A stretch of DNA of 64,000 bases, taken from positions 1 to 64,000 of the forward strand of contig NZ_JHVH01000002.1 in assembly GCF_000620045.1 (NCBI RefSeq), in the 5' to 3' direction. A program made the translations under genes and the position numbers. This DNA comes from Halomonas halodenitrificans DSM 735. GTDB taxonomy: Bacteria > Pseudomonadota > Gammaproteobacteria > Pseudomonadales > Halomonadaceae. Of the stretch, positions 1-64,000 are shown in pieces. Each line of letters starts with the position of its first letter. The stretch's first letter is position 1. The notes beneath the pieces are model-generated. The model searched no databases, had not been told where the DNA came from, and was given only the letters and a program-made list of their open reading frames with translations.

Positions 1-241
1 GCAGGAACTCACGAGCCGTGATCAGCACTTCCTCCTGCTCGGACGTGAGCGTCGCCAGGAGGTTGTGTCGCGTGTGAGATCGATCATAGACATTATCACG
101 GTAACGCCAGCGCCGGATGGTCGCGGTGGCGACGCCATACTGACGGGCCAGCTCGCTATCCGTGATACTGGAGGGTGCTGCCTGAATCTCGGCACGGATC
201 TTCGGTGTCGTCGTCGCTTGTTTATGCAGTTTGATGTCCAT
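1..241 (-). CDS. IS481-type transposase, N-terminal part (runs off the window)
   Basis: About 80 residues are visible, from the ATG at 239-241 to the window edge. The protein begins MDIKLHKQATTTPKIRAEIQ, then has a helix-turn-helix with LARQYGVATATIRRWR around residues 31-47, followed by DRSHT near residue 54. This arrangement is typical of the DNA-binding N-terminus of IS481-family DDE transposases, which would carry an rve catalytic domain further on, beyond the window. The gene lies about 120 bp inside the Tn7-like end, where a Tn7 element would normally carry tnsA. It may be an IS inserted into the larger element, or the whole element may be an IS481 relative. Whether the gene is intact cannot be judged here. 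Confidence 0.75.
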   Translation of the reverse strand, partial: MDIKLHKQATTTPKIRAEIQAAPSSITDSELARQYGVATATIRRWRYRDNVYDRSHTRHNLLATLTSEQEEVLITAREFL

Positions 242-362
242 GAACCTGCTCCCGGATGAATTGCTGAAGAAGCTCCCTCGCGGCTAGCAGAGGATAACTC
301 CTATAGGCGATTTGATCATCCGGTACCCCACACCTAGTTACCGACTTTATTACCATCCCACA
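1..362. mobile_element. Edge of an integrated element with a Tn7-like end at attTn7
   Basis: Read on the minus strand, the sequence starting at 362 is TGTGGGATGGTAATAAAGTC, 24-25 bases after the glmS stop codon. Tn7 ends begin with TGTGGG, and the right end carries 22-bp TnsB sites of the form GACAATAAAGTCTTAAACTG. Here the matching 22 bases lie at 333-354 and share AATAAAGTC and AACT. Tn7 is known to insert about 25 bp past glmS with its right end next to glmS, so sequence and position agree. The five bases just outside, 363-367, would be the target duplication. The rest of the element lies outside the window. The comparison is from memory of the Tn7 end. An unrelated IS end at this spot remains possible. 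Confidence 0.55.
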
Positions 363-386
363 GCGGCGGTTCGGCGCGGGAGGCCG

Positions 387-2222
387 TCACTCCACCGTTA
401 CGCTCTTGGCCAGATTCCGCGGCTGGTCCACATCCGTGCCCTTGAGCACCGCCACGTGGTAGCTGAGCAGCTGTAGCGGCAAGGTATAGAGAATCGGCGC
501 CAGCGCCTCATGTACCCGGGGCAGATGCAGCACTCGAATGCCCTCGGCCGCCTCGAGGCCGACTTCCTCGTCGGCAAACACGAACAGCTCGCCGCCGCGG
601 GCCCGCACCTCCTGGAGGTTGGACTTGAGCTTGTCGAGAAGCTCGTCGTTGGGCGCCACGGAGATCACCGGCATATCGCTGTCGACCAGGGCCAGGGGGC
701 CATGCTTGAGCTCTCCCGCCGGGTAGGCCTCGGCGTGGATATAGGAGATTTCCTTGAGCTTGAGCGCCCCCTCCAGGGCGATGGGAAAGTGAGCGCCACG
801 CCCCAGGAAGAGCGCATGCTGCTTCTCGGCGAAGGCCGTGGAGAGCTCTTCGATGGCCGGATCCAACGCCAGTACACGCTCCACCAGCGCCGGCAGGCCG
901 CGCAGCGCCGTGACGATCTCGGCCTGGACGGCGGTGTCGTGGTCCTTGACGCGCCCAAGTGCCAGGGTCAGCAACAGCAGAGCGGTCAACTGGGTCGTGA
1001 AGGCCTTGGTGGAGGCCACGCCGATCTCGGGGCCCGCATGGGTCATCAAGGAGAGGTCCGACTCGCGCACCAGGGAGCTGCCCGGCACGTTGCAGATCGC
1101 CAGGCTGGCCAGATAGCCCTCCGCCCTGGCGAAGCGCAGTGCCGCCAGGGTATCGGCGGTCTCCCCGGACTGGGACAGGGTCACGAACAGGGTCCCGTCG
1201 GGAACCACGACCCGACGATAGCGATACTCCGAGGCAACCTCTACCTGTACCGGAACCCCCGCATAGCGCTCCAGCCAGTAGCGGGCCACCATGCCCGCAT
1301 GATAGCTGGTGCCACAGGCGACGATATGGATCTGCCTGGCCTGGGCAAAGAGCGCCTCGGCCTCGGGGCCAAAGCTTTCCACCAGCGCCGAATGCTCTCC
1401 CAGCCGCCCCTCCAGGGCCGCGCCGATCACCGTCGTCTGCTCATAAATTTCCTTGAGCATGAAGTGACGATACTCGCCCTTGCTGGCGGCGCCATCGCCA
1501 TGCTCGAAGGCCTGCACCTCGCGCTCCACCGGCGCGCCTTCGGCATCGAATACCTCGATGCGACCGCCACTGGAGAGACGCACCGCATCTCCCTCTTCCA
1601 GGTAGATAAAGCGGTCGGTGACCTGCAACAGGGCGAGCGGGTCGGAACCGAGGAAGGCCTCACCGATGCCCACGCCCACCACCAGCGGGCTGCCCTTGCG
1701 GGCACCGATGATGACATCGGGCTCATCGGCGTGAATCACGCCCAGGGCATAGGCCCCATCCAATCGAGCCAGGACGCTGCGCACCGCGGCAAGCAGGTCA
1801 CCGACCTGGCGGCTCTCGCGCTCCAGCAGGTGGGCCACCACCTCGGTATCGGTCTCGGAGGTAAAGGCATAGCCCTCGGCCTCGAGCTCGAGGCGCAGCG
1901 CCTCATGGTTCTCGATGATGCCGTTGTGCACCACCGCCAGACGCTCACCGGACCGATGAGGATGCGCATTCAGCTCACTGGGCCGGCCATGGGTCGCCCA
2001 GCGGGTATGGGCGATGCCGGAGCGTCCCGGCAGCGGCTCGGCGACCAGGCGCTCCTCCAGGGCCGCTACCTTGCCCATCGCCCGGCAGCGCTGCAGACGG
2101 CCATCGGTGGCGAGCACCGCCATGCCGGCCGAATCATAGCCGCGGTATTCCAGGCGCTTGAGCCCCTCGAGAAGAATTCCTTCCACGTTACGCTCGGCAA
2201 CGGCTCCGACGATTCCACACAT
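387..2222 (-). CDS. glmS: Glutamine--fructose-6-phosphate aminotransferase (isomerizing)
   Basis: Makes glucosamine-6-phosphate from fructose-6-phosphate and glutamine, the first step to UDP-GlcNAc for peptidoglycan and lipopolysaccharide. The 611-residue protein is full length. It begins MCGIVGAV, so Cys2 becomes the N-terminal nucleophile of the glutaminase domain. Two SIS sugar-binding domains follow, with SQSGETADT in the first. The C-terminus LAKSVTVE is the conserved end whose coding sequence is the TnsD recognition region in Tn7 hosts. It lies 12 bp downstream of glmU on the same strand, so the two are probably cotranscribed. Downstream is the Tn7-like end. Confidence 0.98.
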
Positions 2223-2234
2223 CGTTTTTTCTCC

Positions 2235-3599
2235 TCAGTCATCCTGCTTGCGGGGTCGCGGCCAGTCGGCCTTGCTGACCTGACGGGCACGAGACACGGC
2301 CAGGGCGTTGTCGGGCACGTCCTTGGCTACCGTGGAACCCGCCCCCACCGTGGCCCCTCGACCCACGCTTACCGGTGCCACCAGGGCACTGTTGGAGCCG
2401 ATAAAGGCGCCGTCCCCGATCTCGGTACGGTGCTTGTTGGCGCCGTCGTAGTTGCAGGTGATGGTACCGGCACCGACGTTGACGCCGCGACCCAGGCAAG
2501 CATCGCCCACATAACTCAGGTGATTGATCTTGCTCCCCTCGCCCACCTCGACGTTCTTGGTCTCGACGAAGTTACCCACCTTGGCCCCTACCGCCAGGCG
2601 CGAGCCGGGTCGCAGGCGGGCAAAGGGACCGATGGCGGCGCGTCCGGCGATCACCGCCCCTTCGATAACGCTATGCGGCTCGATCACACTCTCGGCGCCG
2701 ATGTGGCTATTGCGGATCACGCAATGAGGCCCGATGCGGACTCCCTCGCCCAGCTCCACTTCGCCTTCGAAGACGCAGCCCACGTCGATCTCCACGTCGT
2801 GGCCGCAGCGCAGGGTGCCGCGCACGTCGAGGCGCGACGGGTCGGCGAGTGCCACGCCCTCGGTCATCAGTCGTTCGGCGATGGCCTGCTGGTGGGCACG
2901 CTCGAGACGTGCCATCTGCAGGCGATTATTGACACCCTCTACCTCCACCGGGTCGGCCGGCTGGGCGGTGACCACCCGGACCCCCTCGGCAGCCGCCATG
3001 GCGATGATATCGGTGAGATAGTACTCGCCCTGGGCATTGTCGGCGGAGAGCCGCGGCAACCAGCGTCGTAGCTGATCGGCGGTCATGGCCATGATGCCGG
3101 TATTGCACTCGCGCACCCCACGCTCGTTCTCGCTGGCATCCTTGTGTTCGACGATGGCCACGGCCTGCCCCTCGGCGTTGCGCAGGATGCGTCCATAGCC
3201 GTCGGGATCATCGAGGGTCACGGTCAGCAGGCCCAGGTGATCGTCGTCGACGCCATCCAGTAGCCGTTCGAGCGTCGCACGATGAATAAGCGGCACATCG
3301 CCGTAGAGCACCAGTACCTTGCCATTACCGAGCCCGTCCAGTGCCTGAGCCACGGCATGGCCGGTGCCCTTCTGCTCGGCCTGCAAGGCGAAATGCACCC
3401 GACACTCGGCCAGTGCCTCACGCACCTTGTCGGCACCGTGGCCCACCACGACATGGGTGCGCTCGGCGCGGAGACCCACGGCAGTATCGATCACATGACG
3501 CACCATGGGCTTGCCGGCCAGACGATGCAGTACCTTGGGCAGGGTCGAGCGCATCCGGGTGCCCTGCCCGGCAGCCAGTATCACGACATCAAGCGTCAT
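2235..3599 (-). CDS. glmU: Bifunctional UDP-GlcNAc pyrophosphorylase / GlcN-1-P acetyltransferase
   Basis: Carries out the last two steps to UDP-GlcNAc: acetylation of glucosamine-1-phosphate, then uridylyl transfer. At 454 residues it matches the family length. The N-terminal nucleotidyltransferase domain starts with LAAGQGTRMRSTLPKVLH, the GxGTxM and Lys motif of sugar nucleotidyltransferases. The C-terminal half is a hexapeptide-repeat left-handed beta-helix (repeats such as IGPHCVIRNSHIGAES) with the acetyltransferase segment KNVEVGEGSKINHLSYVGDA. It lies between apbE (3 bp upstream) and glmS. A glmU-glmS pair after the atp operon is the usual gammaproteobacterial order, although here mgtE, uppP and apbE intervene. 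Confidence 0.98.
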   Translation of the reverse strand: MTLDVVILAAGQGTRMRSTLPKVLHRLAGKPMVRHVIDTAVGLRAERTHVVVGHGADKVREALAECRVHFALQAEQKGTGHAVAQALDGLGNGKVLVLYGDVPLIHRATLERLLDGVDDDHLGLLTVTLDDPDGYGRILRNAEGQAVAIVEHKDASENERGVRECNTGIMAMTADQLRRWLPRLSADNAQGEYYLTDIIAMAAAEGVRVVTAQPADPVEVEGVNNRLQMARLERAHQQAIAERLMTEGVALADPSRLDVRGTLRCGHDVEIDVGCVFEGEVELGEGVRIGPHCVIRNSHIGAESVIEPHSVIEGAVIAGRAAIGPFARLRPGSRLAVGAKVGNFVETKNVEVGEGSKINHLSYVGDACLGRGVNVGAGTITCNYDGANKHRTEIGDGAFIGSNSALVAPVSVGRGATVGAGSTVAKDVPDNALAVSRARQVSKADWPRPRKQDD

Positions 3600-3602
3600 C
3601 CT

Positions 3603-4679
3603 TCACTCCTGATTCTGTTGATCATTGAGTCCCAGTTCCTCGACCCGCTCATCGCCGAACTGTTCGACGAAGGCGGGGGTGACCCGGCTCGTCCAACCAT
3701 CGTCCTCGCGTAATATCATCAGCGCACTCAGCTGATGCTCACGGGCCAGTGCCATGCCCGCTTCCTCGCCCAGCACCATCAGCGCCGTGGCCCAGGCATC
3801 CGCCCAGGCATTGGACGTGTGGAAGACGCTTACCGACGCCAGGCGATGGGTAATCGGCCTTCCGGTACGTGGGTCCAGGGTATGGGAGTAGCGTCGTCCA
3901 TCCTCTTCGAAGTAGTTGCGGTAGTCGCCGGATGTCGCCACCGAGACATCATGCAGCGCCAGCATGTACTGGGCCTCCTGACGATCCGCCAGGGGCGCCT
4001 CGATGCCGATGCGCCAGGGCTCCTGCTCGCCGTCGCGGTAACCGCTGGCGAGCAGGTCGCCACCGAGATTCACCAGATAGTGCTCGATCCCTTCGGCGGC
4101 GAGGAAGTCCGCCACCCGATCCGTGGCGTGGCCCTTGGCCACGCCGCCGAGGTCGATGGTCACATCACGCATGCGCCTTGCCTCACGCTGCCCGGCATCG
4201 AGCTCCAGGGCATCGGTACCGACCCGTTCCAGTCGACGGGCCAGCTCGGCATCGGTGGGGACCTCCTTCGGGCGCGCCTCGGCACCGAAGCTCCAGAGGT
4301 TGACCAGCCCGCCCACGGTCATATCGAAGGCGCCACCGCTCTCCTCGGATACGGTCCGACCGATGGCCAGGACCTCGAAAAGCTTATCGGAAAGCGGCTG
4401 CCACTCCCCCGTCGGTGCCTGGTTGAAGACCATTAGTTCGGAGTCATCGCGGTAAATCGACATGCCGGCGTCCACCGACTCCAGTTCGGCGAGAATCCCC
4501 GTCTCCAGATCGTTAAGCTCGCCACGCGTCAGGGGATCGGCGATGGTCACCTGATAGAAGCTGCCGAAGACACCGCCCTCGAGGCGTACCGGCGAGTCGA
4601 GTGGTCGTTCGCTCTCGGAACAGGCCGATAGTGCAAGCAACAGCAGCAAGGTGGGCAACAGCAGAAGATATCGAATCAC
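3603..4679 (-). CDS. apbE: FAD:protein FMN transferase, ApbE family lipoprotein
   Basis: ApbE-type enzymes use FAD to attach FMN covalently to a threonine of target flavoproteins on the periplasmic side. I chose the GTG at 4677-4679 because GAGGAG stands 7 bases before it and it starts directly at a lipoprotein signal peptide (VIRYLLLLP, lipobox LSAC). The ATG at 4718 would add 13 residues and overlap uppP. From the GTG the protein is 358 residues. Family signatures include DLGGVAKGHATDRV in the middle and DAWATALMVLG near the C-terminus, with DPRTGRPI between them. No Rnf or Nqr target genes are in the window. Confidence 0.93.
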   Translation of the reverse strand: MIRYLLLLPTLLLLLALSACSESERPLDSPVRLEGGVFGSFYQVTIADPLTRGELNDLETGILAELESVDAGMSIYRDDSELMVFNQAPTGEWQPLSDKLFEVLAIGRTVSEESGGAFDMTVGGLVNLWSFGAEARPKEVPTDAELARRLERVGTDALELDAGQREARRMRDVTIDLGGVAKGHATDRVADFLAAEGIEHYLVNLGGDLLASGYRDGEQEPWRIGIEAPLADRQEAQYMLALHDVSVATSGDYRNYFEEDGRRYSHTLDPRTGRPITHRLASVSVFHTSNAWADAWATALMVLGEEAGMALAREHQLSALMILREDDGWTSRVTPAFVEQFGDERVEELGLNDQQNQE

Positions 4680-4702
4680 GCGGGGGCTCCTCACCGGGAG
4701 TG

Positions 4703-5500
4703 TTACCAGAATAGCCACAACAGCCAGATACCGAGTAGCAGCCGGTAGATCACGAAAGGCTGCATACCGACTCGCTTGATGAAAGCCAGGAAGTAGTGAA
4801 TGCAGAGATAGGCGCTGATAGCCGAGAGCAGGGCCCCCACCGTCAGGGTAAACCAGTCCACCTCGGCCGCGTCACGAACAAGACCCAGGGCCTCCGTCCC
4901 GCCGGCCAGCACAATAACCGGGATCGACATCAGAAACGAGAAACGCGCCGCGGATTCACGATTCATGCCCAGCATCAGCGCCGCGGTAATGGTGATGCCC
5001 GAGCGCGAGGTACCGGGAATCAAGGCCAGCGCCTGGGCCAGGCCGATCAGCAGGGCATCGCGCAGCGTCAGCTGATACTCGTCGCGATTGCCGCGGTGGC
5101 GCAGGTCCACATAGGCCAGCAGCAGACCGAAGACGATAAGTCCGAAGGCGATGATCAGCGGCGAACGCATGTCGTCCTGGATGACATCATGGAAGGCCAG
5201 CCCCACCAGGCATACGGGAATCGTCGCCAACACGACCCACCAGGCCAGACGCGCATCGTCGTCCACTCCGCGGCCCGCCAGCGACCCCGCCCAGCTGAGC
5301 GTCATGTTCAGAAGTTCCTGGCGGAAATAGATCACCACCGCCGCCAGGCTGCCGATATGCAGGGCCACGTCGAAGGCCAGCCCCTGGTCGTCCCAGTCGC
5401 TGAGCGCGGGCACCAGGATCAAGTGGGCAGAACTGGAAACCGGCAGGAATTCCGTGAGTCCCTGGAGGATGGAGAGTACAACAACCTGAAGCCAATCCAT
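4703..5500 (-). CDS. uppP: Undecaprenyl-diphosphate phosphatase
   Basis: Integral membrane phosphatase that recycles undecaprenyl diphosphate to the monophosphate carrier used for peptidoglycan and O-antigen synthesis; bacitracin resistance is a known side effect. The 265-residue, very hydrophobic protein has both family motifs: EFLPVSSSAHLILVPAL near the N-terminus and PGTSRSGITITAALMLG around residues 160-178. AGGAAAAG lies before the ATG. It is followed by apbE on the same strand. The linking theme with nearby glmU/glmS is cell-wall precursor supply, but the lipoprotein partner is functionally unrelated. Confidence 0.96.
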   Translation of the reverse strand: MDWLQVVVLSILQGLTEFLPVSSSAHLILVPALSDWDDQGLAFDVALHIGSLAAVVIYFRQELLNMTLSWAGSLAGRGVDDDARLAWWVVLATIPVCLVGLAFHDVIQDDMRSPLIIAFGLIVFGLLLAYVDLRHRGNRDEYQLTLRDALLIGLAQALALIPGTSRSGITITAALMLGMNRESAARFSFLMSIPVIVLAGGTEALGLVRDAAEVDWFTLTVGALLSAISAYLCIHYFLAFIKRVGMQPFVIYRLLLGIWLLWLFW

Positions 5501-5605
5501 GGTCTTTTCCTGTTATCTATCGCTTGTGCCCGCAGGGGGACACGCCGCGCAGAGGATACACCCGCGGCGCCGGAGTGTCCGCTTCACTTGTCACCGAATC
5601 GGGCC

Positions 5606-6976
5606 TCATGTTCCGAGGATTACCGTGGCGATGCCGAAGTAGACCAGCACGCCGGAGGCATCGATCAGCGTCGTTACCAGCGGCGCCGAGGCGGTGGCCG
5701 GATCCCAGCCGAGACGGTCGAGCAGGAAAGGCAGGCACATGCCCAACAGGCTGCCGAATAGAACGATGGTCACCATGCTCATGGCCACTACCATGGCCAG
5801 CAATTCCCCGCCGCGCATGATCCCGATGGGTGCCACCGCCAGCGCCATGGTCAGCCCCAGCGAGCCCGCCACCAATAGTTCACGCCCCAGCAGCTTGCTC
5901 CAATCCTTGATGCCCACGTCGCCGGTGGCCATGCCACGCACCATCAGGGTGGCGGCCTGGGCGCCGGCGTTGCCACCGCTACCGATCAGCAGCGGCAGGA
6001 AGAATACCAGGGCGACCTGCGCGGCGATGGTCTCCTCGAAGTAGGCGATGCCGGCCCCCGAGAAGAGGTTGGCGAATACCAGCAGCACCAGCCAGGTGAC
6101 CCGCTTGCGATACAGGCTCCACAACGGCACTCGACTGACCCCATCCTCCAGGGCACCGATCGACATCCCCTTGTGGATATCTTCGGTGGCCTCGGACTCG
6201 ACCACATCCATGGCATCATCATGGGTGACGATACCCACCAGCCGGGCCTCTTCGTCCACGACCGGCAGCGCCAACAGGTCGTAGCGGGCGACGATACGCG
6301 CCACCTCCTCCTGGGCTTCCTCGACCGAGGTGTGGATAACGTCGCGAATCATCAGCTCATCGATAGCCGCCCCGGGAGGCGCCACCATGAGCTGACGAAG
6401 CGACAGGGTGCCTGCCAGTCGCCCTCGGGCATCGATGATATACAGCTGATAGACCGTCTCCGCATCGGGCGCCGTCTGACGCACTCGCATCATCGCCTGA
6501 GACACCGTCATGCCACTGGGAATGGCCACATAGTCGGCGGTCATGATCGCCCCGGCGGTCCCCTCCTCGTAGCTGGCCAGTCGCTTGAGTGCCTCGCGCT
6601 CGCGGCGAGCCATGCGTCGCAGCAAGCCCTGGCGACGATCCTCGTCGAGCCGATTGAAGAAATCGACCCGCTCATCGGACCCCATCTCCTCGAGGATCAA
6701 TAACAGTCGCTCATCGCTCATCGCCTCGGCGAGTACCAGCTGGGCATCGCCGGGCAGATGCCCCAGCATGCTGGCGCGCCGCTCCAGCGGCAGGTGCCTC
6801 ATCAGGCCAAGGGCACGAGATGAATCATCGTCCTCCTCGAGGACCGCCTCGAAGACCGAGGCGATATCCGCCGAGCGTAGCTCCGACAGCAGCGCTTCGA
6901 GGCGCTCGTCATCCTCTTCGACAAGCGCCTGGCAGAGTGATGCCCGGTAGGTGTCGAGATTCTCGGTAAGTGACAT
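5606..6976 (-). CDS. mgtE: MgtE-type magnesium transporter
   Basis: Mg2+ channel/transporter of the inner membrane. I place the start at the ATG 6974-6976 (MSLTENL), which has GGAGG six bases upstream; a start four codons earlier is possible. The 456-residue protein has the family layout: an N-terminal alpha-helical MgtE_N domain (repeated acidic helices, residues about 30-130), two CBS domains (about 130-250, for example VDEEARLVGIVTHDDAMDVV), a connecting helix, and five predicted membrane helices from about residue 285 to the end. The acidic MgtE_N and CBS domains gate the pore in response to cytosolic Mg2+. It lies downstream of the atp operon, beyond a probable terminator. Confidence 0.95.
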   Translation of the reverse strand: MSLTENLDTYRASLCQALVEEDDERLEALLSELRSADIASVFEAVLEEDDDSSRALGLMRHLPLERRASMLGHLPGDAQLVLAEAMSDERLLLILEEMGSDERVDFFNRLDEDRRQGLLRRMARREREALKRLASYEEGTAGAIMTADYVAIPSGMTVSQAMMRVRQTAPDAETVYQLYIIDARGRLAGTLSLRQLMVAPPGAAIDELMIRDVIHTSVEEAQEEVARIVARYDLLALPVVDEEARLVGIVTHDDAMDVVESEATEDIHKGMSIGALEDGVSRVPLWSLYRKRVTWLVLLVFANLFSGAGIAYFEETIAAQVALVFFLPLLIGSGGNAGAQAATLMVRGMATGDVGIKDWSKLLGRELLVAGSLGLTMALAVAPIGIMRGGELLAMVVAMSMVTIVLFGSLLGMCLPFLLDRLGWDPATASAPLVTTLIDASGVLVYFGIATVILGT

Positions 6977-7028
6977 GGCATCCTCCATGGCGCCCAGGAA
7001 CCGGCCACCGAGATGGCAGAGACAAGAA

Positions 7029-7065
7029 CGCCCCCGTACTCGACGTTACCAGCGAGCAGGGGGCG
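7029..7065 (-). terminator. Stem-loop after atpC, probable atp operon terminator
   Basis: CGCCCCC at 7029-7035 pairs with GGGGGCG at 7059-7065, with an inner CTCG/CGAG helix. On the minus strand it is followed by a T-containing stretch rather than a clean T-run. It sits 23 bp after the atpC stop, which makes it the likely end of the atp transcript. Confidence 0.5.
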
Positions 7066-7088
7066 CGAGACTCACGCAGGGGCGACGA

Positions 7089-7517
7089 TCAGCCCTTGCC
7101 GGACTTCTTGCGCAGTTGCTGGATCGTGCGCAGCTGAGCCACGGCTTCGGCCAGGTCGGCCGAGGCACGGGTGTAATCCAGCTCGGCGGACTTGTCGTTG
7201 AGGTTCTTCAACGCATGCTGACGAGCCTCTTCGGCAGCCGCCTCATCGAGATCATGGGCTCGGGTGGCCGAGTCGGCCAGGATGGTCACCACGTCCGGCT
7301 GGACTTCAAGGAAGCCCCCCGATACGTAGTAGCTCTCCTCCTGGCCACCATCATGTAGCACCCTCACCGGACCCGGCTTGAGCTCGGTCAGCAGCGGGGC
7401 GTGGCCGGGAAGAATCCCCAGCTCACCCATGCGTCCGTTGGCTATGATCCGCTCGATCTCGCCGGAGAAGACCCCCTCCTCGGCGCTGACGATCTCGCAC
7501 TTGAAGCTTTGCGTCAT
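7089..7517 (-). CDS. atpC: F1Fo ATP synthase epsilon subunit
   Basis: Central-stalk subunit of F1 that couples rotation and can inhibit ATP hydrolysis. At 142 residues it is normal length. The N-terminal beta-sandwich contains the conserved GxxGxLGILPGHAPLLTxLxPG segment (residues about 29-49). The C-terminal half is the two-helix inhibitory domain, with DEAAAEEARQHALKNL and a basic tail. It is the last gene of the atp operon, 25 bp after atpD. Confidence 0.98.
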   Translation of the reverse strand: MTQSFKCEIVSAEEGVFSGEIERIIANGRMGELGILPGHAPLLTELKPGPVRVLHDGGQEESYYVSGGFLEVQPDVVTILADSATRAHDLDEAAAEEARQHALKNLNDKSAELDYTRASADLAEAVAQLRTIQQLRKKSGKG

Positions 7518-7542
7518 GACGACGTCTCCCAGGTAGACGGGA

Positions 7543-8985
<1,443 letters not shown>

Positions 8986-9867
8986 TTATACGGCCGCGGC
9001 ACCACCGACGATCTCGGAGATTTCCTGGGTAATGGCCGCCTGACGGGCCTTGTTGTACACCAGCTCCAGGTCGTCGATCAGATTGCCGGCGTTGTCGGTG
9101 GCACTCTTCATGGCGATCATCCGGGCGGCCTGTTCACAGGACCCGTTCTCGACCACCGCCTGGTACACCTGCGATTCGACGAATCGCACCAGCAGGCTGT
9201 CCAGCAGCGCCTTGGCATCCGGCTCATACAGGTAGTCCCAGCTACCGGGACGCTTGTCTTCTTCGTCGTTCGAATCCGAGCCCATATCGGGTGACAGGGG
9301 CAACAGCTGACGAACCACCGGTTTCTGAGTCATGGTGTTGACGAACTCGTTGTACACCACGCACAAGTGGTCCAGCCGGCCCTCGTCATAGGCATCCAGC
9401 ATCACCTTCACGCTGCCGATCAGGTTCTCGACCTCGGGCGCCTCGCCCAGGCCGCTCTTCGACGCGACGAGGTTGCCCCCGTAGCTCTTGAAGAAACTGC
9501 CTGCCTTGCTGCCCAGGGCACAGAAATCCAGCTCGGCACCCTGATCACGCCATGCCTTGGCATCCTTGACAACGGCCTTGAACATGTTGACGTTCAGGCC
9601 GCCACACAGGCCGCGGTCGGTGGACACCACGATGTAACCGACGCGCTTCACCTCACGCTCGACCATCCACGGATGGCGATACTCGGGGTTGGCATCGGCG
9701 ACATGCGCGACCACGTTGCGAATCTGATGCGCATAGGGCTGGCTGGACTTCATCAGGTCCTGGGCCTTGCGCATCTTCGACGCCGCGACCATTTCCATGG
9801 CGCTGGTGATCTTCTGCGTGTTCTTGATGCTCCCGATCTGGGTGCGTATCTCTTTTGCAGCTGCCAT
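8986..9867 (-). CDS. atpG: F1Fo ATP synthase gamma subunit
   Basis: Rotor shaft of F1. The 293-residue protein begins [20 protein letters not shown], the conserved N-terminal helix, and ends with a matching C-terminal helix ([20 protein letters not shown]). The middle Rossmann-like domain carries [11 protein letters not shown] slightly polar insertion ([15 protein letters not shown], near residues 195-210) is lineage-variable in the family. It lies between atpA and atpD in the standard order. Confidence 0.98.
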
Positions 9868-9938
9868 AGCGATCTACTCCGTTCGTGGCACTCAGTAGGC
9901 TCCAGGGCCCGCCCCATCAGCGGGACAGGCCAACGGGG

Positions 9939-11483
9939 TTACCAGCTCTGAGTGGCCTTGAACTTCTCGAGACCCTCTTTCAGTCCATCCTGGATCTCGC
10001 TGCTGTAGTCGCCGGTCTGGTTGATCTTGTCGAGCAGCTCGGCGTACTCGGCCTTCATGAAGTCGCGCAGGGCACGCTCGAAGTCCAGGATCTTGTTGAC
10101 CTCGACCCCTTCCAGATGGCCTTCATTGGCGGCATACAGGGAGAGCGCCATCTCGGCCACGGACATCGGCGAGTACTGGTTCTGCTTCATCAGCTCGGTC
10201 ACTCGCTGACCGTGCTCCAGCTGCTTGCGGGTGGCCTCGTCCAGATCGGAAGCGAACTGGGCGAAGGCCGCCAGCTCACGATACTGGGCCAGGGCCAGAC
10301 GCACGCTGCCACCGAGCTTCTTGATGATCTTGGTCTGAGCGGAGCCGCCCACACGAGAGACCGACAGGCCGGCGTTGATGGCCGGACGAATGCCCGAGTT
10401 GAACAGATCGGTCTCGAGGAAGATCTGACCATCGGTGATCGAGATCACGTTGGTAGGAACGAAGGCCGAGACGTCACCGCCCTGGGTCTCGATGATCGGC
10501 AACGCCGTCAGCGAGCCGGTCTTGCCCTTCACTTCACCGTTGGTGAACTTCTCGACGTAGTCGGCGTTCACGCGTGCCGCGCGCTCCAGCAGGCGGGAGT
10601 GGAGGTAGAAGACGTCACCCGGGAAGGCCTCACGACCCGGCGGACGACGCAGCAGCAGGGACACCTGGCGATAGGCCACGGCCTGCTTGGAGAGGTCATC
10701 ATAGACGATCAGGGCGTCTTCACCGCGGTCGCGGAAGTATTCGCCCATGGTGCAACCGGCATAGGCCGCGAGGAACTGCATCGGGGCCGGGTCGGCGGCG
10801 CCGGCGGCGACCACGATGGTGTGCTCCATCGCGCCGTGCTCTTCGAGCTTGCGCACCACGTTGGCGATGGTCGACTGCTTCTGACCGATAGCCACGTAGA
10901 CACAGGTGACCCCGGTGCCTTTCTGGTTGATGATGGCATCGATGGCGATGGCCGACTTACCGATCTGACGGTCACCGATGATCAGCTCACGCTGACCGCG
11001 GCCGATCGGCACCATGGCGTCGATGGACTTGAAGCCGGTCTGAATCGGCTCGTCAACCGACTGACGGGTGATGACGCCGGGAGCGACCTTTTCTACCGCA
11101 TCGGTCTGCTTGGCGTTGATATCGCCCTTGCCGTCGATGGGATTACCCAGGGCATCGACCACGCGTCCGCATAGCTCGGGGCCCACCGGCACCTCGAGGA
11201 TACGACCGGTACACTGGGCGGTCATGCCCTCTTCGAGCTGCAGATAGTCGCCCAGGACCACGGCGCCCACGGAGTCGCGCTCGAGGTTGAGCACCATGCC
11301 GTAGATGCTGCCGGGGAATTCGATCATTTCACCGAACATCGCGTCTTCCAGGCCGTGTACTTTCACGATGCCGTCGGAAACGCTGACGATGGTGCCCTGA
11401 TTGCGGGCTTCAGATGCGACATCAAGCTTCTCGATACGCTGCTTGATAATGTCGCTGATCTCGGAAGGATTCAGTTGCTGCAT
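9939..11483 (-). CDS. atpA: F1Fo ATP synthase alpha subunit
   Basis: Non-catalytic nucleotide-binding subunit of F1. The 514-residue length is standard. It begins [20 protein letters not shown], has the P-loop [15 protein letters not shown] around residue 170, and carries the signature region [18 protein letters not shown], including the arginine-finger serine-arginine pair. The P-loop ends in Ser rather than the more common Thr, which the motif allows. It lies 16 bp after atpH. Confidence 0.99.
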
Positions 11484-11499
11484 GCCATGTCCCTCAGAC

Positions 11500-12036
11500 T
11501 CAGGCGGTAAGGGCTTCGGAAAGGCGGTTCAGTCGACCACGCACCGACCCGTCGATGACGGTATCGCCGGCACGCAGGATGACACCACCGAGAAGCTCGG
11601 GATCCACCTGAGTGGTAATGGAGATTTCGCGATTCAGGCGCTTCTTGAGCGCGCCGGAGAGCTTTTCCTGCTGGGCCTTGGTGAGCTTGTAGGCCGATAC
11701 CACGGTGACGTCGACGCGCTTCTCGTGATCGGCGAGCAGCGTCTCGAACTGTTCGTGGATGGCGGCCAGGGCCGGCAGGCGTCCCTTCTCGCCCAGTGCG
11801 ATCAGCAGGCGACCGGCCGCCTCATCGAGGTCGACCTCCGCCAGCTCGACCACCAGGGCTACCTTGCGCTCGACGTCGAGCTTGGGGCTGGAGAGAAGCT
11901 TGAGCGCCTCGCGGCTCTTTACCACCATGGCCAGCTTGCTCAGCCAGTCGGACCAGGTATCCAGCGTCTGGTGATCGCGTGCGTACTCGAACGCCGCCTT
12001 GGCATAGGGCCTAGCGACGGTAGACAGTTCCGCCAT
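11500..12036 (-). CDS. atpH: F1Fo ATP synthase delta subunit
   Basis: Peripheral-stalk subunit joining the top of F1 to subunit b. The 178-residue protein starts [19 protein letters not shown], the usual N-terminal helical domain, and ends with the OSCP/delta signature region ([29 protein letters not shown]). It lies between atpF and atpA with 11 and 16 bp gaps. Confidence 0.98.
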
Positions 12037-12047
12037 GGATCACCTCC

Positions 12048-12518
12048 TCACAGTTCGGCCGCAAGCTCGTCGAGCAGCTTGCGATGCGCCTTAGCGTCGA
12101 TGGAGGCTTCCAGGACACGCTCGGCACCGGTGACCGCCAGGGTGGACACCTGGGCACGCAGCTCGTCCTTGGCGCGATTGGCTTCCTGCTCGATCTCGTC
12201 GCGGGCGGAGGCGGCGATACGCTCGCCTTCGGCGCGGGCCTGTTCGCGGGCCTCCTCGACTATCTGGGAGGAACGCTTGTTGGCCTGCTCGAGAATCTGT
12301 GAAGCCTGTTCCTTGCTCTCGCGCAGCGTCTGCTCGGCACGCTCCTGGGCGAGCTCCAGGTCGCGTGAGGCACGACTGGCTGCATCCAGGCCGTCAGCAA
12401 TCCTCTTCTGCCGATCGTGGAGTGCGTTGCTGATCGGCGGCCACACGTACTTAATGCAGAACCAGACAAAGATCGCGAAGGCGATCGTCTGCCCGATCAG
12501 CGTCATGTTGATATTCAC
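12048..12518 (-). CDS. atpF: F1Fo ATP synthase subunit b
   Basis: Membrane-anchored peripheral-stalk subunit. The 156-residue protein has one N-terminal membrane helix (about residues 5-27, [20 protein letters not shown]) followed by a long charged coiled coil rich in Glu, Arg, Ala and Gln that forms the dimeric stalk. The length matches the E. coli protein. An intercistronic hairpin separates it from atpE upstream. Confidence 0.98.
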
Positions 12519-12562
12519 GGGGCGGTACCTCTGACAGGTTCGTGTTGTCCGGAAACAAGCAA

Positions 12563-12583
12563 ACCGAGCGCAGGGCGCTCGGT
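12563..12583 (-). promoter_or_regulatory. Intercistronic hairpin between atpE and atpF
   Basis: ACCGAGCGC at 12563-12571 pairs perfectly with GCGCTCGGT at 12575-12583, with a 3-base loop. On the minus strand it follows atpE by about 12 bases and is trailed by a short T stretch. It could stabilise the 3' end of an atpIBE message or partly terminate it, which would help make the excess of subunit c that the complex needs. The structure is seen; the function is inferred. Confidence 0.5.
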
Positions 12584-12594
12584 GCTGTCATGCA

Positions 12595-14129
<1,535 letters not shown>

Positions 14130-14183
14130 CGTCTTTTCACCGCTGACGGGGTCGGATCAAGCACACTGCCGAAACCACCGCGG

Positions 14184-14212
14184 ATTATAGGGAACCCCCG
14201 TCGGCGCTTCAA
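14184..14212 (-). promoter_or_regulatory. Sigma70-type promoter of the atp operon
   Basis: On the minus strand, TTGAAG at 14207-14212 and a perfect TATAAT at 14184-14189 are separated by 17 bases. It lies about 55 bp upstream of the atpI start and is the clearest promoter in the left half of the window. Confidence 0.8.
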
Positions 14213-14239
14213 CTGAGACGCTACGCTTTCCAGGTGATT

Positions 14240-14260
14240 TTTGGTCGGTTTTCGACCAAA
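14240..14260 (-). terminator. Stem-loop after parB
   Basis: TTTGGTCG and CGACCAAA (8-bp stem, 5-base loop) lie between the parB stop and the atp promoter. On the minus strand a few A and T bases follow. It is probably a weak terminator for the mnmG-rsmG-parAB transcript. Confidence 0.45.
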
Positions 14261-14306
14261 GGCGCAGAAATTGTCGACAACTTGACGTGCATCACGACCC
14301 CATCGC

Positions 14307-15230
14307 CTAGCGAATGTGCTCCAGGATTCCATCCAGTTCATCGAGACTCGAGTAGCGTATGGTCACGCGTCCCTTGCCACCACGTCCATGCTGGATCTTC
14401 ACCGGGGCACCGAGAACCTCGCCCAGGCGTGTCTCCAGCCGGGCGACGTCGGGACTCGGCGGCGTCGGCTCGGCCTTGCCGGGCGCTCCTTCGGCAAGCC
14501 GCCTGACCAGCGCCTCGGTGGCGCGCACGGTCAGATCCTGATTGACCACCTCATGGGCGGCCTTGCGCTGCTTGGCGGCAGGCAACACCAGCAGGGCACG
14601 CGCATGGCCCATGTCCAGATCACCGCGTTCCAGCAGGGTTTGTACCTCGGGGTCGAGGGCCAGCAGGCGCAGCAGATTGGTCACCTGGGCACGGGATTTT
14701 CCCACCGCATCGGCTACCTGCTGCTGGGTAAGCTCGAACTCCTCCAGCAGCCGCTTCAACGCCATTGCCTCCTCGACAGGATTGAGGTTCTCGCGCTGAA
14801 TATTCTCGATCAGCGCCAGGGCCAGGGCCACCTCATCGGTGACCTCGCGGATCACCGCGGGGATGACGTCGAGCTCGGCCAGCTGAGCGGCGCGCCAGCG
14901 ACGCTCGCCGGCGATGATCTCGTAGCGATTCTTGGCCACGGGGCGCACCACAATGGGCTGCATCACCCCCTGGGCGCGAATCGAGTCGGCCAGCTCCTCC
15001 AGGGCCTCGGGCTGGATATCGCGGCGCGGCTGATACTTGCCACGAGACAGCTGGCCCAGCGGTAGGCGCTCGAGGCGTTCGGTCGGGTCCGGTTCGGTGG
15101 CGGGATTGTTGCCGGGCGATATCTCATCATCGCCAAGCTCTACCTCGGGCAGGTCGAGGCTCTCGCGGCGGCGGGCATTGCCACCGATCAGGGCATCCAG
15201 GCCGCGTCCCAGGGCGCGTTTACGCGTCAT
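14307..15230 (-). CDS. parB: Chromosome-partitioning protein ParB
   Basis: CTP-dependent DNA clamp that loads at parS sites and spreads, organising the origin region. I chose the ATG at 15228-15230 (MTRKRALGRGLDALIG), with GAGGGA six bases upstream, giving 307 residues; upstream in-frame starts are less well placed. The N-terminal GRGLDALIG contacts ParA. The ParB/Srx CTPase fold carries the conserved GERRWRAA box, followed by a helix-turn-helix (TQQQVADAVGKSRAQVTNLLRLL) and a C-terminal dimerisation domain. Matching parS-like sites lie at 42.2-46.25 kb. It is 36 bp after parA. Confidence 0.98.
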   Translation of the reverse strand: MTRKRALGRGLDALIGGNARRRESLDLPEVELGDDEISPGNNPATEPDPTERLERLPLGQLSRGKYQPRRDIQPEALEELADSIRAQGVMQPIVVRPVAKNRYEIIAGERRWRAAQLAELDVIPAVIREVTDEVALALALIENIQRENLNPVEEAMALKRLLEEFELTQQQVADAVGKSRAQVTNLLRLLALDPEVQTLLERGDLDMGHARALLVLPAAKQRKAAHEVVNQDLTVRATEALVRRLAEGAPGKAEPTPPSPDVARLETRLGEVLGAPVKIQHGRGGKGRVTIRYSSLDELDGILEHIR

Positions 15231-15266
15231 CGACATTCCCTCATCACTGATGTTGCACAACAGGAG

Positions 15267-16043
15267 TTACAGCGACAGGCGCCGAATCAATTCCTTGGCC
15301 AGCACCCGGTGAGCCTGGCTGCCCCGCGAGAAGCGCGCATACTTGGTGACCGGCAGACCATGGCTGGGTGCCTCGGCGACCCGCACGTTGCGCGGGATCG
15401 TCGCCTTGAGCAGGGTCTCACCGAAATAGTCGCGCAGTTGCTTGGTGACATCACGGGTCAGGCTGTTACGAGCATCGAACATGGTGCGCAGGATGCCGAA
15501 GATCTCGAGGCCAGGATTCACGCTGTCCTTGATCTGCTCCACGGTATCGAGCAATGCGGAGAGCCCCTCCAGGGCGTAGAACTCACACTGCAGAGGAATC
15601 AGTACGCCATGGGCGGCGGTCAAGCCATTGACGGTCAGCATGTTAAGCGACGGCGGGCAGTCGATCAGCACCACGTCATACTCGTGCGCCACCGCCGCCA
15701 GGGCATTTTCCAGACAGCGCTCGCGTCCTGCCTCGCGATCCAGAAGGGCCACCTCGGCGGCGGTAAGGTCGCCATTACCGGGGAGCAACGCATAACCGGC
15801 CTCGGGACAGTCGAGAATCACCCCGGCGGCATCGCGTTCGCCGAGCAACACTTCGAGCACGCTGCCGTCGAGTTCGTGCTTGTCGATGCCGCTACCCATG
15901 GTCGCATGGCCCTGAGGATCGAGGTCGACCAGCAGCACACGGCGATCCAGGGCCGCCAGGCTGGCGGCTAGGTTGACCGCGGTGGTGGTCTTGCCGACGC
16001 CACCTTTCTGGTTGGTCAGGGCGATGATCTTGGTCACGGGCAA
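15267..16043 (-). CDS. parA: Chromosome-partitioning ATPase ParA (Soj)
   Basis: DNA-binding ATPase whose nucleoid gradient moves ParB-parS complexes. The 258-residue protein has the deviant Walker A QKGGVGKTTTAVNLA (residues about 12-26) with the signature lysine, Walker A' VLLVDLDPQGHAT, and VLIDCPPSLNMLT as Walker B. There is no N-terminal helix-turn-helix, so it is the chromosomal (Soj) type rather than a plasmid type. It lies between rsmG and parB. Confidence 0.98.
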   Translation of the reverse strand: MPVTKIIALTNQKGGVGKTTTAVNLAASLAALDRRVLLVDLDPQGHATMGSGIDKHELDGSVLEVLLGERDAAGVILDCPEAGYALLPGNGDLTAAEVALLDREAGRERCLENALAAVAHEYDVVLIDCPPSLNMLTVNGLTAAHGVLIPLQCEFYALEGLSALLDTVEQIKDSVNPGLEIFGILRTMFDARNSLTRDVTKQLRDYFGETLLKATIPRNVRVAEAPSHGLPVTKYARFSRGSQAHRVLAKELIRRLSL

Positions 16044-16068
16044 CTCCGTTGCGGGGAAACGCGGGTTG

Positions 16069-16719
16069 TCAGGGGGCCGGGGCTTGCGTCCGGCGTTCTA
16101 GCACCACCAGCAAGCGTGTGCCGACCTCGTAAGGCACTTCGAGGTGATGGCGGGCTACCGGGACAATCTCCACCGGCAGCTCGGCCAGCTCTTCATCCAC
16201 GGCGGGCCCCTTCATGGCCAGCCATTGACCGCCTGCCACCACCCGCTCTCGAGTCAGCGAGGTAAAGTCTCCCAGGCTGGCGAAGGCTCGGGAGATGACC
16301 TGGTCATAGCACTCCTCGAAGGCTTCTATTCGTGTCTGCACCGGCGTGACGTTCTCGAGACCCAGCTCCATCGCCGCCTGACGCTGGAAGCGAACCTTCT
16401 TGCCGTTGCTGTCGAGCAGGGTCACCGCGAGTTCCGGCTTGAGAATGGCCAGTACCAGCCCGGGGAAGCCCGGTCCGGCGCCCACATCAAGCAGTGTGCG
16501 TCCATTGATGTGGGGCAACACCGCGGCGCTGTCCAGCAGGTGGCGCGAGACCATTTCCTCTGCAGAGCGTATCGCGGTGAGGTTATAGGCGCGGTTCCAC
16601 TTGTGCAACAGCCCGACCAGGGCGAGCAGCCGACGGCGCTGCTCGGAATCGATGGTGATGTTCAAGTGGGCGAGCCCATGGTCGAGACGTTCTTCCACCG
16701 TTGCCTGGGAGTCCATCAT
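16069..16719 (-). CDS. rsmG: 16S rRNA (guanine527-N7)-methyltransferase
   Basis: Methylates G527 of 16S rRNA with S-adenosylmethionine; loss gives low-level streptomycin resistance in other species. The 216-residue protein has the GidB signature [20 protein letters not shown] (residues about 42-61) and the SAM-binding motif [16 protein letters not shown]. Its ATG overlaps the mnmG stop as ATGA, indicating translational coupling in the mnmG-rsmG-parA-parB operon. Confidence 0.98.
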
Positions 16720-18620
16720 GCGCGAGCCGCCTTGTGATCATCGAGGAGTCGACGCTTCTTGAGGTGGATCAGCAGGATCGATACCGCTGCCGGCGTGACA
16801 CCCGAGATCCGCGAGGCCTGGGCGAGCGTTTCGGGACGCGCCTCCTGCAGCTTCTGGCGAATCTCGTTGGAGAGTCCGTCGACATGGGCGTAGTCGAGAT
16901 CGGCGGGCAGGGGCGTCGCCTCATGGCGCTTCAGCTTGGCGATCTCGTCACGCTGACGATCGATATATCCCTGATACTTGGCCTGAATCTGCACCTGTTC
17001 GGCCACGGTTTCATCATCCACCGCCCTGCCCACGATGCCGGGTAGCTCCGCCACGTCGGCGTAGGCGAGCTCCGGACGCTTGAGCAGATCCATCAGGTTG
17101 TACTCCCGCGATGGGGCCTTGCCGGTCCTTTCGGCGACGATCCCGGCCGCCTCGCTGCCGGGTTGCACCCAGCTTGCCTTGAGCCTGGCACTCTCGCGTT
17201 CGATGGCCTCGCGTTTCTCGCTGAAGGCCGCCCAGCGAGCGTCGTCGATCAGACCCAGCTCGCGGCCCGTTTCGGTGAGGCGCAGATCGGCGTTGTCTTC
17301 ACGCAGCAGCAAACGATATTCGGCCCGCGAGGTGAACATGCGATAGGGCTCTCGTGTGCCGAGCGTAATCAGATCATCCACCAGTACCCCGAGATAGGCC
17401 TCATCCCGGCCCGGGCACCATGTCTCACGGCCCTGTGCCCGACGCGCGGCGTTGAGTCCCGCCAGCAGCCCCTGGGCACCGGCTTCCTCATAGCCGGTGG
17501 TGCCATTGATCTGTCCGGCGAAGAACAGGTTGGTGATGAACCGGGTTTCCAGTGAATGCCGGAGATCCCGTGGGTCGAAGAAATCGTACTCGATGGCGTA
17601 CCCAGGCCGGGTGATATGAGCCTTTTCCAGCCCATGCATGGAACGCACCACCTGGAGCTGGACATCGAAGGGCAGCGACGTGGAGATGCCGTTGGGGTAG
17701 AGCTCATGCGTATCCAGCCCCTCGGGCTCGATAAAGACCTGGTGGCTTGCCTTGTCGGCGAAGCGATGGACCTTGTCCTCGATGGAGGGACAGTAGCGAG
17801 GACCCGTTCCTTCGATCGTTCCGGAATACATCGGCGAGCGATCGAGGTTGGCATGAATGATGTCGTGGCTGCGCTCGTTGGTATGGGCGATATGACAGCT
17901 CATCTGGCGGGGATGCTGATCGCGGCTGCCCATGAACGACATTATCGGCGTCGGTGTGTCACCCGGCTGTTCCTCCAGCTTCGAGAAATCCAGGGTCCGC
18001 GCATCCAGACGGGGAGGGGTGCCGGTCTTGAGGCGGTCGACGCGAAACGGGAGAGCACGCAAGCGTTCGGCCAGACGGTTGGAGGGCGGGTCGCCGGCGC
18101 GGCCGCCGCGAGTGTTGTCGAGCCCGATATGGATCACGCCACCGAGGAAGGTGCCGGTGCACAACACGACGGTTTCGCCGAGAAAGCGGATGCCGGTTTC
18201 GGTGACCACCCCTCGCACCCGATCGTTATCGACGATCAGGTCCCCGGCGGCCTGCTGAAACAGGGTCAGGTTGGGCTGATTTTCCAGCAATCCACGGATG
18301 GCCGCCTTGTAGCGTACCCGGTCGGCCTGGGCGCGAGTGGCTCGCACGGCAGGCCCCTTGCGGGCGTTCAGGACGCGAAACTGGATTCCCCCGAGATCGG
18401 TGGCCATCGCCATGGCACCCCCCAGGGCATCGATTTCCTTGACGAGGTGACTCTTGCCGATGCCGCCGATTGCGGGATTGCAGGACATCTGGCCGAGGGT
18501 CTCGATGTTATGGGTCAGCAGTAGGGTTCGAGAGCCCATACGAGCAGCGGCCAGGGCGGCTTCGGTTCCTGCATGGCCACCGCCAATGACAATGACGTCG
18601 AAGCGGTCGGGATAATCCAA
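16716..18620 (-). CDS. mnmG: tRNA uridine-5-carboxymethylaminomethyl enzyme MnmG
   Basis: With MnmE, installs the cmnm5 group on the wobble uridine of several tRNAs. I place the start at the TTG 18618-18620, which aligns the protein ([22 protein letters not shown]) with the E. coli N-terminus (MFYPDPFDVIIIGGGHAG), has GAGGTG just upstream and gives 634 residues. An ATG four codons earlier (18632) is the main alternative. Visible features are the FAD-binding [17 protein letters not shown], the two conserved cysteine regions (for example [20 protein letters not shown]) and the C-terminal helical MnmE-binding domain. Its partner mnmE lies 16 kb away. Confidence 0.97.
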
Positions 18621-19094
18621 GGTGCACCTCATTGGCGCCGGGGCGCCTGTCTTGCGGTCAAGGGATGAAATCAGCCCGCCAGTATAAACCTCCTGTGGGT
18701 AATCGTCAGGGTTTTCCACACCCGCCCCGACAACGTCATGACCCCATCCCTCCCTATTAATTAATATCAGTATATAAATAAAGAAGTTCTGTTGTTGTTG
18801 TAACTACTGGTGTGGAGGAAATCTGTTGATAAGCCTTCTAATGTTAGCAATATCAAAAGGATAGACTGGTGACTCTCTTCCGGAGAAACGGCGGGCAGCC
18901 TGCGGACTCGCCGCCGAAAAGCTGTGGATGAAATACCGTTCTGTCCACAGCGCCAGCGCTGCACCGCTTGTCCACCGTCGGGTACCTGGCTTGTGCCCGT
19001 GGGTGTGAACAACTGAGGTGGTTATCCACGAACCCCTCCATGATGAGGGTTACAGCGGAAATTCAGGCGTTTGCGAAAAATTCTGTCCACAGGC
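18621..19094. other. AT-rich, DnaA-box-bearing gap upstream of mnmG (origin-like)
   Basis: No gene is seen between mnmG and the ABC transporter. A strongly AT-rich core (about 18755-18790) is followed by several DnaA-box-like 9-mers: TGTTGATAA at 18824, TGTGGATGA at 18923, CTGTCCACA at 18941, TTATCCACG at 19022 and a further TGTCCACA at 19084-19091. Each differs from TTATCCACA by one or a few bases; none is perfect. AT-rich unwinding-type sequence next to mnmG is the E. coli arrangement of oriC. It could be a second or relict origin, or a DnaA-responsive mnmG promoter region. Confidence 0.5.
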
Positions 19095-19130
19095 GAAAAA
19101 AGGGCCCTGGCGAGCTTCGCCAGGACCCTT
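19095..19130 (-). terminator. Rho-independent terminator of the amino-acid ABC operon
   Basis: A stem of about 14 bp (19100-19113 with 19117-19130, one G-U pair in RNA) is followed on the minus strand by five T residues. It stands about 45 bp after the ATP-binding gene and separates it from the origin-like gap. Confidence 0.88.
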
Positions 19131-19174
19131 CCTATCGATATTTCCTTGTTATGACAGAGCGGCAAAGGCCGAGA

Positions 19175-19942
19175 TCAGTGCTGGAGCACCCGCGCCAGGA
19201 AGTGACGAGTACGCTCGTCGGTGGGGCTATCGAAGATCTTCTCGGGAGCCGCCTCTTCGGCGATCTCGCCCTTGTGGACATAGATGACGCGGTCGGCGAC
19301 TTCGCGGGCAAACCCCATCTCGTGGGTGACGATGATCATGGTCATGCCTTCCCGGGCCAGCTCGCGCATGGCGTCGAGAACCTCGCCGATCATCTCCGGA
19401 TCCAGCGCGGAGGTGGGCTCATCGAACAGCATCAGCCGTGGCTCCATGGCCAGGGCTCGCGCCAGGGCGACGCGCTGCTGCTGGCCACCGGAAAGCTGGG
19501 TCGGATACTTATCGGACTGGTCGGCGATGCCGACGCGGTCGAGCAGGCGGTCGGCGGTCTCCCGCGCGTCTTCCCGGCTCCAGCCGCGTACTCTCAAGGG
19601 GGCCAGGGTGACGTTATCGCGCACGCTGAGGTGGGGAAACAGATTGAACTGCTGAAACACCATGCCCACCTCGGTACGGATCTTCTGCAGCGCACGGCCG
19701 CTCTTGCCGTGGGGCGTCAGCTCATTACCGTCCACATCGATATGGCCCTCCTGGAATTCCTCCAGGCCGTTGATGCAACGAATCAGGGTCGATTTACCGG
19801 AGCCGCTGGCGCCGATGATCACCACCACCTCGCCGGGCATGATCTCCAGGTCGATGTGCTTGAGAACATGCAGACTGCCGAAGTGCTTGTTGACCTTCTC
19901 CATGCGTACGATGGCGGTGGTGGTCGCGTCTTTCTGGGTCAT
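19175..19942 (-). CDS. Polar amino-acid ABC transporter, ATP-binding protein (GlnQ-like)
   Basis: Energises uptake of an amino acid together with the next two genes. The 255-residue ATPase has Walker [14 protein letters not shown], the Q-loop in [13 protein letters not shown], the signature [16 protein letters not shown], Walker [15 protein letters not shown] and the H-loop in [15 protein letters not shown]. This FNLFPH/SALDPE form is typical of the polar amino-acid family (GlnQ, ArtP, HisP). The exact substrate cannot be read from the sequence. It is third in the operon, 33 bp after the permease. Confidence 0.93.
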
Positions 19943-19975
19943 GTGTTTGGCCTCCCTTGCGCGTTGTTAACCCGT

Positions 19976-20647
19976 TCACTGGCCGACCAGGCCGCGGCGC
20001 TCGAGCTGGCGCAGCAGGATCGACAGGGTCCAGGTGATGGCCAGGTAGAGCATTGCCACCATCAGGTAGACTTCCATGGCGGTGAAGGTGGTGGCGATAT
20101 AGATCTGCCCCTGTCGCACCAGTTCGCCAACCCCGATCACCGAGAACAGCGAAGTATCCTTGATGCTGATGATCGCCTGGTTACCCAGTGGCGGAATCAT
20201 GCGCCGCAGGGCCTGGGGCCAGATGACGAAGCGAAAGGCCTGGGTACGCGACAGGCCCAGGGAGAGAGAAGCCTCACGCTGGCCGCGCTCGATGGACTGC
20301 ACACCCCCCCGGACTACCTCCGAGATATAGGCACCCGAGTTGACGGCGATGGCGGCGATGCCGGCGGTCAGGGCATTGATCGGCTCGCCAAGAACCTGTG
20401 GCAGTCCGTAGAAGATAAACAGCACCTGGACCAGGATGGGGGTGCCACGAAATACCTCGATATAGAAGATGGCAGGCAGGCGCAGCCACACCAGCGGGCT
20501 GATGCGCATGAGGCCGAAGACGATGCCGATCACGAAGCCGATGGCGAGACCGCCGAAGGAGATCAGCAGCGTCCAGGGAACGCCCGGCAACAGGTGTGGT
20601 ATCGAACTGAAGGCGGCCGCCCAGTCGAATTGGAAGGTCACGTCCAC
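19976..20647 (-). CDS. Polar amino-acid ABC transporter, permease
   Basis: Inner-membrane permease of the HisM/GlnP family, 223 residues from the GTG at 20645-20647, which has GGAG eight bases upstream; another GTG at 20677 lies inside a strong hairpin and is less likely. The protein starts with periplasmic FQFDWAAAFSSIPHLLPGV, then has about five membrane helices. The cytoplasmic EAA loop is EASLSLGLSRTQAFRFVIWPQALRRMIPPL, where it docks onto the ATPase. One permease gene suggests a homodimeric channel. Confidence 0.92.
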   Translation of the reverse strand: MDVTFQFDWAAAFSSIPHLLPGVPWTLLISFGGLAIGFVIGIVFGLMRISPLVWLRLPAIFYIEVFRGTPILVQVLFIFYGLPQVLGEPINALTAGIAAIAVNSGAYISEVVRGGVQSIERGQREASLSLGLSRTQAFRFVIWPQALRRMIPPLGNQAIISIKDTSLFSVIGVGELVRQGQIYIATTFTAMEVYLMVAMLYLAITWTLSILLRQLERRGLVGQ

Positions 20648-20676
20648 GAGGAGTTCTCCGGGAGTGTTGAACGGCA

Positions 20677-20707
20677 CGGGGCCGGGTGGTCACACCGCCC
20701 GGCCCCG
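20677..20707 (-). promoter_or_regulatory. Intercistronic hairpin between binding-protein and permease genes
   Basis: A 14-bp GC-rich stem (20677-20690 with 20694-20707, one mismatch) with a 3-base loop and no T-run after it. In periplasmic transport operons such structures protect the upstream binding-protein message or reduce read-through, giving more binding protein than membrane subunits. The structure is seen; the role is inferred. Confidence 0.6.
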
Positions 20708-20754
20708 CGGATACTCACGCCACCCTCAGGGTGACAATCGGGATGGGAAACGTC

Positions 20755-21543
20755 TCAGTCTTCGCTGGGCGCTTCACCGAACCACTTGGCGTAGATCTCG
20801 TCGTAGGTGCCATCTTCCTTCATGGCGGCCAGCGCCTGGTTGACCGGCTCGACCCATTCGCTGCCCTGGTGGAAGACGATGCCGTATTGCTGACCCTCAT
20901 AGAGGGGACCGACCACCTTGGTACGGCCTTCGCCACGGGTCTGCGCGAAGTAGCCGACGTTGGGGGCGTCATAGAAGGTGGCATCGACGTTGCGGCCGAG
21001 CAGCGCCATATACATGTCGGAGGTGCCCGGATAGGGCGTTATCTCGCTGCTCTCGCCCAGGTTTTCCTGGAGGAAGTCGTAGCTGGTGGAGCCGATCTTG
21101 GTGGCCACGGTGAGGCCTTCAAGGTCTTCCAGGTTCTCCACGTCGTCATTGTCGGCGCGCACCATGATGCGTAGGCCCGAATCATAGTAGGGGTCAGAGA
21201 AGTTGACGATCTCGGAGCGTTCTTCGGTGATGGTGACACCGGCGATGGCGATCTCCTGGCTGCCGGTCTGGATGGCCGGGATGATACCGTTGAACTCCAT
21301 GGTGGTCAGATTGACCTCGAAGCCGGCGCGCTCCGCGACCTCGTTGATGATATCCATGTCGAAGCCGACCATCTCGCCGGTCTCGGTATCCAGCATTTCG
21401 AAGGGTACGAAACTGGGGTCGGTGACCACATTGACGCTGGTGTCCTGGGCCTGGGCAGAGCCGGCCAGGCCGGTGCCCAGCGCCAGGGCGCTGGCCAGAA
21501 GAGTGTGCTTCAGACGAAGTGAAGACGGACTGGACTGATTCAT
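20755..21543 (-). CDS. Polar amino-acid ABC transporter, periplasmic binding protein
   Basis: Captures the amino acid in the periplasm and delivers it to the permease. The 262-residue protein has a Sec signal peptide (basic start, hydrophobic [18 protein letters not shown], cleavage after AQA) and the family-3 solute-binding fold: [19 protein letters not shown] near residue 45 and the [19 protein letters not shown] ligand-binding signature around residues 105-123. It is first in the three-gene operon. GGGGAATC precedes the ATG. Confidence 0.93.
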
Positions 21544-21657
21544 GAGATTCCCCTGTTCTTAGGACGTTCTGATGGGACTCGCCTTTTCAACCTTGGCGAG
21601 ATTCCCGTAGAGCGTCAAGTTGGGTGATCTCACGCTCCAACCCCTAGGGAGGAGGCG

Positions 21658-22011
21658 CTATACCATGAAGGAGGCGCCACAGCCGCAGGTGGTGCTGGCG
21701 TTGGGGTTCTGGACCAGGAAGCGGGCGCCTGCCAGCCCCTCCTCATAATCGACGATGGAGCCCACCAGATACTGGTAGGAGAGAGGGTCGACCACCAGTG
21801 CCACGTCACCGAACGGGATGACGGTATCATCGTCGGCTGTTTCGCCGGCAAAATCGAAACCATATTGAAAGCCCGAACAGCCACCACCGGTGACATAGAC
21901 ACGCAGCTTCAGTTCGCTGTTGCCCTCCTCGGCGATCAGCGCGCAGAGCCGGGCCCGGGCGCTGTCGGACAGCATCAGAGGGGTGGGGACGAAGGATTCG
22001 GCTTCGCTCAT
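21658..22011 (-). CDS. erpA: Iron-sulfur cluster insertion protein ErpA
   Basis: A-type carrier that delivers Fe-S clusters to target enzymes, for example those of isoprenoid synthesis. The start chosen is the ATG at 22009-22011 ([12 protein letters not shown]), giving 117 residues, close to the E. coli 114; a longer reading would add 21 atypical residues. The three cluster-ligand cysteines are present: Cys45 in GGGCSGFQY and Cys109 and Cys111 in TTCGCGASF. It lies after argC on the same strand with a gap of about 130 bp. hemJ-argC-erpA neighbourhoods are also known in Pseudomonas. Confidence 0.97.
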
Positions 22012-22140
22012 GGAGGACTCCAGAGGATGGAAGTGTGACCAATCATTATCCGCAATCCCCAGCAAAAGGGTCAACTTTGTGGCTCAGAACCTCCTCTGCG
22101 ACCTCCCCTTGGCGCCCTCAATGTTCGAGGGAGGGCCGGC

Positions 22141-23175
22141 TCAGGGCATCAGCGCCGGCGCGGCGAGGCCGGCGTTCTCATCGAAGCCGAACATCAGGTT
22201 GAGGTTGTGGATCGCCTGACCCGAGGCGCCCTTGACCAGGTTGTCGATTACCGAGAGCACCACCACCATATCGCTGTTGGCGGGCCGGTGTACGGCGAGC
22301 CGACAGAGGTTGGCCCCCTTGACGCTACGGGTCTCCGGATGACTGCCCGGCGGCATCACGTCGACGAAGGGTTCGTCTGCGAAGCGTTGCTCGAATAGTG
22401 CCTGAAGATCGTCATGAGAGCCGTTGAGCCGACCGTAGAGGGTGGCATGGATGCCGCGAATCATGGGTGTCAGGTGAGGCACGAAGGTCAGGCCCACCGC
22501 CCGTCCGGCGGCATCGCTCAGTCCCTGGCGGATTTCCGGCAGGTGGCGATGGCCGCTGGCGCCATAGGCCTTCATGGATTCACTGGCCTCGGCCATCAGT
22601 GAAGGTACCTTGGCACCGCGGCCGGCACCGGTGACGCCGGACTTGCAGTCGGCAATGAGGTTATCGGCATCGATCAGGCCGGCCTCGAGCAGCGGCAGCA
22701 GGCCGAGTTGGACGGCGGTAGGATAGCAGCCGGGGACGGCGATCAGACGAGCCTCGCGAATCCTGTCGCGGTTGATCTCGGGCAGGCCATAGACCGCCTC
22801 ATCAAGCAGTTCGGGTGCCCCATGGGGCTGGCCGTACCAGTCGGCCCACTCGACGACATCACGCAGGCGGAAGTCCGCGGAGAGGTCGATGACGCGAGTG
22901 CCATGCTCCAGCAGCTCACCGGCCAGGGCGTGGGCGACGCCGTGGGGTGTGGCAAAGAACACGGCGTCACAGGCGCCGAGACGCCGGGCATCGGGTTCGC
23001 TGAAGGTCAGGCCATCATAGTGCCCGCGCAGATTGGGATAGAGGTCGGCGACGCTCAGGCCTGCTTCGGAGCGTGAGGTAATGGCTTCGACTTCCACCTC
23101 GGGATGCTGAGCCAGCAGCCTGAGCAGTTCGACACCGGTGTAACCGGTACCGCCGACGATTCCGACCTTGATCAC
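22141..23175 (-). CDS. argC: N-acetyl-gamma-glutamyl-phosphate reductase
   Basis: NADPH-dependent third step of arginine synthesis. At 344 residues it is full length. The N-terminus has the Rossmann motif [18 protein letters not shown]. The catalytic cysteine is Cys150 in [15 protein letters not shown], and the downstream segment [16 protein letters not shown] is also family-typical. This is the type I ArgC. No other arginine genes are in the window. Confidence 0.97.
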
Positions 23176-23284
23176 GGAAACCTCCTTGGATTGAGGGATG
23201 GTGGGCTGTCATCGCCCTGCAGGAATATGATACACAGGTGAAGGACCGGAGGGGTCGTCACTCAGTCGTAAAGGAAACCACGAC

Positions 23285-25126
23285 GTGCCGCGTTTGCCAC
23301 GCTTCGATGTCGGTCAAGGGCTGGAGCGCTTTCGCCACCAGCTTGCCAACGTGGATGCCTTGCCGCAACTCTGCGTTCTGGGTGTGATATCAGGAGTCTT
23401 GACCGGCGTCCTGATGGTGGGGTTTCGTAGCCTGTTGGATCTGGGGGGGCTATGGCTGTTTCCCACCGACAATCCCGAGGCATTCGAAGCCATCTCGCCG
23501 GTACTGCGTAGCCTGATGCCACTGGTAGCGGCGCTGCTGATCGGTCTGTGGATGTGGTTTCTCCCCCAGGCTCGTCGGCAGGTTGGCGTGGTACACGTGA
23601 TCGACCGCCTGGCCTATCATCAGGGTCGATTTCCGCTGCGCAACTGGCTGACTCAATGGTTGGTGGGTCAGGTCTCGGTGCTGGGGGGACTCTCCGCCGG
23701 CCGCGAGGGACCCGCCATTCACCTCGGTGCCGCCGCCTCCAGCGGCCTGGGTCAGCGCCTGCGCCTGCCCCACAACAGCCTGCGAGTGTTGGTCGCCTGT
23801 GGCACGGCGGCGGGTATCGCCGCCTCCTTCAACACGCCGATTGCCGGCGTTATCTTCGCCATGGAAGTGGTGATGATGGAGTACACCATCATCGGCTTCA
23901 TGCCGGTGATACTGGCTTCCACCATGGGGGCGGTGGTGGCACAGATGGTCTATGGGCCGGACCCGGCCATCGGCGTGCCCGACCTGCATCTCGCCTCTCT
24001 GCTCGACTTGCCATGGATCATCGTCAGTGCCCTGGTCGTCGGTCTGCTGGCCGGCCTGTTCGTCCGGGTCTCTCGTATGGGGCCGCGGCTGGCGACGTTT
24101 TCCCTGCCGCTACGCTTCTCGATGGCCGGCGCCGCCGTCGCCGTCGTGGCCTGGTGGTATCCTCAGGTGCAGGGCATGGGCTACGACACCCTGCAGGCAA
24201 CCCTTAGCGGTTCGGTGGCGGTGGATGTGTTGATCGCCGTGGCCATCGGCAAGCTGCTGCTGACGGCCGGTACCGTGGCCTGCGGAATTCCGGTGAGCAT
24301 CATCGGCCCGGTGCTGGTCGTGGGTGGGGCGGCCGGGGCATTGTGCGGTCTGACCGGCCAGTGGCTGTTGCCCATCGAGGCATCCGACCCGGCTCTCTAC
24401 GCCATGCTGGGCATGGCGGCGATGATGGGGGCGGTCCTGCAGGCACCGCTGGCGGCGCTCATGGCGCTGCTCGAGTTGACTCACAACCCGAATATCATCC
24501 TGCCCGGCATGCTGGCGGTGGTGGTTTCCTGTTTGACCTCGCGCCAGCTATGCCGTTGTAGTGGCTTTTTCGTGAGCGCGACGGGCCCGGGGCGCCATCC
24601 TCTTCAGCAACCTTTGATGCAGGCGCTCTCGCGGGTCTCGGTGCCGGCGGTGATGGAACGGCGGTTGGTGCGTACCCAGCGCATGGTCACCCGCGAAAAG
24701 GCTCACGCCTTGCTGGAGTCGGAGCCAGTGTGGATCCTGATCGAGCGTTCCAGCAGTGATAAGCCGGTGCTGGCGCTCGAGGCCGCTGACCTCGCCCGTT
24801 GGCTCAGCGAGCAGGCGGCGGAAAAGAAGAGTGCCGCAGGGGAAGGCGTGAAGGTCGAATCCGTCGAGGAGATGGCGGCGAGGAAGCGCAGGAAGAGCAA
24901 GGCGAAGACCGAATTGCCACCTGTGGATCTGCTGGAGATACCCGGTGTGCGCCTGGAGCTCGCGCCGATAGGATTGCAGGCCACCCTCTCCGAGGCATTC
25001 AGCAAGCTCAATGACTCGATGCTCGATGCGCTCTACGTTGAGCATGGTCATCGGCCGAAGCAGAAGCGGATTTCCGGTATCATTACGCGTGGCGCCATCG
25101 AACGTTTCTATCGCGTCGGTGACTGA
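23285..25126 (+). CDS. CLC-family chloride channel/transporter with C-terminal domain
   Basis: Membrane Cl-/H+ antiporter or chloride channel of the CLC family, 613 residues. It starts with a GTG (AAGGA eight bases upstream). Membrane helices cover roughly residues 30-430. The selectivity motif GREGPAIHLG is present, with the gating glutamate at residue 141; the first CLC motif is degenerate (VGVVHVIDRL region). After the channel, about 160 residues form a soluble tail with a Lys-rich linker (ARKRRKSKAK) and likely CBS-like segments, which are unusual in bacterial ClcA of E. coli type. Function as osmotic or acid-stress anion transport is inference. Confidence 0.9.
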   Translation: MPRLPRFDVGQGLERFRHQLANVDALPQLCVLGVISGVLTGVLMVGFRSLLDLGGLWLFPTDNPEAFEAISPVLRSLMPLVAALLIGLWMWFLPQARRQVGVVHVIDRLAYHQGRFPLRNWLTQWLVGQVSVLGGLSAGREGPAIHLGAAASSGLGQRLRLPHNSLRVLVACGTAAGIAASFNTPIAGVIFAMEVVMMEYTIIGFMPVILASTMGAVVAQMVYGPDPAIGVPDLHLASLLDLPWIIVSALVVGLLAGLFVRVSRMGPRLATFSLPLRFSMAGAAVAVVAWWYPQVQGMGYDTLQATLSGSVAVDVLIAVAIGKLLLTAGTVACGIPVSIIGPVLVVGGAAGALCGLTGQWLLPIEASDPALYAMLGMAAMMGAVLQAPLAALMALLELTHNPNIILPGMLAVVVSCLTSRQLCRCSGFFVSATGPGRHPLQQPLMQALSRVSVPAVMERRLVRTQRMVTREKAHALLESEPVWILIERSSSDKPVLALEAADLARWLSEQAAEKKSAAGEGVKVESVEEMAARKRRKSKAKTELPPVDLLEIPGVRLELAPIGLQATLSEAFSKLNDSMLDALYVEHGHRPKQKRISGIITRGAIERFYRVGD

Positions 25127-25166
25127 TGACGCCCTTCCATATTGTCCAGCTTCGCAAGGAATTCCC

Positions 25167-25598
25167 ATGTATCTGTGGTTCAAGGCCCTGCATCTTATCG
25201 CCATGGTGACCTGGTTCGCCGCCATGTTCTATCTGCCGCGGCTCTACGTCTATCACGCCCAGGCACGTGATCGTGGTGAACAGCAGGCGATTGACCACTT
25301 CCTGGTCATGGAGCGCAAGCTTTATCGAGGCATCATGACGCCCTCCATGATTGCCGTGCTGCTTTTCGGTGGAATCATGCTGGTGCTCAACCCCGGCTGG
25401 CTGGCCCAGGGCTGGATCCATGCCAAGCTCTTGCTGGTGGCATTGCTGGTAGGGTATCACCATGTCTGCCTGATCTATCTGAAGCAGTTTGCCGAGGCGC
25501 GCTGTCGGCGTGGTCATGTGTTCTTCCGCTGGTTCAACGAGTTGCCGGTGTTCGCCCTGCTGATCATCATCTTCCTCGCCGTGCTCAAGCCGTTCTGA
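25167..25598 (+). CDS. hemJ: Protoporphyrinogen IX oxidase HemJ
   Basis: Membrane-bound oxidase for the penultimate step of haem synthesis in bacteria that lack HemG and HemY. From the ATG at 25167 (AAGGA upstream) it is 143 residues with four predicted membrane helices. It starts MYLWFKALHLIAMVTWFAAM, with the conserved haem-ligating His9 in this segment, and contains FYLPRLYVYHA and YRGIMTPSM. The stop overlaps the thiD start as TGATG. hemL lies two genes downstream, giving a partial haem cluster. Confidence 0.93.
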   Translation: MYLWFKALHLIAMVTWFAAMFYLPRLYVYHAQARDRGEQQAIDHFLVMERKLYRGIMTPSMIAVLLFGGIMLVLNPGWLAQGWIHAKLLLVALLVGYHHVCLIYLKQFAEARCRRGHVFFRWFNELPVFALLIIIFLAVLKPF

Positions 25599-26443
25599 TG
25601 GCATCCAGCGTGAGTTACGAGCCCCATATGCCGGTGGTTCTGGTGCTGGCCGGCCATGATCCTACGGGTGGTGCCGGCCTGGTGGCCGACGCCGAAGCGG
25701 TGGCCGCCGGCGGAGGCTGGGCGGTAACCGTCCCCACCGCCCTGACGGTGCAGTCCTGCTCGGATGTGTTGCGGGTAGAACCCGCTGCCCCCGAGACCAT
25801 GCGCGCCAGCGTCGCCGCCCTCGAGGAGTTCGAGGTGGCGGCGATCAAGATCGGCCTGGTGGCTGACCTGGCGACCCTGGACGCCATCGGCGATATTCTC
25901 GAGGGCTTCCCCGGGGTGCCGGTAGTGGCTGACCCGGTGCTGAGCGCGGGAGGTGGAAAAGAGTTATCCACAATTGAGTTGGTCGATGCCTACCGCAGGA
26001 GGCTGTTGCCCAGAGTGGATGTTCTGACCCCCAATCGTGGTGAGCTGGCGCGGTTGTCCCCAGGCCTTCAGCAGGATACCGAGCGGGCCGTGGCACTGAT
26101 GCGGCTGGGTTGTCAGGCCGTGCTGATGACCGGAACCGATGATCCCGTGCCTGACGCTTCTGCGGATCGGGTAACCCATACACTGCACGCACCGGACCAG
26201 AGTCGTCAGTGGAACTGGCCGCGTCTGGCAGGATGCTTCCATGGCTCCGGCTGTACCATGGCGGCCTTCCTGGCGGCACGGCTGGCCGTTGGCGAGTCGC
26301 TGGTGGCAGCCTGTGAGCAGGCCCAGGCCTTTACCTGGGAAACCCTGGCACATGGTTGGCGACCCGGAGATGGACAGTCACTGCCGCGACGCCTGTGGCG
26401 TCTGTCAACGATGTCCGGCGTCGGGCCGTCCACTTCTTCTTGA
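25598..26443 (+). CDS. thiD: Hydroxymethylpyrimidine / phosphomethylpyrimidine kinase
   Basis: Phosphorylates HMP and HMP-P for thiamine synthesis. The 281-residue ribokinase-fold protein has LAGHDPTGGAGLVADAEAVA near the N-terminus and the anion-hole/catalytic region FHGSGCTMAAFLAARLA (residues about 209-225). The C-terminal 20 residues (MSGVGPSTSS end) are unrelated to the family and probably just a tail. It is coupled to hemJ by a one-base overlap. A thiD-hemL pairing is common in gammaproteobacteria, usually with thiE between; thiE is absent here. The coding sequence contains a perfect DnaA box (25964-25972). Confidence 0.93.
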   Translation: MASSVSYEPHMPVVLVLAGHDPTGGAGLVADAEAVAAGGGWAVTVPTALTVQSCSDVLRVEPAAPETMRASVAALEEFEVAAIKIGLVADLATLDAIGDILEGFPGVPVVADPVLSAGGGKELSTIELVDAYRRRLLPRVDVLTPNRGELARLSPGLQQDTERAVALMRLGCQAVLMTGTDDPVPDASADRVTHTLHAPDQSRQWNWPRLAGCFHGSGCTMAAFLAARLAVGESLVAACEQAQAFTWETLAHGWRPGDGQSLPRRLWRLSTMSGVGPSTSS

Positions 26444-26556
26444 GAAGGGGATGGTCTTTGGCGGCCGGAGCATCGAGAATGTGATCAAGGAACGGGGAAG
26501 CCATCTTGGCGCATGTATTGGCGACGTTTACCGCCTTTTCACTCCCTGTGAATAGC

Positions 26557-26577
26557 TTATCCAGAGAATTATCCACA
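26557..26577 (+). promoter_or_regulatory. Two DnaA-box-like 9-mers upstream of hemL
   Basis: TTATCCAGA (26557-26565) and a perfect TTATCCACA (26569-26577) stand in the same orientation, 12 bp apart, 20-40 bp before the hemL ATG. They could bind DnaA or be chance matches. A third perfect box lies inside thiD about 600 bp upstream. Confidence 0.4.
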
Positions 26578-26597
26578 GCTTTGAGGACAGGATACCT

Positions 26598-27890
26598 ATG
26601 ACGACCTCCGCCCAGCTTTTTGCTCAGGCCTGCCGGCATATCCCCGGCGGGGTCAACTCCCCGGTACGGGCCTTCAAGGGACTACAGCGTCCACCGGTGT
26701 TCATGGAGCGCGCCCAGGGAGCCTATCTGTTCGATGTGGAAGGTAAGCGCTATGTGGACTATGTGGGTTCCTGGGGGCCGATGATTACCGGACACGCCGA
26801 TCCCGAGGTGCTGGGCGCGGTGCGCGGGCGACTCGATAACGGGCTCTCCTTCGGCACCCCTACCGCCATCGAGACCACCATGGCGGACCTGATCTGCGAG
26901 ATGATCCCCTCCATCGAGATGGTCCGCATGGTCAACTCCGGCACCGAAGCCACCATGTCGGCGATTCGTCTTGCGCGAGGCGTCACCGGGCGCGACAAGA
27001 TCGTCAAGTTCGAGGGCAACTACCATGGCCATTCCGATTCGCTGTTGGTCAAGGCGGGGTCGGGAGCACTGACCCACGGCGAGCCGAGTTCTCCGGGGGT
27101 ACCGGCATCCCTGGCCGAGCACACCATCACCCTGGCCTACAATGATATCGATGCCGTGGAGGAGTGCTTCGAGGAAATCGGCGATCAGGTGGCCTGTATC
27201 ATCGTCGAGCCAGTGGCCGGAAACATGAATTGTATTCCGCCCCAGCCCGGCTTCCTGGAGTGCCTGCGTCGGGTCTGTAATGCCCACGAGAGCGTGTTGA
27301 TCTTCGACGAGGTGATGACCGGCTTTCGCGTGGCCATGGGCGGTGCCCAGGCCCACTATGGCGTGCGTCCCGACCTCACTTGCCTGGGCAAGATCGTCGG
27401 TGGCGGCATGCCGGTGGGTGCCTTCGGGGGGAGTGAGGCTCTCATGTCCAATATCTCGCCGTTGGGTCCCATCTACCAGGCGGGCACCCTCGCCGGCAAT
27501 CCACTGGCCATGGCGGCGGGCATCACGCTTCTCGGCAAGTTGCGTGAGCCCGGTTTCCATGATGCCCTGGCTCAGCGAGTCGAGACTCTCTGCCACGGCC
27601 TGCAGGAGCGTGCCGATGCCGCCGGCGTGGAGATGATCACCCAGCGTGCCGGCGGCATGTTCGGTCTCTTTTTCACCGGCCAGAGCCGGGTCGATAACTT
27701 CGGCCAGACTACCGCCTGCGATGCCGATGCCTTCCGCCGCTTCTTCTCGGCGATGCTCGACGAGGGCGTCTATCTGTCGCCGTCGGCCTATGAGGCGGGC
27801 TTCATGTCCAGTGCCCATACGCCGGAAGATATCCAGTTCACCCTGGATGCCGCGGAGAAGGCCTTTGCGGCCATGCAGCGTCAGGACTGA
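26598..27890 (+). CDS. hemL: Glutamate-1-semialdehyde 2,1-aminomutase
   Basis: PLP enzyme that makes 5-aminolevulinate in the C5 pathway of haem synthesis. The 430-residue protein is full length. It has [13 protein letters not shown] at the N-terminus, the cofactor region [16 protein letters not shown], the aspartate of [11 protein letters not shown] and the PLP-binding Lys265 in [26 protein letters not shown] precedes the ATG. It follows thiD by about 150 bp. Confidence 0.98.
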
Positions 27891-27923
27891 CGCCTTACCG
27901 AATCACCAGCGGGAGAATTCTCC

Positions 27924-29186
27924 ATGCGTCATACCTTGGACGTCGACAGGGCCAATAGTGGTGAAAGCCTGGAGCTTGAAACACTCATCGATGCCCTGGT
28001 GGCCTATCACCGCGGAGCGGCTTCACACGACGCCGAGGCACAGGATGCCGGTCAGCCGTTGACGTTGACCATGACGGCCGAATTGGCGGAGATCCGGGAG
28101 GCCCTGTGGGACGAAGGAGAGCGTGAGCGGCTCGACCAGCTGGGAGACTGGCTGAAGCAGGATCTGACACGCCTGATGCCGATCCTCGAGGCTCGCGCCG
28201 CTCGCCGAACGCCGAGCTGGGCGCTGGGCCATTCGGCCAGCCGGCTTTGTCACGACGGTCGTCCGCTACTGGTCAATGCCATCGGGCGCGACCTGGAGGT
28301 GCCGGGAGCCGAACTGGCCGATGACCCCGCCAGCGATCTGGCAGCCCTGCTGGTCGGCCTGGAGGGGCGCGAGACCCCGGAGCTGACGCGGTTGGCACTG
28401 GACCGCTATCTGCGTCACTCGGGGGACTACGAGATCTCCCGACTGCTCTCCCTGTTCGGGACCTGCCATGCCCTGACTGCCGCCAGGCGTGCCCTGCGTC
28501 GCTGTCTCGACGAGAAACTCGGACTGGAACAGCCTGCCCTGCTGGCCGAAAGCATGGCCGAGTGCCGTCGTTATCTCGAGCTTGCCGAACGCATCGCCGA
28601 GTTTCGCTTTCCGCCGTTGATAATTGCCGTGGGGGTCTCGGGCAGTGGCAAGAGTCGTTTTACCCGCGAGCTGGTCACCGGCCTGGGTGCGATTCGTGTC
28701 AGCTCCGAGGCCGAGCGACAGCGGCTGGTACAGGCCGATGACAGCTCAGCTCATCCACAAGGGGATTTCGCCCCGGGGGTTGTGGGTATCTTCAGTGAGG
28801 CGGCCACCATGGCGACCTATCGCCGGCTTGCCAGCTGTGCCGGCTATCTGCTGGATGCCGGTGTTCCCGCCTGTGTGGATGCTACCTGCCTGACCCGCGC
28901 TCAGCGCGATCTGTTGCGCCAGCAGGCAGAGGCACGTGGTCTGCCCTGTCTGCTGGTCAACTTCGAAGCCGATGACGCCACCCTGCGACGGCGCATCGAG
29001 AAGCGTGCCGGACGGCAGGGAGTCGCCGTCGAAGAGAGTCTCGCCGTACTGGCTCAACAGCAGCAGCGTTTCGAGCCGTTCGGGGACGAAGAACGCCTGC
29101 ACCTGGTACATCTCGATACCACTGCCGGAAATGCTGGTGAGCTTCTGGCAGACTTGGTGAATGAACATGTCAGGCTTTCTGGCTAA
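27924..29186 (+). CDS. P-loop kinase-like protein with APH-like N-terminal half
   Basis: The 420-residue protein has two parts. Residues about 1-220 are helical and recall the C-terminal half of aminoglycoside-phosphotransferase-like domains in COG2187-type fusion proteins, but I see no intact HxD catalytic loop. Residues 230-420 form a P-loop kinase domain (AAA_33/zeta-like) with Walker A GVSGSGKS at 237-244, a possible Walker B-like VPACVDATCL, and the arginine-rich LRRRIEKRAGRQG lid. The substrate is unknown. It starts 33 bp after hemL and may be cotranscribed with it. An alternative reading is a small-molecule kinase with an unrelated helical domain. Confidence 0.75.
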   Translation: MRHTLDVDRANSGESLELETLIDALVAYHRGAASHDAEAQDAGQPLTLTMTAELAEIREALWDEGERERLDQLGDWLKQDLTRLMPILEARAARRTPSWALGHSASRLCHDGRPLLVNAIGRDLEVPGAELADDPASDLAALLVGLEGRETPELTRLALDRYLRHSGDYEISRLLSLFGTCHALTAARRALRRCLDEKLGLEQPALLAESMAECRRYLELAERIAEFRFPPLIIAVGVSGSGKSRFTRELVTGLGAIRVSSEAERQRLVQADDSSAHPQGDFAPGVVGIFSEAATMATYRRLASCAGYLLDAGVPACVDATCLTRAQRDLLRQQAEARGLPCLLVNFEADDATLRRRIEKRAGRQGVAVEESLAVLAQQQQRFEPFGDEERLHLVHLDTTAGNAGELLADLVNEHVRLSG

Positions 29187-29539
29187 TGCATAGAGATCGA
29201 TTTCAATAATTCTTCACTGGAGGAAACATGAGAAAGTATTGACTCTATGGTTCATGAGCGCCTCTGTCGATATTTCCTGCCACGCTGTTGGAGATACAGG
29301 CACGAGTACGAAAAACATCAACTCGTGGAATGGTTTGATACAGCCCATTATCGATGGAGGCTCCGGGCTGAGTCTTCTGCATCTCCCGGGGGGTTCCATT
29401 ATGGCCGAGTTCTTGTCCTGGATTCCTCTTCCCCAGAATTTTTATCGCCATCATTCAACGTTTTCTTATCAATGTCATCAGAGGGGCTCGCTGGTGGCGT
29501 CAGGGCTTTGCCACTACAGCATGATGATCCTGAAGTGTT
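29187..29539. other. Gap with no convincing gene; possible gene remnant
   Basis: The stretch is richer in A and T than its neighbours. A near-perfect ribosome site (GGAGGAAAC) precedes an ATG at 29228, but this frame stops after four codons (MRKY). Frames starting soon after run on for 130-145 codons into the 3' end of the next gene, without recognisable motifs. This could be the wreck of a gene lost by a frameshift, or leader sequence. Confidence 0.35.
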
Positions 29540-30244
29540 TCATACGGATCTTTCCTGGAATTTTACCGAGTTCAACTTTTGTTTTTGTAAAGCAGCCAGC
29601 GGTGGAGGGGCCCCCAAATTCTGTCTTGCCCAATTGGCGGCTTGAATCCTGTTATTTACATCAATTTTTTTAAATATATTATAAAGATGAGATTTTACGG
29701 TGTTTTCACTGACAAATAAACTTTCAGATATTTCTGAATTTGAAAAACCGGATCCCAAGAGATTTAGAATTTCTATTTCTCGCTGAGTGAGCCCGCAGGC
29801 AGGCCGATAAGAATTGAATTGCTGTTTCCTCAAAAGCTCTATAATTCTTGTCATCAGTGGGCGAGACATCCACAGGTTGCCTTCGAAAATTGACTCCAAT
29901 CCCTTGCAGATAAGATCGAGCGCATCAGTTCGATAAAATATTCCGCTCAAATGAAGGAATGAAAGAAGGTTTACAGCATGTTCTTCGTCTTTTAAATTAA
30001 ATGCGGCTACTTTATAGTTTTCGGCTTCGATCAAGTGGCTATACCACTCCTGCATGTTTTTTTCATTTATATGATCTGAGTCAAGGAGTATTATTGTAGG
30101 ATTTTCTCCTAATGGTTTAATATTTTCACATGGCGATAAGACATTGATTGGCCTTTCCAATCTCTCAGAAATGTAATTCACAAACAGCTGTGTCTGAGGA
30201 TTCTGGTTAGTTATCAGAAGTACGTTCTCATTCGCTGTTTGCAT
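29540..30244 (-). CDS. LuxR-type regulator of the VpsT/CsgD family
   Basis: DNA-binding regulator, probably of biofilm matrix genes. The 234-residue protein has a receiver-like N-terminal domain without a clear phospho-acceptor set (LLDSDHI near residue 53) and a C-terminal LuxR helix-turn-helix (LTQREIEILNLLGSGFSNSE ... SENTVKSHLYNIFKK, residues about 152-193). Similarity to CsgD is strong in SENTVKSHLYNIFKKI and WARQNL. Residues 125-128 are WMSR, which fits the W[FLM][TS]R motif by which VpsT binds cyclic di-GMP, whereas CsgD has YF[TS]Q. AGAGG precedes the ATG. The gene is AT-rich compared with its neighbours, suggesting transfer. Confidence 0.88.
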   Translation of the reverse strand: MQTANENVLLITNQNPQTQLFVNYISERLERPINVLSPCENIKPLGENPTIILLDSDHINEKNMQEWYSHLIEAENYKVAAFNLKDEEHAVNLLSFLHLSGIFYRTDALDLICKGLESIFEGNLWMSRPLMTRIIELLRKQQFNSYRPACGLTQREIEILNLLGSGFSNSEISESLFVSENTVKSHLYNIFKKIDVNNRIQAANWARQNLGAPPPLAALQKQKLNSVKFQERSV

Positions 30245-30683
30245 TTTGCTTGCCTCTAATTATGCATATACTGGCTCAGGGTGAAGCTGAATTTACTTTT
30301 TCCCTAGAATGTTGGTACAAAAGTATCTTTTCGTAAAGTTATGTTTCATATGGTTTTTATAGCACCCGAAGCATGAGTTTTCTAGTGCTTTAATGTGTCG
30401 ATCATTTAACGCCTTAAGCTTATGTGTAACTTTTTGATATTCAAATAATTTATTGGATGCCTCGCTTTTCCGGTCACCCGTATGGCGTCGGCATGGTGGC
30501 TTTTTCCCGTTCCGTTCATGAGGAATCGCGGGTCGCGAATGGTGTCTTCTGATGCTCCCTTCAGTAGGGTTGGCTACCACTTTGCCGACGGCGTCGAGTC
30601 GAACGGCGAGCCGGGATTTTGTTACCATCTTGCATTGAGCTTGCTAAGCTCCTATCCATCCATTTTGGGCCCTGGAGAGCTCG
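30245..30683. other. AT-rich intergenic region between the VpsT-like gene and rdgB
   Basis: No gene is certain. The 30250-30470 part is strongly AT-rich, while the remainder returns to host composition, so a composition boundary lies near 30470. A minus-strand open frame ends at 30293 with a Lys-rich, possibly genuine tail (KLFEYQKVTHKLKALNDRH) but its upstream part lies in host-like sequence. It is listed as doubtful. Confidence 0.5.
30630..30658 (+). promoter_or_regulatory. Possible sigma70 promoter of rdgB
   Basis: TTGCAT at 30630-30635 and TATCCA at 30653-30658 are separated by 17 bases, about 25 bp before the rdgB ATG. The -10 is a moderate match only. Confidence 0.35.
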
Positions 30684-31316
30684 ATGCCTTATATTCCCTT
30701 TTCTCCAGTTCAGCTACAGCTGGTGCTGGCCAGCGGCAATGCCGGGAAGCTGCGCGAATTCGAGCAACTGCTGGAGCCACTGGGGTTGCAGGTTCATCCT
30801 CAGTCGGACTTCGCCGTCTCCGAGGTAGAGGAGAGTGGCCTTACCTTTGTGGAAAACGCCCTGCTCAAGGCGCGTGAGGCCAGCCGGATGAGCGGCCTGC
30901 CGGCCCTGGCCGACGACTCGGGTCTCGAGGTCGATGCTCTGGACGGGGCTCCGGGTATCCATTCCGCCCGCTATGCGGGCGAGCCGAAGAGCGATGCGCG
31001 TAACAACGCCCGGTTGCTCGAGGCATTGGCCGAGGTGCCCGAAGGAGCACGCACGGCGCGTTACTGGTGTGTACTGGTGCATCTACGCCATCCCGAAGAC
31101 CCGGTGCCGCGAATCGTGCAGTGCAGCTGGGAGGGGGAGGTCCTCTCCCATCCGCGTGGCGAGGGCGGCTTCGGCTATGATCCGCTCTTCTGGCTTCCCG
31201 ATCAGGGCATGAGCGCCGCCGAGCTTCCCGTGTCGGAAAAGAATCGTCTGAGTCATCGCGGGCGGGCCCTGCAGACACTGGTCGAGCAGTTCCGCCGGCT
31301 TGGCGGAGCCCAGTGA
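30684..31316 (+). CDS. rdgB: dITP/XTP pyrophosphatase (RdgB/HAM1 family)
   Basis: Removes non-canonical purine nucleotides from the dNTP pool. The 210-residue protein has LVLASGNAGKLREFEQLL (substrate-binding SxNxxK), GLTFVENALLKARE and the catalytic/metal region ALADDSGLEVDALDGAPG, then HSARYAG. A C-terminal SHRGRAL also matches the family. Its stop codon overlaps the hemW start by one base, and the rdgB-hemW pair is standard in gammaproteobacteria. Confidence 0.97.
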   Translation: MPYIPFSPVQLQLVLASGNAGKLREFEQLLEPLGLQVHPQSDFAVSEVEESGLTFVENALLKAREASRMSGLPALADDSGLEVDALDGAPGIHSARYAGEPKSDARNNARLLEALAEVPEGARTARYWCVLVHLRHPEDPVPRIVQCSWEGEVLSHPRGEGGFGYDPLFWLPDQGMSAAELPVSEKNRLSHRGRALQTLVEQFRRLGGAQ

Positions 31317-32482
31317 TGGTATTACCTCCCCTGGCGCTCTACGTGCATGTGCCCTGGTGCGTGCGCAAGTGTCCCTACTGTGATTTCAATTCCCACGGTG
31401 TCGGACGCGACGCCGGATTGCCCGAAGAGGCGTATCTCGCCGCCCTGCTGGCCGATCTCGACGCCGATCTGCCGCTGGCCGCGGGACGTGAGCTGGTCAG
31501 TATCTTCATCGGGGGCGGCACGCCAAGCCTGCTCTCGGCTGACTTCTATCGTCGCCTGCTAAGGGGAGTGGCTGAACGCCTCCCTTTGGCCCGCGATATA
31601 GAAATTACCCTCGAGGCCAATCCCGGGACTCTGGAACGCGGTCGCTTCGCCGGGTACCGCGAGGCAGGAATCAACCGCCTCTCGTTGGGCGTTCAGAGTT
31701 TTCAGTCGGCACAGCTCGAGGCACTGGGCCGTATTCATAGCGGTGATGACGCCGAGGCCGCCTTCGCCGAGGCCCGCCAGGCCGGTTTCGATAACCTTAA
31801 CCTCGATCTGATGCACGGCCTTCCGGGGCAGACCCCGGAACTGGCGTTGCAGGATCTGGGGCAGGCGATAGCACTGGGACCCGAGCATCTCTCCTGGTAC
31901 CAGTTGACCCTCGAGCCCAATACGGAGTTCTACCGATATCCGCCGACGCTGCCCGAAGAGGAAGCGCTGTGGGAGATTCAGGACCAGGGGCACGAGCGTC
32001 TAGAGGCGTCGGGGTTCCACCGCTACGAGATTTCGGCTTATGCAAGAGACGGACGCCGTTCGCGGCATAATCTCAACTACTGGCGCTTCGGTGACTATCT
32101 GGGGATTGGTGCCGGTGCCCATGGCAAGCTGAGTACCTCCGGGGTGGGTGGCGCCTTGCACATCCAGCGGCGTTGGAAGAGTCGCCAGCCCGAGGCTTAC
32201 TTGCGTCGTTTTCATGACCCTCGAGGGTTCGTGGCCGATGCCTTCCGGATAGCGGAGGCCGACCTTCCGCTGGAGTTCGCCATGAATGCCCTGCGACTGC
32301 CGGAGGGCGTGCCAACGAAGCTATGGCACGAGTCTACCGGCCTGCCGGAGGCGATGCTGGTCGAGCGTCTCGCCAGCGCGCGTGAAAAAGGACTATTGGT
32401 GAAAGATGCCCAAAGGGTTCAAGCTTCCCCCCGAGGTCTACTATTCTTGAATGAATTGCTGGCATCGATCGACTCGCAGTGA
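31316..32482 (+). CDS. hemW: Radical-SAM haem chaperone HemW
   Basis: HemW binds haem and a [4Fe-4S] cluster and is thought to deliver haem to respiratory enzymes. It is not the oxygen-independent coproporphyrinogen oxidase that it resembles. The ATG at 31316 gives 388 residues; the preceding in-frame GTG would add one. The radical-SAM motif CVRKCPYCDF (CxxxCxxC, near residue 16) is intact, followed by IFIGGGTPSLLS and the ITLEANPGT strand. It is translationally coupled to rdgB. Confidence 0.95.
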   Translation: MVLPPLALYVHVPWCVRKCPYCDFNSHGVGRDAGLPEEAYLAALLADLDADLPLAAGRELVSIFIGGGTPSLLSADFYRRLLRGVAERLPLARDIEITLEANPGTLERGRFAGYREAGINRLSLGVQSFQSAQLEALGRIHSGDDAEAAFAEARQAGFDNLNLDLMHGLPGQTPELALQDLGQAIALGPEHLSWYQLTLEPNTEFYRYPPTLPEEEALWEIQDQGHERLEASGFHRYEISAYARDGRRSRHNLNYWRFGDYLGIGAGAHGKLSTSGVGGALHIQRRWKSRQPEAYLRRFHDPRGFVADAFRIAEADLPLEFAMNALRLPEGVPTKLWHESTGLPEAMLVERLASAREKGLLVKDAQRVQASPRGLLFLNELLASIDSQ

Positions 32483-32573
32483 CGATGTCGCTTGTGGAAG
32501 GCTCATCGCAACTTTTGCCATTGATGGCCCCATGGATGATCGAACGGGCCCCCGAACCAAGGAGATATTCCCG

Positions 32574-33251
32574 ATGACCAAGACTTTCCGCCTTGCCGCC
32601 CCGCTGGCTGCCGCCGTGCTACTGGCGGGCTGTGCTACCACGGATCCCTATGGTGGCCAGACCGACCGTAACCAGACCGGCACCGGCGCGGCCATTGGCG
32701 CCGTGGTGGGTGCCGCCGCCGGTGCGTTGAGCGGCGACGGCAGTACCAGCCGCCGCGATCGTGCCCTGGTGGGTGCCGCCGTGGGCGCCGCTGCGGGTGC
32801 CGGTGTGGGCGCTTATATGGATCGTCAGGAGCAGCAGCTGCGACAGAGTACCCAGGGCACTGGTATCGGGGTGGACCGTCGCGGCGACGATATCGTGCTG
32901 AACATGCCCAGTGAGGTCACCTTCGGCTTCGATTCCAGTGAACTGACGTCCAATGCCCGCAATGCCCTCAATGAAGTGGCCAGGATACTCACCCAGTACA
33001 ACGATACCCGCGTGAACATCGGGGGGCATACCGACAGCACTGGTGATGCCAGCTACAACCAGCGGCTCTCCGAGCGTCGTGCCCAGACCGTCGGCAATTA
33101 TCTTTCCCAGTCCGGAGTGGTCGGTAGCCGCCTTAACATGACCGGCTACGGTGAAAATCAGCCTGTGGCCAACAATAACAGCGAGCAGGGTCGAGCTCAG
33201 AACCGTCGTGTCGAGATCACTCTCACTCCCATCCAGAGTCGCTTCGATTAA
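32574..33251 (+). CDS. OmpA-family lipoprotein with glycine zipper (YiaD-like)
   Basis: Outer-membrane lipoprotein that probably grips peptidoglycan. The start is the ATG at 32574, which has AAGGAGAT upstream; 225 residues. A signal peptide ends in the lipobox LLAGC (Cys20 or close). Next comes a glycine-zipper region of small residues (GAAIGAVVGAAAGALSG and GAAVGAAAGAGVGAYMD, about residues 40-85). The C-terminal OmpA domain (about 105-220) has GHTDSTGDASYNQRLSERRA, with the conserved Asp and Arg that bind diaminopimelate. It resembles E. coli YiaD. Confidence 0.93.
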   Translation: MTKTFRLAAPLAAAVLLAGCATTDPYGGQTDRNQTGTGAAIGAVVGAAAGALSGDGSTSRRDRALVGAAVGAAAGAGVGAYMDRQEQQLRQSTQGTGIGVDRRGDDIVLNMPSEVTFGFDSSELTSNARNALNEVARILTQYNDTRVNIGGHTDSTGDASYNQRLSERRAQTVGNYLSQSGVVGSRLNMTGYGENQPVANNNSEQGRAQNRRVEITLTPIQSRFD

Positions 33252-33346
33252 GCAGGCGCTACCACGGTAGCAAGCGGTAACTCCTCGGGCTCGCTACTCT
33301 TGTGGCGGGCCTTTTCTATACCTTGCCGATTCGCGGAACCGGACCC

Positions 33347-34198
33347 ATGCTTTCCTATCAGCACGCCTATCACGCCGGGAACTTTGCCGATGTTCATAAA
33401 CACCTGCTTCTGCATGGAGTTATCGATCACTTATTACGTAAAGAAACTTCCATTACGTTAATAGATACTCATGCTGGTCGTGGCGTCTATTCTCTGGCCG
33501 CGGAAGAGACCTCAAGATTGCATGAGTATCGCCACGGTATCCTGCCCCTGTGGGAATCCCGCGAAGAGCTCGCGAATCATGATGAACTGTTGAGCGACTG
33601 GTTGGCGGCAGTGGCCGAGGTCCAGCCGAACGATCAGCGGTTGAGCCACTATCCTGGCTCGCCCTGGTGGATGGGGCGGCGTCTGCGATCCCAGGACCGT
33701 CAACTGCTCTTCGAGCTGCACCCGGGGGAGCACGAGCATCTGGCCGGCCAGACGTTGGATGGCCATGTACGCACGATTCACGGCGATGGACTCAAGGGGC
33801 TCGTCGAGCGTTTGCCGGTAAGGACCCCGCGCCTCTGTGTGTTGATCGACCCCAGCTACGAGCTTAAACAGGAGTACGTCGAGGTGGCCGATACGCTATC
33901 GACGACGCTGCGCAAGGCGCGCCATGCTGTGGTGATGGTGTGGTATCCCCTGTTGCCTGCAGGACGTCATCATGAGCTGCTCGAGGCGGTCAAGGCGCAT
34001 GGGTTGCACAAGGTGTGGCGCAGCGAGCTCAGGCTCCATGAGCCGGGAGTGGGCGAACGAGGCATGTATGGCAGCGGTATGCTGGTGGTCAATCCGCCCT
34101 GGGGGCTCGATCAGCGCCTGGCCTCGGCCATGGCGCGTGTAGCACCTCTGTTGTCGAGCGAGGCCCGCTACCAGGGCGACTGGTGGGTAGGCGAGTAG
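33347..34198 (+). CDS. rlmJ: 23S rRNA (adenine2030-N6)-methyltransferase
   Basis: Methylates A2030 of 23S rRNA. I use the ATG at 33347 (MLSYQHAYHAGNFADVHKH), which matches the E. coli N-terminus and gives 283 residues against 280; an earlier in-frame start would add 15 atypical residues. The motif IDTHAGRGVYSL binds S-adenosylmethionine, and IDPSYE (Asp at about residue 168) replaces the usual DPPYE-type catalytic motif. It converges on mnmE, with the tandem array between them. Confidence 0.95.
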   Translation: MLSYQHAYHAGNFADVHKHLLLHGVIDHLLRKETSITLIDTHAGRGVYSLAAEETSRLHEYRHGILPLWESREELANHDELLSDWLAAVAEVQPNDQRLSHYPGSPWWMGRRLRSQDRQLLFELHPGEHEHLAGQTLDGHVRTIHGDGLKGLVERLPVRTPRLCVLIDPSYELKQEYVEVADTLSTTLRKARHAVVMVWYPLLPAGRHHELLEAVKAHGLHKVWRSELRLHEPGVGERGMYGSGMLVVNPPWGLDQRLASAMARVAPLLSSEARYQGDWWVGE

Positions 34199-34203
34199 GC
34201 CAT

Positions 34204-34583
34204 GGCCGGTGTGCCGATCGACTTGCCGATACAGAAGCTGCCGAAGACCCCGCCGAGCGGGGTTACATTAGCGGCGCAGACAGCGCCGTGGCCGGTGTGC
34301 CGATCGACTTGCCGTTCTACTTGTCGATACAGAAGCTGCCGAAGACCTCGCCGAGCGGGGTTATATTAGCGGCGCTGACAGTGCCGTGGCCGGTGTGCCG
34401 ATCGACTTGCCGATTTATTTGCCGATACAGAAGCTGCCGAAGACCCCGCCGAGCGGGGTTATATTAGCGGCGCTGACAGTGCCGTGGCCGGTGTGCCGAT
34501 CGACTTGCCGATTTATTTGCCGATACAGAAGCTGCCGAAGACCCCGCCGAGCGGGGTTACATTAGCGGCGCTGACAGCGCCAT
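34204..34583. repeat. Tandem array of mnmE 3'-end copies (86 + 3 x 98 bp)
   Basis: Four head-to-tail units start at 34204, 34290, 34388 and 34486 (86, 98, 98 and 98 bp), followed by a fifth, native copy that is the end of mnmE itself. Each unit repeats the last dozen codons of mnmE on the minus strand ([15 protein letters not shown], with the CIGK end), then a downstream spacer. The last two full units differ at three positions only. Each contains a CCCCGC-loop-GCGGGG hairpin (for example 34248-34262; one unit has a mismatch). The array sits between convergent rlmJ and mnmE and may serve as a multiplied two-way terminator. Confidence 0.93.
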
Positions 34584-34598
34584 GACCGGTGTGCCGAT

Positions 34599-35966
34599 CT
34601 ACTTGCCGATACAGAAGCTGCCGAAGATCTCGCCGAGTAGATCATCGGCGCTGAATTCGCCGGTGATCTGGCCCAGTGCCTGCTGGGCATCGCGCAGGTC
34701 TTCGGCGAGCAGTTCCCCGGCACCATGGCCGGTCAGCTGGGCCTCGCCGTTCTCGAGCGCGTGCTCGGCACGGTCCAGGGCATCGAGATGGCGCCGTCGG
34801 GCCGAGAAGCGACCCTCTGCCGTCGCATTGAAGCCCATGACATCCTTGAGGTGAGACTTCAAGTTATCCACACCCTCCACGGTCTTCGCCGATAGCCTGA
34901 CGATGGGAGTGGCGGTGGATAAGTCGAGTCCCGGGGGCTCTTCGCTGGCATCGATCTTGTTGCGTACCAGAGTGAGTCGCGAAGGATCGGATAGCCGGGC
35001 CACGAACTCGGGCCAGATCGACATGGGGTCGGTGGCATCGGTGGCGGCGGCATCGACCAGCAGCAACACACGGTCGGCCTTCTCGATCTCGGCCCAGGCC
35101 CGGGCTACGCCGATCTGTTCCACGGCGTCGGGAGTGTCGCGCAGGCCCGCGGTATCGATGACATGCAACGGCATGCCGTCGATATGAATATGCTCGCGCA
35201 GCACGTCGCGTGTCGTGCCGGCAATGTCGGTGACGATGGCCGTCTCCTGCTCGGTCAGGGCATTGAGCAGGCTCGATTTACCGGCATTGGGCCGCCCGGC
35301 GATCACCACGTTCATGCCCTCGCGCATCAGGGCGCCCTGGCCGGCAGCGGCGCGGACCACCGCCAATTCTGTTTTTACCTCGGCGAGCATCGCCGCCACG
35401 CGTCCATCCCCCAGGAAATCGATCTCCTCCTCGGGGAAGTCGATGGCGGCCTCGACATAGATGCGCAGCTCGATCAGGCGCTCCACCAGGCCCTCGACTC
35501 GGCGCGAGAAGTCGCCCTGGAGTGAGCGCAGGGCGTTTTCCGCGGCGGCCTGCGAGCTGGCATCGATCAGGTCGGCAATCGCCTCGGCCTGGGCCAGGTC
35601 CAGCTTGTCGTTGAGGAAGGCGCGCTCGGAGAACTCACCCGGGCGGGCCGGGCGGGCCCCCAGCTCGATGCAACGGCCAAGCAGCATGTCCATGATGACC
35701 GGGCCGCCATGTCCCTGCAGCTCCAGGACATCCTCGCCGGTAAAGGAGTTTGGCCCGGGGAAGAAGAGCGCGAGGCCCTCGTCGATCACGCTGCTATCGC
35801 TTCTGAAGGGCCCGTAGTGGGCATGGCGCGGGGCGGGGGAATGACCCACCACCGCCTCGGCGATCGCCGAGCAGAGCGGCCCGGAGATGCGGATTATGCC
35901 GACGCCGCCGCGCCCCGGCGGGGTGGCCAGAGCGGCGATGGTGTCCTGGTCGTGAAGCGGGGCCAT
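34599..35966 (-). CDS. mnmE: tRNA modification GTPase MnmE
   Basis: Partner of MnmG in wobble-uridine modification. The 455-residue protein has the N-terminal tetrahydrofolate-binding domain ([11 protein letters not shown]), a central helical domain, and the inserted G domain with [14 protein letters not shown] (G1, around residue 226), [10 protein letters not shown] (G3) and NKID (G4). It ends in CIGK, the family's essential C-terminal motif. A perfect DnaA box occurs in the coding sequence at 34864. Downstream is the array made of copies of this 3' end. Confidence 0.98.
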
Positions 35967-36018
35967 GGGGGTCTCCTCAGCGTGAAGAAGGCATTGTCGT
36001 TGTCGCTCTCCAGAAACG

Positions 36019-36047
36019 CCAGACCCCCGCTCGAGGCGGGGGTCTGG
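36019..36047 (-). terminator. Stem-loop after yidC
   Basis: A perfect 12-bp stem (36019-36030 with 36036-36047, 5-base loop) stands 22 bp after the yidC stop. On the minus strand only a short T stretch follows, so some read-through to mnmE is likely. Confidence 0.7.
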
Positions 36048-36068
36048 AAGTGGCTCAGGTAAGCCGGG

Positions 36069-37760
36069 TCACTTGGTCTTCATGCCCTTCCCGATGTTGG
36101 GATCGTTCTCGATCTTGCGGGTAATCACGTACTGCTGGGCAATGGAGATGACGTTGTTCACCACCCAGTAGATCACCAGACCGGCCGGGAACCACAGGAA
36201 GAAGAAGGTGAAGACGATGGGCAGCATGCGCATGATCTTCGCCTGCATGGGATCCGGGGGTGTCGGGTTGAGCATCTGCTGCACGAACATCGACGTCCCC
36301 ATCAGGATCGGCAGGATGAAGAGGGGATCCTTCACCGATAGGTCCTGGATCCAGAACATGAAGGGCGCATGACGCAGCTCAACGGATTCCAGCAGCATCC
36401 AGTAGAGGGCGATGAATACCGGCATCTGCACCAGAATCGGCAGGCAGCCGCCCAGAGGATTGATCTTCTCCTTCTGATAGAACTTCATCATCTCCTGGGA
36501 CATCTTCTGGCGGTCGTCGCCGTACTGCTCCTTGAGACGCTGCATTTCCGGGCCCAGCTTGCGCATGCGGGCCATGGACTTGTAGGCCTTGGCCGAGAGC
36601 GGCCACAGGGCAGTCTTCACCAGCATGGTCAGCAGGACGATGGACCAGCCCCAGTTGCCGATCACGCCATGAATCTTGTTGAGCAACCAGAACAGCGGGT
36701 TGGCGATAAACCACAGCCAGCCGAAATCGACGGTAAGCTTGAGGTTGGGAGCCACCACTTCCATGTAGTCCTGAACCTTGGGGCCTACATACAGGGTGGC
36801 ACCGAGCCGTGACTCGCCAGCCGCCGCCAGCTCGGTCACGGGTCCGGCGAAGGCGGCCACGTTGCGACCGCGAGAATCGGTCGAGGCGTAGTAAAGGTTC
36901 TGCTGGTTCTGGGGTGGGGCCCAGGCACTGACGAAGTAGTGCTGGATAATCGCGACCCAGCCACCCTCGGCCTCGCGGTTTTCAAACTTGCCTTCCTGGA
37001 TATCCTCGAAGTCCACCTTCAGATAGCGATCTTCGGGGGTGGAGTAGGCCGCCCCGAGATAGGAGCGCATCCCCATCTTGGGACCACTGGAGGGGTCGCT
37101 GCTGTTATCACGAGCCAGTTGGCCGATAAAGCGGGCGGAGACCGGCGATTCGGTGTTATTGGCCAGGAAGTACTCGACGTCCACCGCATAGCTGTTGCGC
37201 TCGAAGGTGAAACGCTTGGTGACCTCGATGCCGTTTACCTCGCCAGTCAGGTCGACCTCGAGACGCTTGTCACCTTCGGCGAGGCGGTAATCGGTCTTCT
37301 CGGGGGCGTAGGCAATGCGTCCGGATTGCCCGTCCAGCTGGAGCCCGGAGCGGGCGACATAGCTACGTGTCTCGTTGTCGGAAAGCATGACATAGGAGCG
37401 GTCCGAGTCGAGAGTCAGCTCATGCTGAGGCAGTGCCGCATAAACAATGTCACCGCCCTGGGGGTCGATTCGCAGGTCCAGTACATCGGTGATGACGGCA
37501 ACCAGGTCACGGCCGGAGGCTGTCTCGCCTGCATCGGGCATGGTCTCCGCCATGCCGCTATCGCCGCTGTTTGCCGCAGGAGCCGCCAGGCCTTCTTCGG
37601 CGGTTTCGAGCTCGGCGCTACCGTTTCCGGACTGGTTGCTGGTAATGGAGGGAGCCTGCGGCTCGACGGCCGTCTGGCCATAATCCTGGTTCCACTGCAC
37701 GACGATCAGATAGGCGAGCACCGCCAGGGGAATCAGTAGTAGGAGTCGTTTTACGTCCAT
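36069..37760 (-). CDS. yidC: Membrane protein insertase YidC
   Basis: Inserts and folds inner-membrane proteins, alone or with SecYEG. The start is the ATG at 37758-37760 (MDVKRLLLLIPLAVLAYL), giving 563 residues; earlier starts would put about 34 unrelated residues ahead of the first helix. It has the N-terminal helix, a large periplasmic P1 domain (about residues 60-350) and the conserved 60KD_IMP core with GNWGWSIVLLTMLVKTALWPLSAKAYKSMARM, including the groove arginine region. The C-terminus is short and basic. RNP-type operon neighbours are rnpA and mnmE, but yidD is missing. Confidence 0.98.
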   Translation of the reverse strand: MDVKRLLLLIPLAVLAYLIVVQWNQDYGQTAVEPQAPSITSNQSGNGSAELETAEEGLAAPAANSGDSGMAETMPDAGETASGRDLVAVITDVLDLRIDPQGGDIVYAALPQHELTLDSDRSYVMLSDNETRSYVARSGLQLDGQSGRIAYAPEKTDYRLAEGDKRLEVDLTGEVNGIEVTKRFTFERNSYAVDVEYFLANNTESPVSARFIGQLARDNSSDPSSGPKMGMRSYLGAAYSTPEDRYLKVDFEDIQEGKFENREAEGGWVAIIQHYFVSAWAPPQNQQNLYYASTDSRGRNVAAFAGPVTELAAAGESRLGATLYVGPKVQDYMEVVAPNLKLTVDFGWLWFIANPLFWLLNKIHGVIGNWGWSIVLLTMLVKTALWPLSAKAYKSMARMRKLGPEMQRLKEQYGDDRQKMSQEMMKFYQKEKINPLGGCLPILVQMPVFIALYWMLLESVELRHAPFMFWIQDLSVKDPLFILPILMGTSMFVQQMLNPTPPDPMQAKIMRMLPIVFTFFFLWFPAGLVIYWVVNNVISIAQQYVITRKIENDPNIGKGMKTK

Positions 37761-37827
37761 GAGGGTTCTGCCCAGTGGGTAGTGAACTTGCCAGGGGCGG
37801 AAGGCGATTTGGCCGCCCGAGATAGAC

Positions 37828-37849
37828 AAAAGCCTGCCAAGGGCAGGCT
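37828..37849 (-). terminator. Rho-independent terminator between rnpA and yidC
   Basis: AGCCTGCC and GGCAGGCT (8-bp stem, 3-base loop, 37831-37849) are followed on the minus strand by TTTGT. It stands in the place where yidD is usually found, so transcripts of rpmH-rnpA would partly stop before yidC. Confidence 0.7.
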
Positions 37850-37889
37850 GTATTCCGAACACGGACTTTCGAAGGTTGTCCCGGCAGCG

Positions 37890-38342
37890 TCAAGCCTTGC
37901 CTTGCGAGGGGGTGCGCTCATGATTCCGTGGGCTCCGATCGGATGAAGATGGCTCGGCGCTTGGTGACGGTTGTCTTGCGAGCGACTTCTGTGCCTCGCG
38001 CGTCAGCCTTTTCCACATCCCGAAAAGCTGCCGATGCAGGGTCTCGTTGTCCAGCTCGCCGACACCGCGTCGCGAGAGTATCACGATGTCGACGGCCGGT
38101 AGCCGGTGCTGCTGGAATCGGATCGATTCGCGCACGAGACGCTTGATGCGGTTGCGGTCCACGGCACGGCGCATGCTCTTCTTGCTGATGACAAGGCCAA
38201 TACGGGGGTGACCCAGATTGTTGGGCGAGGCGAGTGCCATCAGCCCCTTGCCATGTATCTTGAAGGCAGCGTTATCGAAGACCTGACGGTAGTCCCCGGC
38301 CGTCAGCAGGCGCAGACGACGGGGAAACGACTGACGGGACAC
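37890..38342 (-). CDS. rnpA: Ribonuclease P protein component
   Basis: Protein subunit of RNase P for tRNA 5'-end maturation. The 150-residue protein has the RNR core RIGLVISKKSMRRAVDRNRIKRLVRESIR (residues about 47-75), with the conserved NRIKR. A Ser/Pro-rich, low-complexity tail of about 25 residues (SPSAEPSSSDRSPRNHERTP) goes beyond the usual end. It lies 13 bp after rpmH, in the standard order. Confidence 0.96.
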   Translation of the reverse strand: MSRQSFPRRLRLLTAGDYRQVFDNAAFKIHGKGLMALASPNNLGHPRIGLVISKKSMRRAVDRNRIKRLVRESIRFQQHRLPAVDIVILSRRGVGELDNETLHRQLFGMWKRLTREAQKSLARQPSPSAEPSSSDRSPRNHERTPSQGKA

Positions 38343-38355
38343 GTAGGGTCCGTGA

Positions 38356-38490
38356 TCAGGCGCTCAGGCGCTTGCGACCCTTGGCGCGACGGCGCGCCAG
38401 GACGGCACGTCCGTTCTTGGTAGCCATCCGGGCACGGAAACCGTGCATACGCTTACGCTTCAGAACGCTGGGCTGAAAGGTGCGTTTCAT
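38356..38490 (-). CDS. rpmH: 50S ribosomal protein L34
   Basis: 44-residue, very basic ribosomal protein. It reads [20 protein letters not shown] at the start and ends GRKRLSA. It is the first gene of the leftward rpmH-rnpA operon and has a strong promoter about 100 bp upstream, inside the rpmH-dnaA gap. Confidence 0.99.
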
Positions 38491-38587
38491 AAGTCGTTAT
38501 TCCCACGTGGTTTTCTGGACGATTCGTCGTTTTCGAGGCGCCTGGATTCCCACCGGGAACCCGGGCGTATTCGGTTCAAGACCGGAA

Positions 38588-38616
38588 ATTGTAGTGTTTT
38601 CCCTTGGGCGGTGCAA
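38588..38616 (-). promoter_or_regulatory. rpmH: Sigma70 promoter of rpmH
   Basis: On the minus strand, TTGCAC (38611-38616) and TACAAT (38588-38593) are separated by exactly 17 bases, about 100 bp before the rpmH ATG. Confidence 0.75.
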
Positions 38617-38699
38617 TTTTTCCGTACATGAATTGGGCTTTTGATGGCTGGGAGGGGGCGCCTCGGCATGTCGAGATAATGCGTCGGATCCATTCCGAA

Positions 38700-39058
38700 G
38701 CAGCATTCGAAGGCCGTACCTCGAACTACAATAACAAGGGTATATCTTGTAATGCCTTGTTATTAATACTGGGGAAACTTTCTGTGGATAAGCTTTCATA
38801 TTTCATCAATTACAAGGCATTGGATGAATGAAACTTGTGTGGACAGCCTCTGCAAGGGTGGTTTGCAAGCCTGGGATAACCTGTGTATGAAGATGGCACT
38901 TCTCCACAGCCCAGCATTACGCACAGTTCGGTCGCGGATGCGTCACCATGTCGTCACCCCGTTTTCCACAAGATGTGTGGAGGCGTTACGGGGTGTGGAT
39001 AACCGCGTGGTGGGGCGATACAATGCACGGCCGTTTTTCGACAATGTAGTGAGGTCGC
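38700..39058 (+). other. Probable oriC, between rpmH and dnaA
   Basis: The gap of about 570 bp contains two perfect DnaA boxes in the same orientation (TGTGGATAA at 38783-38791 and 38994-39002) and near-boxes such as TTTTCCACA (38962), TTCTCCACA near 38900 and TGTGGACAG near 38838. AT-rich stretches around 38725-38825 could be the unwinding element. This rpmH-dnaA placement is the Pseudomonas-type origin. Flanking genes mostly point away from it on both sides. Confidence 0.8.
38994..39024 (+). promoter_or_regulatory. dnaA: dnaA promoter region overlapped by a DnaA box
   Basis: TACAAT at 39019-39024 lies 35 bp before the dnaA GTG. A perfect DnaA box (38994-39002) covers the place where the -35 should be, which itself matches poorly. 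This fits negative autoregulation of dnaA, as known in other bacteria. Confidence 0.5.
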
Positions 39059-40528
39059 GTGTCGCTGGCTCTCTGGCAACAGTGTCTAGATACCCTTCAG
39101 GATGAGTTGAGCTCGCAGCAGTTCAACACCTGGATTCGCCCGCTCCAGGCAGAGGAGGGCGAAGGGGGAGAGCTGTGCCTGTTGGCACCCAATCGCTTCG
39201 TACGCGACTGGGTCAGCGACAAGTTTGCCAAGCGGATCACCGAACTGCTGCGTGAGCTGTCGCCGGCACGTCCGCCCAAGGTCGTGCTGAGCGTGGGGAG
39301 TCGACGCACTGCTCCTCGGCCTCAGCCACGCGAGCTCGGCACCCCGGTGTCGGCAATGCCGCGACAACCCGCGGCCCCGGCGGTACATACACGCTCCCGT
39401 GGTGATGTAGCCGATGAAGTCGAGATCGAGTCATCCCGGGAGGAGGCGCCGCCGGCCCGGCGACCGGGAGGCGAGCGTCAGGTCCAGGTCGAGGGCAGCC
39501 TCAAGCATACCAGTGGCCTCAACCCTAACTTCACCTTCGAGACCTTCGTCGAGGGCAAGTCGAACCAGCTGGCCCGGGCCGCGTCCCGACAGGTGTCGGA
39601 GAACCCCGGCGGTGCCTATAATCCGCTGTTTCTCTATGGTGGAGTAGGGCTGGGCAAGACCCACCTGATGCATGCCGTGGGCAATGCGCTGGCGGGTCGC
39701 CGGGAGAATGCGCGGGTGGTCTATCTTCACTCCGAGCGTTTCGTGGCCGATATGGTCAAGGCGCTGCAGCTCAACGCCATCAATGACTTCAAGCGGTTCT
39801 ATCGTAGCGTCGATGCCCTGCTGATCGATGACATCCAGTTCTTTGCCGGGAAGGAGCGCTCCCAGGAGGAGTTCTTCCATACCTTCAACGCCCTGCTCGA
39901 GGGCGGACAGCAGATGATCCTGACCTCCGACCGCTATCCCAAGGAGATCAGCGGTGTAGAGGAGCGGCTCAAGTCCCGCTTCGGCTGGGGGCTGACGGTC
40001 GCGATCGAGCCGCCCGAGCTCGAGACACGGGTTGCCATCCTGATGAAGAAGGCCGATCAGGCCAAGGTCGAGCTTCCCCATGATGCCGCCTTCTTCATCG
40101 CCCAGAAGATTCGCTCCAACGTGCGAGAGCTGGAGGGGGCACTCAAGAAGGTGATCGCCGACTCCCACTTCATGGGCAAGCCGATTACCCAGGATTTCAT
40201 CCGTGAATCGCTCAAGGATCTGCTGGCCCTGCAGGACAAGCAGGTCGGAGTCGACAATATTCAGCGTACCGTGGCGGAGTATTACAAGATCAAGCTTGCC
40301 GACCTGCTATCCAAGCGTCGTTCTCGCTCGGTAGCGCGCCCACGCCAGGTCGCCATGGCCCTGGCCAAGGAGCTGACCAATCACAGCCTGCCGGAGATCG
40401 GAGATGCCTTCGGGGGGCGGGATCACACCACGGTATTGCATGCCTGCCGCAAGGTGAAGCAGCTTCAGGAGGAGAGTTCCGACATCCGCGAGGACTACAA
40501 GAACCTCCTGCGACTTCTGACCAGCTGA
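39059..40528 (+). CDS. dnaA: Chromosomal replication initiator protein DnaA
   Basis: AAA+ initiator that melts oriC. The 489-residue protein begins at a GTG (GAGG five bases upstream) with [28 protein letters not shown] (domain I). Next is a Pro/Arg-rich linker (residues about 85-155), then the AAA+ domain with Walker [15 protein letters not shown] and Walker [15 protein letters not shown]. Domain IV has the signature [15 protein letters not shown] for DnaA-box binding. It is first in dnaA-dnaN-recF-gyrB. Confidence 0.99.
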
Positions 40529-40634
40529 TCGCCCCGCCCTCCGAGACATCGCCGGCTTGTGGTTTAATGGTCACCATGCCGTTCGGCCGGGCCCCTGCCG
40601 GCTACAACCCTTCAGGACAAGACGTGGAGCCGAC

Positions 40635-41738
40635 ATGAAATTTTCCATCTCCCGCGAAGCGCTGCTGCGACCGCTCACTCTGGTGGCCGGCGTGGTGGAG
40701 CGCCGCCAGACCCTGCCAGTGTTATCCAATGTATTGATTCAGGTAGGGGAGGAAGAGGTTGCACTGACCGGTACCGATCTGGAAGTGGAGCTCATCGGGC
40801 GTACCGTGGCGTCCCGGGTAGAGGAGCCGGGGGGCGTTACGGTGCCGGCCCGTAAACTGATGGATATCTGCAAGTCGCTACCCGACCAGGCCGAGATCCA
40901 GCTCTCCCTCGAGGACGGCCGTGCCGTGTTGCGCAGTGGTCGCTCTCGCTTCACCCTCTCGACCCTGCCGGTTGCGGAGTTTCCGAGCATCGAGGACAGT
41001 CAGGGGAGCATCGAGCTGAGCCTGCCGCGGGGCATGCTGAAGCAGCTGATCGACGCTACCTCCTTTGCCATGGCTCAGCAGGATGTGCGGTACTACCTCA
41101 ATGGCATGCTCCTGGAGATGCGCGACAATCTTATCCGTACCGTGGCGACCGACGGTCACCGGCTCGCGGTAAGCTCGCGTCCGGCCGAGCTGAATGTTGA
41201 GTCCCCCCAGAAGCTGATTGTACCGCGCAAGGGCATCCTGGAGCTGGTTCGACTGCTCGACGACGGTGAGGATCCGGTCAGCCTGACCCTGGGTGCCAGC
41301 CACATGCGGGCCCATACGGGCGACTTCACCTTTACCTCCAAGCTGGTTGACGGCAAGTTCCCCGACTATGAGCGCGTGGTGCCTCGAGGCGGTGACAAGG
41401 TGTTTATCGCCGATCGTGCCGAGCTGCGGCAGGTGCTGTCGCGTACCGCCATTCTCTCCAACGAGAAGTATCGCGGCGTGCGCCTCCATCTCGAAGAGGG
41501 CAATCTCAAGGTGATGGCCAATAACCCTGAGCAGGAAGAAGCCGAGGAGAATGTTGGCATCGAGTATAGCGGAGACTCCCTCGAGATCGGCTTCAACGTC
41601 GGGTATCTGGTCGACGTGCTCAATGCCATCGATGAAGACCGCATTCAGATGACGCTGGCAGACTCCAACAGCAGTGCCCTGATGGAGCAGCCCGGGGGCG
41701 GAGACGCCCTCTATGTCGTCATGCCGATGCGTCTGTGA
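40635..41738 (+). CDS. dnaN: DNA polymerase III beta sliding clamp
   Basis: Ring-shaped processivity clamp. From the ATG at 40635 (MKFSISREALLRPLTLVAGV) it is 367 residues, like E. coli (366). Three clamp domains are visible, and the protein ends YVVMPMRL, part of the partner-binding pocket. It lies 106 bp after dnaA. A small hairpin follows the gene. Confidence 0.99.
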   Translation: MKFSISREALLRPLTLVAGVVERRQTLPVLSNVLIQVGEEEVALTGTDLEVELIGRTVASRVEEPGGVTVPARKLMDICKSLPDQAEIQLSLEDGRAVLRSGRSRFTLSTLPVAEFPSIEDSQGSIELSLPRGMLKQLIDATSFAMAQQDVRYYLNGMLLEMRDNLIRTVATDGHRLAVSSRPAELNVESPQKLIVPRKGILELVRLLDDGEDPVSLTLGASHMRAHTGDFTFTSKLVDGKFPDYERVVPRGGDKVFIADRAELRQVLSRTAILSNEKYRGVRLHLEEGNLKVMANNPEQEEAEENVGIEYSGDSLEIGFNVGYLVDVLNAIDEDRIQMTLADSNSSALMEQPGGGDALYVVMPMRL

Positions 41739-41747
41739 CCCACCCCG

Positions 41748-41767
41748 GGCGGCCTTTCGGGGCCGCC
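41748..41767 (+). promoter_or_regulatory. Hairpin between dnaN and recF
   Basis: GGCGGCC and GGCCGCC form a 7-bp stem with a 6-base loop just after dnaN. There is no T-run. It could reduce read-through into recF, whose start lacks a clear ribosome site. Confidence 0.4.
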
Positions 41768-41786
41768 TCGCCCTCTTGTGCGTTCC

Positions 41787-45334
<3,548 letters not shown>

Positions 45335-45339
45335 TGTGG

Positions 45340-45355
45340 TGTTTCATGTGAAACA
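45340..45355. promoter_or_regulatory. parS-like ParB site 3 (after gyrB)
   Basis: TGTTTCATGTGAAACA, 15 of 16 matches to the parS consensus; the mismatch is in the central CACGTG. Confidence 0.72.
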
Positions 45356-45393
45356 TGGCTGAACGACCCCGGAGGGCCCATCATCGGGTGACA

Positions 45394-45433
45394 ATGAAAG
45401 GCCCGCCATCGATACCGATGGCGGGCCTTTCAT
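45394..45433. terminator. Two-way terminator between gyrB and gmhB
   Basis: A perfect stem of about 18 bp (AATGAAAGGCCCGCCATCG side at 45394-45411) with a 4-base loop. The stem ends in AAAG/CTTT, giving short T stretches in both directions between these convergent genes. Confidence 0.8.
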
Positions 45434-45505
45434 CGCTGAAGCCACAATAAACAGCAGCTGATCCGTGGCTTCCGGTTTTTTGCTAGGTGCAATCCTCCTG
45501 GCGGC

Positions 45506-46090
45506 TTACGCCTTATTTCCTCGCTTCTCGTCGCCCAGAAGCCAGCTGACGAAACCAGCCAGGTCATCGAAGACCAGAGTGTCGCTTTCCGGTGCTTCAA
45601 GCTCGGCATGCTTTTCAAGCGTTCGCTCGCCCTTGCCGCTGCGCACCAGCACCCGCCGGCACCCCATGGCATCGCCCGCCTGCAGGTCACGCAGGCTATC
45701 TCCTACCATCCAGCTTCCGGATAACTCGCCCAGGTGCAGCGCGTCGCGAATCTGTGCCAGTAGCCCGGGATGGGGTTTGCGGCAATGGCAGCGGTCATCC
45801 GGGCCGTGTGGACACCAGGCGATATGAGCGATGTTACCGCCGGCCTCGGCAACCAGGTGGCATAGCCGGGCGTGCATCTCCGCCAGGGTGGCCTCGGTAT
45901 AGTAGCCGCGGGCAATGCCCGACTGGTTGGTCGCCACGGCCACGGTCCAGCCGGCCTGGCTTAATCGTGCGATGGCCTGGATGGCGCTGGGGTAGGGGAT
46001 CCATTCGGCCAGAGACTTGATGTATTCGTCCGAATCCCGGTTGATCACGCCATCCCGGTCGAGTATCACCAGGCGGTCAGGAGAGTGCAT
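45506..46090 (-). CDS. gmhB: D-glycero-beta-D-manno-heptose-1,7-bisphosphate 7-phosphatase
   Basis: HAD-superfamily phosphatase of the ADP-heptose pathway. The start is the ATG at 46088-46090 (MHSPDRLVILDRDGVINRDS), giving 194 residues; a longer reading would translate two parS sites and is not credible. The HAD motif is DRDGVI. The metal-binding Cys/His set is visible in CPHGPDDRCHCRKPHPG, and GDSLRDLQAGDAMGC is the last HAD motif. It supplies HldE and HldD, encoded a few kilobases away. Confidence 0.96.
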   Translation of the reverse strand: MHSPDRLVILDRDGVINRDSDEYIKSLAEWIPYPSAIQAIARLSQAGWTVAVATNQSGIARGYYTEATLAEMHARLCHLVAEAGGNIAHIAWCPHGPDDRCHCRKPHPGLLAQIRDALHLGELSGSWMVGDSLRDLQAGDAMGCRRVLVRSGKGERTLEKHAELEAPESDTLVFDDLAGFVSWLLGDEKRGNKA

Positions 46091-46130
46091 GGTTGAGGGT
46101 TCCTTGTTGCCGATTATGCCTGGATCGCAG

Positions 46131-46146
46131 TGTTTCACGTGGAACA
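46131..46146. promoter_or_regulatory. parS-like ParB site 4
   Basis: TGTTTCACGTGGAACA, which fits the degenerate parS consensus (fifth base variable). It lies upstream of gmhB. Confidence 0.82.
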
Positions 46147-46232
46147 TCGCCTGCCAAGGAGTCGCCATAAACGCGAAGGGTGAGTTCAAGAGGCGCCGAT
46201 AGCCATGCAGCGAGTCGAGCCTGGTGCCGTCA

Positions 46233-46248
46233 TGTTCCACGTGAAACA
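46233..46248. promoter_or_regulatory. parS-like ParB site 5
   Basis: TGTTCCACGTGAAACA, another match to the degenerate parS consensus, 102 bp from site 4, in the gap between gmhB and glyS. Confidence 0.84.
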
Positions 46249-46301
46249 TCGTGGCGGTCTGTCTGTGGAACGGTTGGATGCCGGCTTTCTGTGAGGCATG
46301 A

Positions 46302-46329
46302 AAAAGCCGGCAGCGATGGCTGCCGGCTT
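46302..46329 (-). terminator. Rho-independent terminator of glyQ-glyS
   Basis: A perfect 10-bp stem (AGCCGGCAGC and its complement, 46306-46329, 4-base loop) is followed on the minus strand by four to five T residues. It stands about 22 bp after the glyS stop. Confidence 0.9.
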
Positions 46330-46350
46330 CGTTGGTGGTATGTTCTGCGG

Positions 46351-48417
46351 TTACTGCTGCAGTTGCGCGATATCCGCGACCTCGAGGAAGAGGGCGCGTA
46401 GATCCGCCAGCAAGGAGAGCCGGTTGCTGCGCACGCTCTCATCGTCGGCCATCACCATCACCTGGTCGAAGAAGGCGTCTACCGGCTCACGCAGGCCGGC
46501 CAGGGTGTCGAGTGTCTCCTGGTAACGGGCCTCGGCCAGCAGCGGCGCCACGCTGTCGCGATGCCGGGATACCGCCTCGTGCAGCGACTTCTCGGCAGCC
46601 TCCTGGAGGAGGGAGGCCTCCACGGCGCTACCGACCTCATCGGCCTGCTTGGCGAGGATGTTGGAGACGCGCTTGTTGGCGGCGGCGAGGGTGGCCGCCT
46701 CCGCGTGGCCGGTGAAGGCCTGCACCGCGCGCAGGCGACGGGCAAAGTCCAGCGGCCGCGTCACGGGCCGTGCCCGCACCGCGAGGTAGGCCTCGGTGGA
46801 GATGCCCTCGCCCTGGCCCCAGGCCCGGAAGCGATCGAGCATATAGGCCAGCACCTCATCGACGAGATGCTCGGCGTAGGGCAGCTCCTGGTGCTGGGCC
46901 GCGGCCAGGTCGAGCAGTTCGCGCAGATCCAGGGACAGCTCGCCCTTGATTAGGATATTGAGCACACCGATGGCGGCACGCCGCAGGGCAAAGGGATCCT
47001 TGGTGCCGGTGGGACGGGCCCCGATGCCGAAGATCCCGGTCAGGGTGTCGAGGCGGTCGGCCAGGGCCAGGGCCTGACCGGTACGACTCCGGGGAATGGC
47101 ATCGCTGGCGAAGCGCGGCAGGTACTGCTCCTCCATGGCCTGGGCCACCTCGGCAGGCTCTCCATCCTGGGCGGCGTAATAGCGGCCCATGGTGCCCTGA
47201 AGCTCGGGAAACTCGAGTACCATCTCGGTTACCAGATCGCACTTTGCCAATTCGGCGGCGCGCCGAGCATGGCTGACATCACCGTCGATCTGGCCGGCGA
47301 TGAAGGCCGCCACGGCGGCGGTGCGGTGAGCCTTGTCGGCCAGGGTGCCGAGCTGCTTCTGGAAGACCACGCCGGAGAGTTCATCGGTGCGCGATGCCAG
47401 GGTGCGGTTGCGATCGGTGTCGTAGAAGAAGGCGGCATCGGCCAGGCGGGGGCGAATGACCTTCTCGTTACCTTCGATCACGCGGTGGGGCTCGGCGCTG
47501 TCGATATTGGCAACGGTAATGAACAGCGGCTTGAGACGGCCCTCGTCGTCGAGCAGGTGGAAATACTTCTGGTTGGCCTTCATCGAGGAGATCAGGCACT
47601 CGGCGGGCACTTCGAGGAAGCGCTCGTCGAAGCTGCCGGTCAGGGCCACGGGCCACTCGACCAGGCCGCTGACTTCGACCAGCAGGTCTTCGTCGATGAC
47701 CGCGGTGGCTTCCTGTACTTCCGCCTCGGAGAGTACCTGCTCACGAATGCGCTCGCGGCGCCTGTCGCGGTCGGCCAGTACCCAGGCCTGCTCCAGGGTG
47801 GCGAGATAGTCATCGGCATGGGCCAGCTCGATGGGTTCGGGCGCATGAAAACGGTGGCCACGGGTGGTTCGCCCGGCCTCGAGGCCAAGCACCTCGGCCT
47901 CGATGACCGTGTCGCCATAGAGCACGACAAGCCAGTGTGCCGGGCGGGAAAACTCCATCCGTGAGGCGCCCCAACGCATATTCTTGGGTACCGGCAAGGC
48001 CGCGATGGCCTTCTTCAGGATGGCGGGCAGGAGGGCGGCAATGCTCTCGCCCTGCTGATGTTCGCGATACCCGAGCCAGGTACCCTTGTCGGTTTCCAGG
48101 TGAATCAGCTCATCCACGCCGACGCCGCAGGAGCGGGCGAAGCCCTCGGCGGCCTTGGTGGGCTGGCCATCCTTGAAGGCCGCCGCCAGGGCCGGGCCAC
48201 GCTTCTCCACTTCACGGTCGGGCTGCTTGTCGGCCAGGCCCTCGATCTGGACCGCCAGGCGGCGCGGCGTGGCATAGGCGCGCACCTCACCATGGGCAGC
48301 GTCGGCGTCGCTCAGGCCGCGAGACAGGCCCTCGGCCAGGGCATCGGAAAGGGTATCGATGGCGTTCGGAGGGAGCTCTTCGACGCCCAGTTCGACCAGT
48401 AGGGTGTTGGCAGCCAT
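46351..48417 (-). CDS. glyS: Glycyl-tRNA synthetase beta subunit
   Basis: The tRNA-binding subunit of the alpha2beta2 enzyme. From the ATG at 48415-48417 it is 688 residues (E. coli 689); a TTG two codons earlier is the alternative. It starts AANTLLVELGVEELPP, has FLEVPAECLISSMKANQKYF near residue 272, and ends with an anticodon-binding-like helical domain with DQVMVMADDESVRSNRLSLL. It follows glyQ with a 2-bp gap. Confidence 0.98.
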   Translation of the reverse strand: MAANTLLVELGVEELPPNAIDTLSDALAEGLSRGLSDADAAHGEVRAYATPRRLAVQIEGLADKQPDREVEKRGPALAAAFKDGQPTKAAEGFARSCGVGVDELIHLETDKGTWLGYREHQQGESIAALLPAILKKAIAALPVPKNMRWGASRMEFSRPAHWLVVLYGDTVIEAEVLGLEAGRTTRGHRFHAPEPIELAHADDYLATLEQAWVLADRDRRRERIREQVLSEAEVQEATAVIDEDLLVEVSGLVEWPVALTGSFDERFLEVPAECLISSMKANQKYFHLLDDEGRLKPLFITVANIDSAEPHRVIEGNEKVIRPRLADAAFFYDTDRNRTLASRTDELSGVVFQKQLGTLADKAHRTAAVAAFIAGQIDGDVSHARRAAELAKCDLVTEMVLEFPELQGTMGRYYAAQDGEPAEVAQAMEEQYLPRFASDAIPRSRTGQALALADRLDTLTGIFGIGARPTGTKDPFALRRAAIGVLNILIKGELSLDLRELLDLAAAQHQELPYAEHLVDEVLAYMLDRFRAWGQGEGISTEAYLAVRARPVTRPLDFARRLRAVQAFTGHAEAATLAAANKRVSNILAKQADEVGSAVEASLLQEAAEKSLHEAVSRHRDSVAPLLAEARYQETLDTLAGLREPVDAFFDQVMVMADDESVRSNRLSLLADLRALFLEVADIAQLQQ

Positions 48418-48419
48418 GT

Positions 48420-49394
<975 letters not shown>

Positions 49395-49493
49395 TGGGAA
49401 AAGCACCATTGGCCATGAATTCACAGGGCGTCAAGTATACAATCACCGGCAGATCGGTTATAGGCGCACGCCCCGAGACAGAGGATTCTCTCC

Positions 49494-50450
49494 ATGATCG
49501 TAGTAACAGGCGGGGCCGGCTTCATCGGCTCAAACCTAGTCAAGGCACTCAACCAGCGCGGCCACCAGGACGTGATGGTGGTCGACGACCTCAGCGACGG
49601 CACCAAGTTCGTCAACCTGGCCGACTGCAGCCTCGGCGACTATCTGGACAAGCGTGACTTTCGTCGCCGGGTAGAGGCCGAGCTGCGGGGTGAGCCCGCA
49701 CAACTCCCGGAGATCGAGGCGATTTTCCATGAGGGGGCCTGCTCCGATACCACCGAGTGGGATGGCCACTTCATGCTCGATAACAACTTCGAGTATTCCA
49801 AGGTACTGCTGCACTTCTGTCAGCAACGCGGCATTCCCTTCCTCTACGCGTCCTCGGCGGCCACCTACGGCGGTAGTGAGGTGTTTCAGGAGGACCCGGA
49901 GCACGAGAAACCGCTCAATGTCTACGGCTACTCCAAGCTGCTGTTCGACCAGTATGTGCGGGTCCACTGGAACTCATTCCGCAGCCAGGTGGTGGGCTTC
50001 CGCTACTTCAACGTCTATGGCCCCCGGGAGCAGCACAAGGGCAAGATGGCCAGCGTGGCCTATCATCACCATACCCAGATCAGTGCCGGTCAGAACGTCA
50101 AGCTATTCGGCGCCTGGGACGGCTATGAGGCGGGCATGCAGAGCCGTGACTTCGTGTATATCGGGGACGTGGTGGATGTGAACCTGTGGTTCCTCGACCA
50201 TCCAGAGGCGTCCGGCATCTTCAACCTGGGCAGCGGGCGTGCCGAACCCTTCAAGGCGATCGGCGAGGCGGTGACCGATTACCATGGCCATGGAGTCATC
50301 GAGTATATCGACTTTCCCGACGAGCTGAAGGGGCGCTATCAGAGCTATACCCGGGCCGATATCTCGAGGCTTCGCGAGGCCGGTTACGACCGCGAGTTCC
50401 GCACCGTGGCCGAGGGGGTTCGCGAGTATCTGGAGTGGCTGAATGGCTGA
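49494..50450 (+). CDS. hldD: ADP-L-glycero-D-manno-heptose 6-epimerase
   Basis: Converts ADP-D,D-heptose to ADP-L,D-heptose for the inner core. The 318-residue short-chain-dehydrogenase protein has the NADP motif [30 protein letters not shown] and the catalytic [12 protein letters not shown], with the family tail [21 protein letters not shown] precedes the ATG by eight bases. It overlaps waaF by 8 bp. Confidence 0.98.
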
Positions 50451-51498
50451 GCCGGCCCCTTCGAGAGGAGAAAACGGCGAGCGCATCCTGGTGGTCGGTC
50501 CCTCCTGGGTCGGCGACATGGTGATGGCCCAGAGCCTGCTGATGACGCTACGCTCTCGCCACCCCGGCTGCACTCTCGCGGTGATGGCGCCGGGCTGGTC
50601 CTTGCCGATTCTCGAGCGCATGCCCGAGGTGGATGAGGCGATCGCCCTGGATGTGGCGCATGGCCAGTTCGGCTGGTCCCGGCGCCGTGAAACGGCCCGT
50701 GGACTGCGTGGACGGTTCGATCGTGCCATCGTGCTGCCGCGCTCCTGGAAGTCGGCGCTGGTGCCCTTCCTGGCAGGAATTCCGCGACGCACCGGCTTCC
50801 ACGGTGAGCAGCGCTATGGGCTGCTCACCGAGCGCCGCCGCCTCGACAAGGGCGTGCTCGACCAGACGGTCAAGCGCTTCGTTTCCCTGGGACTGCCCGC
50901 CGAGGCGTCGGCCCTGGGTGGTGTCACACTTCCCCAGCCGCGACTGATGGTGGATGCCGACAATCAGGCCGCGCTGCGCGAGCGCCTGGGACTTTCCACG
51001 GCCACGGCCATCGGCATGATGCCCGGAGCCGAGTATGGCCCCGCCAAGCAGTGGCCGCTGGCGCACTTTCGTGCCCTGGCCGAGGCCCTGGTGGCGGAGG
51101 GCTTCGAGGTGCGCGTGCTGGGGGGCCCCAAGGACGCCGAGGCGGGCGATACGATTGCCCAGGGGCTGGCGGGGGCTCATAACCTGTGTGGCAAGACGCG
51201 ACTGGCGGATGCCGTCGACCTGCTGGCCGACTGCGAGCAGGTGGTGACCAACGATTCGGGGCTGATGCATGTGGCGGCGGCGGTGGGCACGCGAATCCAG
51301 GCCCTCTATGGTTCCTCGTCGCCGGCCTATACGCCGCCACTGACCGATAATGCCGAGATCCATTATCTGGCCGTGGAGTGTTCGCCCTGCTTCGAACGCG
51401 TCTGTCCGCTGGGACACACGCGCTGCCTGGTGGAGATGAATCCCGAGCGAGTGCATCGGGCCATTCATGCGTGGCGGGCCACCATCGTGAAGGGCTGA
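50443..51498 (+). CDS. waaF: Lipopolysaccharide heptosyltransferase II
   Basis: GT9 enzyme that adds the second heptose to the inner core. The 351-residue protein has [18 protein letters not shown] at the N-terminal Rossmann fold and the ADP-heptose motif [25 protein letters not shown] around residues 266-290, with [17 protein letters not shown] near the end, as in WaaF. It is coupled to hldD. Confidence 0.96.
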
Positions 51499-51505
51499 TT
51501 CGCCG

Positions 51506-53185
51506 CTAGTGCATGCTGGGGGCCTGGTCCGCGGCGTTCCCGGGCGCCTCCAGCACCTGTCGCGGAGTGGCCTGCCCACTCTCCTGCTGTCTGCCCTCGG
51601 GTATCAAGCCCTCCCACAGCCGGTGCTGAAGTGCCGTCTCCTCGTGCATGCGGGCCGCCAGGTCGGCCAGGCCGTGTCGCTCTACCAGCGTCGTCTTCCC
51701 GGCGAGCAGGGAAACACCCAGCCCCGCTCGATGGCGTTCGATGGTAAAGCCCATTGCCTCCAGGATGGTGGGAAAGAGGTCGATAGTGGCGGCCTCACGC
51801 CGGGTGCGCGCACCGGCCTCGACACCCTCGCCCAATAGCATGAAGGTGTTGTCACGCTTGCCTGCAATCAGCTGCTCCCAGGCCGACACACGCATCGTCA
51901 GATGATCGCTGGCGATCACGACCAGCGTATTCTCCAGCAACCCCTCGTTGTCGAGTCGGTCGATCAGGTCGAAGGCCAGCCAGGCCGAACACTCCACCGA
52001 ATAGAGGATGTCCTCGCCATCGAACTCTCCCTGGCGTTCTCGGCAGGCCCGGGCCGGGTAGCCATTGGGCGCATGGCCCGAGATGCTCAGGTTGATCACG
52101 CCCCAGGGGCCGGTATCTTCCGCCTCCAGGCGGCGGATCTCGTCGACGGTAAACTCATAGAGACTATCATCAAAGAGCCCCCAGTCATTGACATACTCGG
52201 GGTCCTCCAGGCGCGGCTCGAGCGCGGCCCGGCCCATGACCCTGTCGACCCCATGATCCTCGTAGAAGATGCCCTTGCCGGCGAATTCGGTGCTGGCTCC
52301 TCCCAGGAAGCTGAGCCGATAGCCTTGTGCTTCCAGCACATCGCCCAGGCATTCAACGCCGGGGACAACGCGGCCCAAAGGTTCGAACTGGCTATCGTGG
52401 AGCAACCCCGCCGGCATCAACGGGGCGCCGCATTGGCTGGCGATCATGCCGGCCATGGTCCAGCCGGTATTCTCCAGCTGGCGTACCCCTTCGAAGACGT
52501 GGCCGCGCCGGCCCAGGGCATCGAGGAAGGCATAGGCATCGCCGAAGCGCTGGCGGTCGGCATAGGTATGCTCCATGCTTTCCAGGTAGAGCAGCAGCAG
52601 GTTGGGAGGATTTTCCGGCGCCTTTCGGATCGTCGGGATCACGTAGCGGCGGTCCAGCCAGGCACCGTCATCGGTGACGATGGCCGCACTGCGTTGCCCC
52701 ATGCTGTAGAAGAGCGGATTGCTGGCGATCAGTACCAGTGCCAACAGGCGATCCGCGAAACGCCAGCGATGGTCATGGCGCACCAGCCAGGTGAAGGCGG
52801 CCAGCAGGACCAGCATTGTCAGAGTATAGAGTGCTGCCGCCAGCAGGCGTTCGTTGCCGCCATGCTCGGCAATGCCCGCTTGCAGGTGGAAGAATATCGC
52901 TCCGATCTCGACGATGCCGAAGCTTTCGGCCAGGTAGACGTAGACCCCCCACAGGCAGAGGGGTACCAGCGACCAGGGCCAGACCCGGGCCGGTGGCCTG
53001 GGGGTCGCCGGTTCTCCCCAGCGCAGCAGCCAGCCTAGGCCGAGCCAGGCACCGGCGATGGGCACCAGGCTCCACGCCGGCAGCACCGCCACGGTGACGA
53101 TGGCATAGCCGAGGCAGAGCCCGATGACGAGCAGGGCCCACCAGCGGGGATGTTTGAGCCGGTCTGGAGTGGAAGGGAGTTTCAT
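51506..53185 (-). CDS. OpgB-like phosphoglycerol transferase (sulfatase fold)
   Basis: Membrane enzyme of the alkaline-phosphatase/sulfatase superfamily, likely to transfer phosphoglycerol, as OpgB does to osmoregulated periplasmic glucans. From the ATG at 53183-53185 it is 559 residues. About five membrane helices fill residues 15-170. The periplasmic domain has LLYLESMEHTY (metal-binding Glu), TGWTMAGMIASQCGAPL (catalytic Thr region), LSISGHAPNG and SDHLTM. CGAPL and GGASTEFAGK closely echo OpgB. It lacks the long C-terminal domain of E. coli OpgB. Phosphoethanolamine transfer to LPS is an alternative, given the neighbours. Confidence 0.8.
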   Translation of the reverse strand: MKLPSTPDRLKHPRWWALLVIGLCLGYAIVTVAVLPAWSLVPIAGAWLGLGWLLRWGEPATPRPPARVWPWSLVPLCLWGVYVYLAESFGIVEIGAIFFHLQAGIAEHGGNERLLAAALYTLTMLVLLAAFTWLVRHDHRWRFADRLLALVLIASNPLFYSMGQRSAAIVTDDGAWLDRRYVIPTIRKAPENPPNLLLLYLESMEHTYADRQRFGDAYAFLDALGRRGHVFEGVRQLENTGWTMAGMIASQCGAPLMPAGLLHDSQFEPLGRVVPGVECLGDVLEAQGYRLSFLGGASTEFAGKGIFYEDHGVDRVMGRAALEPRLEDPEYVNDWGLFDDSLYEFTVDEIRRLEAEDTGPWGVINLSISGHAPNGYPARACRERQGEFDGEDILYSVECSAWLAFDLIDRLDNEGLLENTLVVIASDHLTMRVSAWEQLIAGKRDNTFMLLGEGVEAGARTRREAATIDLFPTILEAMGFTIERHRAGLGVSLLAGKTTLVERHGLADLAARMHEETALQHRLWEGLIPEGRQQESGQATPRQVLEAPGNAADQAPSMH

Positions 53186-53242
53186 GGATTTCTGTAGGGT
53201 AAAATGAGATGGATACCATCCCAACTGCAATTTCTGATGCAG

Positions 53243-53995
53243 TCAGGGAGCTTGGTGGAGTGCATATGCCTTCATGTACTTCCAGAATACGCCATTGGCG
53301 TTGGAGAAGGCGATGACGAGGCCTCGCCAGCCATCCAGAAATCCCAGCCTGAGAATGTATGTGCGAAAGAAGGCAAACAGTGACTTAGCGACGATCAGCG
53401 GCGGTGCAATGGGACGGCGGCTGTGCTCTGCTCGGATGGAGGAGTAGCGATTGACCTTCTCCAGAAACTGGGAGAGGTCAGTGACGGCATCATGCATGAT
53501 GGCTCCGTCCGCGCGTATCACCTGGGTATTCTCACCCGTCTGCACGGACTCATGCACCATCGCATCATTGAAATTGCAGAAGCGGCGGTTGAAAAGGCGC
53601 ACCAGCCAGTCCTTTCCCCACCCGGAGTGGCGAACTTCCTTGCCCAGCATCAGGTTCTTGCGCTGGACCAGGGCTGCCGCGTCACGCTCAGAGTGGCAAT
53701 CCCAGGTTCTCAGGCTCTCGATCAGTGCCGGGGTAGGCCGTTCATCGGCATCCAGAGACAGCACCCAGTCATGGCTAGCCAGGGATACGGCATGACGCTT
53801 GGTTGGTCCAAATCCGAAGAACTCGCCCTGGAACAACCTCACATTGGGGTGGAGTTCGGCAATGGCGAGCGTCTCATCGATTGAGCCATTGTCGTAGACC
53901 ACCACCTCATCAAAATCACTGAGGGATGCCAACGTCTTCTCGAACGTGGAGCCTGCATTGCGTGTGATGATGACGGCGCTGATGGCAATGCTCAT
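53243..53995 (-). CDS. Family 2 glycosyltransferase, LPS core (WaaE-like)
   Basis: Adds a sugar to the lipopolysaccharide core. The 250-residue protein has the GT2 start ISAVIITRNAGSTFEKTLASL, DNGSIDET, and the DxD-type metal site LSLDADERPTP near residue 80. The rest resembles the WaaE/KdtX group of inner-core beta-glucosyltransferases. It is transcribed toward the OpgB-like gene, 57 bp away. The exact sugar is not readable. Confidence 0.87.
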   Translation of the reverse strand: MSIAISAVIITRNAGSTFEKTLASLSDFDEVVVYDNGSIDETLAIAELHPNVRLFQGEFFGFGPTKRHAVSLASHDWVLSLDADERPTPALIESLRTWDCHSERDAAALVQRKNLMLGKEVRHSGWGKDWLVRLFNRRFCNFNDAMVHESVQTGENTQVIRADGAIMHDAVTDLSQFLEKVNRYSSIRAEHSRRPIAPPLIVAKSLFAFFRTYILRLGFLDGWRGLVIAFSNANGVFWKYMKAYALHQAP

Positions 53996-54093
53996 AGGCT
54001 TTCTCCCTGAAAGAGATATGTGGCCTTGGGATAGGCCCGACTATCCGTGGCTGTTATGCTTACTGGAACCTTCACGGACCTAGTGATCAACCA

Positions 54094-55137
54094 TTGAAGA
54101 TAATACACGTCAACCTCGCAAAGGGGTTCCGAGGCGGGGAACGGCAGACAATACTGCTGATCGAAGCGCTGGCAACCCAGTTTAATCTAACGCAGTCCCT
54201 TGTTTGCCGAAAGGATTCTCCCATGAGGGAGCGTCTTGCGGGCGTCGAGAACCTCGAGTTTGTGACAGCGAATCATCAGCTTGCAGGGCATGGTGCGGCT
54301 GGGAAAGCGGAGATTGTTCATGCTCATGAGGCGAAGGCTGTGCATTGGGCGTGTGTGCACCATCTGTGGTTCAAGGTGCCATACATTCTGACCCGCCGGA
54401 TGAATACTCCTGTGAAGAATCGCTTGTCGAACCGGCTCTGCTACAGCCATGCGGCGAGGCGTGTTGCGATTTCAAGTCCTATTCGTGAGACGCTTTTTTT
54501 GCGAGGTTGGGGCGACGTGGATTTAATTCCCAGCGCTATGGCGGGGCTGTCACAAGACGACGCGAAAACTAAGGCCTTTCGAGATAATCTAACTGGCAAG
54601 TTTATTGTCGGGCATGCGGGCGCTCTGGTCGATCGAGCAAAAGGCCAGCGTGTACTGCTTGAGGCGGCTCGTCAACTATCTAGCCGGTATCCGGATATGC
54701 ACTTCGTCTTTTTGGGTCAGGGGGAAGATGAAGATATTTTAAAGCATGAGTCCCTTGATATGAAAAATATCAGCTGGCTGGGGTTCAAGGAGAATATTGG
54801 CGACTATATCGCTGGCTTAGATGTCTTTGCCTTTCCCTCGCATTATGAGGGGTTGGGTTCAGTCCTGTTGGATGTAATGGATATGGGGGTCCCGATTATC
54901 GCCACTGACGTCGGAGGCATTCCCGATATCGTTCACCATGAACAAACCGGACTATTGGTAGCCGATGGTGATGCCAACGCTCTGGCTGAATGTTTGGCTA
55001 GGCTGCACGACGATCCTTCTGTAGGCAAAGCGCTGAGCAACAGTGCCAGAAAACAGCTGGCGAATTATACCAGTACGTCCATGGCAACCTCTTATTTGAG
55101 GCTTTACAATGAAATTCAGAGTCATTATTCTGGATAG
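54094..55137 (+). CDS. Family 4 glycosyltransferase, LPS core
   Basis: GT-B fold glycosyltransferase of 347 residues, starting at a TTG (KIIHVNLAKGFRGGERQT). The C-terminal nucleotide-sugar site FAFPSHYEGLGSVLLDVMDMGVPIIATDVGGIPDI has the first glutamate of the EX7E motif, but the second is Asp. Base composition is lower in GC than the surroundings. It is followed 5 bp later by the GT90-like gene, so the two likely act together on the outer core. Confidence 0.88.
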   Translation: MKIIHVNLAKGFRGGERQTILLIEALATQFNLTQSLVCRKDSPMRERLAGVENLEFVTANHQLAGHGAAGKAEIVHAHEAKAVHWACVHHLWFKVPYILTRRMNTPVKNRLSNRLCYSHAARRVAISSPIRETLFLRGWGDVDLIPSAMAGLSQDDAKTKAFRDNLTGKFIVGHAGALVDRAKGQRVLLEAARQLSSRYPDMHFVFLGQGEDEDILKHESLDMKNISWLGFKENIGDYIAGLDVFAFPSHYEGLGSVLLDVMDMGVPIIATDVGGIPDIVHHEQTGLLVADGDANALAECLARLHDDPSVGKALSNSARKQLANYTSTSMATSYLRLYNEIQSHYSG

Positions 55138-55142
55138 CTGAT

Positions 55143-56108
55143 ATGCTTTCTGTTTCGTCGCGTAGTCATAAGAATCTGCACAAACTGAGCTTCTACTCCC
55201 GTCACGCGGCTCGTAGCTTGCTTCCAACTGCCTGGTTTCGCAGCCATCGCGATTCCTTATTGCGCCATGTCGAACGGTTGGATGATGTCGAAAAGCTGGC
55301 CTTGTGTCACAGGGTTGATTTCTACAATCAGTGCTCTTTTCCGTTTGCCCTTCCTGATGCGGCACCAAGAATTCGTGAGTTTAAGCGTGAAAAAAGCTGG
55401 GCCTATTATCTTGATATGGTGTCCTTGCTACGTTTTTTTCCTGAAGATTTTCGCTTCCTCTATCAATTTGGCGATGTTACTGAAGTTCCTGAGCTACCTA
55501 CATTCCTCAAGAGCCGCCCGGTAGCGGGGGACAATAGAAATTCAGTGCTACTGAAGCTTAACCAGGTCCGTCATTACTACTTTGTCAGGGACAGAATCCC
55601 CTTTGATGCCAAGTTGAACAAGGTCGTATGGCGTGGAGCCTGCCATCAGCCCCACCGCCGCCGCTTTATTGAGGCGTTCCATAATCATTCGCTTTGCGAT
55701 GTCGGTGATGTACACCGTAAAGCCGAAGGGAAGCCGTGGCACCGCGAGCCCATGTCAGTGTCGGAACAGTTGCGCTACAAATATGTTCTGAGTATTGAAG
55801 GGAATGATGTTGCAACAAATCTAAAGTGGATCATGGCATCAAATTCTCTATGCTTTATGACAAAGCCTAAATATGAAACCTGGTTCATGGAGGGGGCGCT
55901 GGTTCCAGATTACCACTACGTGCTTGTCAAAGATGATTATTCGGATCTTGAGGAGAAAGTTTCCTACTACACAAGTCACCCAGACGAAGCGAAGTGGGTT
56001 ATTCATAATGCTAATCAGTATGTGCTCCAGTTTCTTGATAGCCGAAAAGAGCTTTTTGTCAGTCTCATGGTTATGAAGAAATACTTCGAGAGCTCTGGTC
56101 AGTGCTAG
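55143..56108 (+). CDS. Family 90 glycosyltransferase (LpsA-like)
   Basis: 321-residue protein resembling lipopolysaccharide glycosyltransferases of the GT90/CAP10 type. Visible signatures are KVVWRGACHQPHRRRFIEAF (residues about 160-179) and the C-terminal YKYVLSIEGNDVATNLKWIM, which recall the conserved blocks of that family. No membrane helix is apparent. It is AT-rich relative to the genome, like its GT4 neighbour, suggesting an exchanged core-sugar module. The donor sugar is unknown. Confidence 0.82.
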   Translation: MLSVSSRSHKNLHKLSFYSRHAARSLLPTAWFRSHRDSLLRHVERLDDVEKLALCHRVDFYNQCSFPFALPDAAPRIREFKREKSWAYYLDMVSLLRFFPEDFRFLYQFGDVTEVPELPTFLKSRPVAGDNRNSVLLKLNQVRHYYFVRDRIPFDAKLNKVVWRGACHQPHRRRFIEAFHNHSLCDVGDVHRKAEGKPWHREPMSVSEQLRYKYVLSIEGNDVATNLKWIMASNSLCFMTKPKYETWFMEGALVPDYHYVLVKDDYSDLEEKVSYYTSHPDEAKWVIHNANQYVLQFLDSRKELFVSLMVMKKYFESSGQC

Positions 56109-56292
56109 CTTTACAAAGCTGGCGAGAGGATTTTTCATTTTTTGCCTAGAAACCTAGTTTATTAAATAATATGTTTTTAATATAATACTGCCATTTCTAG
56201 TTTTCTCGTTTTTTATTCTGATCCGGTGAATTCCGAGCCGGTTCTGTTAGCATAGGTCCTCCCTGAATGGACAAAGCTAGTGGATCACCTTC

Positions 56293-57558
56293 TTGAAGAC
56301 CAACCCCCGCAGCGACAATAATCCGACAGCGTTCGCCTGGAGCGCTCGCTATACCAGGCTTGCCGTGTTTCTACTGGGGGCTTTGCCGCTGGTGGTGCCC
56401 AGCGGCTATTCCATTGGCGCGGCAATGCTGCTGCTCGGCAGCGGGGTGTTACTCTGGCGTCGTCCACGGCTCGGCTTGGAGCGTGTTGATGCCGCAGTGA
56501 TGGCGGTGTTGGCTGTAACGGCCCTGATAGGCATGATCTGGGCTGGGTGGATAGGTGAGGGTTGGCGAGACGTCGATAAGCCGGTGCGATTCCTACTAGC
56601 GGTGCCGGTATTGCTGCTTGTGATGGCTTATCCACCACGGCTCGCGTGGCTGTGGAGTGGCCTGGCCGTGGGTGCCATTGGTGCCGGTTGTTGGGCCATA
56701 TGGCAGCGCTTCGTAGAAGGTGTTCCTCGTGCCTCCGGAGATATGAACCCCATCCAATATGGCAACTTGAGCATGTTGCTAGGCGTGCTCTGCCTGGCGG
56801 GGCTGGGGTGGGCCGTAGTGCAGCGCCATCGGTACTCCTGGATCCTGCTGATGGGTAGCGGTGCCGCACTGGGAGTGCTCTCATCGCTGCTCTCGGGCAG
56901 CCGTGGGGGCTGGGTGGGGGTGCCGTTCATTTTGTTGGTACTGTATCGGGCCTATGGCCGTGACTTGTCGATGAGAGCTGCCTTGGCACTCTCGGCATTA
57001 CTGGTGGTAGCACTTGTCGTTGTCTACCAGGTGAAGGAGACCGGCGTTGAGAACCGTGTCATACAGGCCGTGAATAACATTGATCAGTACCTTTCTGGCG
57101 GCAATCGAAATACCTCAGTCGGGATGCGCTTCGAGATGTGGAAGGGGGCGGCCCATCTGATCAATGAGAAGCCCTTGAGCGGTTGGGGCGAGAACGGTTA
57201 CCGGCCTGCCATGCAGGAGTTAGCCGATCAGGGTGTGGTCGACCCTTCCGCAGCGAAGTTTAGTCATGCCCACAATGAGTACCTGGATATCTTTGCCAAG
57301 CGTGGCATGCTCGGCTTTCTCAGCTTGATGGCGCTCTATCTGGTGCCGTTGACGTTGTTTGTTCGTGGCTTTGGTACACCAGATCTATCTCGGCGCTCAG
57401 TGGCAGTTGCCGGCGCATTGTTGAGTGTGACCTACATCGATTTCAGCCTGACCCAGGCGTTCCTCGCCCATAACAGTGGCACCATGATGTATGCCTTTCT
57501 TCTAGCTGTGCTCTGGGGTGTCCATCGCGGGCAGAAGCCTTCCTATCACGATTCGTGA
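56293..57558 (+). CDS. O-antigen ligase family membrane protein (WaaL-like)
   Basis: Polytopic protein of 421 residues with roughly ten to twelve membrane helices and a large periplasmic loop. It has the Wzy_C/O-antigen ligase signatures LLSGSRGGWVGVPFILLVLY and SHAHNEYLDIFAKRGMLGFL. It starts at a TTG, the only start between the preceding in-frame stop (56278) and the first helix. It probably joins O-antigen or a related glycan to the core. No O-antigen genes are in the window, so its glycan is unknown. Confidence 0.85.
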   Translation: MKTNPRSDNNPTAFAWSARYTRLAVFLLGALPLVVPSGYSIGAAMLLLGSGVLLWRRPRLGLERVDAAVMAVLAVTALIGMIWAGWIGEGWRDVDKPVRFLLAVPVLLLVMAYPPRLAWLWSGLAVGAIGAGCWAIWQRFVEGVPRASGDMNPIQYGNLSMLLGVLCLAGLGWAVVQRHRYSWILLMGSGAALGVLSSLLSGSRGGWVGVPFILLVLYRAYGRDLSMRAALALSALLVVALVVVYQVKETGVENRVIQAVNNIDQYLSGGNRNTSVGMRFEMWKGAAHLINEKPLSGWGENGYRPAMQELADQGVVDPSAAKFSHAHNEYLDIFAKRGMLGFLSLMALYLVPLTLFVRGFGTPDLSRRSVAVAGALLSVTYIDFSLTQAFLAHNSGTMMYAFLLAVLWGVHRGQKPSYHDS

Positions 57559-57719
57559 TAGGGAGGCTGCAGTCATACTGACTTAGAGTGATCTCGGAAG
57601 AACTCCTCTAGCTTTTATTCGGAGGGAACTCTATAGCTAGCCTAAACATCGATGATCTTACAAGTATAAGCACTGATGACTTCAGCAGACTCTTTTATAC
57701 GCATGATGAACATGCTGTC

Positions 57720-58439
57720 TTATTTCTGACCTTCTTGCTTGTAAGATTTCTGAATCGATTCCAGGACATCGGTTGCCCCGAACTTCTCCAGCGACCGCCC
57801 GAGCCGCTCCAGGTTGCGGGCCTTCCAGGCACCATCGGGGCGCAGCCGGCAGCGGTCAAGGTCGATCAGCCACACCTTGCCGGCTTCATCCACCAGCAGG
57901 TTGCGGGCGTTGAGGTCGACATGGTCGAGGCCGGTGTCGTGGAAGCGCCGGATGGTGGCGCCGACACGTTGCAGCAGGGCGTCATCGGCTTCGCCGCTCT
58001 CTAGCAGGCTGGCCAGGGCGCGGGCGCCGGGAATGCGCACGGTGATCAGGGCGGCTGCATAGGTCAGGCCGTGGCGGGTGACGCTGGCGGCTACCGGGCG
58101 GGGAACCGGCAGGCCGAGGGCATGCAGCTCGGCGGTTAGGCGCAGCTCGCGGAAGGCGCGGGTGCGCTCCAGGCCGGTCCATAGATAGCGGGCTTCACTG
58201 AGCCGGGCCACCAGGCCGCCGCGGCGGTAGGGGCGCAGCACCCACTCCTCGCCGTTACCGGCATTCAGGAACAGGCTGGCGCCGCGTCCCGGGGCCTGGC
58301 CGGTGATCTTCCCCTGCGCCTGCCACCAGTCGGGGTCGAAGGTTGACGGGCCGATTTGTGGCGCCGCGCCGGCGTCACATAAACTGTCCGCATCATATAG
58401 AATATGGAACTTTCCCGCTCTCAATGTTGCCAAGCGCAT
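57720..58439 (-). CDS. kdkA: 3-deoxy-D-manno-octulosonic acid kinase
   Basis: Phosphorylates Kdo of lipid IVA-Kdo. The 239-residue kinase starts at the ATG 58437-58439 ([16 protein letters not shown]), with AGAGGA seven bases upstream. It has FDPDWWQAQGKITGQAPGRG, WVLRPYRRGGLVARL near residue 70 and the catalytic HVDLNARNLLVDE ... LIDLDRCRL. Its start codon overlaps that of the next, divergent gene. KdkA with an OpsX partner is the Haemophilus arrangement for a phosphorylated single Kdo. Confidence 0.9.
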   Translation of the reverse strand: MRLATLRAGKFHILYDADSLCDAGAAPQIGPSTFDPDWWQAQGKITGQAPGRGASLFLNAGNGEEWVLRPYRRGGLVARLSEARYLWTGLERTRAFRELRLTAELHALGLPVPRPVAASVTRHGLTYAAALITVRIPGARALASLLESGEADDALLQRVGATIRRFHDTGLDHVDLNARNLLVDEAGKVWLIDLDRCRLRPDGAWKARNLERLGRSLEKFGATDVLESIQKSYKQEGQK

Positions 58440-59541
58440 GAAGCATCCTCTGCCCGCCCAACCGCGCCACATCGGCGTGCTGCGACTCTCCGCCCTGGGC
58501 GATGTCTGTAACCTGGTGCCGACGATTCGCGCCCTGCAGCGCCAGTGGCCCGAGGCGCGCATCACCTGGATCGTCGGCAAGGCCGAGCACAGTCTACTGG
58601 CGGGCCTCTCCGGGGTCGAGTTCGTGGTCTACGACAAGGCCAGCGGCCTGGCCGGCATGCGGGCCCTGTGGCGTGAACTGGCCGATACCCGCTTCGACGT
58701 GCTGTTGCACATGCAGCAGGCGCTGCGTGCCAGTGCGCTCTCCCTGGGGCTCAAGGCCGATGTACGGGTGGGCTACGACAAGGCGCGTGCCAAGGATGCC
58801 CAGCACTGGTTTACCCATCGTCAGATCTCACCCCACCCGCGCGCCCATGTGCTGGAGTCCTTCCTGGATTTCGCCCGGCTGCTGGGTGTCGAGGACCTGA
58901 GCCTGGAGTGGAACCTGGCGATCCCGTTCGCCGCCCATGACGAGGCGCGCTCCCTGACCGGCGATGCGCGTTATCTGCTGATGAGTCCCTGTGCCAACCC
59001 GCGGCTGCGTAACTTCCGCAACTGGTCCGCCGAGGGGTATGCCGCCGTGGCCCAGCACGCCTGGGAGCAGCATGGCCTGTGCACGGTGCTGACCGGTGGG
59101 GGCAGTACCCAGGAGCGGGAGATAGGGGAGCGTATCCAGGCCCTGTGTCCGGCCGAGGCGGTGATCGATGCCATCGGCGAGACCTCTCTCAAGGGGCTGC
59201 TGGCGCTGATCGATGCCGCCGAGGCCGTCATCGCCCCGGACTCGGGGCCCGTGCATATGGCCAATGCGCTGAATACGCCCACCGTGGGGCTCTACGCCAC
59301 CACCAATCCCGACCGTGCCGCGCCGTACCGCTGGCGCGACTTCGTGGTCAATCGCTATCCTCAGGCGGTGCGCACCTATCTGCACAAGGAGACCGAAGCG
59401 GTCTCCTGGGGCCAGCGGGTCCGCCACCCCGATGCCATGTCGCTGATTCGTACCGATGACGTGATCGAGCGCCTCGAGGCGGCTCTGCGCTACGCCGCCG
59501 ACCACCCCATGGAAAGGACGCCAGCCGACGATGAGACTTGA
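58438..59541 (+). CDS. Lipopolysaccharide heptosyltransferase I, OpsX-like
   Basis: GT9 enzyme that adds the first heptose to Kdo. From the ATG at 58438 it is 367 residues. [19 protein letters not shown] (residues about 9-27) is closer to the OpsX type than to E. coli WaaC (TSSMGDVLHTLP), and [13 protein letters not shown] is the ADP-heptose site. Its neighbour kdkA supports the OpsX-type call, since OpsX prefers Kdo bearing a phosphate; this is inference. No ribosome site is clear. It overlaps hldE by 11 bp. Confidence 0.82.
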
Positions 59542-60961
59542 TCTGACTGCCCTGGAGCATTCCCGCCTGCTGGTGGTGGGCGATGTCATGCTCGACCGCT
59601 ACTGGCATGGCGGTACCTCGCGTATTTCTCCCGAGGCGCCGGTGCCGGTGGTGCGCGTCGAGGAGAGCGAAGACCGTCCCGGTGGGGCCGCCAACGTGGC
59701 GTTGAACATCTCTTCCCTGGGGGCCCATGCCGCGCTGTCCGGCCTGGTGGGCGATGATGACAACGCCGACCGCCTGGTCGGCCGCCTGGAAGACGCCGGA
59801 GTGAGTACTCACTTCCAGCGCAGCCCGGGTGTGCCCACGATCACCAAGCTTCGCGTGATGAGCCGCAACCAGCAGCTGATCCGCCTCGACTTCGAGGAGG
59901 GGCTGGGCGATGCGGACACTTCCGGGCTGCTGGAGCGCGTGGAGGCCGCGCTGCCCGAGAGCGACCTGGTGATCCTTTCCGACTATGGCAAGGGCACCCT
60001 GAACCGCGTCGAGGACCTGATCGCCCTGGTGCGTGCCAGCGGCAAGCGAGTGCTGGTGGACCCCAAGGGGCGTGATTTCTCGCGATATCGCGGGGCCAGC
60101 GTCATCACCCCCAACCTGGTCGAGTTCGAGGCCGTGATGGGGCATTGCCGTGACGATGCCGAACTCGCCGAGAGGGGAGAGGCCCTGCGTGCCGAGCTGG
60201 AACTCGAGGCGCTGCTTATCACCCGCAGCGAGAAGGGGATTACCCTGATCCGCGAGGGGCATGACCCGCTGCACCTGCCCACTCGCGCCCGGGAGGTCTA
60301 TGACGTCACCGGTGCCGGCGATACCGTGATCGGCGTACTGGGGCTGGCCCTGGCGGCCGGCCATGGCTTCCCCGAGGCGATGACCCTGGCCAACCTGGCC
60401 GCCGGCCTGGTGGTGGGGAAGCCGGGGACGGCGACCCTGTCCATCGCCGAGCTCTATACCGCCCTGCATGGCGACAAGCTGGCGGAATTCGGGGTGATCG
60501 AGGAGCCGCCGCTGATCGAGGCGGTGCGTGCCGCCCAGGCCCGCGGCGAGAGAGTGGTGATGACCAACGGCTGCTTCGACATCCTCCACGCCGGCCATGT
60601 GGCCTATCTGGAGCAGGCGCGAAGGCTCGGTGACCGGCTCGTCGTGGCGGTCAACGATGATGCCTCCATCGCCCGCCTCAAGGGCCCCAAGCGGCCCATT
60701 AACCCCCTGGCGCGTCGCATGCAGGTGCTCGCCGGCCTCGGAGCGGTGGATTGGGTCGTCGCCTTCGGCGAGCAGACCCCCCAGCGGCTGATCGAGGCGG
60801 TGTTGCCGGATGTGCTGGTCAAGGGGGGCGACTATCGACCCGAGGAGATTGCCGGCGGCCAGGCCGTGCTCGACGCCGGGGGCGAGGTGCGGGTGCTGGG
60901 CTTCGAGGATGGCGTCTCCACCACGGCGATGATCTCCACCATCCTCGATCGCGAGAGCTGA
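59531..60961 (+). CDS. hldE: Bifunctional heptose 7-phosphate kinase / heptose 1-phosphate adenylyltransferase
   Basis: Carries out two ADP-heptose steps. The 476-residue protein has the ribokinase-type domain (residues about 1-320) with [23 protein letters not shown] and [12 protein letters not shown], then the adenylyltransferase domain with [20 protein letters not shown] around residue 346. GmhB, which acts between its two activities, is encoded at 45.5 kb. It overlaps waaA by one base (TGATG). Confidence 0.98.
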
Positions 60962-62238
60962 TGGGCTGGCCCCGGCAGGCCTATTCCGCGGCGCTGCATC
61001 TGGCCGCTCCCCTGATATGGCGGCGCCTGCGTCGTGAGCATGCGCTTACCGACCCCAGGCCGTTGCGCCTGGGGCGCATACCCGAGACACCCTCCGACGT
61101 GCGCATGCTATGGCTGCACTGCGCCTCGGTGGGCGAGGTCCAGGCGGCCAGGCCATTGATCGATGCGTTGCTCGCACGCTATCCGGATCACGCCTTGACC
61201 GTGACCACCATGACCGCCACCGGTGCCGAGCGCCTGCGTGCCCTGGCAGAGGGGCGCGGGGATGGCCGGCTGGCCCATCACTTCGTGCCCCTGGATTTCC
61301 CCCGCGCGGCGGCGCGCTTCGTCGAACGCCTGCGCCCCGAGCTGGCGTTGTTCTTCGAGACCGAGCTGTGGCCCAACCTGCTCCACGCCTGCCGCCGTGG
61401 CGGTATACCGGTGGCGGTGGTCAACGGCCGGCTCTCCGAGCGTGCCCTGGATGGTTATCGGCGGCTGCGTCCGCTGATGCGCGAGGCGCTGGGCGGCGTC
61501 GACTGGCTGGCGGCCAAGTCCGCCGAGGATGCCGCGCGCTTCGCCGAACTGGGCATGCCGGCCTCGCGCACCACCGTGGTGGGCTCATTGAAGTTCGATG
61601 TCGCTGCTGATGACGAGGCCTTGGGGGTAAGTAAGCGCTTGCGTCGGCAGTTGGGTCGGCAACATGTCTGGGTGGCGGGCTCCACCCACGAAGGCGAGGA
61701 GGCACAGATACTGGCCGCCCATGCGCTGGTGCGTCGGCGCTACCCCGAGGCGTTGCTGGTGCTGGTGCCGCGTCATCCCCAGCGCTTCGACGAGGTGGCG
61801 AGTCTCTGCGAGCGCCTGGGCCAGGCGATGGCTCGGCGCTCGCAGGGCCAGCCACCTCGCGACGCCACCTCGGTCTATCTGGCCGATACCATGGGGGAGC
61901 TCACGGCGCTCTATGGGGCGGCCGACCTGGCCTTCGTCGGCGGCAGCCTGGTGCCGGTCGGGGGGCATAACCTGCTCGAGCCCGCGGCCCAGGGAGTGCC
62001 GGTGCTCAGCGGCCCCGAGCTGGCGAACTTCGCCGATGTGGCCGCGGTGCTGCGCGCCGCCGATGCCCTGGTAGAGGCGCCCGATGGAGAAGGCCTCGGC
62101 GAGGCGTTGATCAGGCTGTTTGCCGACCCCGCCGAGTGTCATCGCCTCGGCGAGGCCGGGCGTGGCGTGGTAGCCGCCAATCGCGGCGCCCTCGTAAAGA
62201 CCCTCGAGGGCCTGGGCACGCTATTAGCGTCGAAGTAA
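60961..62238 (+). CDS. waaA: Kdo transferase
   Basis: Transfers Kdo from CMP-Kdo to lipid IVA. The 425-residue protein starts [20 protein letters not shown], with an N-terminal membrane anchor. It has LHCASVGEVQAARPLI, FFETELWPNLLHACRRG and GSTHEGEEAQIL, and VGGHNLLEPAAQGVPVLSG near the C-terminus. It may add only one Kdo, as in Haemophilus, given the kdkA-opsX pair; that is inference. Confidence 0.97.
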   Translation: MGWPRQAYSAALHLAAPLIWRRLRREHALTDPRPLRLGRIPETPSDVRMLWLHCASVGEVQAARPLIDALLARYPDHALTVTTMTATGAERLRALAEGRGDGRLAHHFVPLDFPRAAARFVERLRPELALFFETELWPNLLHACRRGGIPVAVVNGRLSERALDGYRRLRPLMREALGGVDWLAAKSAEDAARFAELGMPASRTTVVGSLKFDVAADDEALGVSKRLRRQLGRQHVWVAGSTHEGEEAQILAAHALVRRRYPEALLVLVPRHPQRFDEVASLCERLGQAMARRSQGQPPRDATSVYLADTMGELTALYGAADLAFVGGSLVPVGGHNLLEPAAQGVPVLSGPELANFADVAAVLRAADALVEAPDGEGLGEALIRLFADPAECHRLGEAGRGVVAANRGALVKTLEGLGTLLASK

Positions 62239-62262
62239 GCACCCACTGACTCCGGAGGCCTG

Positions 62263-62952
62263 TCAGGCGGGAATAAGACGCTCCACGCCCTGATCGCCAC
62301 CCAGCAGCAGCACGTCGGCGCCCCGGGCGGCGAACAGGCCATTGGTGACCAGGCCGACGATGGCGTTGAGGCGTGCCTCCATGGCCACCGGGTCGTCGAT
62401 CATGAACTCAAAGCAGTCGATGATCTGGTTGCCGTTATCGGTGACCACCCCCTCTCGGTAGACCGGGTCGGCACCCAGTTTGACGAGCTCCCGGGCCACA
62501 TAGGAGCGGGCCATGGGGATGACCTCCACCGGCAGCGGGAAGTCGCCCAGGCGGTCGACGCGCTTGGAGGCGTCGGCGATGCAGATGAATGTTTCGGCAC
62601 AGGCCGCCACCACCTTCTCGCGTGTCAGTGCCGCGCCTCCGCCCTTGATCATGTGTAAGTGAGTGTTCACTTCGTCGGCGCCGTCGATATAGAAGGGCAC
62701 CGTGCCCACGGAGTTGAGCTCGAAGACCTCGATGCCGTGGCCGCGTAGCCGTTCGGCGCTGGCCTCGGAGCTGGCCACGGTGCCGGCGAAGTCGTGACGC
62801 AGTTCGGCCAAACGGTCGATGAAGCGGTTGGCCGTGGAGCCGGTGCCGATACCGAGCACGGTGTCGCGATGCAGGTGAGGGCGAACCTCGTCGATGGCGG
62901 CCGAGGCGACGGCATCCTTGAGCTGGTCTTGGGATAGGCGGGCCTGAGTCAT
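62263..62952 (-). CDS. rpiA: Ribose-5-phosphate isomerase A
   Basis: Interconverts ribose-5-phosphate and ribulose-5-phosphate. The 229-residue protein has [42 protein letters not shown], with the conserved Asp and Lys residues of the active site, and DNGNQIIDC. It is full length, with its own promoter upstream. It converges on waaA and is divergent from ilvA; an rpiA-ilvA divergence is common in gammaproteobacteria. Confidence 0.98.
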
Positions 62953-63011
62953 GGGACGTTCTCCCTGGGAGCGTGAGTGATGTGGGCGAGGTCGGCGTGC
63001 AAGGGGCCGCC

Positions 63012-63040
63012 ATTATAGGCCAGCCGGCCCCGTCTGCCGA
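63012..63040 (-). promoter_or_regulatory. rpiA: Sigma70 promoter of rpiA
   Basis: On the minus strand, a perfect TATAAT (63012-63017) lies 17 bases after TCGGCA (63035-63040), about 60 bp before the rpiA ATG. Confidence 0.65.
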
Positions 63041-63146
63041 TGCCCGCTGCTGGACGCTGAGCCGGTGTAGATGATAACAATAAGGGTTCCCCCGCACTGC
63101 AGCATTCATGCTGCGTCCTCTCGCGTCACGCCTCTGGGATATCAGG

Positions 63147-64000
63147 ATGCTCGAAGCTACCGTCAAGAAGATTCTCCAGGCCCGGGTCTATGAAGCCGCC
63201 CGGGAAACCCCCATCTCGCCCGCTCCCTTTCTCTCCCGCCGTTTCAGCAACACCATTCTGATCAAGCGTGAGGACCTGCAGCCGGTCCACTCCTTCAAGA
63301 TCCGTGGTGCCTATAACAAGATGTCCCTGCTCAGCGAGGAGCAGAAGGCCAAGGGCGTCATCGCGGCCTCGGCCGGGAACCATGCCCAGGGCCTGGCGAT
63401 GGCGGCAAAGCAGATGGGCGTCAAGGCGACCATCGTGATGCCGCGCATCACGCCCGATATCAAGGTACAGGCGGTGCGGGCCCGCGGGGCCAAGGTGGTG
63501 CTCAAGGGGGATGCCTTCGCCGAGGCGGCCGAGCATGCGCAGACGTTGATCGAGGAGCACGGCTATACCTATATCCCGCCCTTCGATGATGCCGATGTGG
63601 TGGCGGGCCAGGGCACCATCGCCGTGGAGATCCTGCGCCAGCATGCCGGTTCGCTGGATGCCATCTTCGTGCCGGTCGGTGGCGGCGGCCTGATCGCCGG
63701 CGTGGCCGCCTACGTCAAGTATCTGCGCCCGGATATCAAGGTGATCGGGGTCGAGGCCGAGGATAGCGCCAGCTTCAAGGCGGCGCTCGAGGCGGGCAAG
63801 CGGGTCACGCTCGATCAGGTAGGCGTCTTCGCCGAGGGGGTGGCCGTGGCCCAGGTCGGCAAGGTGCCCTTCGATATTGCCCGTGAGCTGGTCGATGAGA
63901 TCGTCACCGTCACGACCGACGAGATGTGTGCGGCGGTCAAGGATATCTTCGAGGAGACCCGGGCGGTCTCCGAGACCTCCGGCGCCCTCTCCCTGGCGGG
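63147..64000 (+). CDS. ilvA: Threonine ammonia-lyase (biosynthetic), 5' part
   Basis: PLP enzyme for the first committed step of isoleucine synthesis. About 284 of some 500 residues are in the window. The start chosen is the ATG at 63147 (MLEATVKKILQARVYEAA). The PLP lysine is Lys51 in HSFKIRGAYNK, followed by ASAGNHAQG and the phosphate loop VGGGGLIAGVAAY. The regulatory ACT-like part, where isoleucine would act, is beyond the edge. The gene is cut only by the window limit. Confidence 0.95.
   Translation, partial: MLEATVKKILQARVYEAARETPISPAPFLSRRFSNTILIKREDLQPVHSFKIRGAYNKMSLLSEEQKAKGVIAASAGNHAQGLAMAAKQMGVKATIVMPRITPDIKVQAVRARGAKVVLKGDAFAEAAEHAQTLIEEHGYTYIPPFDDADVVAGQGTIAVEILRQHAGSLDAIFVPVGGGGLIAGVAAYVKYLRPDIKVIGVEAEDSASFKAALEAGKRVTLDQVGVFAEGVAVAQVGKVPFDIARELVDEIVTVTTDEMCAAVKDIFEETRAVSETSGALSLA

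Follow-up and report, generated by a model that had tools for sequence, protein, structure and literature searches.

The convergent genes rlmJ and mnmE of Halomonas halodenitrificans DSM 735 are separated by a tandem array whose units are built from the end of mnmE. The array lies in a stretch of 64,000 nt from contig NZ_JHVH01000002.1, which we refer to as the window. It is a genuine satellite, derived from the gene and bound to this locus, and it has an inverted component that was not expected. It can be explained without any cellular function. In the reading that we prefer, with a probability of roughly 0.55, the array is a satellite tied to the mnmE end, the first unit of which was produced by an ancestral template switch, followed by slippage or recombination, loss and refreshment of the units.

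Tandem copies of the mnmE tail next to rlmJ

TRF resolved a single tandem array between rlmJ and mnmE at 34212-34610, with a period of 98, 4.1 copies and 94% matches, and a repeat search of the window returned spacings of 98, 98 and 98 between the array repeats. On the mnmE strand, each unit comprises first a spacer that contains GC hairpins and then a copy of the last 36 nt of mnmE. The features of the locus are listed below.

33347..34198, + strand: rlmJ, the convergent neighbour (Pfam PF04378; the start at 33347 was picked by eye)
34199..34218, - strand: beginning of a further spacer, from the last tail copy to rlmJ (25-bp match at 34199-34223, 96%)
34212..34309, - strand: unit 4, with tail copy 34219-34254
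34310..34407, - strand: unit 3, with tail copy 34317-34352
34408..34505, - strand: unit 2, with tail copy 34415-34450
34506..34603, - strand: unit 1, closest to mnmE, with tail copy 34513-34548 and a 50-nt spacer at 34549-34598
34541..34557, no strand: second hairpin of unit 1, ACCCCGCCGAGCGGGGT, also at 34443-34459 and 34247-34263 and, with one mismatch, at 34345-34361
34567..34581, no strand: hairpin GGCGCTGACAGCGCC of unit 1, with related hairpins in the other units and in the spacers of other species
34599..35966, - strand: mnmE, the source gene (ORF with NCBIfam NF003661 and Pfam MnmE domains)
34599-34634, - strand: the copied tail, that is, the last 36 nt of mnmE
34635..34686, - strand: mnmE segment A, codons QQALG..EFSADD, an inverted copy of which makes up the spacer in related species

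The tail copies of units 1 to 4 are identical to mnmE at 32, 32, 34 and 33 of 36 positions, which agrees with the derivation from mnmE proposed in the sequence-only reading of this DNA. That reading had also described four extra copies of the tail between the two convergent genes, as is found by TRF, by the 36-nt tail matches and by the Pfam and NCBIfam assignments of the genes. It had extended the array to 34636, an end that takes in the real mnmE tail. Its claim of a perfect GC hairpin in most units was borne out, ACCCCGCCGAGCGGGGT being perfect in three of the four, whereas the three differences that it had counted between the last two units were not reproduced: between the closest neighbours we count 4-5 differences in 98 positions, according to the register chosen.

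No dispersed copies of the unit were found in its own genome, where the best match outside the array and the gene end is 22 bp long (4556-4577, E 0.0035). On the minus strand, this stretch reads as FGSFY, and its likeness to the tail unit probably reflects coding similarity by chance. The window gave no Rfam match at gathering thresholds.

Spread and probable turnover in the genus

We searched 90 genomes of the same genus, one per species, and obtained a match in 86; the four without a match were left out, so that the sample consists of the window and 85 other regions, each oriented on mnmE. At least one copy of the locus's own last 36 mnmE nt is present behind mnmE in 22 of the 86 loci, the window included, at 22/36 or better, and in 21 of them at 25/36 or better. 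The carrying loci have 1-4 tail copies spaced 43 to 103 nt apart, and copy number thus differs between species from 0 to 4, while the MnmE protein ends in the same 13 letters in 85 of the 86 genes, in line with the earlier suggestion that units can come and go without harm to MnmE. No tail copy at 22/36 or better appeared in 1720 shuffled gaps over the 86 loci, although many of these gaps are too short to hold one. As a control, 823 other gene ends from these loci were examined for copies within 450 nt, and a single one reached 25/36. Among mnmE ends, the ORF picker used for this control recovered 18 with copies rather than 21, having skipped some ends. Among the copy-free loci with rlmJ found (n=63), 47 have just 7-35 nt between the two genes. 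These gaps run to the last matched rlmJ codon and therefore include the rlmJ stop codon; L054 and L136, which have no rlmJ in reach, are outside the gap counts, and genome G079, which is split on two contigs, was counted by its mnmE side (L054). Two other loci, L084 and L112 (G054 and G076), share an unrelated gap of 184 nt between mnmE and rlmJ that contains no tail copy.

On an mnmE tree from which the last 60 nt of the gene were omitted, presence of the copies takes 14 changes, compared with a mean of 19.7 for shuffled labels, and 0 and 2 of 500 shuffles in two listings were as low as 14. At least 9 of the 14 changes are forced by well-supported branches. Presence is clustered on the tree, yet with many gains or losses, and the 14 changes make several origins or horizontal spread of the unit possible. 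An exact array pattern gave five matches in 275 genomes of the family, all in the window's genus, and a second exact pattern matched its own genome only among 369 genomes of the class; both patterns are strict, so that decayed arrays and those with short units escape them. A wider scan returned 29 stretches: nine Halomonas mnmE arrays, one Shewanella mnmE tail duplication, two more at mnmE with a chance-like second match and 17 without an mnmE match. The Shewanella case (Shewanella atlantica, L201, bases 1-340) is an independent direct duplication of the mnmE tail (tblastn residues 433-455); a hairpin separates the copies, and the duplication lies near a contig end. No paper on such an mnmE array was found in the open-licence literature, as judged by title and start of the abstract.

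The copies are related to the gene that they stand behind. They are closer to their own gene's tail than to label-shuffled tails (0 of 10,000 permutations, uncorrected for kinship), which suggests refreshment of the copies from the gene and retains, from the earlier proposal that recombination keeps the units uniform, some homogenising pull. In L071, L076, L078 and L121, some copies are closer to the tails of other species than to their own. The copy farther from the gene is the more decayed one in 8 of 10 multi-copy arrays, with one tie and the opposite in the window. This decay, together with a protein end that hardly varies, speaks against the proposal that the array serves as a template for changing the MnmE end.

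Of the 84 loci with rlmJ in reach, 12 have insertions longer than 400 nt between mnmE and rlmJ, as does G079 in addition; the window's 404-nt gap is the array itself. In the four nearest relatives (G038, G080, G068 and G079; L051, L052, L062 and L053), 9.1 kb of DNA are inserted between the array and rlmJ; in G038 this insertion encodes RpiR, N-formylglutamate amidohydrolase, TRAP, glutamine synthetase, aldehyde dehydrogenase and iron alcohol dehydrogenase. The best match of the window genome to the cluster's glutamine-synthetase-like protein is only 35% identical, and the cluster is therefore probably missing altogether from this genome. Because the array is cut within a unit at rlmJ, where a 20-nt piece of an extra unit (34199-34218) abuts the gene, the simplest explanation is that sequence was deleted in the lineage of the window. 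The same 9.1-kb cluster of RpiR, TRAP, glutamine synthetase and dehydrogenase genes lies between mnmE and rlmJ in L116 and L124 (G027 and G032). In G079, the sister genome of the window's, the array itself is also broken by an insertion; both ends (the L053 end and the L054 end) begin with AAGTGCCT and the contigs stop inside it. It is probably an insertion sequence.

The spacer and the codons upstream of the tail

Spacer tests covered 20 of the 22 genomes with copies, L060 and L062 being omitted for spacers under 30 nt, and the identity bands were computed also without L054 (n=19). Spacers from distant clades align around CAGCAGTCGGCGCTGAnGCGCCGGCTCACCCGAyGGCTGCTGG and share differences from the gene (CAGCAGTCGG, GGCTCACCCGA), and a GC-rich hairpin is found in most spacers across distant clades. 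When up to one mismatch is allowed, the hairpin motif is restricted to mnmE arrays in the 90 genomes. The mean spacer identity between species is 0.72-0.87, depending on the gene-identity band, versus 0.61 for shuffled spacers. The window spacer scores above shuffles (p<0.05) against 13 of the 19 other genomes, including L058 (0 of 2000 shuffles), L069 (0.001), L056 (0.0015) and L057 (0.0025); it is not above shuffles against L059, L065, L071, L075, L076 and L121. Spacer ancestry is shared between distant clades. Perfecting of the hairpin was considered as a general trend and rejected: compared with the best stem of the gene, the stems are longer in nine cases, equal in five and shorter in six.

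As a source of the spacer, a direct copy of upstream mnmE codons was tried and found weak, with p<0.05 in 4 of 20 genomes and 333 of 20,000 shuffles reaching or beating the consensus. The reverse-strand control outscored the forward orientation, and inversion was then tested for this reason. Against the reverse complement of the segment directly upstream of the tail, the spacer consensus scores 48, a value reached by none of 20,000 shuffles (maximum 43); among 33,436 background windows taken from these loci, all scores stay below 45 and a single one gets to 40. Aligned with the spacer consensus, the 86 mnmE genes have a mean score of 39.4 in reversed and 24.0 in forward orientation. Genome by genome, p<0.05 was obtained in 9 of 20 for the reversed and 3 of 20 for the forward orientation, and the reversed score is the higher one in 14 genomes, the forward one in five, with one tie. 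The five with a slightly higher forward score are L055 and four members of the window's own clade (L051, L052, L054 and the window), the window's spacer scoring 24 reversed (p 0.143) and 26 forward. With a profile of the segment, nhmmer gave 10 hits in the 33 spacers. They come from five genomes (L054, L057, L058, L072 and the window), lie on the minus strand throughout and have weak E-values (0.016 to 1.8); 660 shuffled spacers gave two hits, one per strand.

The mnmE segment is partly palindromic, which blurs the orientation. In the gene consensus it is bracketed by a 9-bp inverted repeat, CCCAGCAGG ... CCTGCTGGG, with 37 nt in between; pairing of the arms is complete or one position short (8-9 of 9) in 41 of the 86 genes, whereas the window's mnmE keeps 6 of 9 pairs. 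Judged by these alignments, inversion of the spacer is clear for the genus consensus, and it would carry over to the window mainly through shared spacer ancestry.

Origin of the units, rival readings and known systems

The mnmE (trmE) 3' end is a known integration site of SGI1-type islands (PMC3285670, PMC9035990), and the copies could be attB scars left there by repeated integration followed by decay or excision. SGI1 sits at the last 18 bp of thdF/trmE according to PMC3285670, an SGI1-related element is reported in Halomonas meridiana in PMC9035990, and the duplicated trmE end expected of an SGI1-type site is present in the array. The last copy also ends 10-27 nt from rlmJ in 14 of 17 insertion-free arrays that reach rlmJ, and 56-64 nt from it in the other three. 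We nevertheless consider such scars quite improbable as the source of the copies. There is no recombinase gene between mnmE and rlmJ in the window, and none was recognised in the eight insertions, among the thirteen insertion loci, in which the ORFs were read; Pfam, run on ten of these ORFs, gave metabolic, transport and regulatory domains, and, judged by gap length and opening bases, the insertions of L052, L062, L124, L106 and G079 resemble those of their relatives. Tyrosine recombinases were searched for in 31 genomes, namely the 22 with copies, the others with insertions and G034; among the matches listed, none lies within about 90 kb of mnmE on the same contig. The exact tail pattern is absent from viral contigs and has no plasmid match. 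The copied piece, at 36 nt or more, is longer than the 18-bp core, and its last 18 nt are no better kept than its first 18 (105 versus 80 mismatches in 39 copies). The attachment-site reading is weakened by the lack of a recognised recombinase gene beside mnmE, by the empty viral and plasmid searches and by a core that is not the best-kept part, and it has no place for the inverted segment.

Selection on the hairpins is another candidate explanation, in which they act as a two-way transcript end or a 3'-end stabiliser for the convergent pair and the tails merely hitchhike. The GC-rich hairpins and the between-species spacer identity described above are what it would predict, and one unit of the window folds better than shuffles (z -3.4). 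However, the other units are unremarkable (z -1.0 to -1.8), no compensatory base pairs with changes on both sides were seen in 13 aligned spacers, no site with a hairpin followed by a T-run was found in 33900-35000, and most relatives do without the array, as their short gaps show. We therefore find selection on the hairpins doubtful, and the two-way transcription barrier that had been suggested from the sequence was not supported. Repeated origin of the unit in separate lineages, with the mnmE inverted repeat as a mutation hotspot, would account for the patchy presence on the tree, and both the well-paired arms of many mnmE genes and the separate duplication in the unrelated Shewanella genome are in its favour. 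It is unlikely all the same: the differences from the gene that spacers of distant clades share favour one origin, and arms pairing at 8-9 of 9 positions differ little in frequency between genes with copies (12 of 22) and genes lacking them (29 of 64). Finally, a short unit with a hairpin might be taken for a mobile repeat of the REP or MITE kind, dispersed in the genome and carrying the tail by chance, an alternative that had been named together with the original description. We rejected it as highly improbable on the basis of the own-genome search, in which the 98-bp unit was confined to the mnmE locus, and of the hairpin motif search of 90 genomes.

We return to the satellite born of a template switch, for which we regard the switch itself, a single origin, and the manner of gain, loss and refreshment as likely. 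In a common ancestor, a template switch during replication would have produced a second tail and, with it, an inverted copy of the codons that lie directly upstream. Having copied the segment in the reverse direction, the nascent strand would carry CTGCTGG at its end, with which it could anneal to the gene again where the tail begins and copy the tail a second time; CTGCTGG is the end of the inverted segment and also stands directly before the tail in the gene consensus. The product would have the order gene, post-stop bases, inverted segment and second tail, and a template-switch geometry with four switch points is described in PMC8794818. Alternatively, the same product would result if a plain tandem duplication came first and an inversion between the arms of the repeat came second. 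In the spacer inversions reported for yeast in PMC8604942, the arms exceed 9 bp and 2-5 bp are changed; with arms of 9 bp that are 37 nt apart, a spacer inversion here would be unusually long compared with these cases. Once formed, units would multiply by slippage or unequal recombination, would be lost cleanly when the mnmE tail recombines with the last copy, and, near the gene, would be refreshed from it. Just past the mnmE stop in L054 (G079), a 12-bp ATCGGCAAATAA spanning the stop is repeated, a small slip expansion. The variable copy number and the bare gaps of most copy-free relatives fit such multiplication and loss, as do this slip repeat and the more decayed far copies.

A bolder idea, which we offer tentatively and do not expect to hold in full, is that a core gene seeds its own satellite. 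The inverted repeat in the 3' coding end of mnmE would make replication throw hairpin-plus-tail units past the stop, and recombination would keep these units similar to the gene, with concerted evolution of the gene and its non-coding array across the genus as the result.

Bacterial intergenic tandem repeats, such as minisatellites and VNTRs, consist of head-to-tail copies of about 100 bp in variable number. The array resembles them in being made of head-to-tail copies of one unit of about 100 bp, also variable in number, but its unit is built from the coding end of a neighbouring gene and remains bound to that gene across species. With the SGI1-family sites, as outlined in PMC3285670 and PMC9035990, it shares the duplication of the same gene end with the gene left intact; it differs from them in forming an array without a recognised recombinase gene, in the longer copy and in the inverted piece in the spacer. 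Although mobile islands are well known to integrate at this site, copies of the mnmE tail do not by themselves demonstrate one there. Further parallels are template switching and the inversion of inverted-repeat spacers, for which PMC8604942 and PMC8794818 describe homogenisation of the arms together with inversion of the spacer or loop, and in which, as in the genus consensus here, a short inverted repeat and a reverse-complement copy of a nearby segment are involved. The inverted piece is about 50 nt in our case, not 2-5 bp as in the yeast inversions of PMC8604942. Unlike in the template-switch cases, the event would also duplicate a coding tail outside its gene, and the product became a tandem array across a genus. 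The many species with copies, with none or with decayed ones, and the independent Shewanella duplication, serve as natural replicates in which the birth, turnover and loss of a satellite can be traced. The locus thereby joins template-switch mutation at short inverted repeats with the birth of tandem repeats, two subjects that are usually studied apart.
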